64,000 nucleotides of DNA. Origin: an uncultured Algibacter sp. GTDB taxonomy: Bacteria > Bacteroidota > Bacteroidia > Flavobacteriales > Flavobacteriaceae. Positions 1 through 64,000 of this stretch are shown here, piece by piece. The stretch is from assembly GCA_947502405.1 (NCBI GenBank), contig CANMZT010000017.1:1-64000 (forward strand), read 5' to 3'. Each line of letters starts with the position of its first letter. Position 1 is the first letter of the stretch. The position numbers and the translations under genes are program-made. The notes below the pieces were generated by a model that saw only the letters and a program-made list of their open reading frames with translations, was not told the DNA's origin and did not search any database.

Positions 1-232
1 ATAAAACGCCGAATATGGTATATAAATTAACAGCGTAAATCAATTATTAACCTGTAGCCATATTTCAGGACTAGACATGTGAAAAATGAAGGCTTAATCA
101 AGCGTATTGAACAAAAAGATTATGAAAATTTTATCTTATAATGGGATGAAATCAAATCTAATTTATCTTAAAATAACAAACAGAATCTGTTAGTAGAAAT
201 TTTGACTGATTTTTATAAAAAAATAATAAAAA

Positions 233-1909
233 ATGAACAAATTTAAAATTTTAACATTGCTATCACTTTTTTTTGCTTTAACAATTGGTTGTAGTGATAA
301 TAATAGTGCTGATGATAGTATTGATGATGAAGACAGCAATGGTAATGAGTTTAGCAATGTAGATTGTTCAAGTGTAACAGATGTAACATATAATGGCAAT
401 ATTGACTTAACCACTCAAGATGATGTTGATAATTTCTTAAATAATTGTTATAAAATAATTAATGGAAAATTAACTATTAGTGGTAATGATATAACAAATG
501 TAGAAGGGTTAAAAAACATTACACATGTTAGGCGTCTAGAAATATTATATAATGATTCTTTAACAGAATTAACAGGATTCAACAATTTGAAGACATTAAA
601 AGTTTTAGAAATTAGTTTTAATCCATTATTAAAATCTGTTAATGGCTTTGCAAATCTTGATGAAATATCGAGTACACTATCTATAACTGTTAATGATTTG
701 TTAGAGTCTGTAAATGGATTTAGTAATATAAGTAGTATTGATCATTTAACTTTACATAGTAATGCTTCATTGACATCATTGCCTGATTTAACGGGTCTAG
801 TAAACACTTCTTCTGTATGGATTTCTAATAATGAGTTGTTAGTGTCTTTGAATGGGTTAGAAAACTTGAATAGTGGTAGTATAGAAATTTATCTTAATAA
901 TTCATTGACATCAATATCTAGTTTAAATAATCTTAAATCAATTTCTCATTTAAAAATATACAGAAATAATTCTCTCTCAAAGATACCTGCTTTTAATAAT
1001 TTAACTTCTTGTGGAAATATAAGAATTTATGAAAACCCTAAATTATCGACAATAGAGGGTTTTAATAATTCAATTGAAACCGCTAACGCTTCTTTTTTTA
1101 TCAATATACATTCTAATCCGATGTTAAAAGAAATATCTGGTTTCAATAGCCTAACGAATGGAAATTCTTTACTTATCTATAATAACCCAACCCTATTAAC
1201 TGTATCTGGATTTAATAATGTAACCTCTGTTTCTTCTATGACTATTAGGAATAATCATTTATTAAAAACATTTTCTGCGTTTGGTAACCTTACAAACGCA
1301 GAGAATGTCGAATTTGCTACAAATAATGCACTAGAATCTATAGGATTAACTAGTTTAAATTTAGTAAATGGTTCTTTTACTATTAATAAATGTAATTCAT
1401 TAACCTCTCTTAACGAATTAAATAATATAAAAACAATCGTTGGCTTTTTAAATATTCAAGAAAATAATAGCTTAACGTCAATAGCTGGATTGAGCATCAT
1501 ATCATCAACCTTTGAACTATCAATAACCATTGCTGATAATCCATTATTATTGTCTTTAGAAGGATTAGAAAATATTAGTTCGGTTTCGAATTTTGAAATT
1601 AGAAATAATGACTCATTAACTTCCCTTATGGGGTTAAATAACTTAACAAATGTTGGATACAATTTAAATATTTATTTTAACGATTCCTTATTGTCGTTAG
1701 AAGGCTTTAGTAATTTATTAAATATAGGAAATGCATTAAATATTGGTGGAAACTATAATTACAATTTAAACCGTTCTAATTCCAAATTAAAAAATTATTG
1801 TGCTTTGACAAATTTGTTAACAAATGGCTCTTATGATGAGGTATTTATTACTAACAATGCCTATAACCCAAGTATTTCTGATATTGTAAATGGTAATTGT
1901 AGTTTGTAA
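233..1909 (+). CDS. Leucine-rich-repeat (receptor L-domain-like) lipoprotein
   Basis: This is a 558-residue predicted lipoprotein. The N-terminus is a signal peptide ending in a lipobox with Cys20 (LTIGC), followed by an acidic Asp/Asn/Ser linker. From about residue 45 to 540 the protein is a run of imperfect 22-25 residue repeats of the pattern LTSLxGLNNLxxIxxLxIxxN, resembling the receptor L-domain/LRR repeats of Bacteroidota surface proteins. I see no catalytic motif and no type IX secretion C-terminal domain, so attachment through the lipid is inferred. The gene stands alone, with no operon partner, and is followed by a structured repeat and other repeat DNA, which suggests an accessory gene. 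A role in adhesion or surface binding is a guess from the fold. The repeats make it prone to length variation between strains. Confidence 0.8.
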   Translation: MNKFKILTLLSLFFALTIGCSDNNSADDSIDDEDSNGNEFSNVDCSSVTDVTYNGNIDLTTQDDVDNFLNNCYKIINGKLTISGNDITNVEGLKNITHVRRLEILYNDSLTELTGFNNLKTLKVLEISFNPLLKSVNGFANLDEISSTLSITVNDLLESVNGFSNISSIDHLTLHSNASLTSLPDLTGLVNTSSVWISNNELLVSLNGLENLNSGSIEIYLNNSLTSISSLNNLKSISHLKIYRNNSLSKIPAFNNLTSCGNIRIYENPKLSTIEGFNNSIETANASFFINIHSNPMLKEISGFNSLTNGNSLLIYNNPTLLTVSGFNNVTSVSSMTIRNNHLLKTFSAFGNLTNAENVEFATNNALESIGLTSLNLVNGSFTINKCNSLTSLNELNNIKTIVGFLNIQENNSLTSIAGLSIISSTFELSITIADNPLLLSLEGLENISSVSNFEIRNNDSLTSLMGLNNLTNVGYNLNIYFNDSLLSLEGFSNLLNIGNALNIGGNYNYNLNRSNSKLKNYCALTNLLTNGSYDEVFITNNAYNPSISDIVNGNCSL

Positions 1910-1969
1910 TAAATTATTTTGAGCACAAAGAAAAACGTTCAAGGGACTCAAAAATAAAACACTACTGGC

Positions 1970-2104
1970 AACACCGTATAAAATTAATTGCTTGGCACGA
2001 GCCTACTTACGAAAATCCTCGCGGATTTTCTATTCGGTTTGTATTTGCTAAATTAGTTGCTTAAACCACGCAACTAATCTTATCCAACAACGTTGTGAGC
2101 AATT
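1970..2104. repeat. Structured attC-like repeat, copy A
   Basis: This repeat contains two perfect hairpins: GAAAATCC/GGATTTTC around a 4-nt loop (2011-2030) and ATTAGTTGC/GCAACTAAT around a 9-nt loop (2052-2078). It begins with CACCGTATAAAATTAATTGC and ends with AACAACGTTGTG. A diverged second copy lies at 27774-27900, just upstream of the DUF6090 gene, and shares CACCGT, TTGCTTG, GCCTACTTACGAAAAT, TTTGCTAA and ACGCAAC in the same order. Both copies border isolated accessory genes. The function is unknown; recombination-site-like or REP-like behaviour is inference. Confidence 0.6.
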
Positions 2105-2105
2105 T

Positions 2106-2130
2106 TGACCCGTCCTGAATAAAGGCTACA
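2106..2130. mobile_element. Possible solo insertion-sequence terminus
   Basis: The sequence TGACCCGTCCTGAA followed by TAAAGGCTACA looks like the TGACCC(G/A)TCCTGAA ends that I associate with Bacteroidota IS3-family elements. No transposase or matching second end is visible nearby, so this would be a degenerate remnant. The identification is from memory and weak. Confidence 0.25.
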
Positions 2131-2214
2131 TAATTTTAAACTATTAAAAATAAGACGTTTGAATACCTCTGTACAATCAAACACTAAAATGTAACTAAAC
2201 TTGCATATATGCCC

Positions 2215-2340
2215 GCGTTAGGGATTGAACGGCGTGTTGGAGCTCCTCACAGAGAGCGACTAGTGAAATATTTATATTCACGAATTCATTAATTTAAAAT
2301 ATTAATCAATGAGTAAAGCCCGACCCTTGTGGTAACGCCC
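2215..2340 (+). repeat. GCGTTA...TAACGC dispersed repeat, copy 1
   Basis: The repeat starts GCGTTAGGGATTGAA and ends GCCCGACCCTTGTGGTAACG followed by CCC. The termini are inverted (GCGTTA/TAACGC). The same ends recur at about 9272, 21671 (3' part only), 34108, 37225 (inverted) and 46365. The interior here is unique and contains smaller palindromes. It abuts the 3' end of the minus-strand uspA-like gene, so it would form the 3' end of that transcript. Confidence 0.75.
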
Positions 2341-2359
2341 AAAAGACTAGTTTTACTAA

Positions 2360-3193
2360 TTAGATTTTAAATGTCATAACGGGCAGTGTGGAATGGTTTG
2401 CTACATCTTCTCCTATACTTCCTTGAAAAAAATGCGAAAGCCCTTTTCTACCGTGTGTTGGTATCACTATCAGGTCTGCTCCAATTTTATTTGCTGTGTT
2501 TAAAACACCTTCTTCTACTGTATAATCACATACATAATGCACGTCTTTCATTTTATCTAAATTGCGCTCTGCTTTGGTGAAAAAATTAACCGCTTTTTTC
2601 TCGATGTCTTGAGAACTAAGAAATCTATCATTAGGCAGATTTACATGTATTATGTAAAGTTTTGTATTTGTATTTTTAAACATGTTAACAGCATTTAAAT
2701 AAGGTTTTATAGCCTCCTCTGAAAAATCGCAGGCAAATGCTACAACATCAAAATTAACATCAGATACATCGTTTTTTACTACCAATACTGGAATGTTAGC
2801 ATTCCTTACTACACGCTCTGTATTAGACCCAACAAAAAACTCTGCGATACCATTGGTTCCGTGAGACCCCATAACAATTAAATCTGCATTGTGCTGAAGG
2901 GCTACATCGTTAACCTCACTAAATACCTTAAAGTGTTTAATAATTGGTGTGAGTTTTACGTCTTCTAAATAATTTTTATCTAAAAAATCTTCAAAGCGTT
3001 GTTCTGCTAATTGGAGAAAAAATGCCGCTTTTTGATTTTGCAACCCATCTGAAGCGGATAACATAATATCTGACATTTCAAGCATATGTAAAGCTAACAA
3101 CTCTGCATCATATTTTTTAGCAAGCTTTGCAGCGGTTCTTAAAGCATATTCTGAGTGCTCAGAAAAATCTACAGGTATAATAATTTTTTTCAT
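2360..3193 (-). CDS. Universal stress protein, tandem UspA domains
   Basis: This 277-residue cytoplasmic protein has two tandem Usp domains (about 1-140 and 147-277). Each ends in a nucleotide-binding G-x2-G-x9-G-[ST] type motif: GSHGTNGIAEFFVGSNTE in the first and THGRKGLSHFFQGSIGE in the second. The family binds ATP and supports survival under starvation, oxidative or anaerobic stress; the exact role of this member is unknown. It lies just downstream of hemN on the same strand, with an 84-nt gap that carries a remnant hairpin repeat (3207-3232). Usp genes often sit in oxygen-limitation regulons, which fits the Fnr-like site in front of hemN, although read-through is not proven. Confidence 0.9.
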   Translation of the reverse strand: MKKIIIPVDFSEHSEYALRTAAKLAKKYDAELLALHMLEMSDIMLSASDGLQNQKAAFFLQLAEQRFEDFLDKNYLEDVKLTPIIKHFKVFSEVNDVALQHNADLIVMGSHGTNGIAEFFVGSNTERVVRNANIPVLVVKNDVSDVNFDVVAFACDFSEEAIKPYLNAVNMFKNTNTKLYIIHVNLPNDRFLSSQDIEKKAVNFFTKAERNLDKMKDVHYVCDYTVEEGVLNTANKIGADLIVIPTHGRKGLSHFFQGSIGEDVANHSTLPVMTFKI

Positions 3194-3206
3194 GATTCTT
3201 TTTTTT

Positions 3207-3232
3207 AGATTCCCGATGTCTCGAGAATGACA
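3207..3232. repeat. Short hairpin repeat (GATTCCxx...xxGGAATGAC type), copy 1
   Basis: The sequence AGATTCCCG...CGAGAATGAC is a degenerate copy of a short palindromic element that is perfect at 47681-47706 (ATTCCCTC/GAGGGAAT) and imperfect at 33056-33078. It lies in the leader region of the minus-strand uspA-like gene. The type is common in flavobacterial intergenic DNA. Confidence 0.55.
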
Positions 3233-3277
3233 AATTCAACGGTTACTTCGATTCTAAAAATCGATGATTTTTTTTAA

Positions 3278-4642
3278 TTAAATAGTCATAGAGAATAACT
3301 GAGTATTTGGTTGTTTTCTCTGTAGTAACACATCAAACGCCATACATATATTCCTAATAAATGGTTGACCTTTTTTTGTTACTTCAATAGTATTGGAATG
3401 CATATGAAGCAACCCATCCTTTTCCATTTCTTTTAACTTAATTAGTGTATCTGGCAACTCCTTAAAATAGAGATAATCCTTTGTCCAGGTTGTTTTAAAT
3501 TGGCACATTAAGTTTAAGATATGCTTACGAATAATTAAATCTTCTTCATTTAAAATGTGTCCTCTGTACACGGGAATAGTATTAGATTGCAACTGACTGT
3601 AATAGCTTTTAATATCCTTTACATTCTGAGCAAATCCGTACCAACTATCGCTAATAGACGAGACGCCTAAACCTATCATAGCTTTTGTTTTTGAAGCGGT
3701 ATACCCCATAAAGTTGCGGTGTAATTTACCATTAACCATAGACTCATAAAGGCTATCTGTGGTTAATGCAAAATGATCCATCCCTATTTCGTTATATCCA
3801 ACTTCTGCTAGTAATGTTTTACCTAACTCGTACTGTCTTCTTTTTAATTCTGCTGAAGGCAAATCAGAATCATTAAACCCTCGTTGACCATTACCCTTTA
3901 TCCATGGTACATGTGCGTAACTGTAAAATGCCAACCGGTCTGGTAATAATTCTTTTGTTTTTAAAATAGTTTCTTTTACGTGCGCTAGGGTTTGAAATGG
4001 TAACCCAAAAATAATATCGTGTCCTACAGAGGTGTACCCTATTTCTCGCGCTAGTTCTGTAGCTTTCTTAACATTTTCAAAAGGTTGGATTCTATGAATC
4101 GCTTTTTGTACTCTTGGATTATAATCCTGCACGCCATAACTCACACGTTTAAAACCTACCTCAAATAAAGCTTCCAGATGCTCTCGCGTGGTATTATTTG
4201 GATGCCCTTCAAAACTAAACTCATATCCTACTGCCAATTCTGCATCTTTTAAAATTTCAAGAATGAGGTGTTTTAAATTCTCTGGACTAAAAAATGTTGG
4301 AGTTCCGCCTCCAAGATGTAATTCTTTTATAATAGGTTTTTCATCAAACAACTCTAAATATAGTTGCCACTCTTTTAAAACCGCTTTAATATATGGCAGC
4401 TCCACCGTGTGTTGCTTTGTTATGCGTTTATTACAACCGCAAAATGTGCAAAGGCTTTCGCAAAAGGGCAAATGGATATACAAACTTATACCTTCATTCG
4501 AGTTACTTTCGTTAAAAGATTTTATCAAAGAGGTTTTCCATTTTTCTAAAGAAAATGTCTCTTGATTCCAATACGGAACCGTTGGATAACTCGTATAACG
4601 AGGCCCTGCAATATTGTATTTATTGACTATTGATTTTAACAT
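3278..4642 (-). CDS. hemN: Oxygen-independent coproporphyrinogen III oxidase (radical SAM)
   Basis: The enzyme converts coproporphyrinogen III to protoporphyrinogen IX without O2 in haem synthesis. The radical-SAM cluster motif is HLPFCESLCTFCGC (CxxxCxxC, near residue 60), and the SAM-binding GGGTPTF motif follows. The N-terminal KYNIAGPRYTSYP segment is typical of true HemN rather than HemW-like proteins, and the length (454 aa) matches. A TTG nine bases upstream would add MLG, but the ATG giving MLKSIVNKYN fits the family better. A TAATTTTG -7 box and a Crp/Fnr-like palindrome lie upstream at class-II spacing, so low-oxygen induction is inferred. sodC is divergent; the universal stress gene is downstream. 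Confidence 0.95.
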   Translation of the reverse strand: MLKSIVNKYNIAGPRYTSYPTVPYWNQETFSLEKWKTSLIKSFNESNSNEGISLYIHLPFCESLCTFCGCNKRITKQHTVELPYIKAVLKEWQLYLELFDEKPIIKELHLGGGTPTFFSPENLKHLILEILKDAELAVGYEFSFEGHPNNTTREHLEALFEVGFKRVSYGVQDYNPRVQKAIHRIQPFENVKKATELAREIGYTSVGHDIIFGLPFQTLAHVKETILKTKELLPDRLAFYSYAHVPWIKGNGQRGFNDSDLPSAELKRRQYELGKTLLAEVGYNEIGMDHFALTTDSLYESMVNGKLHRNFMGYTASKTKAMIGLGVSSISDSWYGFAQNVKDIKSYYSQLQSNTIPVYRGHILNEEDLIIRKHILNLMCQFKTTWTKDYLYFKELPDTLIKLKEMEKDGLLHMHSNTIEVTKKGQPFIRNICMAFDVLLQRKQPNTQLFSMTI

Positions 4643-4659
4643 ACCTAACAATTATGATT

Positions 4660-4667
4660 CAAAATTA
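4660..4667 (-). promoter_or_regulatory. hemN -7 promoter element (TAATTTTG)
   Basis: Read on the minus strand this is TAATTTTG, an exact match to the Bacteroidota -7 consensus TAnnTTTG. It would place the transcription start around 4656, about 14 nt before the hemN ATG. The palindrome at 4689-4704 is then centred about 41 nt upstream of the start. Confidence 0.6.
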
Positions 4668-4688
4668 AGGGAATATGCTGCTAAAAAA

Positions 4689-4704
4689 TATGATATATGT
4701 CATA
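4689..4704. promoter_or_regulatory. Crp/Fnr-like operator upstream of hemN and sodC
   Basis: TATGATATATGTCATA has inverted 5-nt arms (TATGA/TCATA) and the TGA-N6-TCA core of Fnr/Crp-family sites. The minus-strand tonB site at 26399-26414 matches it at 15 of 16 positions, and a third variant precedes the Fe-alcohol dehydrogenase gene. The gap to the hemN -7 box is 21 nt. The site also lies upstream of the divergent sodC promoter. The regulator is not in this window. Confidence 0.6.
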
Positions 4705-4712
4705 GCTAAGAC

Positions 4713-4743
4713 TTGCAATTTGTTTAATTAAGCCTTAACTTTC
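4713..4743 (+). promoter_or_regulatory. Putative sodC promoter
   Basis: A TTG (4713-4715) is followed after 20 nt by TAACTTTC (4736-4743), seven of eight matches to TAnnTTTG. The start would be about 20 nt upstream of the sodC ATG. This is a consensus match only. Confidence 0.4.
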
Positions 4744-4766
4744 GAATAAATAAAAACTCCTGAAAA

Positions 4767-5336
4767 ATGAAAAAATTAAGTATACTATTATTTGCCATAG
4801 CTATAAGCTTTACATCTTGTAAAAAAGAAAAAAAAGAAGCTAAAACTGTTGAGAGTGAAGTTACAGAAACTGCTGTTGTAACTCCTAAAAAAGTCAAAAT
4901 AGCTTTGAATTCTAAAAGTGATAGTAATGTTACTGGGAATGTTGTTTTTAAAGAAGTTGATGGTGAAGTTAGTATGACTGCTATTATTAGTGGTTTATCT
5001 GCTGGACAACATGCTATACATATTCATGCCTCTTCTGATTGTTCTTCTCCAGATGGAAAATCTGCAGGCGGGCACTGGAACCCTACATCGCAACCTCATG
5101 GGAAATGGGGCGCAGAAACTGGCTACCATAAAGGAGATATTGGCAACTTTACCGCAGATGAAAAAGGCAATGGAACCATTTCATTTACTACTGACGAATG
5201 GTGTATAGGCTGTGGAGATGATACTAAAGATATTTTAGGAAAAGCGGTAATCGTTCATGCTGGTGAAGATGACTTAACATCACAACCTTCTGGTGCAGCA
5301 GGTGCTCGTGTTAGTTGTGCTGGTATAATACAGTAA
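4767..5336 (+). CDS. sodC: Superoxide dismutase [Cu-Zn], lipoprotein
   Basis: This periplasmic or surface-exposed Cu/Zn superoxide dismutase dismutes superoxide to H2O2 and O2. A lipobox (SFTSC, Cys18) implies lipid anchoring, followed by a Lys/Glu-rich linker. Metal ligands are readable: His85 and His87 (HAIHIHASSDC), bridging His102, His110, His120 and Asp123 (YHKGDIGNF), and a late VHAGEDD histidine. The disulphide cysteines are Cys92 and the C-terminal Cys in RVSCAG. Its length is normal for bacterial SodC with an extra linker. An unusual extra WCIGCGDD segment adds two cysteines near residue 150. It is divergent from hemN and followed after 44 nt by the ECF sigma gene. Confidence 0.93.
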   Translation: MKKLSILLFAIAISFTSCKKEKKEAKTVESEVTETAVVTPKKVKIALNSKSDSNVTGNVVFKEVDGEVSMTAIISGLSAGQHAIHIHASSDCSSPDGKSAGGHWNPTSQPHGKWGAETGYHKGDIGNFTADEKGNGTISFTTDEWCIGCGDDTKDILGKAVIVHAGEDDLTSQPSGAAGARVSCAGIIQ

Positions 5337-5380
5337 TAAAAAGCTTCATTTTATATATTAAAATCTTTTAAATCCACTGA

Positions 5381-5911
5381 ATGGATATAGAATCGCTTGT
5401 AGAAAAATTTAAGCAAAAAAACGAAAAAGCTTTTGAGACCCTTTACAATATGTATAGTGATAGCATGCATGGTGTTATATACAATATAGTCAGGGATCAT
5501 GATATTGCTCAAGAAGTGATGCAAGATGTTTTTATCAAAGCATGGCATAAATCAGACACCTATTCTAACAAAAAAGGACGTTTTTTTACTTGGATTTTGA
5601 ATATTGCCAGAAATGCAGCTATTGACAAGACACGTTCCAAAAATTTTAAAAAATCAAAACAAAACCTAGATGTTGATTTTTTCGTAGATATTATAGAAAC
5701 CTCTGAAAGTTTAGATGATTCGACTGATGCTATTGGGATAAAAAAGTTTGTAACCAAGCTTGCTGAAAAATGTAAAAAGGTTATAGAGCTTTTGTACTTT
5801 AAAGGATATACGCAAAGTGAAGCATCTGAAACGCTTAATATGCCTATTGGCACGATAAAAACAAGAAATAGAAATTGTATTAAAGAACTAAGACAGATGG
5901 TTTTAGAATAA
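5381..5911 (+). CDS. ECF-type RNA polymerase sigma factor
   Basis: This 176-residue sigma-70 family factor has only regions 2 and 4. Region 2 (about 20-85) includes VRDHDIAQEVMQDVFIKAW for core and -10 recognition. Region 4 (about 120-172) ends with the helix-turn-helix YTQSEASETLNMPIGTIKTR. Its neighbour, which starts one base after the stop codon, is a membrane anti-sigma factor, so the two are translationally linked. The pair is followed by a lipoprotein and a CIA30 protein that may be co-transcribed. The stimulus is unknown; the sodC-hemN context hints at oxidative or redox stress, which is inference. Confidence 0.93.
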   Translation: MDIESLVEKFKQKNEKAFETLYNMYSDSMHGVIYNIVRDHDIAQEVMQDVFIKAWHKSDTYSNKKGRFFTWILNIARNAAIDKTRSKNFKKSKQNLDVDFFVDIIETSESLDDSTDAIGIKKFVTKLAEKCKKVIELLYFKGYTQSEASETLNMPIGTIKTRNRNCIKELRQMVLE

Positions 5912-5912
5912 A

Positions 5913-6716
5913 ATGGATATAAACGCATACATAGAATCTGGAATACTGGAGCTATACGTAGCTGGCTCACTTTCTGAAAAAGAAAATGAAGAGGTATATG
6001 CGCTTATGCAAAAACATCCTGAAATATTACAAGAAGTTTTAGAAATTGAAGTAGCGATTGTTAAGCTTACAGCTTCAACGTCACAACGAGACAACAACCA
6101 TATTTTACAGCGTATAAAGCAATCATTAGGTTCTAATGATGACGATACTAAAGTTATTTCGATAGCTAAACCTAAATACAACTGGATTACCTATACAGGT
6201 TGGGCAGCTTCTATTCTTTTGGGGGTTGGTTTATTATGGACCGTTAATCAAAACAAACAATTGGAATCTGATATTCAAGTTGCAAAAACTCAGCAATCTT
6301 TATTAGAAACGCAAATTGAAAATTCTAAAAACAGCCTTCAAGAAGCCAATATTTTAATAAGTGTTTTACGTGATGATAACATTACTAAAATACCTCTAGC
6401 AGGTCAAGGGAATTTTGCTGAGACCTATGCTAAAGTGTATTGGGATAAAAACTCAGATCGTATCTTTTTAGATGCCCAAGGCTTACCTGAACCTCCGGAG
6501 GGTAAAGTGTATCAAGTGTGGTCTTTAACATTAAGCCCACTTACTCCTACCAGTTTAGGAACTATTGATAGTTTTAGTACTGATGCTAATAAAATCTTCG
6601 AAATAGAAAACACAAATAAGAGTGAAGCATTTGGTATTACTCTAGAACCAGCAGGCGGAAGTGAATCTCCAACTATGGAGCAATTATATACTTTGGGTGT
6701 AGTAAGCACAGGTTGA
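5913..6716 (+). CDS. Anti-sigma factor, RskA-like
   Basis: This 267-residue single-pass membrane protein resembles anti-sigma-K factors. The cytoplasmic N-terminal part (1-85) includes the short zinc-less anti-sigma helices (ESGILELYVAGSLSEKENEE). One membrane helix lies near 90-108 (YTGWAASILLGVGLLWTV), followed by a coiled-coil stretch and a C-terminal RskA domain with PPEGKVYQVWSL and the typical AGGSESPT near the end. It should hold the upstream ECF sigma factor at the membrane until it is proteolysed. It begins 2 nt after the sigma stop codon. Confidence 0.9.
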   Translation: MDINAYIESGILELYVAGSLSEKENEEVYALMQKHPEILQEVLEIEVAIVKLTASTSQRDNNHILQRIKQSLGSNDDDTKVISIAKPKYNWITYTGWAASILLGVGLLWTVNQNKQLESDIQVAKTQQSLLETQIENSKNSLQEANILISVLRDDNITKIPLAGQGNFAETYAKVYWDKNSDRIFLDAQGLPEPPEGKVYQVWSLTLSPLTPTSLGTIDSFSTDANKIFEIENTNKSEAFGITLEPAGGSESPTMEQLYTLGVVSTG

Positions 6717-6731
6717 TAGTTTTTAATTTTT

Positions 6732-7292
6732 ATGAAAACTTTATACATGAACCATTTAATTACCTATATAGTATTTAGTTTATTTATGGTTAACTGCAAC
6801 ACTAGTACTAGCAATAAAACAGTATTAAAGGTTAATCAAGATAGCACTATATTATGTAATTCAAATGTTTGCGAAGGTTCTTATGAAGGTCCTGAATTTA
6901 TAAACGGGGATGATATTGCACATCAGTTTTCAAACAAAATGTCTCGTAAAGTTGGTGATAAATTAAAAGCGCTTTATAAATCAAATAACTTCAAAAAAGT
7001 AGATTTCTCTAAAATAAGTATGTCTACCATAGGCATGGGCTCAGGAAAAGTTATATACAAGCTATCAATTCCTTTTGTTAGCGTTGAAAATAAGTGTGAA
7101 GCATACACATCATTCGATCATGTTGGCGGTTGGAATCATAGTCCAGAACTATTAAGACGTAAACAAGCTTTAAGTGCCGCTTTAATGGAAGGGCATAAAT
7201 TGGATGTAAGTGATTTAAAAACTACTCCCGAAGGTTTGCAAGAGTATTGGATACAGTGGAAAAACAAAAACGTTCAAGCAGATTGCAAATAA
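6732..7292 (+). CDS. Hypothetical lipoprotein
   Basis: I do not recognise this 186-residue protein. It has a signal peptide with a lipobox ending at Cys22 (LFMVNC); an alternative start at Met6 would still leave a good signal. The mature part has five cysteines, including pairs in STILCNSNVCEG and the final QADCK. A charged segment with HVGGWNHSPELLRRKQ follows. It is 15 nt downstream of the anti-sigma gene and 18 nt upstream of the CIA30 gene on the same strand, so it may be a target or partner of the sigma system. No function can be assigned. Confidence 0.65.
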   Translation: MKTLYMNHLITYIVFSLFMVNCNTSTSNKTVLKVNQDSTILCNSNVCEGSYEGPEFINGDDIAHQFSNKMSRKVGDKLKALYKSNNFKKVDFSKISMSTIGMGSGKVIYKLSIPFVSVENKCEAYTSFDHVGGWNHSPELLRRKQALSAALMEGHKLDVSDLKTTPEGLQEYWIQWKNKNVQADCK

Positions 7293-7310
7293 TAAAAACT
7301 TAAAGCTCTA

Positions 7311-7841
7311 ATGAAATTTATTATTCTATTTTCATTTTATCTAATAACTCAAACACCTATGACTCTATTCGATTTCAATTCTAAAAGTGATATTTCCAAT
7401 TGGCGCACAGTTGATGATGTGGTTATGGGCGGACGCTCTAACGGAAGTTTTAAAATTAATGATGCTGGTTATGGTTTATTCTACGGTGAAGTCTCATTAG
7501 AAAATAACGGTGGATTTTCGATGGTACAATATCATTTTGAAACGAAAAAAGTTAATACGTTTTCGAAAGTTTGTATAAGATTAAAAGGAGATGGCAAATC
7601 ATATCAGTTTAGAGTGAAAACCAATACTTCAGATAACCACTCATATGTTGCACCTTTTAATACTTCTGGAGATTGGGAGACTATCGAAATTCCTTTTAAA
7701 ACCTTATCGCCTGCTTTTAGAGGTAGAAAATTAGATATACCTAATTACGATGGTAGCAAAATGGAGATGCTTGCTTTTTTAATTGGTAACAAAAAAGCGG
7801 AATCTTTTAGTCTGGAAATTGATTCTATAATTTTAAAATAA
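7311..7841 (+). CDS. CIA30 family protein
   Basis: This 176-residue protein has the CIA30 signature near the N-terminus: LFDFNSKSDISNWRTVDDVVMGGRSNG, given here as FDFN...WRTVDDVVMGGRS, followed by a jelly-roll-like beta-sandwich to the end (NNGGFSMVQY, YQFRVKT, FKTLSPAFRG). The eukaryotic namesake assists complex I assembly, but bacterial members are mostly uncharacterised and may be carbohydrate-binding-like. A weak hydrophobic N-terminus (MKFIILFSFYLITQTP) may be a signal peptide. It is the last gene of the sigma-factor run and ends one base before the stop codon of the convergent cysteine synthase gene, leaving no room for an intergenic terminator. Confidence 0.8.
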   Translation: MKFIILFSFYLITQTPMTLFDFNSKSDISNWRTVDDVVMGGRSNGSFKINDAGYGLFYGEVSLENNGGFSMVQYHFETKKVNTFSKVCIRLKGDGKSYQFRVKTNTSDNHSYVAPFNTSGDWETIEIPFKTLSPAFRGRKLDIPNYDGSKMEMLAFLIGNKKAESFSLEIDSIILK

Positions 7842-9200
7842 CTAAAGTGCACTAATAATATCGTACTTCGTTATTATTTGATAGTTATCTTCTGAAAGCT
7901 TAACTAAAACTGCGTTATTTTCTTTATTGAATAATTTTGATATCTCTTCTATAGGCATATGTTTATCTACCACAGGAAAGGGCTTATGCATTACATCTTT
8001 AATTGGTAAATCTGAAATGTCTTTGTTTTCGATGTACTTCCTTAATAAATCTGCTTCATCAATTGCCCCTACAAATCCTGTAGAATCTTCTACGGGTATT
8101 TGAGATATTTTGTAGGCTTTCATGCGCTCTATAGCATGAGATACTAACTCTTCAGTTTTTACTGTTACTAAAGGCTTTTCTGTATTATTAGCAACAAGGT
8201 CTGCTGCAGAAGTAATCTCATCTTCTATAAAACCTCGTTCTCGCATCCACTCATCATTAAACATTTTACCTACGTAACGGCTTCCATGGTCGTGAAAAAG
8301 TACCACGACTACATCTTCCTTTTTAAAATGTTGTTGCAATTGAAGGATACCTTTTACTGCTGCTCCTGCAGAATTTCCTAAAAACATACCTTCTTCTTTG
8401 GCTAATTTTTGGGTATAAATAGCGGCATCTTTATCGGTTACTTTTGTAAAACCGTCAATAATACTAAAGTCTACATTTTTTGGTAAAATATCTTCACCTA
8501 TACCTTCTGTAATGTATGGATAAATTTCGTTTTCATCAAACTCGCCTGTTTCATGGTACTTTTTAAAAACTGAACCATAGGTGTCTATTCCCCAAACTTT
8601 AATATTGGGGTTTTGCTCTTTTAAATACTTACCAACTCCTGAAATGGTACCGCCTGTGCCAACTCCAACTATAAAGTGTGTAATTTTACCATCGGTCTGT
8701 TTCCAAATTTCTGGTCCTGTACTTTCATAATGTGCTAGCGCGTTACTGGGGTTATCATATTGATTGACATACCAAGAATTTGGTGTTTCCTCAGCTAATC
8801 TTTTGGAGGTTGAGTAATAGGATTTAGGATCTTCAGGTTCTACATTGGTTGGACATACAATAACTTTACTACCAACGGCACGCAGGATATCCATTTTTTC
8901 TTTGCTTTGTTTATCGCTAATAACACATATCATTTTATAGCCTTTTACTATAGCTGCTAAGGCTAAACCCATACCTGTGTTTCCTGAGGTTCCTTCTATT
9001 ATAGTGCCTCCTGGTTTTAATCGTCCATCAGCCTCTGCATCTTCAATCATTTTTAGTGCCATCCTATCCTTTGTGGAGTTACCTGGGTTGAAGGTTTCGT
9101 ACTTAGCTAGAACCAAGCACGGTAAATCTTTTGTTAGTGTATTAAGTTTTACTAACGGTGTGTTTCCTATTGTTTCTAGTATGTTTTTAGCGTATTCCAT
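7842..9200 (-). CDS. Pyridoxal-phosphate cystathionine beta-synthase/cysteine synthase with CBS pair
   Basis: This 452-residue fold-type II PLP enzyme has the lysine that binds PLP in NPGNSTKDR (Lys44) and the phosphate-binding loop GTSGNTGMGLA. The C-terminal 110 residues form two CBS domains (from about 335), as in eukaryotic cystathionine beta-synthase and its bacterial homologues. It either condenses homocysteine and serine to cystathionine or makes cysteine; sequence alone does not settle which. The CBS pair suggests allosteric control by adenosyl ligands. The gene is transcribed alone, with a GCGTTA-type repeat upstream. Confidence 0.88.
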   Translation of the reverse strand: MEYAKNILETIGNTPLVKLNTLTKDLPCLVLAKYETFNPGNSTKDRMALKMIEDAEADGRLKPGGTIIEGTSGNTGMGLALAAIVKGYKMICVISDKQSKEKMDILRAVGSKVIVCPTNVEPEDPKSYYSTSKRLAEETPNSWYVNQYDNPSNALAHYESTGPEIWKQTDGKITHFIVGVGTGGTISGVGKYLKEQNPNIKVWGIDTYGSVFKKYHETGEFDENEIYPYITEGIGEDILPKNVDFSIIDGFTKVTDKDAAIYTQKLAKEEGMFLGNSAGAAVKGILQLQQHFKKEDVVVVLFHDHGSRYVGKMFNDEWMRERGFIEDEITSAADLVANNTEKPLVTVKTEELVSHAIERMKAYKISQIPVEDSTGFVGAIDEADLLRKYIENKDISDLPIKDVMHKPFPVVDKHMPIEEISKLFNKENNAVLVKLSEDNYQIITKYDIISAL

Positions 9201-9271
9201 AGTTTTTTTATCGTACTAACCAAAAATACTAAAAAGCTAGCAGGTATATGTTAATTTGTTAGCTGATGTGT

Positions 9272-9427
9272 GCGTTAGTCCCGATAGCTATCGGGAGCAG
9301 AGGAAATCCTTTTTAAAGTTAACAAGCACTATATTAACTATTAAACAGATAGTTACATCGTTAGCTCCTTTCTATGACAATTTAAAAAGATTGCAACGGA
9401 AAGCCCGCCCCCTTGTGGGTAACGCCC
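9272..9427 (+). repeat. GCGTTA...TAACGC dispersed repeat, copy 2
   Basis: The element runs from GCGTTAGTCCC to CCCCTTGTGGGTAACGCCC, with a large unrelated interior. Its 5' part carries the 18-bp perfect palindrome TCCCGATAGCTATCGGGA (9279-9296). The right end lies 8 nt before the stop codon of the minus-strand permease gene. Short open frames inside it are not genes. Confidence 0.7.
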
Positions 9428-9434
9428 TAAAAAA

Positions 9435-10670
9435 CTAATTGAACCTTATGGCTTTTACAGGAGAAATTTTTGTGATTATATAAGAGGGCACCAAAAGCAT
9501 GAGTAGGCACAAAATGAGTGTACCGATGTTTAACGCGATGATGTAACTGAGACTGATATAAACGGGTGCCTCGGTAACGTAATAAACACTTGGGTCTAGT
9601 GGAAATAATTTGAAATATTTTTGTGCAAACAATAGCCCTAAACCTATAAGGTTACCCCAGAATAACCCTAGTAAAATAAGGTATGATGCGTTATACAAGA
9701 AGAGTTTACGGATGCTCCAATTACTGCTTCCTAGGGTTTTTAAAACACCTATCATGGTGGTGCGTTCTAGAATTAAAACCAGTAGTGCAGTTATCATATT
9801 TATACCTGCCACTAGTATCATGATGCCAATGATACCGTAGATGTTTTTGTCGAAAATTCTAATCCATTCGAAGATTGAATAATAACGATCTATTATAGTT
9901 TGGGAATCTAGTAATGATGGAAGGTTTTGGTGAATTTTTTCTCCTGTTTCTTCAAGATTGTTGTAGTCATTAATAAATACTTCGAAATGCCCAACCTCAT
10001 CTTTTTTCCATCTATTGATTCGCTGTAAATGCTTTATATCGCCGATGATATATTGTGCATCCAAATCTTGAAAACCTGAATTATAAATGCCTACAACTTG
10101 ATATGTAATAATATTGGGGAGTTTTTCTGGGTCGTCTTTTGCAAATACCATTTGAAACTTATCTCCTACTTCAAAATTGAGGCGATTGGCTAGATATTTT
10201 GAGATTAAAACATCTTCATTACGTTTTTGTGTGTAATCTGGCAGTTTACCCGCAATTAAGAATTCTTTAAAATAATTCCAGTTATAATCTGCTCCGACGC
10301 CTTTAAGGTAAACGCCTTCAAAATCAGTTTCAGTGCGTATAACCCCGAATTTAGAAGCTACCCCTTGTATATAATTTACCCCTTCTACAGCTTTAAAATC
10401 TGGATAAAAATCTTGATACTTTGAAATTGGTAAAACACTTTCTTGGGAATTGTTATTATCGTAATTTGTGATGGTAACATGCCCATTAAATGCTACAACT
10501 TTATCTCGTATTTTTTGCTGTAAGCCAATACCCGTTGCTATGGCAATCATCATAACAATAATTCCTATAGCAATTGCTGCGATACCAATTTTTATTATTG
10601 GTGCCGATATGCTACTTTTATACGCTTTACTACCAATAATGCGTTTAGCTATAAAAAACTCGTAATTCAA
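9435..10670 (-). CDS. FtsX-like ABC transporter permease (LolC/LolE type)
   Basis: This is a 411-residue inner-membrane permease. It has one membrane helix at about 25-47 (IIKIGIAAIAIGIIVMMIAIA), a large periplasmic MacB-like domain (50-265), and three further helices in the C-terminal third, the FtsX/LolE arrangement. The family extracts lipoproteins or drives other mechanotransmission export with an ATPase partner, which is not adjacent here. The start appears to be TTG, giving MNYEFFIAKRI, which matches the conserved family N-terminus; I see no better ATG. Only 9 nt separate it from the divergent NamZ gene, so each promoter must overlap the other gene. Confidence 0.88.
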   Translation of the reverse strand: MNYEFFIAKRIIGSKAYKSSISAPIIKIGIAAIAIGIIVMMIAIATGIGLQQKIRDKVVAFNGHVTITNYDNNNSQESVLPISKYQDFYPDFKAVEGVNYIQGVASKFGVIRTETDFEGVYLKGVGADYNWNYFKEFLIAGKLPDYTQKRNEDVLISKYLANRLNFEVGDKFQMVFAKDDPEKLPNIITYQVVGIYNSGFQDLDAQYIIGDIKHLQRINRWKKDEVGHFEVFINDYNNLEETGEKIHQNLPSLLDSQTIIDRYYSIFEWIRIFDKNIYGIIGIMILVAGINMITALLVLILERTTMIGVLKTLGSSNWSIRKLFLYNASYLILLGLFWGNLIGLGLLFAQKYFKLFPLDPSVYYVTEAPVYISLSYIIALNIGTLILCLLMLLVPSYIITKISPVKAIRFN

Positions 10671-10679
10671 AAGCTATCT

Positions 10680-11912
10680 ATGAAGTTTAATGTTTTCAAA
10701 AATACAGTTTTATTATTTGTTTTGGTAATGATTTCTTGCGCTTCTAAAGTAAAAAACAACACTGAAAAAAAAGATGAGACTATTGAAGAAGTTAAGATTG
10801 ACAGCACTTTAATTGTTGGTGCAAACCAAACCGAGAATTATTTGCCTTTATTAAAAGGGAAACGTATTGGGATTGTGGCGAATCAAACTTCGGTTATTTT
10901 TAAATCTGAAACTAGTTATACGCATTTGGTTGATTCTTTACTTTCATTGAATATTAATATTAAAAAAGTTTTTTCTCCAGAACATGGTTTTAGAGGTAGT
11001 GCTGATGCTGGTGAGCATGTAAATGATGGTATTGATACCAAATCTGGTTTACCCATTATCTCTTTACACGGGAAAAACCGTAAACCAACTAAAGAACATC
11101 TTGAAGGTTTAGATGTAATAATTTTTGATATTCAAGATGTGGGTGTACGTTTTTACACCTATATTTCAACCTTGCATTATATTATGGAAGCTTGTGCTGA
11201 ACAAGATATCCCCGTTTTAATACTTGACAGACCAAACCCTAATGGACATTACATTGATGGGCCTACCCTAGAAATTGAAAATAAAAGCTTTTTGGGTATG
11301 CACCCAATACCCCTTGTACATGGTATGACTATTGGCGAATATGCTAAAATGATTAATGGTGAAAAATGGTTGAAAAATGAAGTCTCGTGTAATATAACCG
11401 TTATTCCTGTGAAGCATTATACTCATGAAACACCATACAGTTTGGCTATTAGACCTTCTCCAAACTTACCCAATGACCAATCTATAAAACTATACCCCAG
11501 TCTTGGACTTTTTGAAGGCACTAATGTGAATGCTGGACGTGGTACAGAATTTCAATTTCAGCGTTATGGCGCCCCTTTTTTAAATCCAGAGACTATGGCT
11601 TTTACATATACACCTCATGCAAATTTTGGTGCTAAGTACCCCAAACACAAGGATAAATTATGCTATGGTGAAGATTTAAAAAACGCTACTGTTAAGGATG
11701 AAATGACTTTAAAATGGATTATTAAAGCCTATAAAAACGCAACAGATCCATCCTTATTTTTTAATACTGATAATTTTACAACACATGCTGGAACCAATGT
11801 ATTGCAAAAGCAAATTGAAGCTGGTTTATCTGAGGAAGCTATAAAAGCTACATGGCAAGATGGATTGAAAGCATTTAAAAAGATTCGTGAAACATATTTA
11901 ATATATCCGTGA
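10680..11912 (+). CDS. namZ: DUF1343/NamZ-type exo-beta-N-acetylmuramidase, lipoprotein
   Basis: This 410-residue protein has a lipobox (VMISC, Cys20) and a full DUF1343 domain, the family of the exo-lytic N-acetylmuramidase NamZ. Conserved blocks include LLKGKRIGIVANQTS, FSPEHGFRG, DVIIFDIQDVGVRFYTYI, RPNPNG and LFEGTNVNAGRGTE. The family cleaves terminal MurNAc from peptidoglycan fragments, feeding muropeptide recycling. The lipid anchor implies an envelope location. Its last 4 nt overlap the next gene (GTGA), so translation is coupled to a serine hydrolase, also plausible in cell-wall metabolism. Confidence 0.88.
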   Translation: MKFNVFKNTVLLFVLVMISCASKVKNNTEKKDETIEEVKIDSTLIVGANQTENYLPLLKGKRIGIVANQTSVIFKSETSYTHLVDSLLSLNINIKKVFSPEHGFRGSADAGEHVNDGIDTKSGLPIISLHGKNRKPTKEHLEGLDVIIFDIQDVGVRFYTYISTLHYIMEACAEQDIPVLILDRPNPNGHYIDGPTLEIENKSFLGMHPIPLVHGMTIGEYAKMINGEKWLKNEVSCNITVIPVKHYTHETPYSLAIRPSPNLPNDQSIKLYPSLGLFEGTNVNAGRGTEFQFQRYGAPFLNPETMAFTYTPHANFGAKYPKHKDKLCYGEDLKNATVKDEMTLKWIIKAYKNATDPSLFFNTDNFTTHAGTNVLQKQIEAGLSEEAIKATWQDGLKAFKKIRETYLIYP

Positions 11913-12973
11913 AAAACATTTTAGCTTCCTTAATTTTACTTTTAACCTCTGTTGGGTTTAATTTGAATATTGAAAATTCTGAAGACAATAAAATAAGAGC
12001 TGCAAAACGACAAGCAAAAAAATTTTTACGTCAACAAAGAATTCCTGGAATGGCTATTTCTGTTTCTCAAAAAGGTCAGCTAATTTGGTCTGAAGGTTTT
12101 GGTTATTCAAACAGAAAACCAAAAACTAAAGTTAATCCCAGTAAAACACTTTTCAGAATTGCTAGTATATCTAAATCCATTACTGCATTAACATTGGCTC
12201 AATTAATTGATAACAAGCAAATTGATTTAAATGAGAGTGTTTATACTTATCTTCCAAATTACCCAAAAAAGCGCTACGATTTTACAGTAAGAGAGTTGGG
12301 CGGACACTTAGCCGGAATAAGACATTATAAGAGTAATGAGTTTACAATTAGCAAAAAGATGTCTATTACTGAAGGCTTAAATTTATTTAAAGATGATGCA
12401 CTTTTGTTTGAACCCTCCACGCAGTTTTCATACAATACGTTTGGATATGTTTTGCTAAGTGAAATTATGCAAAAAGCTTCTAAAACCGACTTTAATACAC
12501 TGGTAAATAATTCTGTTATGAAACCCTTAGGTATGTTGAATACTTTTTTAGATGATTCTGAAGTAAACTATCTAAATACCACTAAGTTCTATAGAAAAAA
12601 ACGCATTTTATCATCACCTGTTGCAAACGAATATAAAGTTGCTGGCGGTGGTTTTTTATCAACCTCTGAAGATTTAATTAAGTTTGGAGAAGAGATTATT
12701 TGGCCTAAAACCGTTTCAAAAGAAGCATTAAATAATATGATTACTTCTCAAGAATTAAAATCTGGAAAAATTACCGGATATGGTATTGGTTTCTCTGTTG
12801 AATGTACAAAAAACAACACGCATAAATATTATCATACAGGTGGTGGTGTTGGGGCATCAACAGTGTTATTAATCTATCCAAAAGAAGAACTTGTAATTTC
12901 TGTTTTAACCAACAGATCAGGAATTAGTATGGAAGCTTTTGCAAAACAACTTGAATCTATTTTTATACCATAA
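11909..12973 (+). CDS. Serine hydrolase, class C beta-lactamase/penicillin-binding-protein family
   Basis: This 354-residue exported protein has the three active-site signatures of the class C beta-lactamase fold: SxxK (Ser86-Ile-Ser-Lys89 in FRIASISKS), YxN (FSYNTFGY) and HTGGG (YHTGGGVGAS) in place of KTG. The N-terminal 20 residues form a signal peptide without a lipobox cysteine. The start is GTG, overlapping the NamZ stop by 4 nt. Family members are D-aminopeptidases, DD-peptidases or esterases; true beta-lactamase activity is not implied. Coupling to namZ suggests peptidoglycan turnover. Confidence 0.88.
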   Translation: MKNILASLILLLTSVGFNLNIENSEDNKIRAAKRQAKKFLRQQRIPGMAISVSQKGQLIWSEGFGYSNRKPKTKVNPSKTLFRIASISKSITALTLAQLIDNKQIDLNESVYTYLPNYPKKRYDFTVRELGGHLAGIRHYKSNEFTISKKMSITEGLNLFKDDALLFEPSTQFSYNTFGYVLLSEIMQKASKTDFNTLVNNSVMKPLGMLNTFLDDSEVNYLNTTKFYRKKRILSSPVANEYKVAGGGFLSTSEDLIKFGEEIIWPKTVSKEALNNMITSQELKSGKITGYGIGFSVECTKNNTHKYYHTGGGVGASTVLLIYPKEELVISVLTNRSGISMEAFAKQLESIFIP

Positions 12974-12974
12974 A

Positions 12975-13010
12975 AAAGTGCCCAACTGCACTATGGCAAT
13001 CAGGCACTTT
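12975..13010. terminator. Hairpin after the serine hydrolase gene
   Basis: AAAGTGCC and GGCACTTT pair around a 20-nt loop directly after the stop codon. A second hairpin, GATGATT/AATCATC, follows at about 13061-13085. Both lie between convergent genes and could end transcription from either side. The T-run is short, so efficiency is uncertain. Confidence 0.5.
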
Positions 13011-13111
13011 CGACTAACAAACAAACCCTAAAATCAACATTTAAATAAGGTTTACTATCTGATGATTCCCCCTCAGGTAATCATCCACTCAAAAACTAAC
13101 CAAACTATTCG

Positions 13112-14404
13112 TTATATATTTTTAATATCTTGTATTGAAAGCGGACCTAGTTCAAAAACACTTTCAAGTAGTTCTTCTTTTAATGCTTTTGCTTTTTTTA
13201 CTTCTCCATTAGCTTTGTAAATTTTAGCTAAGTGGAGTAATACTTCTGGTTCAGAAGTTTTATTAACTACATACTTTTCAGCTAGTTTAAGTGCTTTTTC
13301 AACATCACCTTTACTGTAATATGTCCACGCCAATAAATCATAAGATTGTGGCGTTGGTCTATTTTCAATTTCTTTATAAGCTATTTTTAATGCCTGTTCT
13401 GTTTCTTTTTTATTTTCAATGAATAGATGTGTATTATAAACATTATACATATCACCATACATACGATTTTCAACAGCCTTATAATACAAAGCTAATTGCT
13501 CTTCTTTTAATTTATCGTCTCCTTTAAATTCTGCTATTTCTGCTTTCAACAAATAATAATCAGGAGACACATAACTTTCTGTAATTTCATTCAAAATGTT
13601 AAGAGCTTCGTCTGCATTATTTTCATAAGAATAAATAATCCAAGCAATTCCTTTTTTTGCATAAGCATCATTAGGATCTAACTCTAAAGCCATTAAATAA
13701 TGATTATAAGACGCTTCAATTCTACCTGCATGACCATAATAATCAGCCAGATTTGTATACACCCATTGCTTTGTTGATGGTACATTTGATGCTTCTGCGA
13801 TAGTTTTTGCTTGCTCCATATACTTTATGGCTGCATCAAGATTCCCTCTGTGATCTGACCATTTTGATAATCGAATTAAATAGTCAAAATCTGAATCTTT
13901 TTGAATGTTTACTAAATAGGATTTTGCCTTTTTAAAATTCCCGAGTTCTAGATGCACATCAAATAACATTTTTTGTGTGCCTTTTAAACCTTCTCCATTA
14001 ATTTCAGCTTTAACCAAAAGCTTTAACGCCTCTTTAAACCTATGTTGAGAAATGTAGTTTCTAGCCAAAGCTCTTAAATAGGCTGCATTGTTATAATTTG
14101 TAGCCTTATTTGCCTGAACTAAATAATCTTCTGCCTTTTTTAAAGCTTCTATTTGTCCTGTTAGATTGAATATTTGAGATTGAGATGCCGCAGCCTTAGC
14201 CAAGTAAGGAAACTGATTTGTCTCTTTTTCTAGCTTTTTTTCCCAGAAATCAAAATCCTCTTTTACTAATTGCAACATCTCGTTATTCTCAACTTCTAAA
14301 TACTTAGAATATACTTTTGCTTCTGTTATTTGCTTTGGTTCATTTTTACAGCTTATAGTAAGTAGCAATAAAAAAATGAATGTTATGGTGTTATAGAATT
14401 TCAT
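13112..14404 (-). CDS. Tetratricopeptide-repeat lipoprotein
   Basis: This 430-residue lipoprotein has a lipobox ending at Cys19 (LTISC), followed by tandem TPR-like helical pairs over most of its length, for example YLRALARNYISQHRFKEALK, AYAKKGIAWIIYSYENNADE and EVLLHLAKIYKANGEVKKA. TPR arrays mediate protein contacts; no enzyme motif is visible. It is the third gene of a likely operon after two DUF4331-type genes on the same strand (81 nt gap). It may act as an envelope scaffold for those proteins, which is inference from gene order. Confidence 0.82.
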   Translation of the reverse strand: MKFYNTITFIFLLLLTISCKNEPKQITEAKVYSKYLEVENNEMLQLVKEDFDFWEKKLEKETNQFPYLAKAAASQSQIFNLTGQIEALKKAEDYLVQANKATNYNNAAYLRALARNYISQHRFKEALKLLVKAEINGEGLKGTQKMLFDVHLELGNFKKAKSYLVNIQKDSDFDYLIRLSKWSDHRGNLDAAIKYMEQAKTIAEASNVPSTKQWVYTNLADYYGHAGRIEASYNHYLMALELDPNDAYAKKGIAWIIYSYENNADEALNILNEITESYVSPDYYLLKAEIAEFKGDDKLKEEQLALYYKAVENRMYGDMYNVYNTHLFIENKKETEQALKIAYKEIENRPTPQSYDLLAWTYYSKGDVEKALKLAEKYVVNKTSEPEVLLHLAKIYKANGEVKKAKALKEELLESVFELGPLSIQDIKNI

Positions 14405-14485
14405 GTGTTTATTTTTTATAGTTTATTAGTCTTTTAAAAATTCTAAATCAAGAGCCTAAACCCTTGATTTAGAAATAACTGTTAT

Positions 14486-15040
14486 TTAGTGAGGTGAAGC
14501 TAAATAAGGAAATGAGGTCAAAAAGGTTTTATCATTTGCATCTACATTATCATTGGATAGACCTGGATTTTCACTAAAATCTTCACCACCAAAAATTAGT
14601 AGTAGTTCCACTGTAATAACATCATCAGCAAGTGCTCTACCTGTTAAAACATTTTCTCCATCGAAAAATGTGGTTTTACCATCTAAAGACACATTTAAAA
14701 CATCTGTAGCTAATAAACCTGTAAATGTTGCAGCATCTTGTCCAAGCGCATTAGTTCCACCGTTAGCATAAGCGGGACTTAAAGCCAATAAATTAGCTTC
14801 AAACTTACTTTGAAATGCTGCATTTTGAGATGATGGTGTGGTTATGTTATAGGTATCTTTATCAGCACTAGCTACAAAAACTGTGTTTACTGCTGGTCTT
14901 CCCATTTGATCTTCTTGAACATAAGTCCCAGAAAAATCAGGTGCATTCGATTTTACATTATTATCATCGTCTTTTGAACAATTGAAAGTCATTAACGAAA
15001 CCGTTAATACTAAGGCTAATATTTTTATATTTTTCATCAT
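14486..15040 (-). CDS. DUF4331 C-terminal-half lipoprotein
   Basis: The product has about 184 residues when started at MMKNIKILAL; the open frame extends further upstream but would overlap the preceding gene and spoil the signal peptide. A lipobox ends at Cys21 (MTFNC). The mature part reads like the C-terminal half of DUF4331 proteins: GRPAVNTVFV, then GRALADDVITVELLL and the closing DANDKTFLTSFPYLASPH. The N-terminal half is encoded by the gene just upstream. The biochemical function of DUF4331 is unknown. Confidence 0.75.
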   Translation of the reverse strand: MMKNIKILALVLTVSLMTFNCSKDDDNNVKSNAPDFSGTYVQEDQMGRPAVNTVFVASADKDTYNITTPSSQNAAFQSKFEANLLALSPAYANGGTNALGQDAATFTGLLATDVLNVSLDGKTTFFDGENVLTGRALADDVITVELLLIFGGEDFSENPGLSNDNVDANDKTFLTSFPYLASPH

Positions 15041-15063
15041 ATTATATTTTATAAGTTTTTTTA

Positions 15064-15711
15064 TTATTTTCTTTTTGATTCTACCCAAGTATTAATTGTT
15101 CCAGAACCACCAATCATAGATTTTGGTACTTCAACTACGATAGACATTACATTAGTTCCTGCAAAAGTATCCGCTCCTGGAGAGTTAAAACCAGTAGCGT
15201 TACCTGCAATAATTTCTGAAAATTGCGCAAAATCCATAAAGAATGGATCATCTCTTGGGCCTGCAAAAAAGCTCATTCCTCCATTTGTTGTAATTACAGG
15301 AGCTGATCCATAAGCAGTAATATCTACTTCACCAGTTAAAGCATTGGTCTGAATCATACTATTTAATCCTGTTTGTGCTGGTGCTATTGGCCCAAAAAAA
15401 TACATTTTACCATTTCTTGGAACCGCTTGAATTACTAAATCCTCAATATTGTCTTGGTCTGTGTCTATATTAAACTCTACCAATACATTTTCGTTAAATG
15501 TTGCAGAACCTGTTGTTGATGGACTTAATAAGCCTTGAAGATTTGCAACAAAAACTAAATTGTCTTCATTCTGACCTTGAAATGCATAAAAGTCTGTAAT
15601 ATCACTATTACCTCCTGCTACTGCAGGCGCATCAATATGATCTGCTGCAATGATGAAGAAGCTAGCCACTGCTATAGCTCCAATTCCTAATACTGTTTTT
15701 AATTTTTTCAT
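15064..15711 (-). CDS. DUF4331 N-terminal-half secreted protein
   Basis: The product has about 215 residues when started at MKKLKTVLGIGAIAVASFF, which gives a clean signal peptide; an in-frame GTG 30 nt upstream is less likely. The mature start ADHIDAPAVAGGNSDITDFY is the hallmark N-terminus of DUF4331 proteins, which are usually a single chain of 450 residues or more. Here the chain stops after the first half and the rest is encoded by the next gene as a lipoprotein. Both are followed by a TPR lipoprotein. The function is unknown. Confidence 0.78.
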   Translation of the reverse strand: MKKLKTVLGIGAIAVASFFIIAADHIDAPAVAGGNSDITDFYAFQGQNEDNLVFVANLQGLLSPSTTGSATFNENVLVEFNIDTDQDNIEDLVIQAVPRNGKMYFFGPIAPAQTGLNSMIQTNALTGEVDITAYGSAPVITTNGGMSFFAGPRDDPFFMDFAQFSEIIAGNATGFNSPGADTFAGTNVMSIVVEVPKSMIGGSGTINTWVESKRK

Positions 15712-15860
15712 GATTTTGAGTTTTTTTATTGTTAATTTCACTCTCTGCCATACCTACGAAAAAAAAGAAACAGCGGTTTTGTTAAAATTATGTTAAAGAA
15801 AAAATTACACTCATATTCATCTAAAAGTTTACTTTTACAATCTGTTATTATAATTGAATT

Positions 15861-17033
15861 ATGAACCCATCATCTACTGGTTGGATTAAGAAGTTACTCA
15901 AAGAGATTGAGAATAACGATCGTTTTTTAGAGTACTCAGAAGAATCGTTTTATGATACCTTAAGGAGTTGCGGGTTTATTTATGGTAGTAACTTAGATGT
16001 AGTTAATCAAATTGTTCTCAAAAAAGATTTTACAGAAGAAGAATTGTGCAAAATCAATTTATGTTTGGCATTACATTATACATATGCTAAATCAGAGTCT
16101 GATACACCTTTTATTGAAAGTGTCATAGGTTTTTATTCAGATATTGATGAAATAAAGACTTCCTTTTTTAGAGATTTGTTAAGTGGTAAAAAATCTAGTG
16201 AACAACTTGAAAAAATAATCCACAAACGCATTCAAATAGATGCAAATGTTCTTACCAAGAATTTCAATTATTTTATAATAAACGCCCTTCTATTTGTTGA
16301 TGTTTTAGCTTATAAAAAGTACCTAGAAAAGGAAACCATATCTACTGATTACTTAAAAAATATTGAAGCGTCAATTACTTCTATTTGTTTGGATGTTTTA
16401 AATGCTAAAGAAACCATAAATCAATACGACGAGAGTTTAATTAAACTGTTTGAATCGTCTTTACGATATCAAGAAGATTCCCATTTAGGCTATAAAAAAG
16501 CTATAAAAAATATTACTACAGATTTAGAGAAGTACTATATTATGGATTTAGCATGTATGGCAACATGGAGCGATCAAACCATAGATATTGAAGAACAGTA
16601 CTTTCTTGAAAAATTAGGTAAGGATTTAAATTTAAGCATCTCAAAAACCCACCAATCTTTAAAAACAGTTAATCATTTTTATACGGTTAATAAAGACAAT
16701 ATTGCCCTATTAAGCTCTAAAAATATTGTACAAAGTTTTTATAATAACTCCAGTAAAATGGTAAATAAATTGATTACTAGAAATAGTAAGCGTTTATACC
16801 AAGAGTTAAAAGACAGTAAAGAATTAATGATACTTTTATCTCAATCTACTATCAGAGATTTGGATAAAGATGAACAAAAAAAAGTGCAAGAACAACTTCT
16901 TGATATTTTCAAATCAATACCAAGTCTAGCTATCTTTCTGCTTCCTGGTGGTGCCTTATTGCTTCCTTTAGTGGTAAAGTTTATTCCTAAGTTATTGCCT
17001 TCTGCCTTTGATGAGAATAGGATTGAAGAGTAA
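15861..17033 (+). CDS. LETM1-related biofilm-associated protein
   Basis: This 390-residue protein has no signal peptide and is mostly alpha-helical. A C-terminal segment (about 335-375) shows the LETM1 motif with a proline-rich hydrophobic stretch, SLAIFLLPGGALLLPLVVKF. This combination is annotated in Flavobacteriia as LETM1-related biofilm-associated protein. An acidic patch around 225-245 (MATWSDQTIDIEEQYFLEKL) resembles the TerB-like fold. The mechanism is unknown. It precedes lpxD on the same strand with a 59-nt gap. Confidence 0.8.
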   Translation: MNPSSTGWIKKLLKEIENNDRFLEYSEESFYDTLRSCGFIYGSNLDVVNQIVLKKDFTEEELCKINLCLALHYTYAKSESDTPFIESVIGFYSDIDEIKTSFFRDLLSGKKSSEQLEKIIHKRIQIDANVLTKNFNYFIINALLFVDVLAYKKYLEKETISTDYLKNIEASITSICLDVLNAKETINQYDESLIKLFESSLRYQEDSHLGYKKAIKNITTDLEKYYIMDLACMATWSDQTIDIEEQYFLEKLGKDLNLSISKTHQSLKTVNHFYTVNKDNIALLSSKNIVQSFYNNSSKMVNKLITRNSKRLYQELKDSKELMILLSQSTIRDLDKDEQKKVQEQLLDIFKSIPSLAIFLLPGGALLLPLVVKFIPKLLPSAFDENRIEE

Positions 17034-17092
17034 AAACTGAGATTTCCTTAGAATTTCATTAGCTTTACAAATACACTAACTAAAAAGACTAC

Positions 17093-18085
17093 ATGAAATC
17101 TTACTCTATCCAGGAAATTAATAACCTGCTTAAAGGTGAATTAATCGGCAACACTACACAACAAATTGAAGGCCCAGAACAATTACAAAAAGCAGAAAAT
17201 AAACATATTACTTTTATTGGCAGTAGTAAGTACAAAAAGTATTGGGAAGCCTCTAAAGCTTGTGCAGTTTTAGTAAACGACAATTTAGCTATTGAACCGG
17301 GCGAGAATCGTGCAGTCATTAAAGTAAAAAATGCAGATTTAGCTATGGCAAAAATCTTAGAACTTTTTAATCCACCTGCTCCTGAATTTGAAACCGATAT
17401 TCATCCCACGGCTGTTATTCATGAAACCGCTAAAATTGGTGACGGTTGTAAAATTGGAGCTAATTGCTATGTTGGAAAAGATGTAGTTTTAGCAAACGGT
17501 ATTATTTTGTACCCAAATGTTTGTGTTTTTGACGAAACTACTATTGGAGATAATACTATAGCATGGTCTGGAACCGTGATTAGAGAGCGATGTATTATAG
17601 GTAGCCATTGCATTTTTCATACTAATGTAAGTATTGGTGCTGATGGCTTTGGATACAGGCCTAGTGATGATGGCAGAGGCTTAGTAAAAATCCCTCAAAT
17701 CGGTAATGTTATCATAGGGAATTATGTTGAAATTGGTGCTAACTCTTGCGTGGATCGAGCTAAATTTAGCAGTACTATTATAGGAGATGGCTGTAAAATA
17801 GACAACCTCGTACAAATTGCTCATAACAGCGTTATGGGACGCTCCTGCATTATGGCAGGACATAGCGGACTTGCAGGTTCTGTAACTTTAGGTGATGGTG
17901 TTATTATTGGCGGAAGCGCTTCCATTAAAGACCACACTAATATTGAATCTGGTGCCACTGTTGGTGCTGGTTCTGGCGTTATGAATAATGTAAAAGCTGG
18001 CGAAACTGTATTAGGTTATCCTGCACAAGACTCCAGAGATATGCTTAAACAATGGGTGGCAATGCGTAGATTAGTTAAGAAATAA
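17093..18085 (+). CDS. lpxD: UDP-3-O-(3-hydroxyacyl)glucosamine N-acyltransferase
   Basis: This 330-residue enzyme adds the second acyl chain in lipid A synthesis. The N-terminal uridine-binding domain (1-100) is followed by hexapeptide repeats forming a left-handed beta-helix from about 105 onward (IGDGCKIGANCYVGKDV and many similar). The catalytic histidine is in the VQIAHNSVMG motif, and GADGFGYRP is the conserved LpxD loop. It is cytoplasmic or peripheral at the inner membrane. Other lipid A genes are not adjacent, so this may be the second lpxD-type copy often found alone in Flavobacteriia. Confidence 0.88.
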   Translation: MKSYSIQEINNLLKGELIGNTTQQIEGPEQLQKAENKHITFIGSSKYKKYWEASKACAVLVNDNLAIEPGENRAVIKVKNADLAMAKILELFNPPAPEFETDIHPTAVIHETAKIGDGCKIGANCYVGKDVVLANGIILYPNVCVFDETTIGDNTIAWSGTVIRERCIIGSHCIFHTNVSIGADGFGYRPSDDGRGLVKIPQIGNVIIGNYVEIGANSCVDRAKFSSTIIGDGCKIDNLVQIAHNSVMGRSCIMAGHSGLAGSVTLGDGVIIGGSASIKDHTNIESGATVGAGSGVMNNVKAGETVLGYPAQDSRDMLKQWVAMRRLVKK

Positions 18086-18109
18086 AGAATTTGATTTTAT
18101 TAGAGATTA

Positions 18110-19588
18110 TTATTTTTTAATCTCCTTAATCGTTTTCTTTAATCTGTATATTAATTCATGAATTTCATTTTCATTATAAGCTGCAAAACCAATTCTTATG
18201 CAATTATGTCCTGATTTTGCTCTATCATAACGTTGCCAATTTCCAATTTCCAATTTGTATTTTTTTGCTACTTCAGCAATAGAAGACCAAGAATACTCGG
18301 GATGTAACCTTACCCAAACTGCCATACCGCCAATTGGAATTTCAAACTGTAAAAAATCATCCATTTCATCTTTTAAAAGCTTACAAAACAAATCGCGTCT
18401 TTGCTTGTAAATTTTCATCACTTTACGAATATGCCTATCTAGATCTCCTGATTTTATAAAATCTGCAAATGTTAATTCTAATAATGCATCGCCTTGTCTA
18501 TCTATAAAACCTCTTAATTTAGCTGCTTCATCTACAAACGTTTTTGAAGCAATTAAATAACCAACTCTGTAAACTGGGGCAACCGTTTTACAAATCGAAC
18601 CAATATAAATAACATTTCCATTGGTATCATGACTTGCTAATGGTAAAATTGGAGCATGATTATAATTAAAATCATAATCGTAATCATCTTCAATAATTGC
18701 AAAATTATACTGCTTTGAAAGGTTTAAAAGATGAATTCTTCTTTTAGCAGAAAGTGTTACTGTTGTTGGATGGTGATGATGCGTTGTTACATAAACTGCT
18801 TTAATTTGTTGTTTCTTACAAAGCTTTTCAATTTCATCAGTTACTATTCCATTTTCATCAACTAAAACAGTTTCAAGTTTTGCTTGTTGATATAAAAAAG
18901 TACAATCTGCAGACTCATAATTAGTATTTCCAACTACAACAATATCGTCCTTTTTAAGTAACAATTGTGAGGATAACCAAATCCCCATTTGACTACCGCG
19001 AGTAAGTAATACATTGTCTTTATTAATATTTAAGCCTCTTGTAGCGTTTAAATAGTTAACTAAAACTTCACGTAAAGTATCATTCCCGTAAATAGAGCCA
19101 TAAGACAAATGTTTAAACACGTTTTTTTTGGCAGAAATTCTTCTGTATGTTCTGGCAATTTCATCTATTGGGGTTAATCTTGCATCCGAAATACCATCAT
19201 TTAAATACATAAAATCATTATCCTTCTTAGTAGGCTTTTCGGGGAAATTGCTGTTCTTATAAAAAGAAAAACCAATATTTTTTTTCGAATCAACATCATC
19301 AAAATCACTTAACCTATACTGTTTCAACACAGGTAAATTACTAAGCACAAAAGTTCCCTTTTTAGGAATACTTTCTACCCAACCTTGCAATAAAAGCTCA
19401 TCATAACAAGCAACAATAGTTTTTCTATGAACATTTAACTGATCTGCTAAAGTTCTACTCCCTGGAAGTTTTGTATTAGGTACTAAAGTTTGATTTTTAA
19501 TTAATTGAATTATTTGATTTGCCAATTGCAAATACAAAGCTTGATTACTTTTTCTATCAAATTGAATACTGGTTTTGTATGGAAACAT
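18110..19588 (-). CDS. MocR/PdxR-type GntR-family regulator with aminotransferase domain
   Basis: This 492-residue protein combines an N-terminal GntR winged helix (about 10-80: SNQALYLQLANQIIQLIK, GSRTLADQLNVHRKTIVACY) with a fold-type I aminotransferase domain that binds PLP; the lysine lies in SICKTVAPVYRVGYL. Such MocR proteins often act as PdxR, controlling vitamin B6 genes. The divergent neighbours are an acetyltransferase and a pyridoxamine-phosphate-oxidase-like protein, and the intergenic region holds TGGACTA/AGTCCA sites beside this gene's start codon. Autoregulation and control of the divergent pair are inferred. Confidence 0.92.
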   Translation of the reverse strand: MFPYKTSIQFDRKSNQALYLQLANQIIQLIKNQTLVPNTKLPGSRTLADQLNVHRKTIVACYDELLLQGWVESIPKKGTFVLSNLPVLKQYRLSDFDDVDSKKNIGFSFYKNSNFPEKPTKKDNDFMYLNDGISDARLTPIDEIARTYRRISAKKNVFKHLSYGSIYGNDTLREVLVNYLNATRGLNINKDNVLLTRGSQMGIWLSSQLLLKKDDIVVVGNTNYESADCTFLYQQAKLETVLVDENGIVTDEIEKLCKKQQIKAVYVTTHHHHPTTVTLSAKRRIHLLNLSKQYNFAIIEDDYDYDFNYNHAPILPLASHDTNGNVIYIGSICKTVAPVYRVGYLIASKTFVDEAAKLRGFIDRQGDALLELTFADFIKSGDLDRHIRKVMKIYKQRRDLFCKLLKDEMDDFLQFEIPIGGMAVWVRLHPEYSWSSIAEVAKKYKLEIGNWQRYDRAKSGHNCIRIGFAAYNENEIHELIYRLKKTIKEIKK

Positions 19589-19632
19589 CTGGACTATTAA
19601 TTATATTTATTCTGGATGATTACAAGAGTCCA
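19588..19632. promoter_or_regulatory. Putative MocR/PdxR operator
   Basis: The motif TCTGGACTA (19588-19596) is followed by a related TCTGGAT (19611-19617) 23 nt further on and by an inverted AGTCCA (19627-19632). The core TGGACTA fits the published PdxR half-site pattern TGGWCTA. The first half-site begins at the start codon of the MocR gene and the last lies about 10 nt before the TAATTTTG box for the divergent genes. Confidence 0.45.
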
Positions 19633-19641
19633 TAAATGTAA

Positions 19642-19649
19642 TAATTTTG
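19642..19649 (+). promoter_or_regulatory. -7 element (TAATTTTG) of the acetyltransferase-PNPOx transcript
   Basis: This is an exact TAnnTTTG match 41 nt before the acetyltransferase ATG and just downstream of the proposed MocR operator. Confidence 0.5.
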
Positions 19650-19689
19650 AAATAATCAAAAAAATAGTGAAATATAAAAAAAGGTGAAA

Positions 19690-20205
19690 ATGATTGAAAT
19701 ACGACGAGCCATACCATCTGATGCAGTTCATATTGCCTTATTAGGAAGAGTAACCTACACAGAATCTCATGGAGATTATATAGCAAACAAAAACGACTTA
19801 CTTGAATTTTACAATGAACATTATGCAGTTTCTAAGATTAAAGAAGAATTAAATGATAGTGATGCTATATTTTGGATTGTTTTTTACAATGAATTACCAA
19901 TAGGTTTTGCTAAACTTTCTTTAAATATAAAACACCCTATAAATCCAGAGATTAATTCTTGTAAACTACAAAGATTGTACATTTTAAATGATTTTATTGG
20001 ACTAAAAATAGGTTCTAAATTACAAGAAATCATATTACAAAATGCTACGGATTTAAAATTTAAAAAGATATGGCTGACTGCATATTATAAAAATAAAAAG
20101 GGAATCAATTTCTATAAAAAATATGGCTTCAAAGAAATAGGAAATATTGATTTTTTTGTTGGTAATAGTAATTACCCAAACCTAATTTTCGATAAAAATT
20201 TATAA
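19690..20205 (+). CDS. GNAT family N-acetyltransferase
   Basis: The product has about 171 residues from the ATG giving MIEIRRAIPSD; a GTG two codons earlier is possible. It has the GNAT fold: RRAIPSDAVHIALLG at the N-terminus, the acetyl-CoA loop in LYILNDFIGLKIGSKLQEII (Q/RxxGxG/A type), and the late NKKGINFYKKYGFKEIG. The substrate is unknown. It is 2 nt upstream of a PNPOx-like gene and divergent from a MocR regulator, so it may act on an amine or polyamine controlled by that regulator. Confidence 0.88.
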   Translation: MIEIRRAIPSDAVHIALLGRVTYTESHGDYIANKNDLLEFYNEHYAVSKIKEELNDSDAIFWIVFYNELPIGFAKLSLNIKHPINPEINSCKLQRLYILNDFIGLKIGSKLQEIILQNATDLKFKKIWLTAYYKNKKGINFYKKYGFKEIGNIDFFVGNSNYPNLIFDKNL

Positions 20206-20207
20206 AG

Positions 20208-20870
20208 ATGAAAGCATACGAAAAATCAAAATTGAACCGAGTAAAACGTGGACAAAACAGAGCCTCTTATGATGTTGAAAAAATCAATACCATTTTAGAT
20301 GCTGGTTTTATTGGCTATGTCAGTTATATATATGAAAACAGGGCGATTACTTTACCTATGGCTTATGGAAGAAAAGACAATAAAATTTACTTGCACGGAT
20401 CTCAAGCCAACAGGATGCTATTAGCCTTATTGGAGGCCAAAGAAATGAGTATGACAGTGATGCATTTAGATGCTTTAGTTTTAGCCCGTTCTGGACTGCA
20501 TCATTCTGTAAATTATCGTTCTGCTACCTTATTTGGTTCAGTTAAAAAGATTGAAGACCCAAAAGAGAAAGACACTGCGATTTTTTGCTTTATGGAGCAT
20601 ATGATGAAAGGCCGTTGGGATGGCATTAGACCCATGCACAAAAAAGAATTAGATAGGACACTAGTTGTAGAAATGACTATTAATACCGCTTCTGCTAAAA
20701 TAAGAGATGTTGGTGTTGGGGATGAACCCGAGGATTACAATTTAAATGTTTGGGCTGGCTTAGTCCCGTTAAAGCAAGTTGCCGAATATCCAATTGCAGA
20801 TAAAGGCTTACCAACTAAAATGGAAATACCTAAGCACGTTTTAGAGTATTATGAGCAAAATAAGGGTTAA
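20208..20870 (+). CDS. Pyridoxamine 5'-phosphate oxidase family flavoprotein
   Basis: This 220-residue split-barrel FMN-binding protein resembles the PNPOx-like NimA/flavin-nucleotide-binding group. Typical elements are the N-terminal VKRGQNRASYDVEKIN, GFIGYVSYI, the YLHGSQANRML segment and HHSVNYRSATLFGSV. It lacks the full PdxH signature, so vitamin B6 oxidation is not certain; other members bind haem, FMN or F420. The pairing with a MocR/PdxR-like regulator supports a B6 or amino-compound role. Translation is probably coupled to the acetyltransferase gene 2 nt upstream. Confidence 0.85.
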   Translation: MKAYEKSKLNRVKRGQNRASYDVEKINTILDAGFIGYVSYIYENRAITLPMAYGRKDNKIYLHGSQANRMLLALLEAKEMSMTVMHLDALVLARSGLHHSVNYRSATLFGSVKKIEDPKEKDTAIFCFMEHMMKGRWDGIRPMHKKELDRTLVVEMTINTASAKIRDVGVGDEPEDYNLNVWAGLVPLKQVAEYPIADKGLPTKMEIPKHVLEYYEQNKG

Positions 20871-20880
20871 TAATCAAATT

Positions 20881-21636
20881 CTATTCCAACCAAGTCTTGA
20901 AATCCTTAACACGCTCTCTAGCTACAATAACCTCTTGCTCGTTATATGAGTTTAGTTTTATCTGTAATCGCGAATTGGTATAACTTACCATATCTTTAAT
21001 AGCATTAATATTTACAAAAAACTTACGATTAATACGGAAAAAGGTTTGTGGCTCTAGCTCGTCAGCTAAATTATCGAGTGTGGTATCTAAAAGGTAGTTT
21101 CTGCCTTCTGTGGTATGCAAATAGGTACCTTTATTTTCGCTGTAAAAACATTCTATTTCATCAATGTTTATAAGCTTAAGGTGCTGCCCTACTTTTACTG
21201 AAAAGCGCTTTTTGTATTCTCTATCTATCGGATTTACTAGCAGTTTTTTAATATCATTAAAATCTAGCGTTACAGCTTGTTTTTGTGGTGCTCGTTCTTG
21301 ATATTTTTTTACTGCTACTGCTAAATCATCTTCATCAATAGGTTTTAGTAAATAATCAATACTGTTTAGTTTGAATGCTTGAAGCGCATATTCATCATAA
21401 GCTGTTGTGAAAATAATGGCTGATTTGATATCTATAGCTTCAAAGATTTCGAAGGACAAACCATCGCTTAATTGAATATCTAAGAATATTAAATCTGGGT
21501 GGGTGTTATTTTGAAACCAGTTGATAGATTCTTCTACGGAATGTAACATAACATCTGTTGTTAAATCTAGTTTTTGAAGCATGCGCTGTAGGCGTCTTGC
21601 TGATGGTTTTTCGTCTTCTATGATGATTACTTTCAT
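20881..21636 (-). CDS. LytTR family response regulator
   Basis: This 251-residue response regulator has a receiver domain (1-120; acidic EDE near residue 7, phospho-acceptor Asp in LIFLDIQLSDG, Lys in YLLKPIDED) and a C-terminal LytTR DNA-binding domain (145-250). It is the terminal gene of the operon that includes the LytS-like kinase and two 2TM proteins. The 73-nt gap before it holds a truncated GCGTTA-type repeat. The targets are unknown. Confidence 0.93.
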   Translation of the reverse strand: MKVIIIEDEKPSARRLQRMLQKLDLTTDVMLHSVEESINWFQNNTHPDLIFLDIQLSDGLSFEIFEAIDIKSAIIFTTAYDEYALQAFKLNSIDYLLKPIDEDDLAVAVKKYQERAPQKQAVTLDFNDIKKLLVNPIDREYKKRFSVKVGQHLKLINIDEIECFYSENKGTYLHTTEGRNYLLDTTLDNLADELEPQTFFRINRKFFVNINAIKDMVSYTNSRLQIKLNSYNEQEVIVARERVKDFKTWLE

Positions 21637-21670
21637 TGATTGGTTTGTTTTTGATGCTTAACTTTTTGTT

Positions 21671-21701
21671 GGCGGATAGCCCGACCCTTGTGGTAACGCC
21701 C
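21671..21701 (+). repeat. GCGTTA...TAACGC dispersed repeat, truncated copy 3
   Basis: Only the right end is present (GGATAGCCCGACCCTTGTGG followed by TAACGCCC). It lies inside the kinase-regulator operon between the 2TM gene and the LytTR gene, so it is probably transcribed. Confidence 0.65.
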
Positions 21702-21709
21702 TAATAGTT

Positions 21710-22039
21710 TTACTTCCACTGTCTTTTATCATTATCCATATACTCTTTAATTTTCCGTTCTTCCCAAGATTTACTAAAAATGAGGTTTTTACCAAATACC
21801 CCAAGCGCATGAAACCCTAAACCTATTCCCCAAAAAATTGGAGTTGAAAAGGTTCCGAAATGCCATATATTGCCTCCGTTAGAAACAATTATGTACACGA
21901 TAAAAATATTAACCACTATATACCAGAAGGCATGCCAATAGAAACCCTTAAGTTCTTTTAAACGTTTTTTAGCTCGAACATAGGCTTGTTCTTTTTGATA
22001 GTTTTTATCTTGATACGGCTCTAATTTATAATCTTCCAT
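21710..22039 (-). CDS. 2TM domain protein, second stand-alone copy
   Basis: This 109-residue protein is built around the 2TM domain: a basic, charged start (YVRAKKRLKELKGFYWHAF), two membrane helices near 35-55 and 68-88 separated by a short loop, and the closing motif SWEERKIKEYMDNDKRQW. It is a paralogue of the next upstream gene and of the kinase's C-terminus. The likely topology puts both ends in the cytoplasm. The function is unknown; its place between kinase and regulator suggests a sensory or modulating partner. Confidence 0.88.
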   Translation of the reverse strand: MEDYKLEPYQDKNYQKEQAYVRAKKRLKELKGFYWHAFWYIVVNIFIVYIIVSNGGNIWHFGTFSTPIFWGIGLGFHALGVFGKNLIFSKSWEERKIKEYMDNDKRQWK

Positions 22040-22051
22040 AATCTTAATCTT

Positions 22052-22357
22052 TTAATCCCACTTTTTTTCTTCCTTACGCATAAGTTCTTCTATTTTGCGC
22101 TCTTCCCATTCTTTTCCGAACATACCTTTACCTACAAAAATTATAAAACCATGTATGGCTACACCAATGCCCCAACCTATTACTGAAAACCAAAACCATT
22201 TATAGTCCCAGTAAGTTTTATAGTTAATAAAAATGATAAACGGTACAAATAAACAGTAAGCTAATAAGTGCTGGTAAAAGCCTTTAATTTCTTCGATACG
22301 CTTACGTGCCCTAACGTATTTTCTATCTTTTTCTGAATCTGATGGTAATCTTTCCAT
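22052..22357 (-). CDS. 2TM domain protein, first stand-alone copy
   Basis: This 101-residue protein is a second 2TM-domain protein with the same plan: YVRARKRIEEIKGFYQHLL, two membrane helices (about 28-47 and 60-80) and EWEERKIEELMRKEEKKWD at the end. It is closer to the kinase's 2TM tail than to the other stand-alone copy, for example in sharing FIIFINYKT and WFWFSVIGWGIG. It is 12 nt from its downstream paralogue and 13 nt from the kinase, so co-translation is likely. The function is unknown. Confidence 0.88.
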   Translation of the reverse strand: MERLPSDSEKDRKYVRARKRIEEIKGFYQHLLAYCLFVPFIIFINYKTYWDYKWFWFSVIGWGIGVAIHGFIIFVGKGMFGKEWEERKIEELMRKEEKKWD

Positions 22358-22370
22358 GATGCTTTAATTT

Positions 22371-23711
22371 TTAATCCCAATTATTTTCTTCGTCTCGCAT
22401 AAATTCTTCCATTTTGCGTTTTTCCCAATTTCTCCCAAAAGACCCATTGTTTAAAAACACTCTAAATGCTTGAATGGTTAAACCAATTCCCCATCCAAAC
22501 ATTGGGAACCAAAACCATTGGAAGCTCCAAGAGGTTCTGTAGTTAATAAATATTAAAAACGGTATGACTAAGACATAGGAAATTAAACTGTAATAGAATC
22601 CCTTTAGCTCGTCTACATGGTTTAATGCACGCATGTAACTATCATCTAATTGCGATGTTCTTTGTTCTGCTCTCATAACTGATATTTTTTTAGTAAGCAT
22701 AGGTATTGCTACTGCAAAACGGTGTGCTTCTTTATTTATATTTACTTTTTTATTGGTTAATAAACCATAACGTTGTTTAATATTACTTAAACCTACACCA
22801 CTACTCTTTTTTACTATTTGTTTGGGTTGTAGGTTGTTTTCAACTATTAAGCTCCCTTGATCTTCATAGATTCTAATTTTTAAGGGTTTACTTGAGGTAA
22901 CCATATTGTGTTTTACTGCATTTTCTAACAATAATTGTAGTGATAATGGTACCACCTTACTTTCTGGATTTGATGCGTTTTCTGGCATAGTAAACACAAT
23001 ACTATCTTCAAAACGCATTTTTAGCAAAGACATATAGGTTTTTGCAAATTGCAACTCCTCATCAACTGTTACCAATTCTTTATTTTTTTGCTCTAAAACA
23101 TAACGGTATACTTTAGATAATGAGGTGGTGAATTTCTGCGCATTATCTGGGTTTTCTTCAATTAAACTGGTTAATACATTTAAGCTATTAAACAAAAAAT
23201 GTGGATCTAATTGGTTTTTTAAAGCATCAAATTTTGCACTTGCTGTACCTGCAATTACTTTTTGTTCTTTAATTCTATTTTGCTGGTACTTATTATAGAA
23301 GTATATAACATGAAATATAGCAACTATTGTTAATGTAATCCATAATCCAAACTGGTAATATTTAAACTGCTCGTTTGTTATGAACTGATTAAATGTAATG
23401 CCTCCATAAACCATATGCGTTGAAGCTCTTAAAACAAACAACCCAATTAAAGTTATAATAGTAGCTCCTAGAATACCCAGAATTATACGTTTTACTGTAT
23501 CGTTCTTTTTCCAGTTACGGCGTTCCATGAAATCGAAAAAATACATATTGGAATAGCCTAACACGAAAGAATACAACTGATAAAATCCAAAATCGATTAA
23601 AAACTCATTTACATTTTTAAAATTAAAGCCTCCTGATAAGAGATTGCCTATCACAAAAATGACGCATCCTATAATGAAGGTGATAATGATATTTTTAGTC
23701 GATTTTGTCAT
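22371..23711 (-). CDS. LytS-type sensor histidine kinase fused to a 2TM domain
   Basis: In this 446-residue protein the first 145 residues hold four predicted membrane helices. A His_kinase domain follows with the phospho-acceptor motif NQLDPHFLFNSLN, then an ATPase domain with the N-box LLENAVKHNM and the G-box SSGVGLSNIKQRYG. After the ATPase, from about residue 355, the chain continues into a complete 2TM domain (DELKGFYYSLISYVLV, WFWFPMFGWGIG, NWEKRKMEEFMRDEE), so the C-terminus returns to the membrane. Its partner is the LytTR regulator at the end of the operon. The signal is unknown. Confidence 0.92.
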   Translation of the reverse strand: MTKSTKNIIITFIIGCVIFVIGNLLSGGFNFKNVNEFLIDFGFYQLYSFVLGYSNMYFFDFMERRNWKKNDTVKRIILGILGATIITLIGLFVLRASTHMVYGGITFNQFITNEQFKYYQFGLWITLTIVAIFHVIYFYNKYQQNRIKEQKVIAGTASAKFDALKNQLDPHFLFNSLNVLTSLIEENPDNAQKFTTSLSKVYRYVLEQKNKELVTVDEELQFAKTYMSLLKMRFEDSIVFTMPENASNPESKVVPLSLQLLLENAVKHNMVTSSKPLKIRIYEDQGSLIVENNLQPKQIVKKSSGVGLSNIKQRYGLLTNKKVNINKEAHRFAVAIPMLTKKISVMRAEQRTSQLDDSYMRALNHVDELKGFYYSLISYVLVIPFLIFINYRTSWSFQWFWFPMFGWGIGLTIQAFRVFLNNGSFGRNWEKRKMEEFMRDEENNWD

Positions 23712-23732
23712 ATTTTTTTTATATAATATTAT

Positions 23733-24356
23733 TTACTTCCCACAAGACTCTAAAAGCATTTTTGCTCGGTCTGCACCCCAATTTGGGTAAAATGGTGTTT
23801 CTGCTTTAAAGTTAGCAAAAAGTTCTACAGCACGCTCTAATTCTTTACAAAATGGCTTCGTGTCTTGACCAAAATATTTAGCACCTCCAATATCCCACTC
23901 TGCTTTACAATATACCACTCTTGGGTTTTCTGGTGCTAGCATATTAGCTTTCGTGTAAAGCTCTACTACTTTCCCAGATAAAGTCATGCCATAAGTAGCG
24001 CCATCGTAGGCTACCCAAGCGGTATGCAATAAGGCTTGTAAAACTAATATCTCAGGGTTTTCTTTTGAGATAGCCGTTGCATCATTAATCAAATCTTGAG
24101 CTTTTTTAAGTTGTGCAGTTAGCTTTTCTTCATCCCGTTCTCCAAAGCTATATATGATATTAATGTGAGCCGCATAATAAGGCGGTAACCAATTGTCTGG
24201 TTCTGCTTTTGCAATACGTTCAAATAAATTTGCAGCTTCTACAGGTTTATTTTCTCCCCAAAGGTCAAAGGCCTTTTGCATCCCTTTTTCATAATTAGTT
24301 TGTGCATTTACAAATCCAGAAACTAAAAGTGTTGCTATAATGATTAAATGTTTCAT
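23733..24356 (-). CDS. Secreted TPR-like protein
   Basis: This 207-residue protein has a signal peptide (MKHLIIIATLLVSGFVNAQ) and a helical, TPR-like body (YEKGMQKAFDLWGENKPVEA, NPEILVLQALLHTAWVAYDG). It is probably periplasmic. It lies 21 nt upstream of the kinase and 12 nt downstream of a DUF2141 gene in the same operon, so it may bind a ligand or relay envelope state to the kinase. That role is inference from gene order only. Confidence 0.8.
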   Translation of the reverse strand: MKHLIIIATLLVSGFVNAQTNYEKGMQKAFDLWGENKPVEAANLFERIAKAEPDNWLPPYYAAHINIIYSFGERDEEKLTAQLKKAQDLINDATAISKENPEILVLQALLHTAWVAYDGATYGMTLSGKVVELYTKANMLAPENPRVVYCKAEWDIGGAKYFGQDTKPFCKELERAVELFANFKAETPFYPNWGADRAKMLLESCGK

Positions 24357-24368
24357 TTTGACTATGTA

Positions 24369-24848
24369 TTAAAGTGTTATGTTTTGAGTAATTGATGTAT
24401 TATTAATTTGAAATTTGGCATCTTTCCATTTTGCTGGCCCCATAAAACCTGTTGCATTATTTGAAAAGCCATAGTCTTCTTTTGGAATACCAAAAAGCGC
24501 GGTATCAAATTTATTATTCTCATTTTCGTCGTGAAACATAGAGATTGCGTACTCACCCTTTGGAACCGCTTTAAAAGTTACTGTACAAGTATTGTTTTCT
24601 ATTTTAGAGAAAGTAGCCTCAAACCCTTTACTTAAAAAGCTGGCTTCTGAGTTGTAAAGTGCCACATAAGCTTTTCCTTTGTTCGATTCAAAATTTGAAA
24701 TTACTACAGTAACATCAGCTAAATTTACATCTTGTGCATTTATGCTTGTAAATGTTAAAAGTGAAAGACAGATAATTATAATTACATTTTTACCAACAGA
24801 ATACTTATTGTTGTTTTTGTGTTCTTGATTTTTCTTTGAAAAGTTCAT
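24369..24848 (-). CDS. DUF2141 domain secreted protein
   Basis: This 159-residue secreted protein has an unusually long hydrophilic N-region before the signal-peptide core (NVIIIICLSLLTFTSINAQ). The mature part is a DUF2141 beta-sandwich with SNKGKAYVALYN, VPKGEYAISMFHDENENNKFDT and the closing GPAKWKDAKFQI. It is the first gene of the six-gene operon. DUF2141 proteins are common in Bacteroidota envelopes and their function is unknown. Confidence 0.87.
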   Translation of the reverse strand: MNFSKKNQEHKNNNKYSVGKNVIIIICLSLLTFTSINAQDVNLADVTVVISNFESNKGKAYVALYNSEASFLSKGFEATFSKIENNTCTVTFKAVPKGEYAISMFHDENENNKFDTALFGIPKEDYGFSNNATGFMGPAKWKDAKFQINNTSITQNITL

Positions 24849-25003
24849 AATGGTTGTTTTTTAATGATGAGACAAATATCCAACAGAAGCTCATGTTTTT
24901 AAAAACCAACTTACCGAACTGTTATTTTTTGTTGCTGAAATGTTAAACCTTTATTGTTTAAGTATATGATTACCTATTTTGCTGTGTCTAAAAATTTTAA
25001 ATC

Positions 25004-25402
25004 ATGAAAAAATTAATGCTGCTTTTTTTTGTTTTATTAACTGCTTTAGGGTTTAGTCAGACAGAAAGAATATCAATGATTGACTACGTACAAGTTTTGA
25101 ATAATAATAAAGCTGAAGCCTTATTTTATTATCAGAACAATTGGGAACAACTACGCATTAAGGCTATTGAAAAAGGTTATATAGACAGTTATCAGTTGTT
25201 AGAAACACAACCTACTGAAGAAACACCATACAGTTTTATGCTGATAACCACATATAAAAGTAAATTACAATACCATGCCAGTGAAGCTAATTTTAATATG
25301 TTAATTGAGGCCAGTAATGGTTTAAAATTGATGAATGATAAAAAACCTGCAGACTTTAGAAAAGTGATATTACATAATGATAGCGTAAAACATTGGAATT
25401 AA
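25004..25402 (+). CDS. Hypothetical secreted protein
   Basis: This 132-residue protein has a signal peptide (MKKLMLLFFVLLTALGFSQ) and a compact body of about 110 residues (ISMIDYVQVLNNNKAEALFY, LLETQPTEETPYSFMLITTY). The look is that of a small dimeric alpha/beta-barrel-like protein, but I cannot assign a family. It stands alone, divergent from the DUF2141 operon, and is followed by a strong nested hairpin. Confidence 0.65.
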   Translation: MKKLMLLFFVLLTALGFSQTERISMIDYVQVLNNNKAEALFYYQNNWEQLRIKAIEKGYIDSYQLLETQPTEETPYSFMLITTYKSKLQYHASEANFNMLIEASNGLKLMNDKKPADFRKVILHNDSVKHWN

Positions 25403-25407
25403 AATAA

Positions 25408-25545
25408 AAAAGAGACTATCTAAAAGTAATTAGTAATGTCATTTTGAGCGCAGTCGAAAAACTTATAATTTTGATTTTAAATGCATTTCGACTGCGCTCA
25501 ATGTGACAAAACGTTAAAAATTACACTTTTAAAATAGCCTCTTTT
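25408..25545. terminator. Nested inverted repeat between convergent genes
   Basis: An outer stem (AAAGAGACTAT with ATAGCCTCTTT) encloses a 22-nt inner arm pair at 25438-25459 and 25486-25507 built on TGAGCGCAGTCGAAA/TTTCGACTGCGCTCA. The inner sequence is a repeat type widespread in Flavobacteriia. The structure lies between the + strand hypothetical gene and the - strand tonB gene and probably ends transcription both ways. Confidence 0.65.
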
Positions 25546-25579
25546 ACTCACATTGATATAAAACCCTTTACTCCTCTTA

Positions 25580-26356
25580 TCAACCTTCTTGAAACTTGAA
25601 GAATATGGGTACAGCATAAGCCACTTTTACAGGTTTACCTCGCTGCTTACCAGGTTTCATTTTTGGTAATTTACTTATTATCCGTTCTGCTTCTTTTTGA
25701 AGAATTTTATCTGGCCCCCTTGATCGGATACCTGTAATATGTCCGTTCTTATCAATAACAAATACAACTGAGACACGTCCTTGAATACCTAAATCTAAAG
25801 CCGTTTGCGGGTAAGTAAAATTATTAGCTACATGCTCTTGTATTTTCTTTTGAAAACAATCTTTTGTTGCTTTTTTAGATAAGTTTTCACAACCCGGAAA
25901 TACAGGTACATCTTCTATTATTGCAAATGCTACTTGTACATCCTCATCTATTTCCTCTACTTCAACATCGCTAACCTCAACAATACGTTCTTCAACAGCA
26001 TCGTCCTGCCCTATTTCTGTGCTTTCAATAACGGTTTCTTCAATTTCCTCTACATCATCTACAATTTGTATAGATTCTTGAACAACAGCAGGCGGTGGTG
26101 GTGGCGGTGGTGTATTAGCATTCATTATGGGAATTTCTTCCTCAAACTCCCCTTCCATCTCTATAAGGTCTAGAACCACATCATCTTTTTCATAAGTTCT
26201 GTATTCCAGAGCTCTCCAAGATAAAAGTAACATCAAGTTTAATCCAATAGCGAAATAAATGCCGCTATTTCTTCCTATTTCCAAATTTGGATTTTTTTTA
26301 GCTTCCATGACACTTCGTTTTAAACTGATGAGATTATTATCATATAAACTCATCAT
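25580..26356 (-). CDS. tonB: Energy transducer TonB
   Basis: This 258-residue protein transmits proton-motive force to outer-membrane receptors. It has an N-terminal membrane helix (about 30-47, GIYFAIGLNLMLLLSWRAL), a proline run (NTPPPPPPPAVV) and an acidic Glu/Val-rich periplasmic spacer. A C-terminal TonB domain follows (PQTALDLGIQGRVSVVFVID to VAYAVPIFFKF). Related proteins start at MEAKKNP, 16 residues further in (26308), so the true start is uncertain. A palindrome matching the hemN operator and a TAACTTTA box lie upstream with the same 21-nt gap. ExbB/ExbD are not in the window. Confidence 0.9.
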   Translation of the reverse strand: MMSLYDNNLISLKRSVMEAKKNPNLEIGRNSGIYFAIGLNLMLLLSWRALEYRTYEKDDVVLDLIEMEGEFEEEIPIMNANTPPPPPPPAVVQESIQIVDDVEEIEETVIESTEIGQDDAVEERIVEVSDVEVEEIDEDVQVAFAIIEDVPVFPGCENLSKKATKDCFQKKIQEHVANNFTYPQTALDLGIQGRVSVVFVIDKNGHITGIRSRGPDKILQKEAERIISKLPKMKPGKQRGKPVKVAYAVPIFFKFQEG

Positions 26357-26369
26357 AATTTGACTACTT

Positions 26370-26377
26370 TAAAGTTA
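26370..26377 (-). promoter_or_regulatory. tonB -7 promoter element (TAACTTTA)
   Basis: On the minus strand this reads TAACTTTA, seven of eight matches to TAnnTTTG. It lies exactly 21 nt from the palindrome, as at hemN, and would place the transcription start about 10 nt before the upstream ATG. Confidence 0.45.
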
Positions 26378-26398
26378 TCATATAACTACCAAAACAAC

Positions 26399-26414
26399 TA
26401 TGACATTTATCATA
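26399..26414. promoter_or_regulatory. Crp/Fnr-like operator upstream of tonB
   Basis: On the minus strand this reads TATGATAAATGTCATA, one mismatch from the hemN site at 4689-4704. The arms TATGA/TCATA are perfect. The position relative to the -7 box suggests activation. Confidence 0.55.
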
Positions 26415-26470
26415 TCTCAAAAAAAACTACCTTATTTTGATTATTTCGTATTTTAAAATGGGGTTATTAA

Positions 26471-26502
26471 AAAAAGCCTGCTTTTTTAAAAACAGGCTTT
26501 TT
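26471..26502. terminator. Rho-independent terminator of hsp20
   Basis: AAAAAGCCTG and CAGGCTTTTT pair around a 12-nt loop, with U-runs on both strands. It lies 24 nt after the stop codon of the minus-strand hsp20 gene. Confidence 0.8.
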
Positions 26503-26525
26503 GTAGTTTAGTGGAATTTTTTTGA

Positions 26526-27002
26526 CTAAGAAATCTTGATGCTTCTTGGAGGTTTTTGTTTTGCCTCTTCTTTTTTTGGAAGATGAATATTTAAAATACC
26601 CTCGTTATACTTTGCATTTATTTTACTATCCTCAACTGTTTCTGGCAGCGTGAAAGTTCTTTTAAAAGAAGAGTATCCAAATTCTCTTCTGGTATAACCC
26701 TTATCTTCTTCTTTATTATCGTTTTGTATTTCAGCAGAAATAGACAGGATATTGTTTTCTAAATTAATATTAAAGTCAGATTTTTTTAATCCTGGAACCG
26801 CCATTTCTACCACAAAAGCATCAGCTTCTTCTTTTATATTTACTTTAGGCAAAGACATGCCTGTATTGAAATTTGATGAAAATAGCGATGGAAACTCTGC
26901 TAATGAAAAATCATCAAACCAATTGGATAGTGATGGGAAGTTCGACATATTGTTTTTGTTTGCTAAACTTCCATTTTTCGGTAATGTTGCTAAATTGCTC
27001 AT
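26526..27002 (-). CDS. Small heat-shock protein Hsp20
   Basis: This 158-residue ATP-independent chaperone has an alpha-crystallin domain (about 48-145), starting at LPKVNIKEEADAFVVEMAVPG, with the signature GILNIHLPKK near the end and a C-terminal IxI-like tail (PRSIKIS) used in oligomer assembly. It binds unfolding proteins in the cytoplasm. The gene is single and ends in a strong terminator. Its leader contains no obvious thermometer that I can defend. Confidence 0.93.
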   Translation of the reverse strand: MSNLATLPKNGSLANKNNMSNFPSLSNWFDDFSLAEFPSLFSSNFNTGMSLPKVNIKEEADAFVVEMAVPGLKKSDFNINLENNILSISAEIQNDNKEEDKGYTRREFGYSSFKRTFTLPETVEDSKINAKYNEGILNIHLPKKEEAKQKPPRSIKIS

Positions 27003-27344
27003 TTTTAAAAAATTTTAAGTTAAACATTTATTCACCAATAAATAAGCAAAAAAAATACCAAAATAAATGTGTTTTATTTTGTATGATTTCCTTAATATTC
27101 TTTTAACATATTTCTGCCATTTTTTCATTTTCAGGTTTTGATGCAATGTCAAAATTTCGGAAACGAATACTATTAACTTAATATTAAACTATTAAGTTGA
27201 ATTCTTACTTAACTATGCAAAAAATTTTAACTACCTTGGTTTACTTTCGGATACAAGTCATTAAAAATGAAACATATACATAAAAAATCAATTTTAATTA
27301 TAAATTACAAAACAATAATAAGCTTTTATAAATATGTTTAGAAT
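27003..27344. other. Gene-free interval between divergent hsp20 and a small lipoprotein gene
   Basis: This 342-bp, very AT-rich stretch is long enough for two divergent promoters and is expected to hold them. I see no coding frame, repeat or strong hairpin. A minus-strand TGGCAGAAATATGTT near 27106-27119 vaguely resembles a sigma-54 site but lacks the -12 GC. Confidence 0.5.
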
Positions 27345-27713
27345 ATGAAAACATCAAATAAAACAATGTTATCTCTTATTTTAACAATTTTAATTTTTTT
27401 TCAAAGTTGCATTACGGTATATAAATCGGAATCTTTAACCCTTAAAGAAGCAAATAATATTAATATTAAAACAAAGGTTATAACCAAAAGTGGAGAAAAG
27501 TTAAAATTTAAGAATATAGAATTTGAAAACGGAATTTATTATGGGATAAAGAAAAAAAAGAGACAGACTATTAAGATGCCTTTAAACCAAGAAGATCTTA
27601 GTGAAATTAAAATTAAGAATCGAGCTTTATCTGCAGTTGTTAATATTCCACTGGGTTTTGTTTATGTATTAACCATAGGTGGAATAATATATGCTGGATA
27701 CCCATCGCTATAG
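27345..27713 (+). CDS. Hypothetical lipoprotein
   Basis: This 122-residue protein has a signal peptide and lipobox ending at Cys22 (IFFQSC). The mature part has a lysine-rich beta-like region (KVITKSGEKLKFKNIEFENG, KKKKRQTIKMPLNQ) and a hydrophobic C-terminal segment (VVNIPLGFVYVLTIGGIIYAGY) that may be a membrane helix. No family is recognised. It stands alone and is followed by a structured repeat. Confidence 0.65.
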   Translation: MKTSNKTMLSLILTILIFFQSCITVYKSESLTLKEANNINIKTKVITKSGEKLKFKNIEFENGIYYGIKKKKRQTIKMPLNQEDLSEIKIKNRALSAVVNIPLGFVYVLTIGGIIYAGYPSL

Positions 27714-27773
27714 GAGTATGGTCTGTTACATTTGCTTTGAGCCAAAAATAAAGTGTAAAATTAGCAAAGGCAA

Positions 27774-27900
27774 ACACCGTTTAAAAATAATTGCTTGATT
27801 TTTGCCTACTTACGAAAATTCCTCCTGAATATTCTATCTGTGCTTTATTTGCTAACTTTAGTGCTGAAACACGCAACGAAATCATACACAAGACCGTTAT
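27774..27900. repeat. Structured attC-like repeat, copy B
   Basis: This is a diverged copy of the element at 1970-2104: CACCGTTTAAAAATAATTGC, GCCTACTTACGAAAATTCCT, then TTCTAT, TTTGCTAAC, ACGCAACG and AAGACCGTTAT follow in the same order and spacing. The hairpins are less perfect than in copy A. It ends 16 nt before the DUF6090 gene. Confidence 0.6.
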
Positions 27901-27916
27901 AACCAACCACTAACAA

Positions 27917-28675
27917 ATGATAAAATTCTTTAGAAAAATTAGGCAAAAACTACTCTCTGAAAATAAATTCAGTAAGTATCTGATTTACGCAATTGGAGAA
28001 ATTATTCTTGTAGTTATTGGAATATTGATCGCTCTTCAAGTCAACAATCAAAATCAAGTCGAAAACGAAAAAAAAGCACTCAAAAATTACTTAGAAAAAA
28101 TAGCAATCAATGTAAAAGGTGATATTAAAGTTGCGGAAACTATGATAGAAACCAGAACGCAGCAATCATTATTATGTGCTGAGGCTACCGAATTAATTTC
28201 TAAAAAAGACTGGAATGACCAACGAAAAATTACCAACGCTGTATTTGCGATGATAATAGAACAACCTTTGAATTTTAATCGTAGTGGATTTGAATCTCTA
28301 AAAAATTCTGGATATTTACAACATCTTGACAATCCGAAAGTGGAAGAACTTATTTATAAGTATTATAATGCAGTAGATAAAGTGATATTTGAAGAATCTA
28401 GCCTACAAGTTTGGGCAAATGATTTAGATTTAGAATTACATAAAAGTGGGTTCTTTTCAGAATGGATTGAACTAGAAAAAAGACCAAATCAAAAACTTAA
28501 TGAAGTCATAGGAAATTATACAGATGAACTTTGTGATCACAAAGGAAATGATATGGTATTATCCCTTTTATATAGAGGTTTCTTGTTTACTGCTGACTTG
28601 ACAAACTTTTATAATGAGCAATTAACTTATGGAAATAAATTATTATTAGCAATAGAGAATTACGATAAAAAATAA
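27917..28675 (+). CDS. DUF6090 family membrane protein
   Basis: This 252-residue protein starts with the family signature: a short basic helix, MIKFFRKIRQKLLSENKFSK, then one membrane helix (about 22-43, YLIYAIGEIILVVIGILIAL) ending in QVNNQN. The remaining 200 residues form a helical domain with FNRSGFESLKNSGYL. DUF6090 genes are numerous in Flavobacteriia, often single accessory genes, and have no known function. A structured repeat ends 16 nt upstream, and a GTGTGTAGC...GTTACCGTT stretch follows downstream, suggesting a cassette-like unit. Confidence 0.85.
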   Translation: MIKFFRKIRQKLLSENKFSKYLIYAIGEIILVVIGILIALQVNNQNQVENEKKALKNYLEKIAINVKGDIKVAETMIETRTQQSLLCAEATELISKKDWNDQRKITNAVFAMIIEQPLNFNRSGFESLKNSGYLQHLDNPKVEELIYKYYNAVDKVIFEESSLQVWANDLDLELHKSGFFSEWIELEKRPNQKLNEVIGNYTDELCDHKGNDMVLSLLYRGFLFTADLTNFYNEQLTYGNKLLLAIENYDKK

Positions 28676-28873
28676 CGAAAGCACAAAAACGTGTGTAGCA
28701 AATAAGGCGTAATTATGGCTACCCGTAAGGCGCACATAACTTTAACTTATACAGTGAGCGTTACCGTTAAAAAAATGACAACCATAATAAAATATTTAGA
28801 ATTAATTTTAACACTTAGTGTTATCGGGCTTTCAAAAACAGCTTACTTTTGCTCACTAACCTTAATTAAACTT

Positions 28874-29581
28874 TTAAAAAACCTCTTTATTTAACAACTT
28901 CAATAACACCTCAGGATCTGGACAATTCATTTTATAAAACTCTAAATCTTTTTTAGAACACACTCCAGGATAATCGCCCTGAAACCCTTGAATATCTTTT
29001 ATAATCTGAAAATGTAAATGAGGAGGATAGTCGCCATTAACTGAAAAATCACCAAGGCTAGCTATTTTATCACTTTTATTAAAAGTTTGCCCTACTTTGA
29101 GGTTTTTTATTGAATCTAAACTTAAATGCCCAAAAAGGGTATAAAAATCAACACCATTAATGCTATGCTTTAAAATTATAGTTGGTCCATAATCCCCATA
29201 ATTAGTGTTATTTTTAAAACTATGTATTATACCCTCTAAAGGTGTATAAATTGGTGTTTCTGCTTCACTCCACAAATCGATTCCCAAATGTATGTTGCGT
29301 TCGTCTTTGGCTTGGCTATTAAAATGCTGACTGCGCTTATAAATATTTCTAACTTCTAAGTAACCACCATATGCTACTTGAGCTTTATTCGTAGCCAGAT
29401 ATTTATTTACAAATCTTTCAAACTTGTAAGATGAAGACACATCAATTGTATTAAGCGCATCGTTGGTTTGCGATAAATCGATAGGAACGTAATTTGCTCT
29501 TGGAATGGAGGCATCCAATACATGAAGTGGTTCTGAACTTATATACTTTAAAAAATCTGAAAAATCTTCGAGTTCCATCAT
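28874..29581 (-). CDS. M23 family metallopeptidase
   Basis: This 235-residue protein contains a lysostaphin-type M23 domain (about 95-205) with zinc ligands in HLGIDLW (HxxxD) and PPHLHFQI (HxH). Typical substrates are peptidoglycan cross-bridges or stem peptides. No signal peptide is visible from this start, so the location is uncertain; an upstream start is not evident. The C-terminal DLEFYKMNCPDPEVLLKLL tail is conserved in flavobacterial relatives. It lies just downstream of rimO on the same strand (72 nt). Confidence 0.88.
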   Translation of the reverse strand: MMELEDFSDFLKYISSEPLHVLDASIPRANYVPIDLSQTNDALNTIDVSSSYKFERFVNKYLATNKAQVAYGGYLEVRNIYKRSQHFNSQAKDERNIHLGIDLWSEAETPIYTPLEGIIHSFKNNTNYGDYGPTIILKHSINGVDFYTLFGHLSLDSIKNLKVGQTFNKSDKIASLGDFSVNGDYPPHLHFQIIKDIQGFQGDYPGVCSKKDLEFYKMNCPDPEVLLKLLNKEVF

Positions 29582-29653
29582 TTCAAAAGTAAGAAACTTT
29601 AAAATTCTTTATAGAATCTTGATGCTAAACCAGAAATATTTTAACTAAAAATT

Positions 29654-30958
29654 CTAGCTCACAACCTCAGCATAAAGATCAAAATCTTCAGCTTCAATAA
29701 TTTTCACTGTAGCAAACTCACCTGTTTTTAAATAGGTTTTTGTGGCGTCAATCAATACTTCATTATCTACATCTGGAGAATCAAACTCTGTTCGCCCAAT
29801 AAAGTAGTTACCTTCTTTTCTGTCTATAACCACTTTAAACGTCTCTCCTATTTTTTGCTGATTCAATTCCCAAGAAATCTGTGATTGAATTTCCATAATT
29901 TGATTCGCTCTGTCAATCTTTACATCTTCAGGAACATCATCTTCTAAATTAAAAGCATGGGTGTTTTCCTCATGAGAATAGGTAAAACATCCTAAACGCT
30001 CAAAACGCATCTCTGAAACCCATTGCTTTAATTCTTGGAAATTCTCTTCGGTTTCTCCAGGATAGCCAACGATGAGCGTAGTTCTTATGGTCATTTCTGG
30101 AACAGCTTCTCTAAACTGAGAAATTAACTTTGTTGTTTTTTCTTTGGTTGTACCTCGACGCATACTCTTTAAAATGGAATCTGAAATATGTTGCAAAGGG
30201 ATATCTAAATAGTTACAAACTTTGGGCTCTCGCTTCATAACATCTAAAACATCCAACGGAAATCCTGTTGGGAATGCATAATGCAATCGAATCCATTCTA
30301 CGCCTTCAACTTTAACCAAAGCCTCAAGTAATTCAGCTAAATTTCGTTTTTTATATAAATCGAGACCGTAATAGGTTAAATCTTGAGCAATCAAAATAAG
30401 CTCTTTTACACCATTGGCTGCTAATTTTTCAGCTTCAATAACAAGTTCTTCAATTAGCTTACTCTTGTGTTTACCTCGCATTAAAGGAATCGCACAAAAC
30501 GAGCAAGGTCTATCACAACCTTCTGCAATTTTTAAATAGGCGTAATTTTTTGGTGTGGTTGTTAAGCGTTCTCCAATCAACTCATGCTTATAATCTGCAC
30601 CTAATGCTTTTAATAATCCTGGTAATTCAGTAGTGCCAAAATACTCGTCTACATTTGGGATTTCTTTAACCAAATCTGGTTTATAACGCTCACTTAAACA
30701 CCCCGTAACAAAAACCTTATCAACATCACCTTCATCTTTCTTTTTAACGTATTCTAGAATAGTATTTACACTCTCTTCTTTAGCATTATTTATAAATCCG
30801 CAGGTATTAATTACTACAATATTGCCTTCTTCTTCATGGGCAACTTCTTTACCATTAGCTTTTAATTGGCCCATTAACACTTCACTGTCGTAAACATTTT
30901 TACTACAACCAAGGGTTACAACATTAATCTTGTTTTTCTTAAGAGATTTTGTGCGCAT
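29654..30958 (-). CDS. rimO: Ribosomal protein S12 methylthiotransferase
   Basis: This 434-residue radical-SAM enzyme methylthiolates Asp of ribosomal protein S12. It has an N-terminal MTTase domain with three cluster cysteines (TLGCSKN, NTCGFI, TGCLSER), the radical-SAM motif GCDRPCSFCAIP (CxxxCxxC) and a C-terminal TRAM domain. The length and order are canonical. In many Bacteroidota rimO follows ftsY directly; here a lactamase-like gene and two small genes lie between them. Confidence 0.96.
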   Translation of the reverse strand: MRTKSLKKNKINVVTLGCSKNVYDSEVLMGQLKANGKEVAHEEEGNIVVINTCGFINNAKEESVNTILEYVKKKDEGDVDKVFVTGCLSERYKPDLVKEIPNVDEYFGTTELPGLLKALGADYKHELIGERLTTTPKNYAYLKIAEGCDRPCSFCAIPLMRGKHKSKLIEELVIEAEKLAANGVKELILIAQDLTYYGLDLYKKRNLAELLEALVKVEGVEWIRLHYAFPTGFPLDVLDVMKREPKVCNYLDIPLQHISDSILKSMRRGTTKEKTTKLISQFREAVPEMTIRTTLIVGYPGETEENFQELKQWVSEMRFERLGCFTYSHEENTHAFNLEDDVPEDVKIDRANQIMEIQSQISWELNQQKIGETFKVVIDRKEGNYFIGRTEFDSPDVDNEVLIDATKTYLKTGEFATVKIIEAEDFDLYAEVVS

Positions 30959-31133
30959 TCTATCTATAAATCAGGGCGCAAAGATACATAATGATTTAGA
31001 GATTAATGGATGTTGGATGAATATTTGAAAACCTTTAATTTTTCTAAAGATTCCGTTTTCATGGTAATGAGATTTACAATAGATACTTCAAGACAAAACC
31101 TCAAAGAATTTTTTATCAATTAAACCTTTTATA

Positions 31134-31141
31134 TATTTGAT
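31134..31141 (+). promoter_or_regulatory. -7 element (TATATTTG)
   Basis: This is an exact TAnnTTTG match 25 nt upstream of the serine hydrolase start codon, with no clear -33 TTG. It is a consensus match only. Confidence 0.35.
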
Positions 31142-31166
31142 AGTCCAAAATTGAAATCCTACCGTT

Positions 31167-32249
31167 ATGAAACCCCGATTTTATATCTCGATTCTTATTA
31201 TTCTTTTAGTGTTTAGCTGTTCTACTACTGAAGAAACTAATCAAAATCCAGATCCTACTGAAACAGAAATCTATTTTCCGCCTTTTAGTACTGATGCTTG
31301 GGATACTAAATCGATTGCTGAACTCGGATGGGATGATAATAACTTACAACCGCTTTTAGATTTTTTAGAACAAAACAACACCAAAAGTTTTATTATTCTT
31401 CATGAAGGAAAGATTGTTGTTGAGGAGTATATGAACAATCATGATATGAATAAGCTTTGGTATTGGGCCAGTGCTGGAAAAACATTAACCACTACCCTTT
31501 CTGGAATTGCACAAGAAGATGGCCTTATAAATATTAACAATAAAGTTTCTGATTACTTAGGAACTGGTTGGACTAATGCACCGTTAGAAAAAGAAAACCT
31601 TATTACTTGTAAACACTTATTATCAATGAATTCTGGATTGGATGATAGTAGTGATGCTGTAGAACCTGAAGATTTACAATATGTTGCTGATGCTGGGACG
31701 CGTTGGGCATACCATAATGTTTATAAAAAAATGCAAGATGTTATTGCTGAAGCTAGTAACACATCTTTTAAAAACTACTTTAATAACAAATTAAGAGATA
31801 AGATTGGAATGTCTGGAGCACCAAATACTTGGTTACAACTTAACGATTTTAATGTGTATTGGAGCGATACCAGAAGTATGGCTAGATTTGGGTTAATGAT
31901 TTATGCTAAGGGGAAATGGGGAAATACGCAAATTATTTCAGAAGATTTTCTAAATGAAGCCACAAATACTTCACAAGACATTAATAAATCTTATGGCTAC
32001 CTTTGGTGGCTTAACGGCAAATTATCTTATCATTTACCTGCAAGTCAATTAGAATTTCCCGGAAAATTAGTACCTAACGCTCCTGATGATATGTTTGCCG
32101 CTTTAGGTAAGAATGACCAAAAAATTTATGTTGTACCGAGTAAAAAATTGGTTGTTATTAGAATGGGAGAAGCTGCAGATAATGAAACCTTTGCCCTTTC
32201 AAGTTTTGATAATGATTTATGGGGGAAAATTAATGCTTTAATTGATTAG
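31167..32249 (+). CDS. Serine hydrolase lipoprotein, beta-lactamase-like
   Basis: This 360-residue lipoprotein (lipobox LVFSC, Cys17) has the penicillin-binding fold: SxxK as Ser101-Ala-Gly-Lys104 (WYWASAGKT), YxN in WAYHNVYK, and a late small-residue loop in MFAALGKNDQ. It resembles the 6-aminohexanoate-oligomer hydrolase/EstB branch rather than drug-inactivating enzymes. The substrate is unknown. It is the only plus-strand gene in this neighbourhood, and its stop codon overlaps that of the convergent SRPBCC gene by 4 nt, so it appears inserted between ftsY and rimO. Confidence 0.86.
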   Translation: MKPRFYISILIILLVFSCSTTEETNQNPDPTETEIYFPPFSTDAWDTKSIAELGWDDNNLQPLLDFLEQNNTKSFIILHEGKIVVEEYMNNHDMNKLWYWASAGKTLTTTLSGIAQEDGLININNKVSDYLGTGWTNAPLEKENLITCKHLLSMNSGLDDSSDAVEPEDLQYVADAGTRWAYHNVYKKMQDVIAEASNTSFKNYFNNKLRDKIGMSGAPNTWLQLNDFNVYWSDTRSMARFGLMIYAKGKWGNTQIISEDFLNEATNTSQDINKSYGYLWWLNGKLSYHLPASQLEFPGKLVPNAPDDMFAALGKNDQKIYVVPSKKLVVIRMGEAADNETFALSSFDNDLWGKINALID

Positions 32250-32674
32250 TTTCTTTCTTCAAAAGGTATTATAACCTCTTTTTCTAAATAATTTTTTAAA
32301 CCATTAAGAAGCATTGCCCAACAAAATGAGGAGTGCTTAAAATGACGATTGGCTTCTGGCCAATTCACATGACTAAACTCTATTAACGTTCCATGATCCG
32401 TTTCTATTAAATCAAAGCCAAAAGTAGTTGGATTCCAATCTTTATCTGATTTCGTCATTTTAAAATGAATTGATTTGTTTGGTTCTACTTTTGAAACTTT
32501 ACAATACCAATTATAATCATCAGTAAAATTTAGATTGTATTCTACTCCTAATTCTGGAGTTCCAGAAGACTTTAAAGTCCACCAATTGTCTAAATGCTTT
32601 GGTTGAGATACAGCATCAAATACTTCGTTTGCAGAAGTTTTGATTTGTAATGCGTGGTAGATGTTGTAACTCAT
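32246..32674 (-). CDS. SRPBCC (AHSA1-type) domain protein
   Basis: This 142-residue START/SRPBCC-fold protein has HALQIKTSANEVFDAVSQPKHLDNWWT at the start, cited here as FDAVSQPKHLDNWW. The core is typical of the AHSA1 branch, with FDLIETDHGTLIEFSHVNW and a C-terminal helix MLLNGLKNYLEKE. Such proteins bind hydrophobic ligands in a deep pocket. The ligand is unknown. It is 19 nt downstream of a small membrane-protein gene. Confidence 0.86.
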   Translation of the reverse strand: MSYNIYHALQIKTSANEVFDAVSQPKHLDNWWTLKSSGTPELGVEYNLNFTDDYNWYCKVSKVEPNKSIHFKMTKSDKDWNPTTFGFDLIETDHGTLIEFSHVNWPEANRHFKHSSFCWAMLLNGLKNYLEKEVIIPFEERN

Positions 32675-32693
32675 AACTTAACCAAGTTACAAA

Positions 32694-33038
32694 TTATTTA
32701 ACGTAAGGGTTAAACTTGTGTATAAATAAATGTATATCTCCCCAAAAAAAATAATAAATCGCACAAACCATAAAACATCCAATAACTATAGAATTGTTAA
32801 GATGTTTACTATTCAATTGTAAACTCATTAAATATATAATCATTCCAAAAAAAGGAATAACAAAGTAAGATGGAAAAGCCATATAAGAAATTAAATAGTC
32901 TGGTATCAAAGGATTATTTCTTAAGTCAAGAAAAGATAAAATAATGGTTATTACATTGCTTATAATCATTAAAGCAGCATATAATAAAACCAATAAAGTA
33001 ACGACTCTTAAATTCTTCTGAGATAAAAGTTTCTTCAA
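32694..33038 (-). CDS. Small hypothetical membrane protein
   Basis: This 114-residue protein has a basic N-terminus and three predicted membrane helices (about 11-36, 52-72 and 84-101). I do not recognise the family. It lies between ftsY (43 nt upstream, a gap with a hairpin-repeat remnant) and the SRPBCC gene, which it probably precedes in one transcript. Confidence 0.65.
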   Translation of the reverse strand: MKKLLSQKNLRVVTLLVLLYAALMIISNVITIILSFLDLRNNPLIPDYLISYMAFPSYFVIPFFGMIIYLMSLQLNSKHLNNSIVIGCFMVCAIYYFFWGDIHLFIHKFNPYVK

Positions 33039-33055
33039 ATTTTATTTAAAAATAA

Positions 33056-33078
33056 GTTCTTGCCTTAGCAGGAATGAT
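33056..33078. repeat. Short hairpin repeat (GATTCCxx...xxGGAATGAC type), copy 2
   Basis: TTGCCTTAGCAGGAATGA is a degenerate copy of the element that is perfect at 47681-47706, placed just after the ftsY stop codon. Confidence 0.4.
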
Positions 33079-33081
33079 AGT

Positions 33082-34056
33082 TTACTTAAAGAACGAGTCA
33101 ACAAACTCATACTTATTAAATACTTGTAAATCTTCAATACCTTCGCCTACACCTATGTATTTTACAGGGATTTGAAATTGGTCAGAAATACCAATAACCA
33201 CGCCACCTTTAGCTGTTCCGTCTAGTTTTGTAACGGCTAATGATGTTACTTCTGTAGCCGCCGTAAATTGTTTAGCTTGCTCGAAAGCATTTTGACCTGT
33301 TGATCCATCTAAAACTAAAAGCACATCATGAGGCGCATCACCAACTACTTTTTGCATCACACGTTTTACTTTAGTCAACTCATTCATTAAGTTAACTTTA
33401 TTATGTAAGCGTCCTGCAGTATCAATAATTATAACATCAGCATCTTGATTTACACCCGATTGTAGCGCATCAAAAGCTACAGAGGCAGGGTCGCTACCCA
33501 TATCTTGACGTACCATAGGCACATCTACACGGTCTGCCCAAACTTGAAGTTGGTCTATAGCTGCAGCTCTAAAAGTATCAGCAGCTCCTAAAACTACTTT
33601 CAGTCCTTTCTTTTTAAATTGATATGCTAGTTTACCAATGGTGGTGGTTTTACCTACGCCATTTACACCAACTACCATAAGCACATAAGGTGTTTTAGTA
33701 CCATTATCTTGTTTTGGTAAATCAGGTATGGTATACTCTGTTTCTTCGCCAGAATTTGTTTCACTTAATAGTGCAGCAATTTCTTCACGAAGGATTTGAT
33801 TTAACTCATCAGTACCTAAGTATTTATCTTTTGAGACACGCTCTTCAATACGCTCAATAACTTTAAGTGTTGTATTTACTCCAACATCACTGGTAACTAA
33901 AACTTCTTCAAGATTATCTAAAACCTCATCATCTACTTTAGATTTTCCTGCGACTGCTTTACTTAGCTTTCCAAAGAAACTACTTTTAGATTTTTCTAAT
34001 CCTTTATCTAGGGTTTCCTTCTTTTCTGAAGAAAATATTTTTTTAAAAAAACTCAT
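33082..34056 (-). CDS. ftsY: Signal recognition particle receptor FtsY
   Basis: This 324-residue SRP-GTPase docks ribosome-SRP complexes at the membrane. It has the NG domain with P-loop GVNGVGKTTTIGKLA, DTFRAAA, DTAGR and TKLDGTAKGG. The acidic A domain is short, as usual in Bacteroidota, and no membrane helix is present. It is downstream of rpmB-rpmG-DUF4295, but a terminator and a GCGTTA-type repeat lie in between, so it probably has its own promoter. Confidence 0.96.
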   Translation of the reverse strand: MSFFKKIFSSEKKETLDKGLEKSKSSFFGKLSKAVAGKSKVDDEVLDNLEEVLVTSDVGVNTTLKVIERIEERVSKDKYLGTDELNQILREEIAALLSETNSGEETEYTIPDLPKQDNGTKTPYVLMVVGVNGVGKTTTIGKLAYQFKKKGLKVVLGAADTFRAAAIDQLQVWADRVDVPMVRQDMGSDPASVAFDALQSGVNQDADVIIIDTAGRLHNKVNLMNELTKVKRVMQKVVGDAPHDVLLVLDGSTGQNAFEQAKQFTAATEVTSLAVTKLDGTAKGGVVIGISDQFQIPVKYIGVGEGIEDLQVFNKYEFVDSFFK

Positions 34057-34107
34057 TAAAAAATGTTTATTTGTTTGTTGTTCATTTGTTTAGGAGCAAC
34101 TACTCCT

Positions 34108-34189
34108 GCGTTAGGGATTGAAGCGGCATCCTTTTTTGTTTTTCTCAAAAAAGATACAGCGGAAAGCCCGACCCTTTAGGGTAACGCCC
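34108..34189 (+). repeat. GCGTTA...TAACGC dispersed repeat, copy 4
   Basis: This 82-bp copy is the most compact complete one: GCGTTAGGGATTGAAGCGG, a short palindromic middle around CTTTTTTG...CAAAAAAG, then GCGGAAAGCCCGACCC and GGGTAACGCCC. It lies between the DUF4295 terminator and the ftsY start. Confidence 0.75.
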
Positions 34190-34259
34190 AAATTAACATT
34201 GTCAATTATCTTACCACGATTTACATTCTGTTATTATGGCAGATAAATATAAAATAAAA

Positions 34260-34286
34260 AAGCCGCTTTCTTATAGAAAGCAGCTT
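34260..34286. terminator. Terminator after the rpmB-rpmG-DUF4295 operon
   Basis: AAGCCGCTTTC and GAAAGCAGCTT pair around TTATA with one mismatch. It lies 24 nt after the DUF4295 stop codon in the direction of transcription, followed by an AT-rich tract. Confidence 0.7.
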
Positions 34287-34310
34287 ATAATATCTTAAAA
34301 ACGAAACCTT

Positions 34311-34460
34311 TTACTTCTTTAAAAAGTCGTTTACTTTTTCTGGACTCATAATAGATTCAACAAACATGTAAGCTCCTGTTTTTGGAGACTTTACCATTTT
34401 TATAGCTTTTGTTAATCTTTTTGATCCTGTTTGTAACGATGCTACTGCTTTCTTTGCCAT
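34311..34460 (-). CDS. DUF4295 family small protein
   Basis: This short gene encodes 49 residues, starting MAKKAVASLQTGSKRLTKAI and ending SPEKVNDFLKK. It is the highly conserved DUF4295 protein that follows rpmG in Bacteroidota. It is very basic, consistent with a ribosome-associated protein, though this is inference. It starts 13 nt after the rpmG stop codon. Confidence 0.92.
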   Translation of the reverse strand: MAKKAVASLQTGSKRLTKAIKMVKSPKTGAYMFVESIMSPEKVNDFLKK

Positions 34461-34473
34461 AATCTATAATGTG

Positions 34474-34656
34474 TTACTTGATTTCTTTATGAACTGTCAT
34501 ACGCTTAAGGATAGGATTAAATTTTTTAATCTCCATTCTATCTGGCGTATTCTTTTTATTTTTTGTTGTAATGTATCTTGAAGTTCCTGGTTGTCCAGAC
34601 TCTTTATGCTCTGTGCACTCTAAGATTACTTGTATTCTATTACCTCTTTTTGCCAT
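34474..34656 (-). CDS. rpmG: 50S ribosomal protein L33
   Basis: This 60-residue protein has the L33 signature [19 protein letters not shown], then [21 protein letters not shown], cited as [14 protein letters not shown], and the final [10 protein letters not shown]. It has one cysteine only, so it is the zinc-free (C-) form. It lies 25 nt after rpmB. Confidence 0.97.
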
Positions 34657-34681
34657 GACTTATACTTATTATATACAGCTA

Positions 34682-34918
34682 TTATTTTAAAAACCCTTTA
34701 GATTTTGCTTCTTTAATTGCTGCAGATATACCTATTTTATTGATAGTTTTTAAAGCAGATGTAGAAACTTTTAAAGTTATCCATTTATCTTCTTCTGGAA
34801 TGTAAAAACGTTTCTTAACTAAATTCGCATGAAATTTGCGTTTAGTTTTGTTCATCGCATGAGACACGTTGTTTCCAACCATAGCCTTTTTACCTGTAAG
34901 TTCACAAACTCTTGACAT
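34682..34918 (-). CDS. rpmB: 50S ribosomal protein L28
   Basis: This 78-residue protein begins with the L28 signature MSRVCELTGKKAMVGNNVSH and continues with KTKRKFHANLVKKRF. It lacks the CxxC pairs of zinc-binding forms. It is the first gene of the small ribosomal operon, 82 nt after cinA. Confidence 0.97.
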   Translation of the reverse strand: MSRVCELTGKKAMVGNNVSHAMNKTKRKFHANLVKKRFYIPEEDKWITLKVSTSALKTINKIGISAAIKEAKSKGFLK

Positions 34919-35000
34919 TCTATATAACTTTAAATTCTTTGTTGCTTAAAATCGAGGTGCAAATATACAAATTCTTTATATTATGCCAACCTAATTTTTA

Positions 35001-36251
35001 TCAATTTTTAAAAATTTCTTTTTGAAGCATTTCAAGGGCTTTATTAACCGCTTTATTTATAACTTTTATTCGAGAATTTCCGAAGTTAAATTCTTGAGAA
35101 TACACACCAGATTTTGTAGCAATAGCAATAAATACCGTACCTACTTCAGCTTCTGAATCCCCTTTTGTTGGTCCCGCATTACCGGTTGTAGCTACTGCAT
35201 AATCTGACTGAAATATTTGTCGTGCGTTTTTTGCCATAGACTCTACAACTTGAGAACTCACAACAGAATAAGCTTCTATATCAGCTTTTGAGACGTTTAA
35301 CAAATTAATTTTAGACGCTGTAGAATAAGTAACTAATCCGCCTTTAAAATATGCTGATGCTCCAGAATGTGTTGTAAAACATCCTGCAACAGCTCCACCA
35401 GTACAACTTTCTGCAATTGCCAAAGTACTTCCTAATTTGGTAAGCTGTTTTGCAATAACAACCTCAACAGACCCTTCCTCATCTTCCAATCCCGCATATT
35501 CATCTTTTATTAAAGGAATCACTTTATCTATCTGCTGCTGAACATCTTGCCTTAATTGATCTTCATCAAAACCTTTAGTTGATAATCGCAATCGCATTTT
35601 ACCCAAGTTAGGTAAATAAGCTAGCTTAATGTGTTTTGGTAATGCATCTTCCCAAGCTTCAATTCTCTCAGCCAAAGCACTTTCTCCTAAACCATAAACA
35701 ATCATGGTTTTGTGTAATATAAAAGGACAATTATATTTATCTTTTAGTTGCGGAATAACATGATGTTTGATTAAAGCCTTCATTTCATAAGGTACACCAG
35801 GTAAGGAAATAAAAACTTTATCATCTTTCTCAATCCACATACCAGGAGCTGTTCCCAACTTATTCATTAATGGCTTTGATTTAGATGGAATATAGGCTTG
35901 ATCTCTGTTAACCTGAAGCATTTGAGTTCTTACATGTTGCTTCCAAATATGTTCTATATTACGTAAAACATCATGGTTTTTAACAAGTGTATCATTAAAA
36001 TATTCTGCAATGGTTTTTTTGGTAATATCGTCTTTTGTAGGGCCTAAACCTCCTGTACAAATAACAATATCCACACGACTTTCAGCATCTGCTAAAGCTT
36101 GAAGAATGTGTTGTTTATCATCTTGTATGGACGTAATTTGATAAACAGAAACCCCAATTTTATTAAGTTGTTTAGCAATAAATGCAGAATTGGTATCTAC
36201 AACCTGCCCAATAAGAAGTTCGTCACCTATAGTGATGATTTCTGCTAACAT
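35001..36251 (-). CDS. cinA: CinA family nicotinamide-nucleotide amidohydrolase
   Basis: This 416-residue protein has an N-terminal MoCF-like domain (1-170: EIITIGDELLIGQVVDTNSA, CTGGLGPTKDD) that acts as ADP-ribose pyrophosphatase in some relatives. The C-terminal CinA domain (from about 255: AIAESCTGGAVAGCFTTHSG, ATTGNAGP) deamidates NMN. The role is pyridine-nucleotide repair; the competence link is historical. The start codon overlaps the stop of the Hpt gene by one base (TAATG), implying translational coupling. Confidence 0.93.
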   Translation of the reverse strand: MLAEIITIGDELLIGQVVDTNSAFIAKQLNKIGVSVYQITSIQDDKQHILQALADAESRVDIVICTGGLGPTKDDITKKTIAEYFNDTLVKNHDVLRNIEHIWKQHVRTQMLQVNRDQAYIPSKSKPLMNKLGTAPGMWIEKDDKVFISLPGVPYEMKALIKHHVIPQLKDKYNCPFILHKTMIVYGLGESALAERIEAWEDALPKHIKLAYLPNLGKMRLRLSTKGFDEDQLRQDVQQQIDKVIPLIKDEYAGLEDEEGSVEVVIAKQLTKLGSTLAIAESCTGGAVAGCFTTHSGASAYFKGGLVTYSTASKINLLNVSKADIEAYSVVSSQVVESMAKNARQIFQSDYAVATTGNAGPTKGDSEAEVGTVFIAIATKSGVYSQEFNFGNSRIKVINKAVNKALEMLQKEIFKN

Positions 36252-36592
36252 TACAATCCAAAATCTGCTTTAATCTCAGCAGTAGCATTTTCTACAGCAG
36301 CGATTACAGTATTAAAAGGTTCAGTAACATCCATATCCGTTTTCGTGAATTTACCCCAATCTTGAACCTCAATTAAATCTTGTAGTACACCCAACTCAAA
36401 TAAATCAATTGTTGGTTTCATTTTATGTGCCGCTTGGTAAGCTTCCTGATAATTTTTTTCGGCAACTGCCTTTTTTAAACGTTCAGCATCCTCTGGCACT
36501 TCTTCTATAAAAGTAGCTGCCAAAGCCATAACAAAATCCTCATCGTTATCAGCTAATTCACGTACTCTAAATAACTTATAATGTTGTTCCAT
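36251..36592 (-). CDS. Hpt domain protein
   Basis: This 113-residue single-domain histidine phosphotransfer protein is helical throughout. The phosphorylatable histidine is likely His56 in YQAAHKMKPTIDLF (HxxKP in place of the usual HxxKG). No kinase is next to it. It lies 1 nt after the FAH-hydrolase gene's upstream partner region and overlaps cinA, a gene order often seen in Flavobacteriia. Its role in a phosphorelay is inferred. Confidence 0.82.
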   Translation of the reverse strand: MEQHYKLFRVRELADNDEDFVMALAATFIEEVPEDAERLKKAVAEKNYQEAYQAAHKMKPTIDLFELGVLQDLIEVQDWGKFTKTDMDVTEPFNTVIAAVENATAEIKADFGL

Positions 36593-36593
36593 T

Positions 36594-37205
36594 TTACTTA
36601 ACTGTTATTGAAAACATTTCTTTGTCTTCTATAAATCCTTTTAATTTATCGTTAGCAACAACTTTGCCAACTCCTGCTGGTGTGCCTGTAAATATAATAT
36701 CTCCAATCTTTAAAGTAAAATATTTTGATACATATTCTATTAATTCATCAATTTTCCAAAGCATATGGCTGGTATTTCCGTTTTGTACAATATTATCATT
36801 CTTTTTTAACAAAAACTCAATATTATCAATATCAGTAAGTTCATTTTTATCTATCCATTTCCCAACTACCGCTGCACCATCAAAGGCTTTTGCTTTTTCC
36901 CAAGGTAGGCCTTTTGCTTTTAATTTACTTTGTAAATCACGGGCTGTAAAGTCAATTCCTAAACCAATTTCATTGAAATATTTATGAGCAAATTTCTTAT
37001 CAATATGTTTTCCAACCCGATTAATTTTCACCAAAACCTCAACCTCATAATGCACATCATCCGAAAAATCTGGAATAAAAAAAGGCTGTTTCTTCAACAA
37101 AATTGCAGTATCAGGCTTTAAAAACACCACAGGATCTGTTGGTTTTTCGTTTTGCAATTCTTCAATATGTTCGGTATAATTTCTACCGATGCAAATCAAT
37201 TTCAT
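36594..37205 (-). CDS. Fumarylacetoacetate hydrolase family protein
   Basis: This 203-residue small FAH-fold enzyme resembles the acylpyruvate hydrolase/oxaloacetate decarboxylase group. Metal-binding acidic residues lie in DDVHYEVEVLVKI (ExE) and GLGIDFTARDLQ. KGLPWEKAKAFDGAA and the late GDIIFTGTPAGVG are characteristic. The substrate cannot be set from sequence. A GCGTTA-type repeat lies immediately upstream. The stop of the Hpt gene's start side is 2 nt away, so the two are probably co-transcribed. Confidence 0.9.
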   Translation of the reverse strand: MKLICIGRNYTEHIEELQNEKPTDPVVFLKPDTAILLKKQPFFIPDFSDDVHYEVEVLVKINRVGKHIDKKFAHKYFNEIGLGIDFTARDLQSKLKAKGLPWEKAKAFDGAAVVGKWIDKNELTDIDNIEFLLKKNDNIVQNGNTSHMLWKIDELIEYVSKYFTLKIGDIIFTGTPAGVGKVVANDKLKGFIEDKEMFSITVK

Positions 37206-37224
37206 GTATTATTAATTTTAATTT

Positions 37225-37307
37225 GGGCGTTACCACAAGGGTCGGGCTTTCCGTTACAAGTCCTCGCTCGTACCTCACTGTGGGCTTTCCTCTGCAATCC
37301 CTAACGC
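37225..37307 (-). repeat. GCGTTA...TAACGC dispersed repeat, copy 5 (inverted)
   Basis: Read on the minus strand this runs GCGTTAGGGATTGCAGAGG to GAAAGCCCGACCCTTGTGG followed by TAACGCCC. The interior shares GAGGACTTGTAACGG with copy 6. It is the only copy in this orientation and lies between the exonuclease stop codon and the FAH-hydrolase start, so a read-through transcript would include it. Confidence 0.75.
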
Positions 37308-37343
37308 GGGTTTATCCGCCAAAGCCAGTAACTACCATAAGGA

Positions 37344-38120
37344 CTACCCTAACTTGTTATTAAAACTTCTCAATTTAATAGCTGTTAAAACCTTTTTAGT
37401 ATACAATGGAAAATCAGCATTCAATAACCATCCAAAATACCCAGGCTCTTTCTCTAAAACCTCTGTTACTAATTTCCCTTTATGTTTCCCGAAAGAAAAA
37501 CACTCCTCACCTTCTTTATTATAAGATATAAAACCTGCAAAATCAGCAAACTTTCTACGCGAGCTAAATTCAGCTAAAAACTTAGTATCGTTCTCTAACT
37601 CTTCATACTTATCCAATTGTGCTTTTAAAACCTCGTAAGTAGCATTAGTATCTGCCTCTGCACTATGCGCATCTTCTAAACTTTTATCACAATAAAATTT
37701 GTAAGCCGCACTTAGCGTACGTTGTTCCATTTTATGGAAAATAGTTTGCACATCTACTGCTACTCTACTTTTCATATCAAAATCTACATCGGCTCGCAGC
37801 ATTTCTTCAGCTAATAACGGAATATCAAACCTATTTGAATTAAAACCTCCTAAATCTGAGTCCTTAATCATATTATTAATATCCTTTGCCAAAACCTTAA
37901 ACGTTGGCTCATTAGCCACTTTTTCATCAGTAATACCATGAATTTCTGTAACTTCTTTAGGAATTGGAATTTCTGGATTCACTAACCAGGTTTTACTTTC
38001 TTCAGTGCCATTAGGAAAAACTTTAAGAATTGAAATTTCAACAATTCTATCATGTGTTATATTAATTCCTGTGGTTTCTAAATCGAAGAAACAAATAGGC
38101 TTTGTTAGGTTTAATTGCAT
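37344..38120 (-). CDS. 3'-5' exonuclease, DnaQ-like
   Basis: This 258-residue protein has a DEDDh exonuclease domain: ExoI motif CFFDLETTGINI (Asp13, Glu15), ExoII around GGFNSNRFDIPLL, and ExoIII with AHSAEADTNATYEVL (His/Asp). The C-terminal 60 residues form a small extra domain, CFSFGKHKGKLVTEVLEKEP to YFGWLLNADFP, as in the DUF3820-like tails. It may proofread or process DNA or RNA; it is not the main polymerase III epsilon by architecture alone. Confidence 0.9.
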   Translation of the reverse strand: MQLNLTKPICFFDLETTGINITHDRIVEISILKVFPNGTEESKTWLVNPEIPIPKEVTEIHGITDEKVANEPTFKVLAKDINNMIKDSDLGGFNSNRFDIPLLAEEMLRADVDFDMKSRVAVDVQTIFHKMEQRTLSAAYKFYCDKSLEDAHSAEADTNATYEVLKAQLDKYEELENDTKFLAEFSSRRKFADFAGFISYNKEGEECFSFGKHKGKLVTEVLEKEPGYFGWLLNADFPLYTKKVLTAIKLRSFNNKLG

Positions 38121-38154
38121 TTTATGGTTTTGCTAAATATTGTTCGTAAAAATA

Positions 38155-38187
38155 AAAAAACCCAACCGTTTTAAAGTTGGGTTTTTT
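38155..38187. terminator. Terminator of the E2 acyltransferase gene
   Basis: AAAAAACCCAAC and GTTGGGTTTTTT form a perfect 12-bp stem around a 9-nt loop. It lies 19 nt after the stop codon of the minus-strand E2 gene and just upstream of the exonuclease gene. Confidence 0.85.
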
Positions 38188-38206
38188 AATATTGTTTTGT
38201 TAAATA

Positions 38207-39535
38207 TTATATTTCTCTATTAACATCCCAAGCTTCAAGGTAATCCGTAACTGCTTTTACAAACTGTCCGCCTAAAGCTCCATTAACCACACGATGATCA
38301 TAAGAATGCGATAAAAACATTTTATAACGTATTCCAATAAAATCACCATCTGGAGTTTCAATAACCGCTGGTACTTTTCTAATAGCACCTAGTGCCAAAA
38401 TTCCAACTTGTGGTTGGTTAATTATTGGTGTTCCCATAATGCTTCCAAAAGTACCTACATTAGTTACTGTGTATGTTCCGCCTTGAATTTCATCAGGTTT
38501 TAATTTGTTAATTCGTGCTCTATTAGCCAAATCATTTACCTGTTTGGTCATGCCTACCAAATTAAGCTGATCCGCATTTTTTATAACAGGCACAATCAAA
38601 TTACCATCTGGTAAAGCTGCAGCCATACCTAAATTGATATTTTTCTTTTTTATTATAGTATCACCTTGAAGAGAAATATTCATCATTGGATAATCGCGTA
38701 AAGCTTTTGCAATGGCTTCCATAAAAATAGGTGTAAAGGTTAAATTTTCACCTTCACGTTTCATGAAATCAGCTTTTACTTTCTTTCTCCAGTTCCAAAT
38801 ATTAGTAACATCAGCTTCTATAAAACTTTGTACATGCGCAGATGTTTGAACAGACTCAACCATATGATGCGCAATGAGTTTGCCCATTCTGGTCATTTCT
38901 ATAATCTCATCCTCACCACTTGAAACCATTACTGGCTTTTCAACTTTTGGTGCTTCAATAGGTTTAGCTGAAGCAAGTGGTTCTTCTACTTGTTCAATAA
39001 CTTGCTTTGGCGCCTGCCCTCTTCCTTTTATATAATCTAAAATATCATTTTTTGTAACACGCCCATCTTTACCTGTACCCACAATTCCATCCAATTCAGA
39101 TTGAGAAACACCTTCAGCTTTAGCAATATTTTTTACTAATGGCGAATAAAAACGGTTACCATTTGAAACAATAGGAGCTACTGTTTCTTTTGCTTTAACA
39201 ATTGTTTGTTCTAAGTCTTGTATAGTTTCGCTAGCATCTTCAACTACTTCAACTGAAGCATCTTCGTTTGTGTCAGCAGTAGTACTATCATCACCTTCGG
39301 TTTCTATAACCGCTAAAACTTGTCCTACTTGTACAACATCATCAACATTAAAAAAGCGTTCTACCAAAACACCATCAACTTCACTAGGCACTTCGCTATC
39401 CACTTTATCTGTGGCTATTTCTAAAACAGGATCATCCATTTCAATAGTATCCCCAACGTCTTTTAACCAAGATGTAATGGTTGCTTCTGCAACACTTTCT
39501 CCCATTTTTGGTAACTTTAGTTCAAACTTTGCCAT
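38207..39535 (-). CDS. Dihydrolipoamide acyltransferase (E2) of a 2-oxo acid dehydrogenase
   Basis: This 442-residue E2 subunit has an N-terminal lipoyl domain (lipoylated Lys44 in EIATDKVDSEVPS), a Glu/Thr-rich linker, a peripheral-subunit-binding domain (about 140-175: SPLVKNIAKAEGVSQ, GTGKDGRVTKNDI) and a C-terminal catalytic domain from about 225. The catalytic motif reads SYDHRVVNGALGG, that is DHRxxNG rather than DHRxxDG. The probable substrates are branched-chain 2-oxo acids or pyruvate; E1 and E3 are not adjacent. It is transcribed alone and ends in a strong terminator. Confidence 0.92.
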   Translation of the reverse strand: MAKFELKLPKMGESVAEATITSWLKDVGDTIEMDDPVLEIATDKVDSEVPSEVDGVLVERFFNVDDVVQVGQVLAVIETEGDDSTTADTNEDASVEVVEDASETIQDLEQTIVKAKETVAPIVSNGNRFYSPLVKNIAKAEGVSQSELDGIVGTGKDGRVTKNDILDYIKGRGQAPKQVIEQVEEPLASAKPIEAPKVEKPVMVSSGEDEIIEMTRMGKLIAHHMVESVQTSAHVQSFIEADVTNIWNWRKKVKADFMKREGENLTFTPIFMEAIAKALRDYPMMNISLQGDTIIKKKNINLGMAAALPDGNLIVPVIKNADQLNLVGMTKQVNDLANRARINKLKPDEIQGGTYTVTNVGTFGSIMGTPIINQPQVGILALGAIRKVPAVIETPDGDFIGIRYKMFLSHSYDHRVVNGALGGQFVKAVTDYLEAWDVNREI

Positions 39536-39619
39536 ATCAATAATGTAACACTTGTTTTTAAAAATTATTTTGCAAAATTAACAAAAATATCGCTATTTTA
39601 TTCTAATATTCACAACAAT

Positions 39620-40720
39620 CTAATCAAAACCTATAACCTCTCCTCTACTAACCGCATCATCACTACCGATTACAAATTTAGAGTTTTTAGGTAAGATTTT
39701 AAAGGTTAGCGAGTCATCTCCATGATTCATTTCCATAAAATCAATTATGCTTTTATAACTAAGACTATTAGCATCAAAAATAACTTCAGACTCTTTTTCT
39801 ATATTATTTATGTTAGATTTTAAAATGAGTTCCTTGTTTAACACATTCTCTAATTGCTTATTTATGGCATCAGAAATAAAAACATACTTATTGACTGTTT
39901 TAATTTTTTTAATGGGTTGCTTTCTAAAAAAATAAACAAACCTTATGCCTCCCCAAACAAATAAATCGAACAAAACATTTTTTTTGAAATGTTTCTTATA
40001 AAAAATTTGCATTGCACCATAAAAACGTCGTGCATAATTTTTATCTCTTAATGTGCTTTCGCCTTTATAATGCAAAACTGTTGTTTCTCCAAAATAGTAG
40101 TTTTTAAAACCTTTTTTCAAAGCTTTATAAGAGATATCTATATCCTCGCCATACATAAAATAATCCTCATCAAAACCTTCAATTTTATTGTAAGTTTCCT
40201 TTTTAAGAAACATAAAAGCCCCAACCAAAATATCTACTTTACCTATAGCATTTTTATCAATGTTATTAGCATAATAATCATTGGTTTTTCCTAGTATTTT
40301 CTTTAAAGACGCTTTAACAAAAGGTATTTTTCGTTTACTCTCTGGTAAAAAATCACCTCTACCATCAATTAATTTACAACCAACAATACCAAGGTTTTGT
40401 TTGCTTTCTGCAAACTCTAGTAACTTGATAAAAGTATCTTCGGCAACTACAGTATCAGGATTTAGAATGCATAGGTATTCACCTTTAGCTTCTAAAACAC
40501 CTATATTGTTCCCCTTAGAAAACCCATGATTTTCTTTATTTTCAATGAGCTTCACCTCAGGGAATAGTTTCTTAACCATATCACAACTCCCATCTTTAGA
40601 GTTGTTATCTACCACTATAATTTCAGCATCAATATTACTTAGAGCAGCTTCAACACTTTTTAGACATAACTCCAAAAAGAATTTAACATTATAATTTAAT
40701 ATAACTACTGACAGCTTCAA
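39620..40720 (-). CDS. Family 2 glycosyltransferase
   Basis: This 366-residue enzyme has a GT-A domain (1-235) with the nucleotide-binding start SVVILNYNVKFFLELCLKSV, the DNNSKDGS motif, NPDTVV in place of DxD, and the acceptor-side GEDIDISYKALKKG. It resembles rhamnosyl- or N-acetylgalactosaminyl-type transferases of envelope polysaccharides. A C-terminal basic stretch follows, then about 80 residues without similarity that I recognise. It is 11 nt downstream of recR and probably co-transcribed. Confidence 0.9.
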   Translation of the reverse strand: MKLSVVILNYNVKFFLELCLKSVEAALSNIDAEIIVVDNNSKDGSCDMVKKLFPEVKLIENKENHGFSKGNNIGVLEAKGEYLCILNPDTVVAEDTFIKLLEFAESKQNLGIVGCKLIDGRGDFLPESKRKIPFVKASLKKILGKTNDYYANNIDKNAIGKVDILVGAFMFLKKETYNKIEGFDEDYFMYGEDIDISYKALKKGFKNYYFGETTVLHYKGESTLRDKNYARRFYGAMQIFYKKHFKKNVLFDLFVWGGIRFVYFFRKQPIKKIKTVNKYVFISDAINKQLENVLNKELILKSNINNIEKESEVIFDANSLSYKSIIDFMEMNHGDDSLTFKILPKNSKFVIGSDDAVSRGEVIGFD

Positions 40721-40731
40721 ATTTATGGTAT

Positions 40732-41349
40732 TTAAAGTTTTATGGAAGTTTCAAACGGAATTCTATTAACGATACTTCTTCCTAAAGTAATTTCATCTGC
40801 ATATTCCAACTCATCACCAACTGAAATTCCTCTGGCTATGGTAGATGTAGTTACATCAAAATCCTTTATTTGTTTGTATATGTAGAAATTTGTTGTATCG
40901 CCTTCCATTGTTGAACTTAAAGCAAATATAAGTTCTGACACCTCATTTTCTTTTACTTTTTTAACCAAAGACTCAATGTTTAAATCATGCGGACCAATAC
41001 CATCCATTGGAGAAATTTTACCTCCCAACACATGATATAACCCTTTAAAAGAACTCGTATTCTCGATAGCCATAACATCTTTTACATCTTCAACAACACA
41101 TATAATTTTAGGATTACGTTTTGGATTTGTACAGATTTCACAAAGTTCAATATCACTTATATTATGGCAAGATTTACAGAATTTCACATCTTGTCTCATG
41201 GTTTGTAATGCTTCTGATAAGGCTAATGTTTGTTCTTTAGGTTGCCTTAACATGTGAAGTACCAAACGCAATGCCGTACGTTTACCTATACCTGGTAATT
41301 GCGACATTTCGTTAACAGCACGTTCTAACAATTTAGAAGAAAATTCCAT
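40732..41349 (-). CDS. recR: Recombination protein RecR
   Basis: This 205-residue protein of the RecFOR pathway loads RecA on gapped DNA. It has the N-terminal helix-hairpin-helix ([20 protein letters not shown]), a C4 zinc finger ([16 protein letters not shown]) and a Toprim domain ([31 protein letters not shown]). Its length is canonical. It is the first gene before the glycosyltransferase and is divergent from the symporter gene. Confidence 0.97.
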
Positions 41350-41472
41350 AGTTTGCGAAATTACTATTTAGCCATGAATTTCACTAATTTAAACTTATCC
41401 TTTTAAAATACATATTCCATTTGGTATTTGAATTTTAATATTTGTACTTTCAAAACTTGAAAATTAGTTTTT

Positions 41473-42921
41473 ATGACTGCCACACAAATCATTCTTCTAA
41501 TAGCTGCTTATTTTGTTGTTTTAATTTTAATTTCCTATTTCACTGGAAAAGAAGATAGTAATGATGCTTTTTTTAAAGCTAACAAATCGGCTCCATGGTA
41601 TTTAGTGGCTTTTGGAATGATTGGAGCTTCACTTTCTGGAGTAACTTTTATCTCTGTTCCTGGTGCTGTTGAAGCTAAACAATTTGGTTATTTGCAAGTT
41701 GTATTTGGCTATTTTTTTGGCTATTTAGTAATTGCTTATGTATTACTCCCTATTTACTACAAGCTAAATTTAACCTCAATTTACACCTATTTAAAAGACC
41801 GATTTGGCAACGTAAGCTATAAAACAGGTTCGGTGGCTTTTCTTATTTCTAGAGTTATTGGTGCAGCTTTTAGATTGTTTTTAGTTGCTAAAGTTTTACA
41901 GCTTTTAATATTTGATCAATACGGCATACCATTTACAATTACAGTAATTATAACCATTGCACTTATATGGCTATACACGTTTAAAGGTGGTATAAAAACC
42001 ATAATTTTTACAGATACATTACAGACATTATTTATGTTAATTTCAGTTGTGGTTACTATTATGTTTTTAGCCTCTGCACTGGATTTAAATAGTATTTCTG
42101 AAATATATACCAATGCCAAAGAAAGTGCTATGAGCAAAACATTCTTTTTTGAAGACATTAATGATGCTCAGTATTTTATTAAAAGTTTTCTAGCTGGAAT
42201 GTTTATTACGATTACCATGACGGGTTTAGATCAAGATATGATGCAAAAAAACCTAACCTGCAAAAACCTAAAAGAAGCCCAGAAAAATATGGTGTCCTTT
42301 AGTGTAGTTTTAATTTTTGTAAATATTTTATTTTTGGTATTAGGGTTAATGCTTACGCAATACGCCAATAAACATGGTATTACTGCAAAAAAAGATGATT
42401 TATTTCCAACTATAGCCATGTTACCAGACATTGGCATCATGACCTCTGCTTTCTTTTTACTTGGACTTATTGCAGCGGCTTATTCAAGTGCAGATTCTGC
42501 ACTAACATCACTCACCACATCATTTTGTATTGATATTATTGAACTCGATAAAAAACCTAAAGCATCACAAAAAAGAATCCGAAAACAAACACATGTCTTT
42601 ATTAGTGTTTTATTAGTTATTGTTATTGTTTTATTTGATGCTATTTTTAAGGATGTTTCAGTGATTTGGGAGCTCTTTAAAGCAGCTGGTTACACCTATG
42701 GACCACTACTTGGCTTATTCGCACTAGGAATTTTTACAAAAACCCAATTAAAAGATAAATACGTTTGGATTGTGGCTATTATAGCACCTATAGTTTCCTA
42801 TTTTATTAATAAATATTCTGTTGATTTATTAAACGGTTATCAAATAGGTTTTGAAATTTTAATCATCAATGGTCTACTTACTTTCCTAGGTTTAATACTG
42901 ATTCGTAGAAAGCAGAACTAA
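41473..42921 (+). CDS. Sodium:solute symporter (SSF family)
   Basis: This 482-residue inner-membrane transporter has about 13 predicted helices. SSF features include the first helix with [18 protein letters not shown], the [15 protein letters not shown] segment and [20 protein letters not shown] near helix 8, which holds the Na2-type serines. The solute is unknown. The last 30 nt overlap the 3' end of the convergent CoA-binding-protein gene. Confidence 0.92.
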
Positions 42922-43254
42922 AGTACAAGCCGCTTCAAATTCAATATTATTTTCCTTTAAAATATTATAAAACTCAGGATTTTCTGTTCCGGGATTAAAA
43001 ATAACGCGTTTAGGGTTTAAAGACACAATATAATCGTAGTAAGCCTGTTGCCTTTTAGGATTTAGATATAGCGTTACTGTATCAATAGCAGTATAAGGCA
43101 GTAATTCAGTATCAACCTCTACACCTGCTATATTACCCTTTCGCAGTCCAAATGCTACAACTTCAACATTATTAGCTACCAAACGCTGTACAGCATAGTT
43201 AGAATATCTATTAGGTTTTAATGATGCCCCAAGGACCAAAGTTTTTTTATTCAT
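42892..43254 (-). CDS. CoA-binding domain protein (YccU-like)
   Basis: This 120-residue Rossmann-fold protein has [20 protein letters not shown] at the start and [13 protein letters not shown] later, as in the YccU family. These bind CoA or a related nucleotide; the cellular role is unclear. Its final ten codons overlap the symporter gene on the other strand, an unusually long convergent overlap for this window. Confidence 0.9.
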
Positions 43255-43389
43255 AGTAATTTTTATTTATGTATTTAATAACCTGCACATTTATATGTTA
43301 AATTGCTGTTAATTCTAATTAAATATAGTAACATAAGTTAAACTTTTGCGTCTCCTTAATAACAATCAATCAAAAAACAAACCAAACAA

Positions 43390-45864
43390 ATGAGAAGATT
43401 ATTCTTATTGTGTACCGTCTTATTTTCTATTTCTACGGCGTACGCAACAGATCCAGCCCCCAAATCAGACAAAACTGGTGTCATATCTGGAAAAGTATTA
43501 GACGCAGCTTTAAACCAACCCTTACCTTATGTAAACATTATTATAACAAATACTGCTGGTAAAACATTAACTGGTGGTATAACTTTGGATGATGGTTCTT
43601 TCAGCATAGCAAAAGTTGCTGAAGGTAAAGTTATTGTAAGCGTTCAGTACATCGGTTATAAAACAGCAAATAGAGATGTTACTATTGGTAAAGGAAACTA
43701 CAAAGTTAATTTGGGTAATATTTTACTTGAGGAGGAAGCCGAAGGTTTAGATGAAGTCACTGTAGTTGCTGAAGTCTCTACCATTCAGCAAAAGGTGGAC
43801 AGAAAGGTTATTACCATTGGGAAAGATTTAACAACAGCTGGTGCTAACGCGAGTGATATTATGAATAATATCCCATCAGTTAGTGTAGACCAACAAACTG
43901 GAAACATTAGCCTTCGCGGAAACGAAAATGTACGTGTTATGGTTGATGGTAAACTTAGTAATGTTCCTATCGCTCAGCTTTTAAGACAAATACCGTCTAC
44001 ATCCATCAAACAAATTGAGTTAATTACCAATCCTTCAGCTAAGTATAATCCTGAAGGCATGAGTGGGATTATAAACATTAAGTTACATAAAAACACAAAA
44101 ATTGGATTTAATGGAAACATTAATGTTGGTGTAACCAAAGAGATATTTGCAAAATTCAACAGCTCAATAGATATGAACTATAGAAATGGGAAACTGAACT
44201 TCTATGGTAACTACGGTAATAACATTGGAAAGTATGATAATTTTGGTGGTATAGACAGACTAGATGATGATTCTCGTCAGGATTTTAAATTCGGAAACGA
44301 TAATACTTCTCATTTATACAAAGTTGGTGTAGATTTTTATATGAACGACAAGAATACCATTTCTTTCTTTACAAACCAGAATATTTTTAAAGGTAATGGT
44401 TTTGGCAATACATTAATTACTTACCCATTGCTTACTCAACGCCAATTATTTGCTAACGATTCTGAAAACCATTCTGGGCAATATAACCTAGCATATAAAC
44501 ACGAGTTTACAAATGAAAATGAAACTTTAGATATAGAGATTGATTATAATGATTTTGAAAATGAAGAAATAGCCAATTTCGATTTTGTGAATTTTGAGTT
44601 TCCTCCTGATTTTGTAGACAATGTTGACACGCAACGTAATCAAACCACAGTAAATATTGATTATGTTAAGCCACTAAATGAAAAAACCAAAATTGAAGCA
44701 GGCTTACAAGCTTTATTGTTTAGTTCTGATATTGATTATATGTCAACAGGACAAACATTTTCTAGCACTGGCAACGTAATACCAACTCCAAGCACAGATT
44801 TTGAATATCGAAGAGATATTTATTCAGCATATTTTACTTTTGGAAAAACTCTTGAAAAATGGAATTATCAAATTGGAGTTAGAGCAGAACACGTTGATGT
44901 TACCGCAGATGCTTTAAGAATTTTTGAGGACAGCAGTACAGAGCTAATACCCTTTGAAAATGATTATTTTCAAGTTTATCCTTCTGCTTTTTTAACTTAT
45001 AACCCTTCTGAAAAAAACTCTTATCAGTTAAGTTTTAGCAGACGTGTAGACCGACCTGGTTTACAGCAAGTAAACCCAATTAGAGAATGGAGCACCCCTC
45101 GTGTATCGTCTTTTGGAAATTCTGAATTACTACCTCAGTTTACAAACTCAATAGAAACTAATTACACAAGACAATTAAAAAAAGGAAGTGTTACAGCAGG
45201 CGTATTTTATAGAATCATTGAAGATAATATAAATAGATTTGTATCTATAGACAGAACAGATGTGACGTCTGGAAATACCATTTTATCTTTTGATAATTTT
45301 GATAACACCTCAGCTTATGGTATAGAATTATCTACGAATTACCGCCCAACTAAATGGTGGAGTTTAAATGCGAGTTTTGACTTATACTCGCAAACGCAAC
45401 GTGGTATCACTGAAATTGTAGATAATCCAGATATACAAAATGCTACTATTGATGACATTGTAAGTTTAGAAACAGAAGTTGAAAATGTGATCTGGAATTT
45501 GAGAGCTTTCAACAATTTTAAAGCATCTAAAAAATTGAGTTTCTCTGTATTTGCTATGTATCGTGGAGAAGAAAAAGGTATTCAATTTACCAGAAAACCC
45601 ATGTTTATGTTAAATACTGGGATGCGCTATAATTTCCTAGAAGATAATAGAGCTACATTTAGTTTTAATTATAGTGATATTTTAAACACTATGATGTTTG
45701 AATTTGAAGGCTCAACTCCGTTTCCTTCTGTTGGTGGATTTAATTGGGAAAGTAACACTTGGAATATTGCGCTTTCATACAGATTTGGTGGTGGAAAATA
45801 TAGTGCCTTACGTCGTAAGCAAAGAGACAACAACACTAAATCTGGAGGTGGCGGATTCATGTAA
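43390..45864 (+). CDS. TonB-dependent receptor, outer-membrane beta-barrel family
   Basis: This 824-residue outer-membrane transporter has a signal peptide (MRRLFLLCTVLFSISTAYA). A carboxypeptidase-regulatory-like domain follows (about 30-110: GVISGKVLDAALNQPLPYVN, YIGYKTANRDVTIGKG). The plug domain (about 135-230) includes DIMNNIPSVSVDQ and NPSAKYNPEGMSGIINI, and the rest forms a 22-strand-like barrel. The chain ends in a basic, glycine-rich tail (NTKSGGGGFM) rather than an aromatic residue. This group resembles the SusC-independent outer-membrane receptor branch; the ligand is unknown. No SusD partner is adjacent. Energy would come from a TonB such as the one at 25.6 kb. Confidence 0.92.
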   Translation: MRRLFLLCTVLFSISTAYATDPAPKSDKTGVISGKVLDAALNQPLPYVNIIITNTAGKTLTGGITLDDGSFSIAKVAEGKVIVSVQYIGYKTANRDVTIGKGNYKVNLGNILLEEEAEGLDEVTVVAEVSTIQQKVDRKVITIGKDLTTAGANASDIMNNIPSVSVDQQTGNISLRGNENVRVMVDGKLSNVPIAQLLRQIPSTSIKQIELITNPSAKYNPEGMSGIINIKLHKNTKIGFNGNINVGVTKEIFAKFNSSIDMNYRNGKLNFYGNYGNNIGKYDNFGGIDRLDDDSRQDFKFGNDNTSHLYKVGVDFYMNDKNTISFFTNQNIFKGNGFGNTLITYPLLTQRQLFANDSENHSGQYNLAYKHEFTNENETLDIEIDYNDFENEEIANFDFVNFEFPPDFVDNVDTQRNQTTVNIDYVKPLNEKTKIEAGLQALLFSSDIDYMSTGQTFSSTGNVIPTPSTDFEYRRDIYSAYFTFGKTLEKWNYQIGVRAEHVDVTADALRIFEDSSTELIPFENDYFQVYPSAFLTYNPSEKNSYQLSFSRRVDRPGLQQVNPIREWSTPRVSSFGNSELLPQFTNSIETNYTRQLKKGSVTAGVFYRIIEDNINRFVSIDRTDVTSGNTILSFDNFDNTSAYGIELSTNYRPTKWWSLNASFDLYSQTQRGITEIVDNPDIQNATIDDIVSLETEVENVIWNLRAFNNFKASKKLSFSVFAMYRGEEKGIQFTRKPMFMLNTGMRYNFLEDNRATFSFNYSDILNTMMFEFEGSTPFPSVGGFNWESNTWNIALSYRFGGGKYSALRRKQRDNNTKSGGGGFM

Positions 45865-45923
45865 AACATTTGATAGTCTACATAATATTTGATGGTTAGT
45901 GTTAATGTAGCACTATTAAATAA

Positions 45924-45953
45924 AAACCCTTTAAACTTTAGTTTAAAGGGTTT
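45924..45953. terminator. Terminator of the TonB-dependent receptor gene
   Basis: AAACCCTTTAAAC and GTTTAAAGGGTTT pair perfectly over 13 bp around TTTA, followed by a T-rich run. It lies 60 nt after the stop codon. Confidence 0.88.
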
Positions 45954-46122
45954 GCTTTTTTTCAATAAACTGTTAAAAAAAATGTTAAATTTTGATAATC
46001 AATACAATAACGCACAATAATAAACGTTAACGCAGTATACAATCTAACCAGAAGCGAATTATAATTATTTAGAGTTAGTCGTCTACAAAAAACATTTTCG
46101 TAAAATAAGATTTGTATAATAA

Positions 46123-46150
46123 AAAAACTCGAAATCCATTTCGAGTTTTT
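46123..46150. terminator. Second stacked terminator
   Basis: AAAAACTCGAAAT and ATTTCGAGTTTTT form a perfect stem with a tiny loop and a T-run. No gene ends nearby on either strand. Confidence 0.8.
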
Positions 46151-46196
46151 TGTTAATCGTTAAATAAGAGTTAAATACATATAGTTTTTGCAATTT

Positions 46197-46300
46197 TATT
46201 AGACTTTTTACGTCTAATATTTTAAGATTCTTCACATAGTGTTAGTTGAAGTTGATTAATAGCTAGAAAAACCCGAAACTTTACCGTTTCGGGTTTTTTG
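46197..46300 (+). ncRNA. Candidate small RNA
   Basis: A hairpin ATTAGAC/GTCTAAT (46198-46218) is followed about 50 nt later by the terminator at 46267-46298. A TAGTTTTTGC stretch (46182-46191) just upstream resembles the Bacteroidota -7 box with one extra base. Together they outline a transcript of about 100 nt. There is no family match that I know. Confidence 0.35.
46267..46298. terminator. Third stacked terminator
   Basis: AAAAACCCGAAAC and GTTTCGGGTTTTT pair perfectly over 13 bp around a 6-nt loop, with a T-run. The nearest gene ends (fabH on the minus strand, 170 nt away) do not explain it well. Confidence 0.82.
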
Positions 46301-46364
46301 TTTTCTATTAAACTTTTGCAAGTGTACCATACTTTAGATTTGGACTATTATTTTAGCTGATAAT

Positions 46365-46459
46365 GCGTTAGGGATAGTAGTGGAAAGCCCACAGCTTTTG
46401 CGCCTTAGCGCAGAAGCGAGGACTTGTAACGGATAGCCCGACCCTTTAGGGTAACGCCC
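46365..46459 (+). repeat. GCGTTA...TAACGC dispersed repeat, copy 6
   Basis: This 95-bp copy runs from GCGTTAGGGA through a GAGGACTTGTAACGG block, also in copy 5, to GCCCGACCCTTTAGGGTAAC and GCCC. It ends 11 nt before the stop codon of the minus-strand fabH gene. Confidence 0.75.
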
Positions 46460-46470
46460 AAATTTTTATT

Positions 46471-47478
46471 TTAAGCCCACTTAATAATGGCACTTGCCCA
46501 AGTAAAACCACTACCAAAAGCAGCCAAAACAACATTGTCGCCAGGTTTGATTTTGCCTTCTTCCCAAGCTTCGGTAAGTGCTATAATAACAGATGCTGCG
46601 GTGGTATTACCGTACTTCATGATGTTATTAAACACTTGATGGTCTCCCAAAGCAAATTTCTTTTGTATAAATTGAGCTATTCTAAGGTTGGCTTGATGCG
46701 GGATAAGCATATCAATATCGTCTTTTTGCAAACCGTTTTTCATTAAGCCCTCCATAATAACTTCGCTAAAACGCACCACGGCATGTTTAAACACAAACGT
46801 ACCATCCATATATGGGAAATAAGACAAATCTTCTTCTTCTGAGGCCATAATTTCTGGTACCCAATGTGCAATACTAGGCCCTTCAACAATCAATTTATCT
46901 GCATATTTACCCTCGCTATGCAAGTGCGTAGATAGGATACCTTTTGAGTTATCTTCTTCTCTAGACAAAACGCAAGCCCCTGCTCCATCTCCAAAAATAA
47001 CGGTAACTCCACGTCCTCGTGTAGACTTATCAAGCCCGTTACTATGGTATTCTGCACCAATAACCAATACGTTTTTGTACATCCCTGTTTTTATAAATTG
47101 GTCTGCTACCGATATGGCATATACAAAGCCTGAACACTGATTTCTTACATCTAGTGCGCCTACTGTTGGCATATCTAACATATCTTGTATTTGCACACCG
47201 CAGCCAGGGAAATAATAGTCTGGACTTAAGGTTGCAAATACTATAAAATCTATATCGTCTTTGGATAAGCCAGAACGCTCAATAGCAATTCTAGCAGCTT
47301 TGGCTCCCATAACCGCGGAAGTATCATCTGAACCTTCTGGAATCCATCTTCGTTCTTTTATACCTGTGCGTTCTTGAATCCACTCATCGCTAGTATCCAT
47401 CATTTTAGACAAATCATGATTAGTTACTACATTTTCTGGTACATATTTTCCTAAACCTATAATTTTTGAATTGTACAT
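46471..47478 (-). CDS. fabH: Beta-ketoacyl-ACP synthase III
   Basis: This enzyme of about 335 residues starts fatty-acid synthesis by condensing acyl-CoA with malonyl-ACP. The catalytic triad is visible: Cys in RNQCSGFVYA, His in IPHQANLRI and Asn in KYGNTTAAS. The ATG giving MYNSKIIGLGKY is preferred, since the nine upstream residues are not conserved in the family. Many Flavobacteriia carry two fabH genes; this copy is not beside rpmF-plsX, so it may be the accessory one. It is monocistronic. Confidence 0.93.
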   Translation of the reverse strand: MYNSKIIGLGKYVPENVVTNHDLSKMMDTSDEWIQERTGIKERRWIPEGSDDTSAVMGAKAARIAIERSGLSKDDIDFIVFATLSPDYYFPGCGVQIQDMLDMPTVGALDVRNQCSGFVYAISVADQFIKTGMYKNVLVIGAEYHSNGLDKSTRGRGVTVIFGDGAGACVLSREEDNSKGILSTHLHSEGKYADKLIVEGPSIAHWVPEIMASEEEDLSYFPYMDGTFVFKHAVVRFSEVIMEGLMKNGLQKDDIDMLIPHQANLRIAQFIQKKFALGDHQVFNNIMKYGNTTAASVIIALTEAWEEGKIKPGDNVVLAAFGSGFTWASAIIKWA

Positions 47479-47680
47479 ATTTCCAATATTGATTAGAATA
47501 ACCAAAATACGAAATTAATCGAATCTAATTCTATACATATTATAAATTCCATATAGCAAATCTGAACAGTTCAATTTTATAAATTCATTTTCTAAAAAAA
47601 GTTGTGTCAGTTTGTCATATTTAGTCAATTGGCATTTTTGTTGTCTAATAGTTTGCAGTAAATTAAAACTAAAATTAATC

Positions 47681-47706
47681 AGATTCCCTCCTTCGAGGGA
47701 ATGACA
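47681..47706. repeat. Short hairpin repeat (GATTCCxx...xxGGAATGAC type), perfect copy
   Basis: ATTCCCTCcttcGAGGGAAT is a perfect 8-bp stem with a 4-nt loop (47683-47702). It lies in the htpG leader and contains an ATG at 47701 that is in frame with htpG. Related imperfect copies are at 3207 and 33056. Confidence 0.7.
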
Positions 47707-47721
47707 AATAAATTATTTATC

Positions 47722-49632
47722 ATGACAAAAGGAAACATTAATGTATCGGTAGAGAACATCTTTCCACTCATTAAAAAATTCTTGTATAGCGACCACGAAA
47801 TATTTTTACGTGAGTTAATTAGTAATGCAACTGATGCCACATTAAAACTAAAACACTTAACTAATGTTGGTGATGCAAAAGTAGAATATGGCAACCCGCA
47901 GATTGAAGTTAAAATTGATAAAGATGGAAAGAAGCTTCATATTATAGACCAAGGTTTAGGTATGACTGCTGAAGAAGTTGAAAAATACATCAACCAAGTC
48001 GCTTTTTCTGGAGCTGAAGAGTTTCTAGATAAATATAAAGATTCGGCCAAAGATTCTGGAATTATTGGTCATTTTGGTCTTGGTTTCTATTCTGCTTTTA
48101 TGGTGGCTGATAAAGTTGAAATAATTACAAAATCTTTTAAAGATGAACCCGCTGCGCATTGGACTTGTGATGGCTCACCTGAATTTACTTTAGAAGAAGC
48201 AGATAAGACGGAAAGAGGTACAGAAATCATTTTGCATATAGCGGAAGATTCAACTGAATTTCTTGAAGACTCTCGTATTCGTGAGTTATTAAACAAGTAC
48301 AACAAGTTTATGCCTATTCCTATTAAATTTGGAACTAAGCAAATAAATGACCCAGAGCACGAGCCAAAAACTACTAAAGATAAAGACGGAAAGGAAACTA
48401 CTGAACCGCATAGACAAATTACTGTTGATGATATTATAAATAATCCTAATCCTGCATGGACAAAACAGCCAACAGATTTAAAAGATGAGGATTATAGCAG
48501 TTTTTACAGAGAATTGTACCCAATGCAATTTGAGGAGCCATTATTTAACATTCACTTAAATGTAGATTATCCGTTCAACTTAACAGGGATTTTGTATTTC
48601 CCGAAAATGTCGAACGATATGCAAATGCAAAAGGATAAAATACAATTGTATCAAAACCAAGTTTTTGTAACAGATAATGTTGAAGGTATTGTTCCTGAGT
48701 TTTTAACGATGCTCCGTGGTGTTATAGATTCTCCAGATATTCCTTTAAACGTATCGCGTTCATATTTACAAGCTGATGGTGCTGTTAAGAAGATTTCATC
48801 TTACATCACTAGAAAAGTTGCTGATAAACTAAAATCGCTATTTAACAATAATAGAGAAGATTTTGAAGCGAAGTGGGACGACATCAAAATTGTAATTGAA
48901 TACGGAATGCTTTCCGAAGAAAAATTCTTTGAAAAAGCTGATGCCTTTGCTTTATATCCAACAGTTGATGGTAAATATTACACTTACGAAGAACTTTACA
49001 ATAAAATTAAAGCTAAACAAACAGATAAAGATGATAAATTAATTATTCTTTATGCTTCTGATAAAGATACGCAACACAGTTATATCGAATCAGCTAAAGC
49101 AAAAGACTACGAAGTTTTATTATTAGATTCTCCGATTGTTTCTCACTTAATCCAGAAACTGGAAAGCACTAAAGAAAACATATCCTTCGCTCGTGTTGAT
49201 GGTGATCATATAAATAATTTAATTAAGAAAGATGACAATACTATTTCTAAATTAGATGAAGATCAGACTAAAGCTTTAGATGAATTATTAAAAGAAGTAA
49301 TTCCTTCTGAAAAATTTACAGTTCAACTTGAAGCTATGGATAGCAATGAGTCGCCATTCACCATTACACAACCAGAATTTATGCGTAGAATGAAAGAAAT
49401 GCAAGCTACTGGTGGAGGCGGAATGAACATGTTTGGTAATATGCCAGAAATGTTCAACCTAGTTGTGAATACAAACTCTGAATTAGTTAGTGAAATTCTT
49501 GGTACAAAAACCAGAAAGAAACAAGAACGATTAATTAATCAAAGTTTAGACTTAGCTAGATTATCTCAAGGCTTATTAAAAGGTGAAGAATTAACAAATT
49601 TTATTAAGCGTAGTTACGAGATGATAAAATAA
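47722..49632 (+). CDS. htpG: Molecular chaperone HtpG (Hsp90)
   Basis: This cytoplasmic Hsp90 chaperone has about 636 residues. The GHKL ATPase motifs are all present: ELISNATDATLK, DQGLGMT, GHFGLGFYSAFMV and GTEIILHI. The middle domain has NVSRSYLQ, and the C-terminal dimerisation domain contains a Gly/Met-rich loop (TGGGGMNMFGNMPEM). An ATG seven codons upstream lies inside a repeat-derived hairpin and adds non-conserved residues, so the ATG giving MTKGNINVSVENIF is preferred. A strong terminator follows. Confidence 0.97.
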   Translation: MTKGNINVSVENIFPLIKKFLYSDHEIFLRELISNATDATLKLKHLTNVGDAKVEYGNPQIEVKIDKDGKKLHIIDQGLGMTAEEVEKYINQVAFSGAEEFLDKYKDSAKDSGIIGHFGLGFYSAFMVADKVEIITKSFKDEPAAHWTCDGSPEFTLEEADKTERGTEIILHIAEDSTEFLEDSRIRELLNKYNKFMPIPIKFGTKQINDPEHEPKTTKDKDGKETTEPHRQITVDDIINNPNPAWTKQPTDLKDEDYSSFYRELYPMQFEEPLFNIHLNVDYPFNLTGILYFPKMSNDMQMQKDKIQLYQNQVFVTDNVEGIVPEFLTMLRGVIDSPDIPLNVSRSYLQADGAVKKISSYITRKVADKLKSLFNNNREDFEAKWDDIKIVIEYGMLSEEKFFEKADAFALYPTVDGKYYTYEELYNKIKAKQTDKDDKLIILYASDKDTQHSYIESAKAKDYEVLLLDSPIVSHLIQKLESTKENISFARVDGDHINNLIKKDDNTISKLDEDQTKALDELLKEVIPSEKFTVQLEAMDSNESPFTITQPEFMRRMKEMQATGGGGMNMFGNMPEMFNLVVNTNSELVSEILGTKTRKKQERLINQSLDLARLSQGLLKGEELTNFIKRSYEMIK

Positions 49633-49670
49633 GTTGACACGCTGAAACTATTCGGCATCCTATTATATTT

Positions 49671-49703
49671 AAAACCACTTTGTCTTTACAAAGTGGTTTT
49701 TTT
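49671..49703. terminator. Terminator of htpG
   Basis: AAAACCACTTTG and CAAAGTGGTTTT form a 12-bp stem around a 6-nt loop with a T-run. The same stem sequence recurs after the next two genes. Confidence 0.9.
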
Positions 49704-49828
49704 GTTATAATCCTTTTTTAACAAAACCTTTATTAATACAGCACAATAACAAAACAAAAATTGTAAAAGAAGCAAAGTTTAAGGGTGTTCTTAAAACAAC
49801 TTAATAAAAATGATTGATGTTTAATTGA

Positions 49829-49844
49829 GATGATAAAAATCATA
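49829..49844. promoter_or_regulatory. Fnr-like operator upstream of the Fe-alcohol dehydrogenase gene
   Basis: GATGATAAAAATCATA contains ATGAT-N4-ATCAT, which matches the classic Fnr layout TTGAT-N4-ATCAA apart from its outermost base pair. It matches the tonB site at 13 of 16 positions. It is followed after 21 nt by GTCATTTG. A second inverted repeat, AAATGACT/AGTCATTT, overlaps the spacer (49847-49872). Confidence 0.55.
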
Positions 49845-49865
49845 AAAAATGACTCCTATATTTTA

Positions 49866-49873
49866 GTCATTTG
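49866..49873 (+). promoter_or_regulatory. Candidate -7 element of the Fe-alcohol dehydrogenase gene (GTCATTTG)
   Basis: The TTTG half of the TAnnTTTG consensus is present but the TA is not. It is called because its distance from the operator (21 nt) equals that at hemN and tonB. A weak core box would fit activator dependence. Confidence 0.35.
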
Positions 49874-49917
49874 TATAAGTAAATTAAATATTTAAAAACT
49901 ACATAATACTTATCCAA

Positions 49918-51072
49918 ATGTTACAAAATAGAAGAATATATTTACCACCATTAAGCCTTATAGGCCCTGGAGCCTTAGATGATTTAGGAGAAGAACTAAA
50001 AACGCTTCCATACAAAAAAGCACTTTTTGTTACTGATAAAGTTTTAGTACAACTCGGAGTTGCACAAAAAGTATTAGATGTAGCTGAAGCCTCTAACATC
50101 GAGACTATAATGTTTGATGATGTCCATCCAAATCCAACTGTTAAAAATGTAAATGATGGTTTACAATTACTAAAAGAAAATGATTGTGACTTTATCTTGA
50201 CCTTAGGTGGGGGCTCTCCACAAGATTGTGGTAAAGCTATTGGTATTCTTGCAACTAACGGTGGGAATATTGAAGATTATGAAGGTATTCATTTGTCTCA
50301 ACGCGCTTCATTACCTATTATCGCCATAAATACAACTGCAGGTACTGCAAGTGAGGTAACCATAAATTATGTTATCACCGATGAGAAACGCCATATTAAA
50401 ATGGTAATGGTAGATAAAAATTGTTTGGTATCTATAGCCGTAAACGACCCCAAATTGATGTTGGGCAAACCACCAGCTTTAACGGCTGCTACAGGAATGG
50501 ATGCACTCACCCATGCTATAGAAACTTACGTAACCAAAGGAGCCTTTGGTTGGTCTGACGCCTTAGCATTAGAAGCCATTAAGCTCATTTCGCAAAGCCT
50601 AGAAAAAGCTGTTGTAGATGGTAAAGACCTTGAAGCTCGCAGCAAGATGGCTTGGGGGCAATTTATAGCTGGACAAGCGTTTTCAAATGCAGGCTTAGGC
50701 TTTGTACATTCTATGGCACACCAATTAGGAGGCATGTACGATTTGCCACATGGTGTTGCCAATGCTGTATTATTGCCACACGTAGAACAATTTAATATCC
50801 CTGCATGTGCACACAAACTAAAAAAGGTAGCAAGAGCAATGGGTGTTGGTGTTTTAGAAATGAGCGACACGCAAGGAGCTAATGCCGCTATAGAAGCTAT
50901 CAAAGCATTATCAAAATCTGTTGGTATTCCTTCTGGACTAAAAGAATTAGGCGTTAAAGAAGAAGATTTTGAAGAAATGGCCAAAAATGCTTTAGCTGAT
51001 GTATGTACAGGAGGTAATCCAAGAGAAGTAACCTTAGAAGATACCATTGCAATTTATAAGGCAGCTATGTAA
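49918..51072 (+). CDS. Iron-containing alcohol dehydrogenase
   Basis: This 384-residue group III alcohol dehydrogenase has an N-terminal NAD-binding domain with GGGSPQDCGKAIG and NTTAGTASEVT. Metal ligands lie in MDALTHAIETYV and GFVHSMAHQLGGMYDLPHG. It interconverts short-chain alcohols and aldehydes, typically in fermentation; the exact substrate is unknown. It stands alone, with an Fnr-like palindrome 75 nt upstream, which supports low-oxygen expression (inference). A terminator of the same family as that after htpG follows. Confidence 0.93.
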   Translation: MLQNRRIYLPPLSLIGPGALDDLGEELKTLPYKKALFVTDKVLVQLGVAQKVLDVAEASNIETIMFDDVHPNPTVKNVNDGLQLLKENDCDFILTLGGGSPQDCGKAIGILATNGGNIEDYEGIHLSQRASLPIIAINTTAGTASEVTINYVITDEKRHIKMVMVDKNCLVSIAVNDPKLMLGKPPALTAATGMDALTHAIETYVTKGAFGWSDALALEAIKLISQSLEKAVVDGKDLEARSKMAWGQFIAGQAFSNAGLGFVHSMAHQLGGMYDLPHGVANAVLLPHVEQFNIPACAHKLKKVARAMGVGVLEMSDTQGANAAIEAIKALSKSVGIPSGLKELGVKEEDFEEMAKNALADVCTGGNPREVTLEDTIAIYKAAM

Positions 51073-51131
51073 AATTTTTAATCACATCAGTGATAATTAA
51101 TTTATAAGCTATAATATTTTATCAATTTATT

Positions 51132-51163
51132 AAAACCACTTTGCTTTTTCAAAGTGGTTTTTT
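51132..51163. terminator. Terminator of the Fe-alcohol dehydrogenase gene
   Basis: AAAACCACTTTG and CAAAGTGGTTTT form the same stem as after htpG, with a 6-nt loop and T-run. Confidence 0.9.
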
Positions 51164-51248
51164 GTTAATTTAAAATACCCAAAACTTTTATTATAAAAGT
51201 CAATAATAACTCTCGTAACTTTTATACTTTTGAATACAAAATCAAACT

Positions 51249-52076
51249 ATGAGATATTTAACAATTTTACTTGCGCTTATCGTTTTTTCCTCATGCTCTG
51301 AGGATGATAGTGTAAAAGACTACAGAGAAGAAAATGAACAAGAAATTCTACAATACCTTTCTGAAAATAACCTAACCGCTGAAAAAAGTAATTCTGGGTT
51401 ATATTACATTATTGATAATCCAGGAACTGGAGAAACTCCTACAATATCAGATCGAGTAAAAATAACCTATAAAGGTTATTTTACTGATGGAACCGTTTTT
51501 GATGAAAGCACTGAAGGAATTTCTCTTTTTAATCTACAAAACACCATTAGAGGTTGGGCAGAAGGTATTACATATTTTAAAGAAGGTGGAAGCGGAAAAC
51601 TATTAGTCCCATCGCATTTAGGCTACGGAAGTAAAGATGAGAGAGGTATCCCTGGAGGTTCAGTTCTAATATTTGATATAGAACTTGTTTATGTAAACTA
51701 CGCTACTGAAAATGACGAGCAAATACAAAATTATTTAAGTGACAATGATATTATAGCTGAAAAAACTGAAACTGGGCTATATTATACAATAAACACTATT
51801 GGTACAGGTGATCAACCCACATTAACCAATAATGTAACAGTCACTTATTCAGGATATTTTCTTAATGATCAGGTTTTTGATGAAAGTACTGATAATATAA
51901 ATTTTGATTTAAGCACGTTGATTCCCGGATTTGCTGAAGGCATGACATATTTAAACGAAGGTGGCAGTGGTACCTTTTTTATACCAGCACATTTAGCATT
52001 TGGCAATAATGGCACTTTTAATATCCCTGGTGGTAGTGTATTAATTTTTAATGTAGAACTTATATCTATAAATTAA
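51249..52076 (+). CDS. FKBP-type peptidyl-prolyl isomerase lipoprotein, two domains
   Basis: This 275-residue lipoprotein (lipobox VFSSC, Cys16) has two FKBP domains (about 55-155 and 175-275). Both show the KITYKGYFTDGTVFDES / TVTYSGYFLNDQVFDES core and the IPGGSVLIFDIELV / IPGGSVLIFNVELI end. Each repeat is preceded by a NEQEILQYLSENNLTAEKS-like helix, so the protein arose by internal duplication. It probably catalyses proline isomerisation on the periplasmic side or at the surface; related proteins occur near gliding genes. Several aromatic pocket residues differ in the second domain. Confidence 0.9.
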   Translation: MRYLTILLALIVFSSCSEDDSVKDYREENEQEILQYLSENNLTAEKSNSGLYYIIDNPGTGETPTISDRVKITYKGYFTDGTVFDESTEGISLFNLQNTIRGWAEGITYFKEGGSGKLLVPSHLGYGSKDERGIPGGSVLIFDIELVYVNYATENDEQIQNYLSDNDIIAEKTETGLYYTINTIGTGDQPTLTNNVTVTYSGYFLNDQVFDESTDNINFDLSTLIPGFAEGMTYLNEGGSGTFFIPAHLAFGNNGTFNIPGGSVLIFNVELISIN

Positions 52077-52100
52077 AACACATTATTTAACTTAAAAATA

Positions 52101-52135
52101 AAAACCACTTTGTGAAAACGAAGTGGTTTTTGTTT
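52101..52135. terminator. Terminator of the FKBP gene
   Basis: AAAACCACTTTG pairs with CGAAGTGGTTTT (one wobble), followed by T-runs. This is a third member of the same terminator type. Confidence 0.88.
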
Positions 52136-52223
52136 TTTTAAACTTGACTTTGTTGAAATTTTCAGCTAACTTAGTTTATAGTTTAATCTATGCAAAACCA
52201 ATTAATTAAAAAACCAGATAAAT

Positions 52224-52589
52224 ATGAAAGTTACAGTCGAAAAAAACGAAAAAGTTGCTAGCATGATATTTGGGTCTATTTACCCACATTACCTAAATAG
52301 ATTAGAAAAAAATGGTAGAACAAAAGAAGAACTCAACCAAGTCATTGAATGGTTTACTGGTTTTGATCAAAATACCTTACAAACACTAATTGATGAAAAA
52401 GTAACTTTTAGAACATTTTTTCAAAAAGCTAAAATAAATCCTAATGCACACTTAATTAGAGGAGTTGTTTGTGGTTATCGCATTGAAGAAATAGAAGATG
52501 AGTTTGAAGTTTATAAACAATGTAGGCGTATGGAAAAACTGATTGATGAATTGGCAAAAGGTCGTAAAGTGGAGAAAATTTTACGTTAA
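52224..52589 (+). CDS. DUF2200 family protein
   Basis: This 121-residue cytoplasmic protein matches DUF2200 along its length: FGSIYPHYLNRLEKNGRTKE, VIEWFTGFD, TFRTFFQKA, LIRGVVCGYRIEEIED and the closing MEKLIDELAKGRKVEKIL. The family is widespread and its function is unknown. It stands alone between two short intergenic gaps. Confidence 0.9.
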   Translation: MKVTVEKNEKVASMIFGSIYPHYLNRLEKNGRTKEELNQVIEWFTGFDQNTLQTLIDEKVTFRTFFQKAKINPNAHLIRGVVCGYRIEEIEDEFEVYKQCRRMEKLIDELAKGRKVEKILR

Positions 52590-52638
52590 GAAAAAAAGTA
52601 AAAACTAGTATAATATAGAATCAAAAAAAAAACTTTTA

Positions 52639-53034
52639 ATGCAAAACATTACTAACAATCTCAACACCTTCAGGATTTTATACTTAGTAAAAGGTATTCT
52701 TACCTTATGTTTTTCAATTTTTTTTATTTTATACGGGTGCATGGGTTTCATTTTTGGAGCCATAGCAGAAAATCAAGATACACATACTGATTTACCATTT
52801 AATTTTGGTTGGATTTTTGCTATTATCGGTGGTATCGGGTTAATCTTTTGTATAACTTTTGGAATACTTACACTCTTAGCTTCAAAATACCTTAAAGAAG
52901 TAAAGAACTATAACTTCATTTTTGTTGTTGCTATTTTAAATTGTCTTACAGGAGTATTAGGGATTCTTTTGGGAGTCTTTACCTTAGTAGAATTAACAAA
53001 ACCAGAAATTAAAACCCTTTTCAATAAATCCTAA
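52639..53034 (+). CDS. Hypothetical three-helix membrane protein
   Basis: This 131-residue protein has hydrophobic segments near 15-40 (LVKGILTLCFSIFFILYGCM), 53-80 and 93-118, giving three probable membrane helices. I do not recognise a family beyond general similarity to small Bacteroidota membrane proteins. Its stop codon directly abuts the ATG of the MOSC gene, so the two are probably co-translated. Confidence 0.7.
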   Translation: MQNITNNLNTFRILYLVKGILTLCFSIFFILYGCMGFIFGAIAENQDTHTDLPFNFGWIFAIIGGIGLIFCITFGILTLLASKYLKEVKNYNFIFVVAILNCLTGVLGILLGVFTLVELTKPEIKTLFNKS

Positions 53035-53670
53035 ATGAAAATCATTTCAACAAACATAGCAAAACCAACCACCATTATATGGAATAATAAAGAAGAAACA
53101 ACTGGTATTTACAAAAAACCTGTAAATAAAGCTATATTCTTAGGAAATGAGAATGTTGAAAATGATGAAGTCTCAGACAGGAAACATCATGGTGGCGAGT
53201 TTAAAGCTTGTTATTTATTTTCAGTTGATCAATATGATTTCTGGAAAAATCTATACCCAAATCTAAATTGGGAATTAGGAATGTTTGGTGAGAACCTTTC
53301 TGTTTCTGGTTTAAACGAAAAAGAGATTCATATAGGAGATATTTATAGAATAGGTTCTGCTCTAGTTCAAGTTACCCAACCTAGAGAACCTTGCTATAAA
53401 TTTGGAGTTAAATTTGGCACTCAAAAAGTTTTAAAAGAATTTATTGAAAATGGGTATCCAGGAACCTACATACGAATATTAGAAGAAGGCCGTGTAAAAA
53501 CTGGTGATACTTTACAATTGATTGAAAAAGCAAAAAACAGTATTAGCACTTGGGAATTATTCAATTTGTTATATAGTAAAGAAAAAAATCAGGATCATAT
53601 AAAATTGATGATAGCAAACAACGCATTACCTAAAAAAAAACGTGATGAACTAGCATCTTTTTTAAAGTAA
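53035..53670 (+). CDS. MOSC domain protein
   Basis: This 211-residue protein has a MOSC (molybdenum cofactor sulfurase C-terminal) fold of the YiiM type: DRKHHGGEFKACYLFS, FGENLSVSGLNE, GDIYRIGSALVQVTQPREPC with the conserved cysteine, and YPGTYIRILEEG. YiiM relatives bind molybdenum cofactor and reduce N-hydroxylated compounds. The substrate here is unknown. It starts immediately after the membrane-protein gene's stop. Confidence 0.9.
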   Translation: MKIISTNIAKPTTIIWNNKEETTGIYKKPVNKAIFLGNENVENDEVSDRKHHGGEFKACYLFSVDQYDFWKNLYPNLNWELGMFGENLSVSGLNEKEIHIGDIYRIGSALVQVTQPREPCYKFGVKFGTQKVLKEFIENGYPGTYIRILEEGRVKTGDTLQLIEKAKNSISTWELFNLLYSKEKNQDHIKLMIANNALPKKKRDELASFLK

Positions 53671-53688
53671 GATTGCTTTGCTTTAACC

Positions 53689-53696
53689 TATCTTTG
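53689..53696 (+). promoter_or_regulatory. -7 element (TATCTTTG) of the DEAD helicase gene
   Basis: This is an exact TAnnTTTG match 17 nt before the helicase start codon, which implies a very short leader. The -33 TTG is not clear. Confidence 0.5.
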
Positions 53697-53712
53697 CGAC
53701 AAACTCTTATAA

Positions 53713-54954
53713 ATGTCTTTTAAAGATTTAAAACTAAGCCGCCCCATTTTACGTGCCGTTGCTGAGGCTGGATATGATAACCCAACCTTGGTTCAAGAAA
53801 AAACAATTCCGCATATCTTAGACAAAAAAGATGTAATTGTTTCTGCTCAAACTGGTACAGGTAAAACAGCCGCTTTTGCGCTTCCTATATTACAATCATT
53901 ATTAAATAAACAAGATGCTCCCAAAAAAGGAAAAACTATTAAAGCATTAGTAGTAAGTCCTACAAGAGAATTGGCTATTCAAATTGAAGATAATTTTAAA
54001 ACCTACAACACCTATACAAATTTAAGAACCACTGTAATCTATGGAGGAACCTCCATTGAACCCCAAAAAGATGTTTTAAGAAAAGGGGTTGATATTTTAA
54101 TTGCCACTCCTGGTCGTTTACTAGATTTACATAAACAAGACGTTATTAACCTTGATTATGTTGAAACCCTTGTTTTGGATGAAGCAGATTTAATGCTAGA
54201 TATGGGTTTTATTGATGATGTTAGAAAAATTGAACGTTTATGTACTAAAGATAAACAGATTCTGTTATTTTCAGCAACCATTCCTCATAAGGTTGAATAT
54301 TTGGCAAATACCATTTTAAATACTCCTGAACGCATTGAAATAGCCAAAAACTCCTCAACATCAAAAGATGTTAAGCAACTGCTTTACTATGTTCCTAAAA
54401 GGAATAAAATTGAATTGTGTTTACATGTTTTACGAAATACAATTAAAGGCAATATCATCATCTTCAGACGCACCAAGTTTGGTGTAGACAAGCTTGAAAA
54501 AACCTTACTAAAAAATGGTTACAAAGTAGATAGTGTTCACGGGGATAAAAGTCAGATAGCAAGACAGGATGCATTAAACAGGTTTAAAAGGGGTGATATT
54601 AATATTTTAATAGCTACCGATGTTGCTGCTCGCGGTATAGATATTAACGAATTAGATGCCGTTATTAATTTTGACCTGCCTAACATCCCTGAAACTTATG
54701 TACATAGAATAGGTAGAACGGCTAGAGCTGGACAGTCTGGGACTGCATATTCTTTTTGTTCTGCTGATGAGAAAAACTATATAAAATCCATTCAACACTT
54801 AATACAACTTCAAATTGATATTGTTGAAGATCACCCTTACCCGTTAGATCCTAAAGCTAAACCAATAGTACACAAATCTAAAAAAACAGCTAGTAAACAC
54901 CGAAAAGGCAGAAAAAGTCAAGCATCAAAAAAGAAAAAGAAACGTTGGTATTAA
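53713..54954 (+). CDS. DEAD-box RNA helicase (RhlE-like)
   Basis: This 413-residue ATP-dependent RNA helicase has all core motifs in order: Q-motif region DNPTLVQEKTIP, AQTGTGKTAAF, PTRELAIQ, TPGRLL, DEAD (VLDEADLMLDMGF), SAT, and in the second domain DVAARGIDI and HRIGRTARAG. The C-terminal 35 residues are highly basic and end KSQASKKKKKRWY, a likely RNA-binding tail. RhlE-type helicases act in ribosome assembly and cold adaptation. It is transcribed alone. Confidence 0.94.
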   Translation: MSFKDLKLSRPILRAVAEAGYDNPTLVQEKTIPHILDKKDVIVSAQTGTGKTAAFALPILQSLLNKQDAPKKGKTIKALVVSPTRELAIQIEDNFKTYNTYTNLRTTVIYGGTSIEPQKDVLRKGVDILIATPGRLLDLHKQDVINLDYVETLVLDEADLMLDMGFIDDVRKIERLCTKDKQILLFSATIPHKVEYLANTILNTPERIEIAKNSSTSKDVKQLLYYVPKRNKIELCLHVLRNTIKGNIIIFRRTKFGVDKLEKTLLKNGYKVDSVHGDKSQIARQDALNRFKRGDINILIATDVAARGIDINELDAVINFDLPNIPETYVHRIGRTARAGQSGTAYSFCSADEKNYIKSIQHLIQLQIDIVEDHPYPLDPKAKPIVHKSKKTASKHRKGRKSQASKKKKKRWY

Positions 54955-55041
54955 AGTTCAATTTTTAGCAGAAAAACTACAATCAGCGCTTATGAAAATA
55001 AATTAAACTTTATAAGCTACTTAATAAATTAGATCTAGTTT

Positions 55042-55707
55042 TTATTTTACTAAAAAATCAAAATACGTTTTTGGGAAAGGCTCTCCTCTTAAAGTAAAAT
55101 GCCACCACTCTTTAGAGTAATTTCTAAAACCAAATTTCAGCATAAATGTTTGAAGTAATTGCCTATTATACCGCTGTTTATTGGAAAGGTTTTTGTGATT
55201 TACCCATGATTCTTCTCCAAAAAAATCATAAGCACTTCCCATATCCAATGGGATACCAGTATTCCCATCAATAATTGTTAAATCTATTGTACTGCCACGG
55301 CTATGTCCAGATCTGGATGCTATATACTCTTCTTTAAAAAGGTTTCTTTTTTTAACATTAGGGTAAAACTTATGCTTATTAATGGTATCATTTAAATCTT
55401 TTGCCCAAACAATAAAATGATTTACTGCACGCTGTGGTCTATAACCATCATAAACTTTTAAGCATAGGTTTTGTTCTTGTAAAGCTTCATGAACGTATTT
55501 AAGAGCTTTAGCAGTTTGCTGCGTTAAAATTAGCCTATTAGATTCATAACCATCAATTGGTTTACCTACAAAATTATTACTGGTATAATAACGAAGTTCA
55601 ACATCTAAATCAGGAATCATATCATGTACATACACAAAACCCTTTGGAAGTTGCGCATTTAAAGTTATGCAAGCAAGAAAAAATAGAAAAGCAAATTTAT
55701 ACTTCAT
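55042..55707 (-). CDS. M15 family D-alanyl-D-alanine dipeptidase (VanX/DdpX-like)
   Basis: This 221-residue exported peptidase has a signal peptide (MKYKFAFLFFLACITLNAQ). The M15D zinc motif SxHxxGxxxD is present as SGHSRGSTIDLT, with the third ligand and catalytic Glu in EWWHF. DGYRPQRAV is also characteristic. It cleaves D-Ala-D-Ala, most likely for cell-wall recycling rather than vancomycin resistance, as no vanA or vanH genes are present. It is monocistronic and divergent from alkB. Confidence 0.92.
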   Translation of the reverse strand: MKYKFAFLFFLACITLNAQLPKGFVYVHDMIPDLDVELRYYTSNNFVGKPIDGYESNRLILTQQTAKALKYVHEALQEQNLCLKVYDGYRPQRAVNHFIVWAKDLNDTINKHKFYPNVKKRNLFKEEYIASRSGHSRGSTIDLTIIDGNTGIPLDMGSAYDFFGEESWVNHKNLSNKQRYNRQLLQTFMLKFGFRNYSKEWWHFTLRGEPFPKTYFDFLVK

Positions 55708-55746
55708 TTTGATATTGAATTATGCTAATTTAGAAAATAAAAGAAT

Positions 55747-56340
55747 ATGCTTTTTGAAAGTTCAATAAATTTAAATTTAAAAGATGGTGAAGTTCGTTAT
55801 TACCCAAAATTTTTCAATACAAATGAAGCTAACTCATACTTCAATGCTTTATTGAAAAGCCTAGAGTGGAAACAAGATGATATTACAGTTTTTGGAAAAA
55901 CATATTTACAACCAAGGCTGACAGCATTTTACTCCAATAATAAAAACACTTATAAATACAGTAACATTACTATGAAACCTCATAGTTTTAAAGGCGAATT
56001 GTTAGAAATTAAAGATAAAATTGAAGCTGAATTGCAGATTAAATTCACAAGTTGTTTAGCAAATTTATATAGAGATGGTAAAGATAGTAATGGTTGGCAT
56101 GCTGATGATGAAAAAGAACTTGGTAAAAACCCTATAATCGCTTCAGTTTCATTCGGAGCAGAACGGGTTTTCCATTTTAAACATAAAAAAGATTCAACTA
56201 TAAAATCTAAATTGGTTTTACAACATGGGAGTCTTTTATTAATGCAAGGAGAAACCCAGCATAATTGGCTTCATCAAATACCTAAAACCAAAAAACAAAT
56301 AGGGAAACGAATTAATTTAACATTTAGAATTATTGCATAA
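55747..56340 (+). CDS. alkB: AlkB family 2-oxoglutarate-dependent DNA repair dioxygenase
   Basis: This 197-residue Fe(II)/2-oxoglutarate oxygenase reverses N-alkyl damage in DNA or RNA. The iron ligands are visible as HxD in NGWHADDEKELG and a later His in TQHNWLHQIPK; the 2-oxoglutarate arginines lie in GKRINLTFR. SVSFGAERVFHFKHK is typical of the short AlkB/ALKBH2-like branch. It is monocistronic with a terminator overlapping its stop codon. Confidence 0.93.
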   Translation: MLFESSINLNLKDGEVRYYPKFFNTNEANSYFNALLKSLEWKQDDITVFGKTYLQPRLTAFYSNNKNTYKYSNITMKPHSFKGELLEIKDKIEAELQIKFTSCLANLYRDGKDSNGWHADDEKELGKNPIIASVSFGAERVFHFKHKKDSTIKSKLVLQHGSLLLMQGETQHNWLHQIPKTKKQIGKRINLTFRIIA

Positions 56341-56370
56341 AAAAACCGAGTTCCCTCAAACTCGGTTTTT
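56341..56370. terminator. Terminator of alkB
   Basis: AAAAACCGAGT and ACTCGGTTTTT form an 11-bp stem around an 8-nt loop, starting directly after the stop codon. Confidence 0.9.
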
Positions 56371-56861
56371 TCTCAATTTGCTTTTTTTATTATGATGCTA
56401 GATTTGGGGTTTCCGTTTTTAACAACATAATGCAAATATTAATTAATTAATCCATTGAACTAAAAAGTGTGTTATTTAGTACACTTCAAATATATAATTA
56501 TGAAATATATTTAAACGATTAAATACATTTAAAATCGATAAAATGCATAAAATTTTAACATTTATAGGTGAGTTAATTGATATTATCGATGAAATACACT
56601 TTTAAAGTTAATTAAAAACAAGTCTATTCTACATCAAATTGGTACAAGACAGAGCAAAACATAAAAAAAGCACCCTAAAATCAGGGTGCTTTTTTACTAA
56701 CTAACCAACCAAAATATGAGTTACAATTCTAAGTTTAAAGTAACCACTCAATAAACTATTTATTCAAATTGTAATCACTTATTATATATCAACTACTGTG
56801 CCAAAATAAATATATTGCTCTTTTTTGTTTTAGTATATTAGATTTTCAAAACAAGATAAAT
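56371..56861. other. Gene-free interval before the DUF819 gene
   Basis: This 491-bp stretch is extremely AT-rich. It contains a second terminator (56665-56695) that no annotated gene accounts for, followed by ACTAACTAACCAACCAAA. A 20-codon frame (56543-56605, MHKILTFIGELIDIIDEIHF) is present but has no supporting evidence. The terminator suggests a short non-coding transcript between it and alkB. Confidence 0.6.
56665..56695. terminator. Orphan terminator
   Basis: AAAAAGCACCCT and AGGGTGCTTTTT form a 12-bp stem around a 6-nt loop with a T-run. It lies about 320 nt after alkB, which already has its own terminator, and 170 nt before the DUF819 gene. Confidence 0.85.
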
Positions 56862-58172
56862 ATGGATGTTAAACCACTTTTTACTAACGACACTATAGTT
56901 TTTGGTTTATTAATGCTTGCCTTAGGTTTTATATTTTATACAGAGACATTAAAAGGTGGGTTTTGGGGAAAATTTTATAAAATAGTACCTAGTTTATTTT
57001 TAGCATATATGATACCTGCTATTTTTACAACTTCTGGTTTAATAGCTCCTGATTGGACTACTATAGACGCAACAGGTAATACAATTAAGCATACTTCCCA
57101 ATTATATTATGTAGCAAGTAGATATTTACTACCTGCAGCTTTGGTTTTAATGACCTTAAGTATAGATTTAAAAGGCGTTTTTAACCTAGGTTGGAAAGCA
57201 CTGATTATGTTTTTTACAGGAACAATAGGAATTGTTATCGGAGGGCCAATTGCAATTTTATTAATCTCAATAGTATCACCTGAAACTGTTGGAGGCGTTG
57301 GTCCTGATGCAGTATGGCGAGGTTTATCAACCTTAGCAGGCAGTTGGATTGGTGGCGGTGCAAATCAAACCGCTATGCTAGAAATTTATGGTTATAACCA
57401 AAAACTATATGGAGGCATGGTTTTCGTTGATATTGTTGTAGCAAATATTTGGATGGCTTTAATACTTATAGGAATTGGAAAAAGAAAACGCATTAATAAA
57501 TGGTTAAAAGCTGATACATCTTCAATAGAAGGCTTGAAAGAAAAAGTATCTTCTTTCTCTGATAAGGTAAAACGTAACCCGTCATTATCAGATATTGTAA
57601 TCATTACAGCCATTGCGTTTGGTACCGTAAGTTTTGCTCATATGGGAGCTGGTTTTATGGCGCCTATTTTTGAAAATTTAGTTGCTAGTTTTGAATCTAC
57701 TACATGGAAAAATATTTTTACTTTCTTAGAATCTAAATTTTTCTGGATGATTAGTATTTCAACACTAGTTGCCATTCTTTTATCATTTACAAAGGCAAAA
57801 AATTATGAAGGTGCTGGTGCTAGTAAATTTGGAAGCCTTTTTATTTATATACTAGTCGCTACTATAGGTATGAAAATGGATTTAACTTTAATCTTTGATA
57901 ATTTAGGACTTATTGCTATTGGTATAGTTTGGATGAGTATTCATGCAGGGTTGCTAATTCTAGTAGCTAAAATTATAAGGGCACCATATTTCTTTTTAGC
58001 AGTAGGTAGTCAAGCCAATGTTGGCGGAGCAGCATCAGCTCCTGTTGTTGCATCAGCTTTTCACCCATCTTTAGCAACGGTTGGAGTACTTTTAGCTGTC
58101 TTTGGATATGCTGTTGGAACTATCGCTGCAATTGCTTGTACTATTTTAATGGAATTGGCATCTGTTAGCTAG
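56862..58172 (+). CDS. DUF819 family membrane protein
   Basis: This 436-residue inner-membrane protein has about 10-12 predicted helices. It matches DUF819 (YjcL-like): LIAPDWTTI, the SRYLLPAALVLMTLSIDLKG segment, LAGSWIGGGANQTAMLE, and GSQANVGGAASAPVVASAFH late in the chain. The two glycine-rich asparagine motifs are reminiscent of carboxylate transporters, so transport is plausible but unproven. It is followed after 50 nt by a DUF4369 lipoprotein, possibly in the same transcript. Confidence 0.9.
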   Translation: MDVKPLFTNDTIVFGLLMLALGFIFYTETLKGGFWGKFYKIVPSLFLAYMIPAIFTTSGLIAPDWTTIDATGNTIKHTSQLYYVASRYLLPAALVLMTLSIDLKGVFNLGWKALIMFFTGTIGIVIGGPIAILLISIVSPETVGGVGPDAVWRGLSTLAGSWIGGGANQTAMLEIYGYNQKLYGGMVFVDIVVANIWMALILIGIGKRKRINKWLKADTSSIEGLKEKVSSFSDKVKRNPSLSDIVIITAIAFGTVSFAHMGAGFMAPIFENLVASFESTTWKNIFTFLESKFFWMISISTLVAILLSFTKAKNYEGAGASKFGSLFIYILVATIGMKMDLTLIFDNLGLIAIGIVWMSIHAGLLILVAKIIRAPYFFLAVGSQANVGGAASAPVVASAFHPSLATVGVLLAVFGYAVGTIAAIACTILMELASVS

Positions 58173-58222
58173 TTTATAAAAAATAATTATAAGATATTTG
58201 TTGCTCAATATCATATATAAAA

Positions 58223-58921
58223 ATGAAAAAAACTCTTCTATTAGTAATTGTTCTATTTATTATAGCTTGTGGTAAAAAAGAAGCTGATTTAACTGTTAAA
58301 GTGAATGTTGAAGGCTTAAAAAAAGGAACGCTATATCTTAAAAAAATTGAAGACACAACATTAATATCAGTAGATTCTATAACTATAAATGGTGAATCAT
58401 TTATTGAACTACACAGTAATATAGACTCGCCAGAAGTTTTCTATTTATATTTAGATAAAAACAGCGCTGAAAAAGATCGAATCACTTTTTTTGCTGACAA
58501 AGGGATAACTGAAATAAATACAACTTTAAAAAACTTTGCTTTTGACGCTAAAATTAAAGGCTCAGAACAGCAAAAAGTTTTGGAAGAATACAAAAAAGTA
58601 ATATCCAACCTTAACAATAGAAATTTAGATTTGATTAAGGAACACTTTGAAGCTCAGAAAAGTGGTGATACTCTTAAACTAGATTCCATAGTAAAGGAAT
58701 CTGAAAATTCATTAAAACGTAAATACTTATACACTGTGAACTTTGCACTTAATAATAAGGATAGCGAAGTTGCTCCTTATATTGCGCTTTCTGAAATTTA
58801 CGATGCCAGAATAGATTTATTAGATACTATTAATAAGTCTCTAACAACTGAAGTAAAAAATTCTAAGTACGGCAAAGAACTTGATCGTTTTATACAGGTA
58901 GTAAAACAAAAAGAAAATTAG
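58223..58921 (+). CDS. DUF4369 domain lipoprotein
   Basis: This 232-residue lipoprotein (lipobox FIIAC, Cys16) has an N-terminal DUF4369 beta domain (about 20-115: VEGLKKGTLYLKKIEDTTLI) and a helical C-terminal part. This is the N-terminal module of Bacteroidota thioredoxin-like lipoproteins, but here the thioredoxin domain with its CxxC is missing. It is either a natural stand-alone form or a truncated gene. A strong terminator and tRNA-Thr follow. Confidence 0.85.
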   Translation: MKKTLLLVIVLFIIACGKKEADLTVKVNVEGLKKGTLYLKKIEDTTLISVDSITINGESFIELHSNIDSPEVFYLYLDKNSAEKDRITFFADKGITEINTTLKNFAFDAKIKGSEQQKVLEEYKKVISNLNNRNLDLIKEHFEAQKSGDTLKLDSIVKESENSLKRKYLYTVNFALNNKDSEVAPYIALSEIYDARIDLLDTINKSLTTEVKNSKYGKELDRFIQVVKQKEN

Positions 58922-58941
58922 ACTGTAATAAATTTGAAAAC

Positions 58942-58971
58942 AAAAAGCCTTTCCAAATGGAAAGGCTTTTT
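58942..58971. terminator. Terminator of the DUF4369 gene
   Basis: AAAAAGCCTTTCC and GGAAAGGCTTTTT pair perfectly over 13 bp around AAAT, with T-runs both ways; it may also end the convergent tRNA transcript. Confidence 0.9.
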
Positions 58972-58980
58972 GTTTTTTGA

Positions 58981-59053
58981 GCCGATGGAGGGACTCGAAC
59001 CCACGACCTGCTGATTACAAATCAGCTGCTCTAGCCAGCTGAGCTACATCGGC
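58981..59053 (-). tRNA. tRNA-Thr (anticodon TGT)
   Basis: The minus strand folds as a 73-nt cloverleaf. It has a 7-bp acceptor stem (GCCGATG/CATCGGC), a D-arm with AGCTCAGCTGGCTAGAGC, an anticodon stem GCTGA/TCAGC around TTTGTAA giving anticodon TGT, and a T-arm containing GGTTCGAGTCC. CCA is not encoded. Confidence 0.97.
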
Positions 59054-59113
59054 GTTTTACGGGTGCAAATATAATTGCAAAAATAAGATTTGCAAATACC
59101 TCCTTAGATTTTT

Positions 59114-59383
59114 TTATCCAAGCTTATTAATTTTTTCTATCAAAGCTTTACCTCGTTCTTCTAGCTCTTTATTAATAGCTTTAAAATGTGCTTTTGCATT
59201 CTCAACGTCCCTAGAATTTACTTTAGCTATCAACTCATCAAACGTTTCAATAGCTTCATCAATAATGGCTTCACTTTTTTTAGTGTCCTTATCTGTATTC
59301 TCATATTCCCAAACATAAACAGCCTCAATTATATCTCCTAAAACGTAATTTATATCTTTTTTTAAATCTCTTACACTACTCAT
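59114..59383 (-). CDS. Conserved hypothetical helical protein
   Basis: This 89-residue protein is highly charged and predicted to be all-helical (MSSVRDLKKDINYVLGDIIE, AKAHFKAINKELEERGKALI). No signal or membrane segment is present. Similar small proteins occur in Flavobacteriia without known function. It lies downstream of manA and upstream of the tRNA on the same strand, with gaps of about 100 and 60 nt. Confidence 0.75.
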   Translation of the reverse strand: MSSVRDLKKDINYVLGDIIEAVYVWEYENTDKDTKKSEAIIDEAIETFDELIAKVNSRDVENAKAHFKAINKELEERGKALIEKINKLG

Positions 59384-59479
59384 TTCTCTAAATTTAATTT
59401 TTAATAAAAATAATTAATATTTATACGCGAATATTCTTATATCTTAATGATTAATAAACTACTTATTAACATTTGTATA

Positions 59480-60454
59480 CTAAACATAGACCTCTAGAAA
59501 CTTAGCCTTTTTTGATGCTATTTCAAAGTCAACAGCATCTGCAGGCATCAATATGGTTTCACCTACTTTTATACTTTCTATATATTCATTATAAGTTATT
59601 GTAGCTTCACCTTCAACACATATATAAATAATAAAAGAGTCCTTTTTGTTTTGCTTCTTAATAGTGTTGTTAGTTACTTCCAAATAATTAGTTGTAAAGT
59701 ATGGGCAATTCACTATTTCATTTGATTTATTTTCTGTTTTAGAATACGATATTCTAAAATTATCAGACATATCAAAATCTATGGCATCAATTGCTAAATC
59801 GTTATGTAGTTCTCTTTCATTACCTTCATCATCAACTCTATCCCAATCATAAACACGATAAGTAACATCACTTGTTTGTTGTATTTCTGCAAGCAAAACC
59901 CCGGCACCTATAGCATGAACCCGACCTACTTCAATAAAATAAGTGTCGCCTTTATTAACCTTGTCGAAATTTAAAATTTCTGTTAATGTTTTATCCTCAA
60001 GATGTTTTAAATATTTTTCTGGTGTTACCTTTTGATTGAAACCAACTATTAAATTAGAATCTTCATCAGCTTGCATCACATACCACATTTCTGTTTTTCC
60101 AAAGGAATCATGCCTTTCTGCTGCTAACTTATCATTTGGATGTAATTGTATGGATAAATCTTCTCGTGCATCAATAAACTTGATAAGTAGAGGGAATTTA
60201 TCTTCAAAAATTCTATGATTTTGTTGACCAACTAAGTCTGGACCTAAAATTTTTAATAAATCCTTTAGTGATTTACCTTTATAATACCCATTAGAAACAA
60301 TAGATATATCTCCCTCAACACCACTTACCTCCCAACTTTCTCCTACATTAGTTAATTCAGACTGTTTATTTAGAATCTTTTTTAACTTTTGTCCTCCCCA
60401 GATTTTATCTTTTAAAATTGGTTCAAATTTTATTGGGTACAATATTTTATTCAT
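59480..60454 (-). CDS. manA: Mannose-6-phosphate isomerase, class I
   Basis: This 324-residue zinc enzyme interconverts mannose 6-phosphate and fructose 6-phosphate. The cupin metal motif is in LSIQLHPND, with a later His in FIEVGRVHAIGAG; IWGGQKLKKIL and EMWYVM are conserved. It is the short Bacillus-type form. It is the third gene of an idi-queD-manA operon (5-nt gap to queD). Functional linkage of the three enzymes is not obvious, so this may be simple co-transcription. Confidence 0.94.
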   Translation of the reverse strand: MNKILYPIKFEPILKDKIWGGQKLKKILNKQSELTNVGESWEVSGVEGDISIVSNGYYKGKSLKDLLKILGPDLVGQQNHRIFEDKFPLLIKFIDAREDLSIQLHPNDKLAAERHDSFGKTEMWYVMQADEDSNLIVGFNQKVTPEKYLKHLEDKTLTEILNFDKVNKGDTYFIEVGRVHAIGAGVLLAEIQQTSDVTYRVYDWDRVDDEGNERELHNDLAIDAIDFDMSDNFRISYSKTENKSNEIVNCPYFTTNYLEVTNNTIKKQNKKDSFIIYICVEGEATITYNEYIESIKVGETILMPADAVDFEIASKKAKFLEVYV

Positions 60455-60459
60455 ACTTA

Positions 60460-60867
60460 TTACCCTGAATAGGTTACGAAATTACGTGGCGTTTCATATA
60501 AGGTAATTTCCAACTCTAAATTAGAGTCTAATTTAGATTTCATCTTGTTATAAATAATTACAGCTATATTCTCAGCAGTTGGATTTAGTTTGGCAAACTC
60601 AGGAACTTCTAGGTTTAAGTTTTTATGATCGAACGCATCTTCAACTTCACTTTTTATAATATCTTTTAATACTTTCATATCAATAACATAGCCCGTTTCT
60701 TTATCTATTTCACCTCTAACACTTGCTATAAGTTCATAATTATGACCGTGAAAATTAGGGTTGTTACATTTTCCAAATACATCATCATTTTTGTCAAAAC
60801 TCCAATCTTTTCTATACAACCTATGTGCCGCATTAAAATGTGCTTTTCTACTAACTGTTACTTTCAT
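60460..60867 (-). CDS. queD: 6-carboxytetrahydropterin synthase
   Basis: This 135-residue member of the 6-pyruvoyl-tetrahydropterin synthase family acts in queuosine biosynthesis. Zinc ligands are His15 (FNAAHRL), His40 and His42 (NPNFHGHNYEL); the catalytic cysteine is Cys34 in FGKCNNP. Length and motifs match QueD. Its start codon overlaps the idi stop by one base (TAATG), implying coupled translation. Confidence 0.93.
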   Translation of the reverse strand: MKVTVSRKAHFNAAHRLYRKDWSFDKNDDVFGKCNNPNFHGHNYELIASVRGEIDKETGYVIDMKVLKDIIKSEVEDAFDHKNLNLEVPEFAKLNPTAENIAVIIYNKMKSKLDSNLELEITLYETPRNFVTYSG

Positions 60868-61391
60868 TAGGATGAAATATTTATGTGTTCATAAAACTTA
60901 TCAAAAATAACCTTAAACCATTCTGTATATAGCTCTGGTTGTAAAGAGATATCAACTTTAACATCTTCTAAAGGCATCCATTTCCAATTGGCTACTTCTT
61001 CCTGGTTAATAATAGGTTCTTTATTGTATCTACCTAACAAAACATGATCGTATTCATGCTCAGTTAAACCATTATCAAATGGTGCTTTATAAATAAATGA
61101 GATCGATTCTTTTAAGTCTACAACAAATCCCATTTCTTCCATTAAACGTCTTTTGCCTGCTTCAACATTAGATTCACCATCACGTTGATGACTGCAACAA
61201 GTATTAGTCCAAAGTCCAGGGGAGTGATATTTATCTAATGCCCTTTGTTGTAACATCAATTGATTTTCATCATTAAAAATGAATACTGAGAAAGCACGAT
61301 GCAATAATGCTTTTTTATGCGCTTCCATTTTAGGCATTAAGCCAATTTGTTCATCTTGTTCATTAACAAGAATTACTTTTTCTTCTTCCAT
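60867..61391 (-). CDS. idi: Isopentenyl-diphosphate delta-isomerase, type I
   Basis: This 174-residue Nudix-fold enzyme interconverts IPP and DMAPP. The catalytic cysteine is in WTNTCCSHQRDGES. The acidic EEMGF and EHEYDHVLLG motifs are those of type I Idi, and the catalytic glutamate lies in the latter. It is the first gene of the idi-queD-manA operon and provides precursors for quinones, carotenoids and undecaprenyl lipid. Confidence 0.95.
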   Translation of the reverse strand: MEEEKVILVNEQDEQIGLMPKMEAHKKALLHRAFSVFIFNDENQLMLQQRALDKYHSPGLWTNTCCSHQRDGESNVEAGKRRLMEEMGFVVDLKESISFIYKAPFDNGLTEHEYDHVLLGRYNKEPIINQEEVANWKWMPLEDVKVDISLQPELYTEWFKVIFDKFYEHINISS

Positions 61392-61446
61392 AGAATAACA
61401 AAAATACGAACAAAATTACAACTTGCTAAATCTCTTTATAAATAAA

Positions 61447-61477
61447 AAAAGCACCTAAATAAATTTAGATGCCTTTT
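61447..61477. terminator. Terminator of the OmpA-PorP operon
   Basis: AAGCACCTAAAT and ATTTAGATGCCTT pair imperfectly around AA, followed by a T-run on the minus strand. It lies 23 nt after the OmpA-family stop codon. Confidence 0.6.
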
Positions 61478-61499
61478 AAAGTTGATGGTTAGATATTTA

Positions 61500-63410
61500 T
61501 TAGTTAGCAACTACAATAAACTCGCTTCGCCTATTGGCCTGATGCTCCTCTTTGGTACATTTAATACCATTTGAACATTTATTAGTCAAACGGGTTTCTC
61601 CATAACCTTGTCCCGTTAATCTTCCTTCAGAAATACCTCCTTTTTCAATAATATACGCCCTTGTAGATTTATTTCTTCTATTAGATAATGCCCAATTATA
61701 AGCATCTTTACCTCTAGAATCTGTATGCGAACGAACATCAATTTTAACACTAGGATATTCTTTCATATAATTGATAACTTTTGCCAATTCAATTTCTGCA
61801 TCTGGTCTAATAAAAGATTTATCATAGTCAAAATAGATAGGATTCAAATTTAACAATAGAGCTAAATCTGTGCCTATTTTTGCTGCCTCTGGCTCTAACT
61901 TTAATTCTAATTTTAAATTGGGTTCTTCATCAGCTTTAATTGAAAAATCTGTAAAATCATCTTTGTATTTATCTTTCTTAGCTTCTATTAAGTAGGTTCT
62001 ATCTTTGCATCCCAACTCAAAAGAAAACTTTCCTTGATTATCACTTTTTAGTGATTGAAGTAAATTTCTGTTTGAATCATAAATAAATACATCTGCATTT
62101 GCCAATATCTCTTGTGTTCTTTTATTTATAATAGTTCCTGAAATATCCTTAGTACATGCTGGAACTACAAAACTGTATATATCGTCATCACCTTTTCCGC
62201 CTTCTCTATTGGATGTTATGTAGCCTTTACCAGTAGTTTCGTTAATTATATAACCAAAATCATCCATAGGGCTATTAATTGGTTTCCCAACATTATGCAC
62301 CATGGCAGTAGATTCTTTGATTTTATCTAAATCAACTTTAAAAACATCTAAACCTCCTAACCCAACATGTCCATCAGAAGAAAAATAGAGTGTGCCTTTA
62401 TCACTTACAAAAGGAAAATTTTCTCTCCCTTCTGTATTTACTTTAGGTCCTAAATTTATAGGTTCTCCGTAAGTACCATCTTCATAAATATCTACTACAA
62501 AAATATCTGAGGCACCTTTAGTCCCTTGCATATCTGAAGCAAAGTATAACTTTTTTTCATCGTTACTAAGTGCTGGGTGAGCCACATTATATTCATCATT
62601 ATTAAAAGGCATAGACTCTACATTAGTCCAAATACTATCCACTAAAGTAGCCTTGTATATTTTTAAACCATGAATATTTTCACTGTTCTTTTTAAACTTT
62701 CCTTTGAAAAAATTATTTCTTGTAAAATAAACTGTTTTTCCGTCTTTAGTGAAGGATGTTGAAGACTCATGATATTTTGTGTTTACATCACCTATGATCT
62801 CTTTTACACTTCCATCTTCATTCAATTCAAATAAATCTAAAAAGGGCTGTGCATTCCATTTGTATATGGCTTCATCTTCATCTCTAGATGAAGCAAAAAT
62901 CAAATGGTCTTTATATGTTGATGTCCCAAAATCTGAATAAACTGTATTAATATCTAAATTTAGTAATTCAAAATCCTTTGACATTTCTTCTATAGCTATG
63001 ACATAATTTGGATTACTCAAAAACCTTTTTACTCTTGAATCTTCTGGATTTATATTTGAGAACGTGTTTAATACTTTGTCTGATTCTTCATACCTTTCTT
63101 GAGCTCTTAAAGATTGAGCATACCTAAATAAATTCTCAGGCTCTACAGGATGATTTAAATCCATTAATTTCTTGTACCAAACTGAAGCTTCTTTCATTTC
63201 ATTATTAAAATAAAAAGCATTGGCCAATTTTTCTATTACTTCAGAAGAGGCATCTTCTTCATTAGCCAATTCTAGAAGTTGATTTCTAGACTCTACATAA
63301 GAGAGGTTTTCATATTTTTTTATAGCACCAGAAGCTTTTCTTTTTTGTGCAAAAGAGCTATTGAAAACTAAAGCACTTAATAGAGATAGTATATATATTC
63401 TTTTTTTCAT
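61500..63410 (-). CDS. OmpA family protein with TPR-like, WD40-like and Cna/CarboxypepD modules
   Basis: This 636-residue envelope protein has a signal peptide ending near FNSSFAQ. A short TPR-like region (25-120) is followed by PD40/WD40-like beta-propeller blades (about 160-400: LYFASDMQGTKGASDIFVVD, LYFSSDGHVGLGGLDVFKVD). A carboxypeptidase-regulatory-like domain (about 410-490) comes next. The C-terminal OmpA peptidoglycan-binding domain (from about 515) includes YFDYDKSFIRPDAEIELAKV and VRSHTDSRGKDAYNWALSNR. This architecture occurs with PorP/SprF proteins in Flavobacteriia (as in SprE/PorE-like sets) and may anchor the type IX machinery or an adhesin. Confidence 0.92.
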   Translation of the reverse strand: MKKRIYILSLLSALVFNSSFAQKRKASGAIKKYENLSYVESRNQLLELANEEDASSEVIEKLANAFYFNNEMKEASVWYKKLMDLNHPVEPENLFRYAQSLRAQERYEESDKVLNTFSNINPEDSRVKRFLSNPNYVIAIEEMSKDFELLNLDINTVYSDFGTSTYKDHLIFASSRDEDEAIYKWNAQPFLDLFELNEDGSVKEIIGDVNTKYHESSTSFTKDGKTVYFTRNNFFKGKFKKNSENIHGLKIYKATLVDSIWTNVESMPFNNDEYNVAHPALSNDEKKLYFASDMQGTKGASDIFVVDIYEDGTYGEPINLGPKVNTEGRENFPFVSDKGTLYFSSDGHVGLGGLDVFKVDLDKIKESTAMVHNVGKPINSPMDDFGYIINETTGKGYITSNREGGKGDDDIYSFVVPACTKDISGTIINKRTQEILANADVFIYDSNRNLLQSLKSDNQGKFSFELGCKDRTYLIEAKKDKYKDDFTDFSIKADEEPNLKLELKLEPEAAKIGTDLALLLNLNPIYFDYDKSFIRPDAEIELAKVINYMKEYPSVKIDVRSHTDSRGKDAYNWALSNRRNKSTRAYIIEKGGISEGRLTGQGYGETRLTNKCSNGIKCTKEEHQANRRSEFIVVAN

Positions 63411-63422
63411 GTCTATAATCTT

Positions 63423-64000
63423 TTAGAAGAATCTTGGTGATAAAATTTTACCTATTTCTTGTAACTCAAAACGCAACATTATTTCGTGTGTTCCACTATT
63501 AAAGTTGTTAAGTGCTGTTGTAGTAGCGTCATAGGCATAACCTACAAATAGCCCTGAGCTAATTTGAAAACCAGCTAAACCACTTACAGAATCATCCCAT
63601 CTGTAGGCTAATCCTAAAGTAAATTTTTCATTAAACAAAGCATTAAGCGAAAGGTCAGCAATTAACGGCGCTCCTGAAACTCCTTTTACTAAAAAAGCAG
63701 GTTTTAGCTTTGTTCTATCACTAGCATCAAATACATAGCCCCCTATTAAGAAATAATGTAAGCGTTCTGTAGCAATAGATTGTTGAACACCATTATCTTC
63801 ATAATGTTCAGTTGAAAGTATATTAGGAATAGCAGCTCCAAGGTACCACCTATCAGAATGAAAGTAAAGTGCAGCTCCAAGCGTAGGTGATGTTATGCTA
63901 AAATCATTTAACCTACTATCTCCACTTGTTTGCTGATTATCAGAACTTAAATTTACATCTAATGAATGTAAACCAGCTTTTAAACCAAAAGACAATTCTG
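63423..64000 (-). CDS. PorP/SprF family type IX secretion-associated outer-membrane protein (partial)
   Basis: The visible part is the C-terminal 190 or so residues of a PorP/SprF beta-barrel protein, including LGAALYFHSDRWYLGAAIPN, KPAFLVKGVSGAPLIADLS and FTLGLAYRWDDSVSGLAGFQ, ending in the aromatic LSPRFF. Family members are about 300 residues long, so the N-terminus lies beyond the window; a methionine near 63995 is internal. PorP/SprF proteins assist surface display of type IX substrates or gliding adhesins. The 12-nt gap to the OmpA gene implies one operon. Confidence 0.88.
   Translation of the reverse strand, partial: ELSFGLKAGLHSLDVNLSSDNQQTSGDSRLNDFSITSPTLGAALYFHSDRWYLGAAIPNILSTEHYEDNGVQQSIATERLHYFLIGGYVFDASDRTKLKPAFLVKGVSGAPLIADLSLNALFNEKFTLGLAYRWDDSVSGLAGFQISSGLFVGYAYDATTTALNNFNSGTHEIMLRFELQEIGKILSPRFF

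Follow-up and report, generated by a model that had tools for sequence, protein, structure and literature searches.

The question raised by this locus is how hemN, a gene for an oxygen-independent haem enzyme, is switched on in an uncultured Algibacter sp., and which regulator reads the 16-mer palindrome, TATGATATATGTCATA, that precedes it in the 64,000-nt stretch of contig analysed here (the window). To our knowledge, activator-dependent promoters have been little described in Bacteroidetes, the sigma factor of which uses an unusual -7 box. The original prediction had placed the palindrome exactly 21 nt from such a box, at the position of a class-II activator, and had named an Fnr-like protein as the activator. 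Palindrome and box were found again at the coordinates given in Table 1. Thus, reading along the minus strand, TATGACATATATCATA is followed by 21 nt, the box TAATTTTG, 17 nt and the hemN start codon at 4642, where the alignment of hemN with its relatives also begins. The encoded protein scored 444 bits against TIGR00538 (cut-off 325) and contained a CxxxCxxCxC motif, the cysteines of which (C61, C65, C68 and C70) were invariant among 14 aligned sequences.

The main text of PMC9723704 places the TAnnTTTG box of Flavobacterium psychrophilum sigma-A promoters at -12 to -5, and with the box of the window set at these positions the dyad of the palindrome would lie at -41.5 from a start at 4655. A class-II location, with a dyad at about -41.5 from this predicted start, is indicated by the spacing of 21 nt kept in relatives, by the published position of the box and by the dyad seen when hemN promoters of relatives were aligned on the box alone. 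This alignment was usable for 79 of 103 sequences (the other 24 had no exact box 10–60 nt before the start codon) and was not conditioned on the palindrome; the table of half-site columns is conditioned on matching rows. In the box-only alignment the dyad emerged at -42/-41, in agreement with the predicted class-II position, together with a T-rich segment at -33 to -30 and a spacer that was unconserved from about -27 to -13. The T-rich segment, TTTT, was considered as a possible upstream promoter element.

Table 1. Positions in the window of the hemN promoter, its neighbouring genes and a second copy of the palindrome.
Feature	Position	Strand	Remarks
Palindromic operator (predicted), TATGACATATATCATA	4689–4704	-	Dyad at -41.5 from inferred start; position kept before hemN in relatives
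21-nt spacer	4668–4688	-	Initial 4 nt, at about -33 to -30 and mostly T, kept in relatives, most of the remainder not
-7 box, TAATTTTG	4660–4667	-	Fits flavobacterial TAnnTTTG
Inferred transcription start (+1)	4655	-	Set from the box position of -12 to -5 in the main text of PMC9723704
hemN, oxygen-independent coproporphyrinogen III oxidase, 454 aa	3278–4642	-	NCBIfam TIGR00538
sodC, Cu/Zn superoxide dismutase lipoprotein gene	4767–5336	+	PF00080; divergent; left outside the module
Second palindrome copy, TATGATAAATGTCATA	26399–26414	-	21 nt from TAACTTTA; before a tonB-like gene (25580–26356)

Conservation of the arrangement was examined in 149 genomes of the same family, which represent nearly one genome per genus. 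Of these, 103 had a hemN match, the own genome included; two of the matches were distant (34–37% identical) and one contained internal stops. The core TGAYN4RTCA was present in 86 of the 103 upstream regions (300 nt), and in 77 TAnnTTTG followed at a distance of exactly 21 nt, measured from the end of the 16-mer, so that the conservation anticipated for flavobacterial hemN promoters was borne out. When spacings from 0 to 60 were scanned, the only other pair of core and box was one at 22 nt. Allowing one mismatch over core and box added the module to 9 more genomes and left 17 without it. After dinucleotide shuffling (100 shuffles), an average of 1.83 of 103 sequences (maximum 6) contained the core, and none had it at 21 nt. 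A harder control, consisting of 300-nt windows taken from other parts of these loci, outside the hemN promoter, contained the core in 238 of 4943 cases and the full module in 69 (1.4%), a rate that overstates the background because these loci include other true targets such as ccoN/cbb3 sites. Among the best 80 of at least 584 confirmed hemN loci from named genomes, 68 carried the strict module, 2 carried it with one mismatch and 10 were without it (four Aquimarina, two Capnocytophaga, one Mesonia, two bins and one record titled Acinetobacter). The hemN product of this last record (Acinetobacter sp. ANC 4558, L300) was 69% identical to the protein of the window, which would be consistent with either transfer or a mixed assembly.

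Counts of the palindrome by itself were not above chance, with 16 matches of up to three mismatches in the window compared to 13.1 expected, and 49 + 35 matches of up to two mismatches in the whole genome compared to 44 + 45 for the reversed control; therefore, no argument was built on them. The result was different for palindrome, spacing and box taken together. Thus, TGAYN4RTCA-N22..24-TANNTTTG matched 10 places in the own genome (eight with 21 nt and two with 22 nt between palindrome and box) and none in the control, and TATGAYN4RTCATA-N20..22-TANNTTTG was found in 82 of the 149 family genomes while the control was found in none of the 149. A looser pattern, TGAYN4RTCAT-N21..23-TANNTTTG, matched 91 of 247 genomes of the phylum as opposed to 20 of 247 for its reversed control. 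By rank, these matches included 27 of 27 genomes of the family (the own genome included), 3 of 3 from the rest of the order, 23 of 31 from the rest of the class, mostly with 1–5 places each, and 38 of 186 from elsewhere in the phylum. The module is thus densest in the family and order and thins outward, and the combination of palindrome, spacing and box is not due to chance. That the palindrome arose fortuitously in AT-rich DNA, as the lack of enrichment of the mismatch-tolerant palindrome in window and genome might suggest, is exceedingly improbable given its fixed spacing and its conservation in relatives.

The palindrome also faces sodC, and a weaker box, TAACTTTC (4736–4743, plus strand), lies 31 nt from it on that side, a distance greater by one helical turn than that of the hemN box; the same 31-nt spacing was present in the one same-genus genome compared. 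Regulation of sodC from this site was considered and found to be unsupported, and a palindrome that serves sodC is very improbable, since it is on the hemN side that relatives keep the 21-nt spacing.

The identity of other genes behind the module bears on its likely function. In the own genome, sites were found before a 61-aa open reading frame followed by ccoN/O (NF011053, 1343 bits, cut-off 1080), before a P-type ATPase gene beside ccoN/O that is referred to as ccoI-like (one mismatch in the box), before pta for phosphate acetyltransferase (903 bits, cut-off 418), before pflB for pyruvate formate-lyase (682 bits at a locus that is cut, below the cut-off of 994), before moeA for a MoeA-like protein (336 of 440 bits, spacing 22) and, at 21 nt, before a gene for a Crp/Fnr paralogue, L027; the remaining sites precede genes of no assigned role. 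Together, hemN, cbb3, pflB, pta and moeA make up a typical low-oxygen gene set. Similar results were obtained with relatives. Thus, the module was present at 21 nt in 47 of 51 upstream regions of ccoI (1 strict, 46 with one mismatch, which fell on the first box position in the 44 regions displayed) and in 25 of 26 upstream regions of ccoN (14 strict, 11 with one mismatch). A scan restricted to spacings of 20 to 22 nt gave 277 distinct sites, of which 266 had a spacing of 21 nt; at 21 sites no reading frame followed. When the downstream genes were clustered, hemN formed the largest group (128), ahead of genes for a universal-stress protein (36) and for a cytochrome c lipoprotein (27) and of ccoN (15), the second and third of these named from Pfam matches of one example each; the counts are not regulon sizes, as loci were gathered partly by hemN and motif searches. 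The second copy of the palindrome in the window (Table 1) was of narrower distribution. Among 30 loci of tonB-like homologues examined, the own locus included, out of a larger number, 6 had the palindrome with one mismatch in the box, and 2 of the other 24 had the palindrome with two box mismatches; this site is treated as a lineage-level target. The position of the palindrome before hemN and its conservation in relatives make it very probable that it truly acts as a switch for low oxygen.

A cNMP-binding domain was matched at eight places in the own genome. The best candidate for the regulator was a 225-aa Crp/Fnr protein encoded on contig C4 (L030, 7091–7768, minus strand) by a gene divergent from the ccoI-like gene, with a palindrome of this type in the shared intergenic region. 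Both PF00027 and PF13545 exceeded their cut-offs, which identifies a cNMP-binding fold and a Crp-type helix-turn-helix, and a fold search gave as best match 2gau, the structure of a Crp/Fnr protein of P. gingivalis, with several CRP/GlxR structures ranked above holo-Fnr. Matches to the candidate at E<=1e-40 were found in 91 of 149 genomes, and C4, C7, C53 and C106 were invariant in 15 aligned orthologues. The cluster cysteines of Fnr are C20, C23, C29 and C122 (E. coli numbers). Three of the candidate's cysteines (C4, C7 and C106) aligned with cysteines of A. fischeri Fnr, N13 occupied the position of the third (C29), and C53 was an additional invariant cysteine. A structure model of the candidate had pLDDT below 50 at residues 1–7 and hence was not used for placing cysteines. 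Of the residues in the recognition helix, E191 and R195 aligned with Glu and Arg of Fnr and I194 with its Ser, which presumably reads the first base of TTGAT and in place of which isoleucine would, we assume, fit A or C. The NCBIfam model for Fnr was not reached by the candidate (96.7 bits, cut-off 228). The part of the original prediction that called for an Fnr-like activator is thus favoured by a Crp/Fnr gene with Fnr-like cysteines that adjoins cbb3 genes bearing the site, while Fnr proper is not, for the half-site is [AC]TGAY rather than TTGAT, the model score is low and one Fnr cysteine is absent. The supported reading is that of an Fnr-like class-II operator for hemN, refined by this half-site, the atypical set of cysteines and, as described below, a second possible reader. 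Crp homologues of one Flavobacteriales bin are treated as MalR-like in the relevant passage of PMC8510549.

Within one mismatch, the 21-nt module was present in just 4 of 59 upstream regions of the candidate gene itself. At three loci (L113, L118 and L213) the palindrome lay approximately 42–45 nt before the start codon of the regulator gene without a box at 21 nt, an arrangement that could represent an autorepression site. Two further Fnr-like paralogues are encoded in tandem on contig C11 of the own genome (L024, L027, L222), and it is before L027 that the 21-nt site noted above is located.

A different Crp/Fnr paralogue, either L024 or L027 on contig C11 or else L023, might read the class-II site here, alone or in a cascade. 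L024 is 54–55% identical to the candidate with residues that match C4, C7, C53 and C106, and because of the site before L027 the L024/L027 cluster may itself be a target. This reading is nonetheless distinctly unlikely, as the profile of the widespread group, which includes the candidate, gave 406.8 bits for the candidate, 332.5 for L024 and 201.3 for L027, and as it is the candidate that is encoded beside the ccoI and ccoN sites. We also consider it unlikely that the regulator responds to nitric oxide, redox state or another ligand instead of oxygen, a possibility to which the absence of the third Fnr cysteine and the site before a copper nitrite reductase gene of one relative (L254) both point. 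The four invariant cysteines of the candidate argue for oxygen, as does the presence of hemN, cbb3 oxidase, pflB and pta among the genes behind the site; moreover, the main text of PMC9723704 reports strong induction of the cbb3 oxidase and induction of haem-biosynthesis enzymes in F. psychrophilum under oxygen limitation, with no mention there of Crp, Fnr, hemN or a palindrome. Among the papers covered by our search, judged by titles and abstract openings and with most subscription papers outside it, no description of the hemN site was found.

The reading that we prefer, and that we hold to be probable as a whole, is that of a class-II operator from which a Crp/Fnr activator at -41.5 would control a low-oxygen switch of hemN, cbb3 and fermentation genes, with the 225-aa Fnr-like protein as the activator. 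Thus, a dimeric member of the Crp/Fnr family would bind the palindrome, centred on its dyad, and stand adjacent to RNA polymerase positioned at the TAnnTTTG box, so that scarcity of oxygen would turn on hemN along with the genes for cbb3 oxidase and fermentation. The activator in this genome would most likely be the protein encoded divergently from ccoI, and oxygen would probably be sensed by an iron-sulphur cluster on C4, C7 and C106, possibly also C53.

The occurrence of the site in relatives suggests that the orthologue of this protein is not the sole possible reader. A second type of protein, of approximately 350 aa and with receiver, cNMP-binding and helix-turn-helix domains (PF00072, PF00027 and PF13545 in the two tested), was matched at E<=1e-70 in 65 of the 149 genomes and gave no match in the own genome of the window at this threshold. 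At seven loci inspected (L306, L308, L314, L320, L321, L326 and L328) the gene for this receiver-Crp fusion adjoined a gene with a histidine-kinase motif and had a universal-stress gene nearby, with 21-nt sites at several of them. Three of the seven neighbouring kinases were confirmed by Pfam. The PAS domain of the one kinase searched gave haem-PAS structures of FixL as best matches (1d06, E 7.3e-17), and its H64, which was invariant in six kinases, aligned with a FixL histidine that we take to be haem-related. Among the 103 hemN genomes, the site (strict or with one mismatch) was present in 34 of 43 that had only the orthologue, in 31 of 34 that had both proteins, in 21 of 23 that had only the receiver-Crp fusion and in 0 of 3 that had neither. 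Thus, of the 26 hemN genomes without the orthologue, 23 have the fusion, with the site retained in 21 of them, whereas 12 of 77 genomes with the orthologue (9 of the 43 that lack the fusion and 3 of the 34 that have it) are devoid of a 21-nt site within one mismatch. Persistence of the site without the orthologue where the fusion is present is suggestive rather than conclusive, the genomes being related and the class with neither regulator consisting of three. Among sites within one mismatch, the left half-site had C instead of A in 15 of the 21 genomes with the fusion only, in 14 of the 31 that contained both proteins and in 7 of the 34 in which only the orthologue occurred, a split for which kinship could be the explanation. 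Judged from these patterns in genomes, the conserved class-II low-oxygen promoter may be readable by two kinds of regulator, and in relatives a receiver-linked Crp protein may take the place of the Fnr-like one.

For the family as a whole, we tentatively suggest, as a serious possibility but not as our expectation, that Flavobacteriaceae use one fixed low-oxygen code, [AC]TGAY-N4-RTCAT-N21-TAnnTTTG, with two sensors, a solo Crp protein, the cysteine set of which (C4, C7, C53 and C106) is not that of Fnr, and a FixL-like haem-PAS kinase paired with a receiver-Crp protein that fuses FixJ and FixK, which would have been swapped between lineages without change of the promoter. The locus is well suited to the question of how one regulator can be exchanged for another at promoters that stay in place, and the fixed distance from operator to box across the family is a ready tool for predicting flavobacterial low-oxygen regulons.

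Compared with known systems, the arrangement resembles class-II promoters of Fnr in E. coli and A. fischeri in its two-fold site with a 4-bp centre, in a dyad at -41.5 and in hemN and pfl as targets, and the candidate resembles Fnr in three aligned cysteines and in the Glu and Arg of its recognition helix. The half-site of Fnr is TTGAT as opposed to [AC]TGAY here, where the -7 box is TAnnTTTG, and the candidate differs from Fnr by the missing third cysteine, the invariant C53 and the isoleucine in place of serine. Similarly, the receiver-Crp proteins of relatives resemble the rhizobial FixL-FixJ-FixK system in that a PAS kinase with a FixL-like sensor domain (in the one kinase tested) adjoins a protein that has both a receiver and a Crp-type DNA-binding domain. 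In contrast with that system, receiver and Crp parts form one protein in the relatives, so that a separate fixK step would be skipped, and the genome of the window gave no match to this protein at the E-value threshold used. The promoter itself is of the kind described in the main text of PMC9723704 for sigma-A promoters of F. psychrophilum, with TAnnTTTG at -12 to -5, and in that species cbb3 and haem genes are induced on oxygen limitation.
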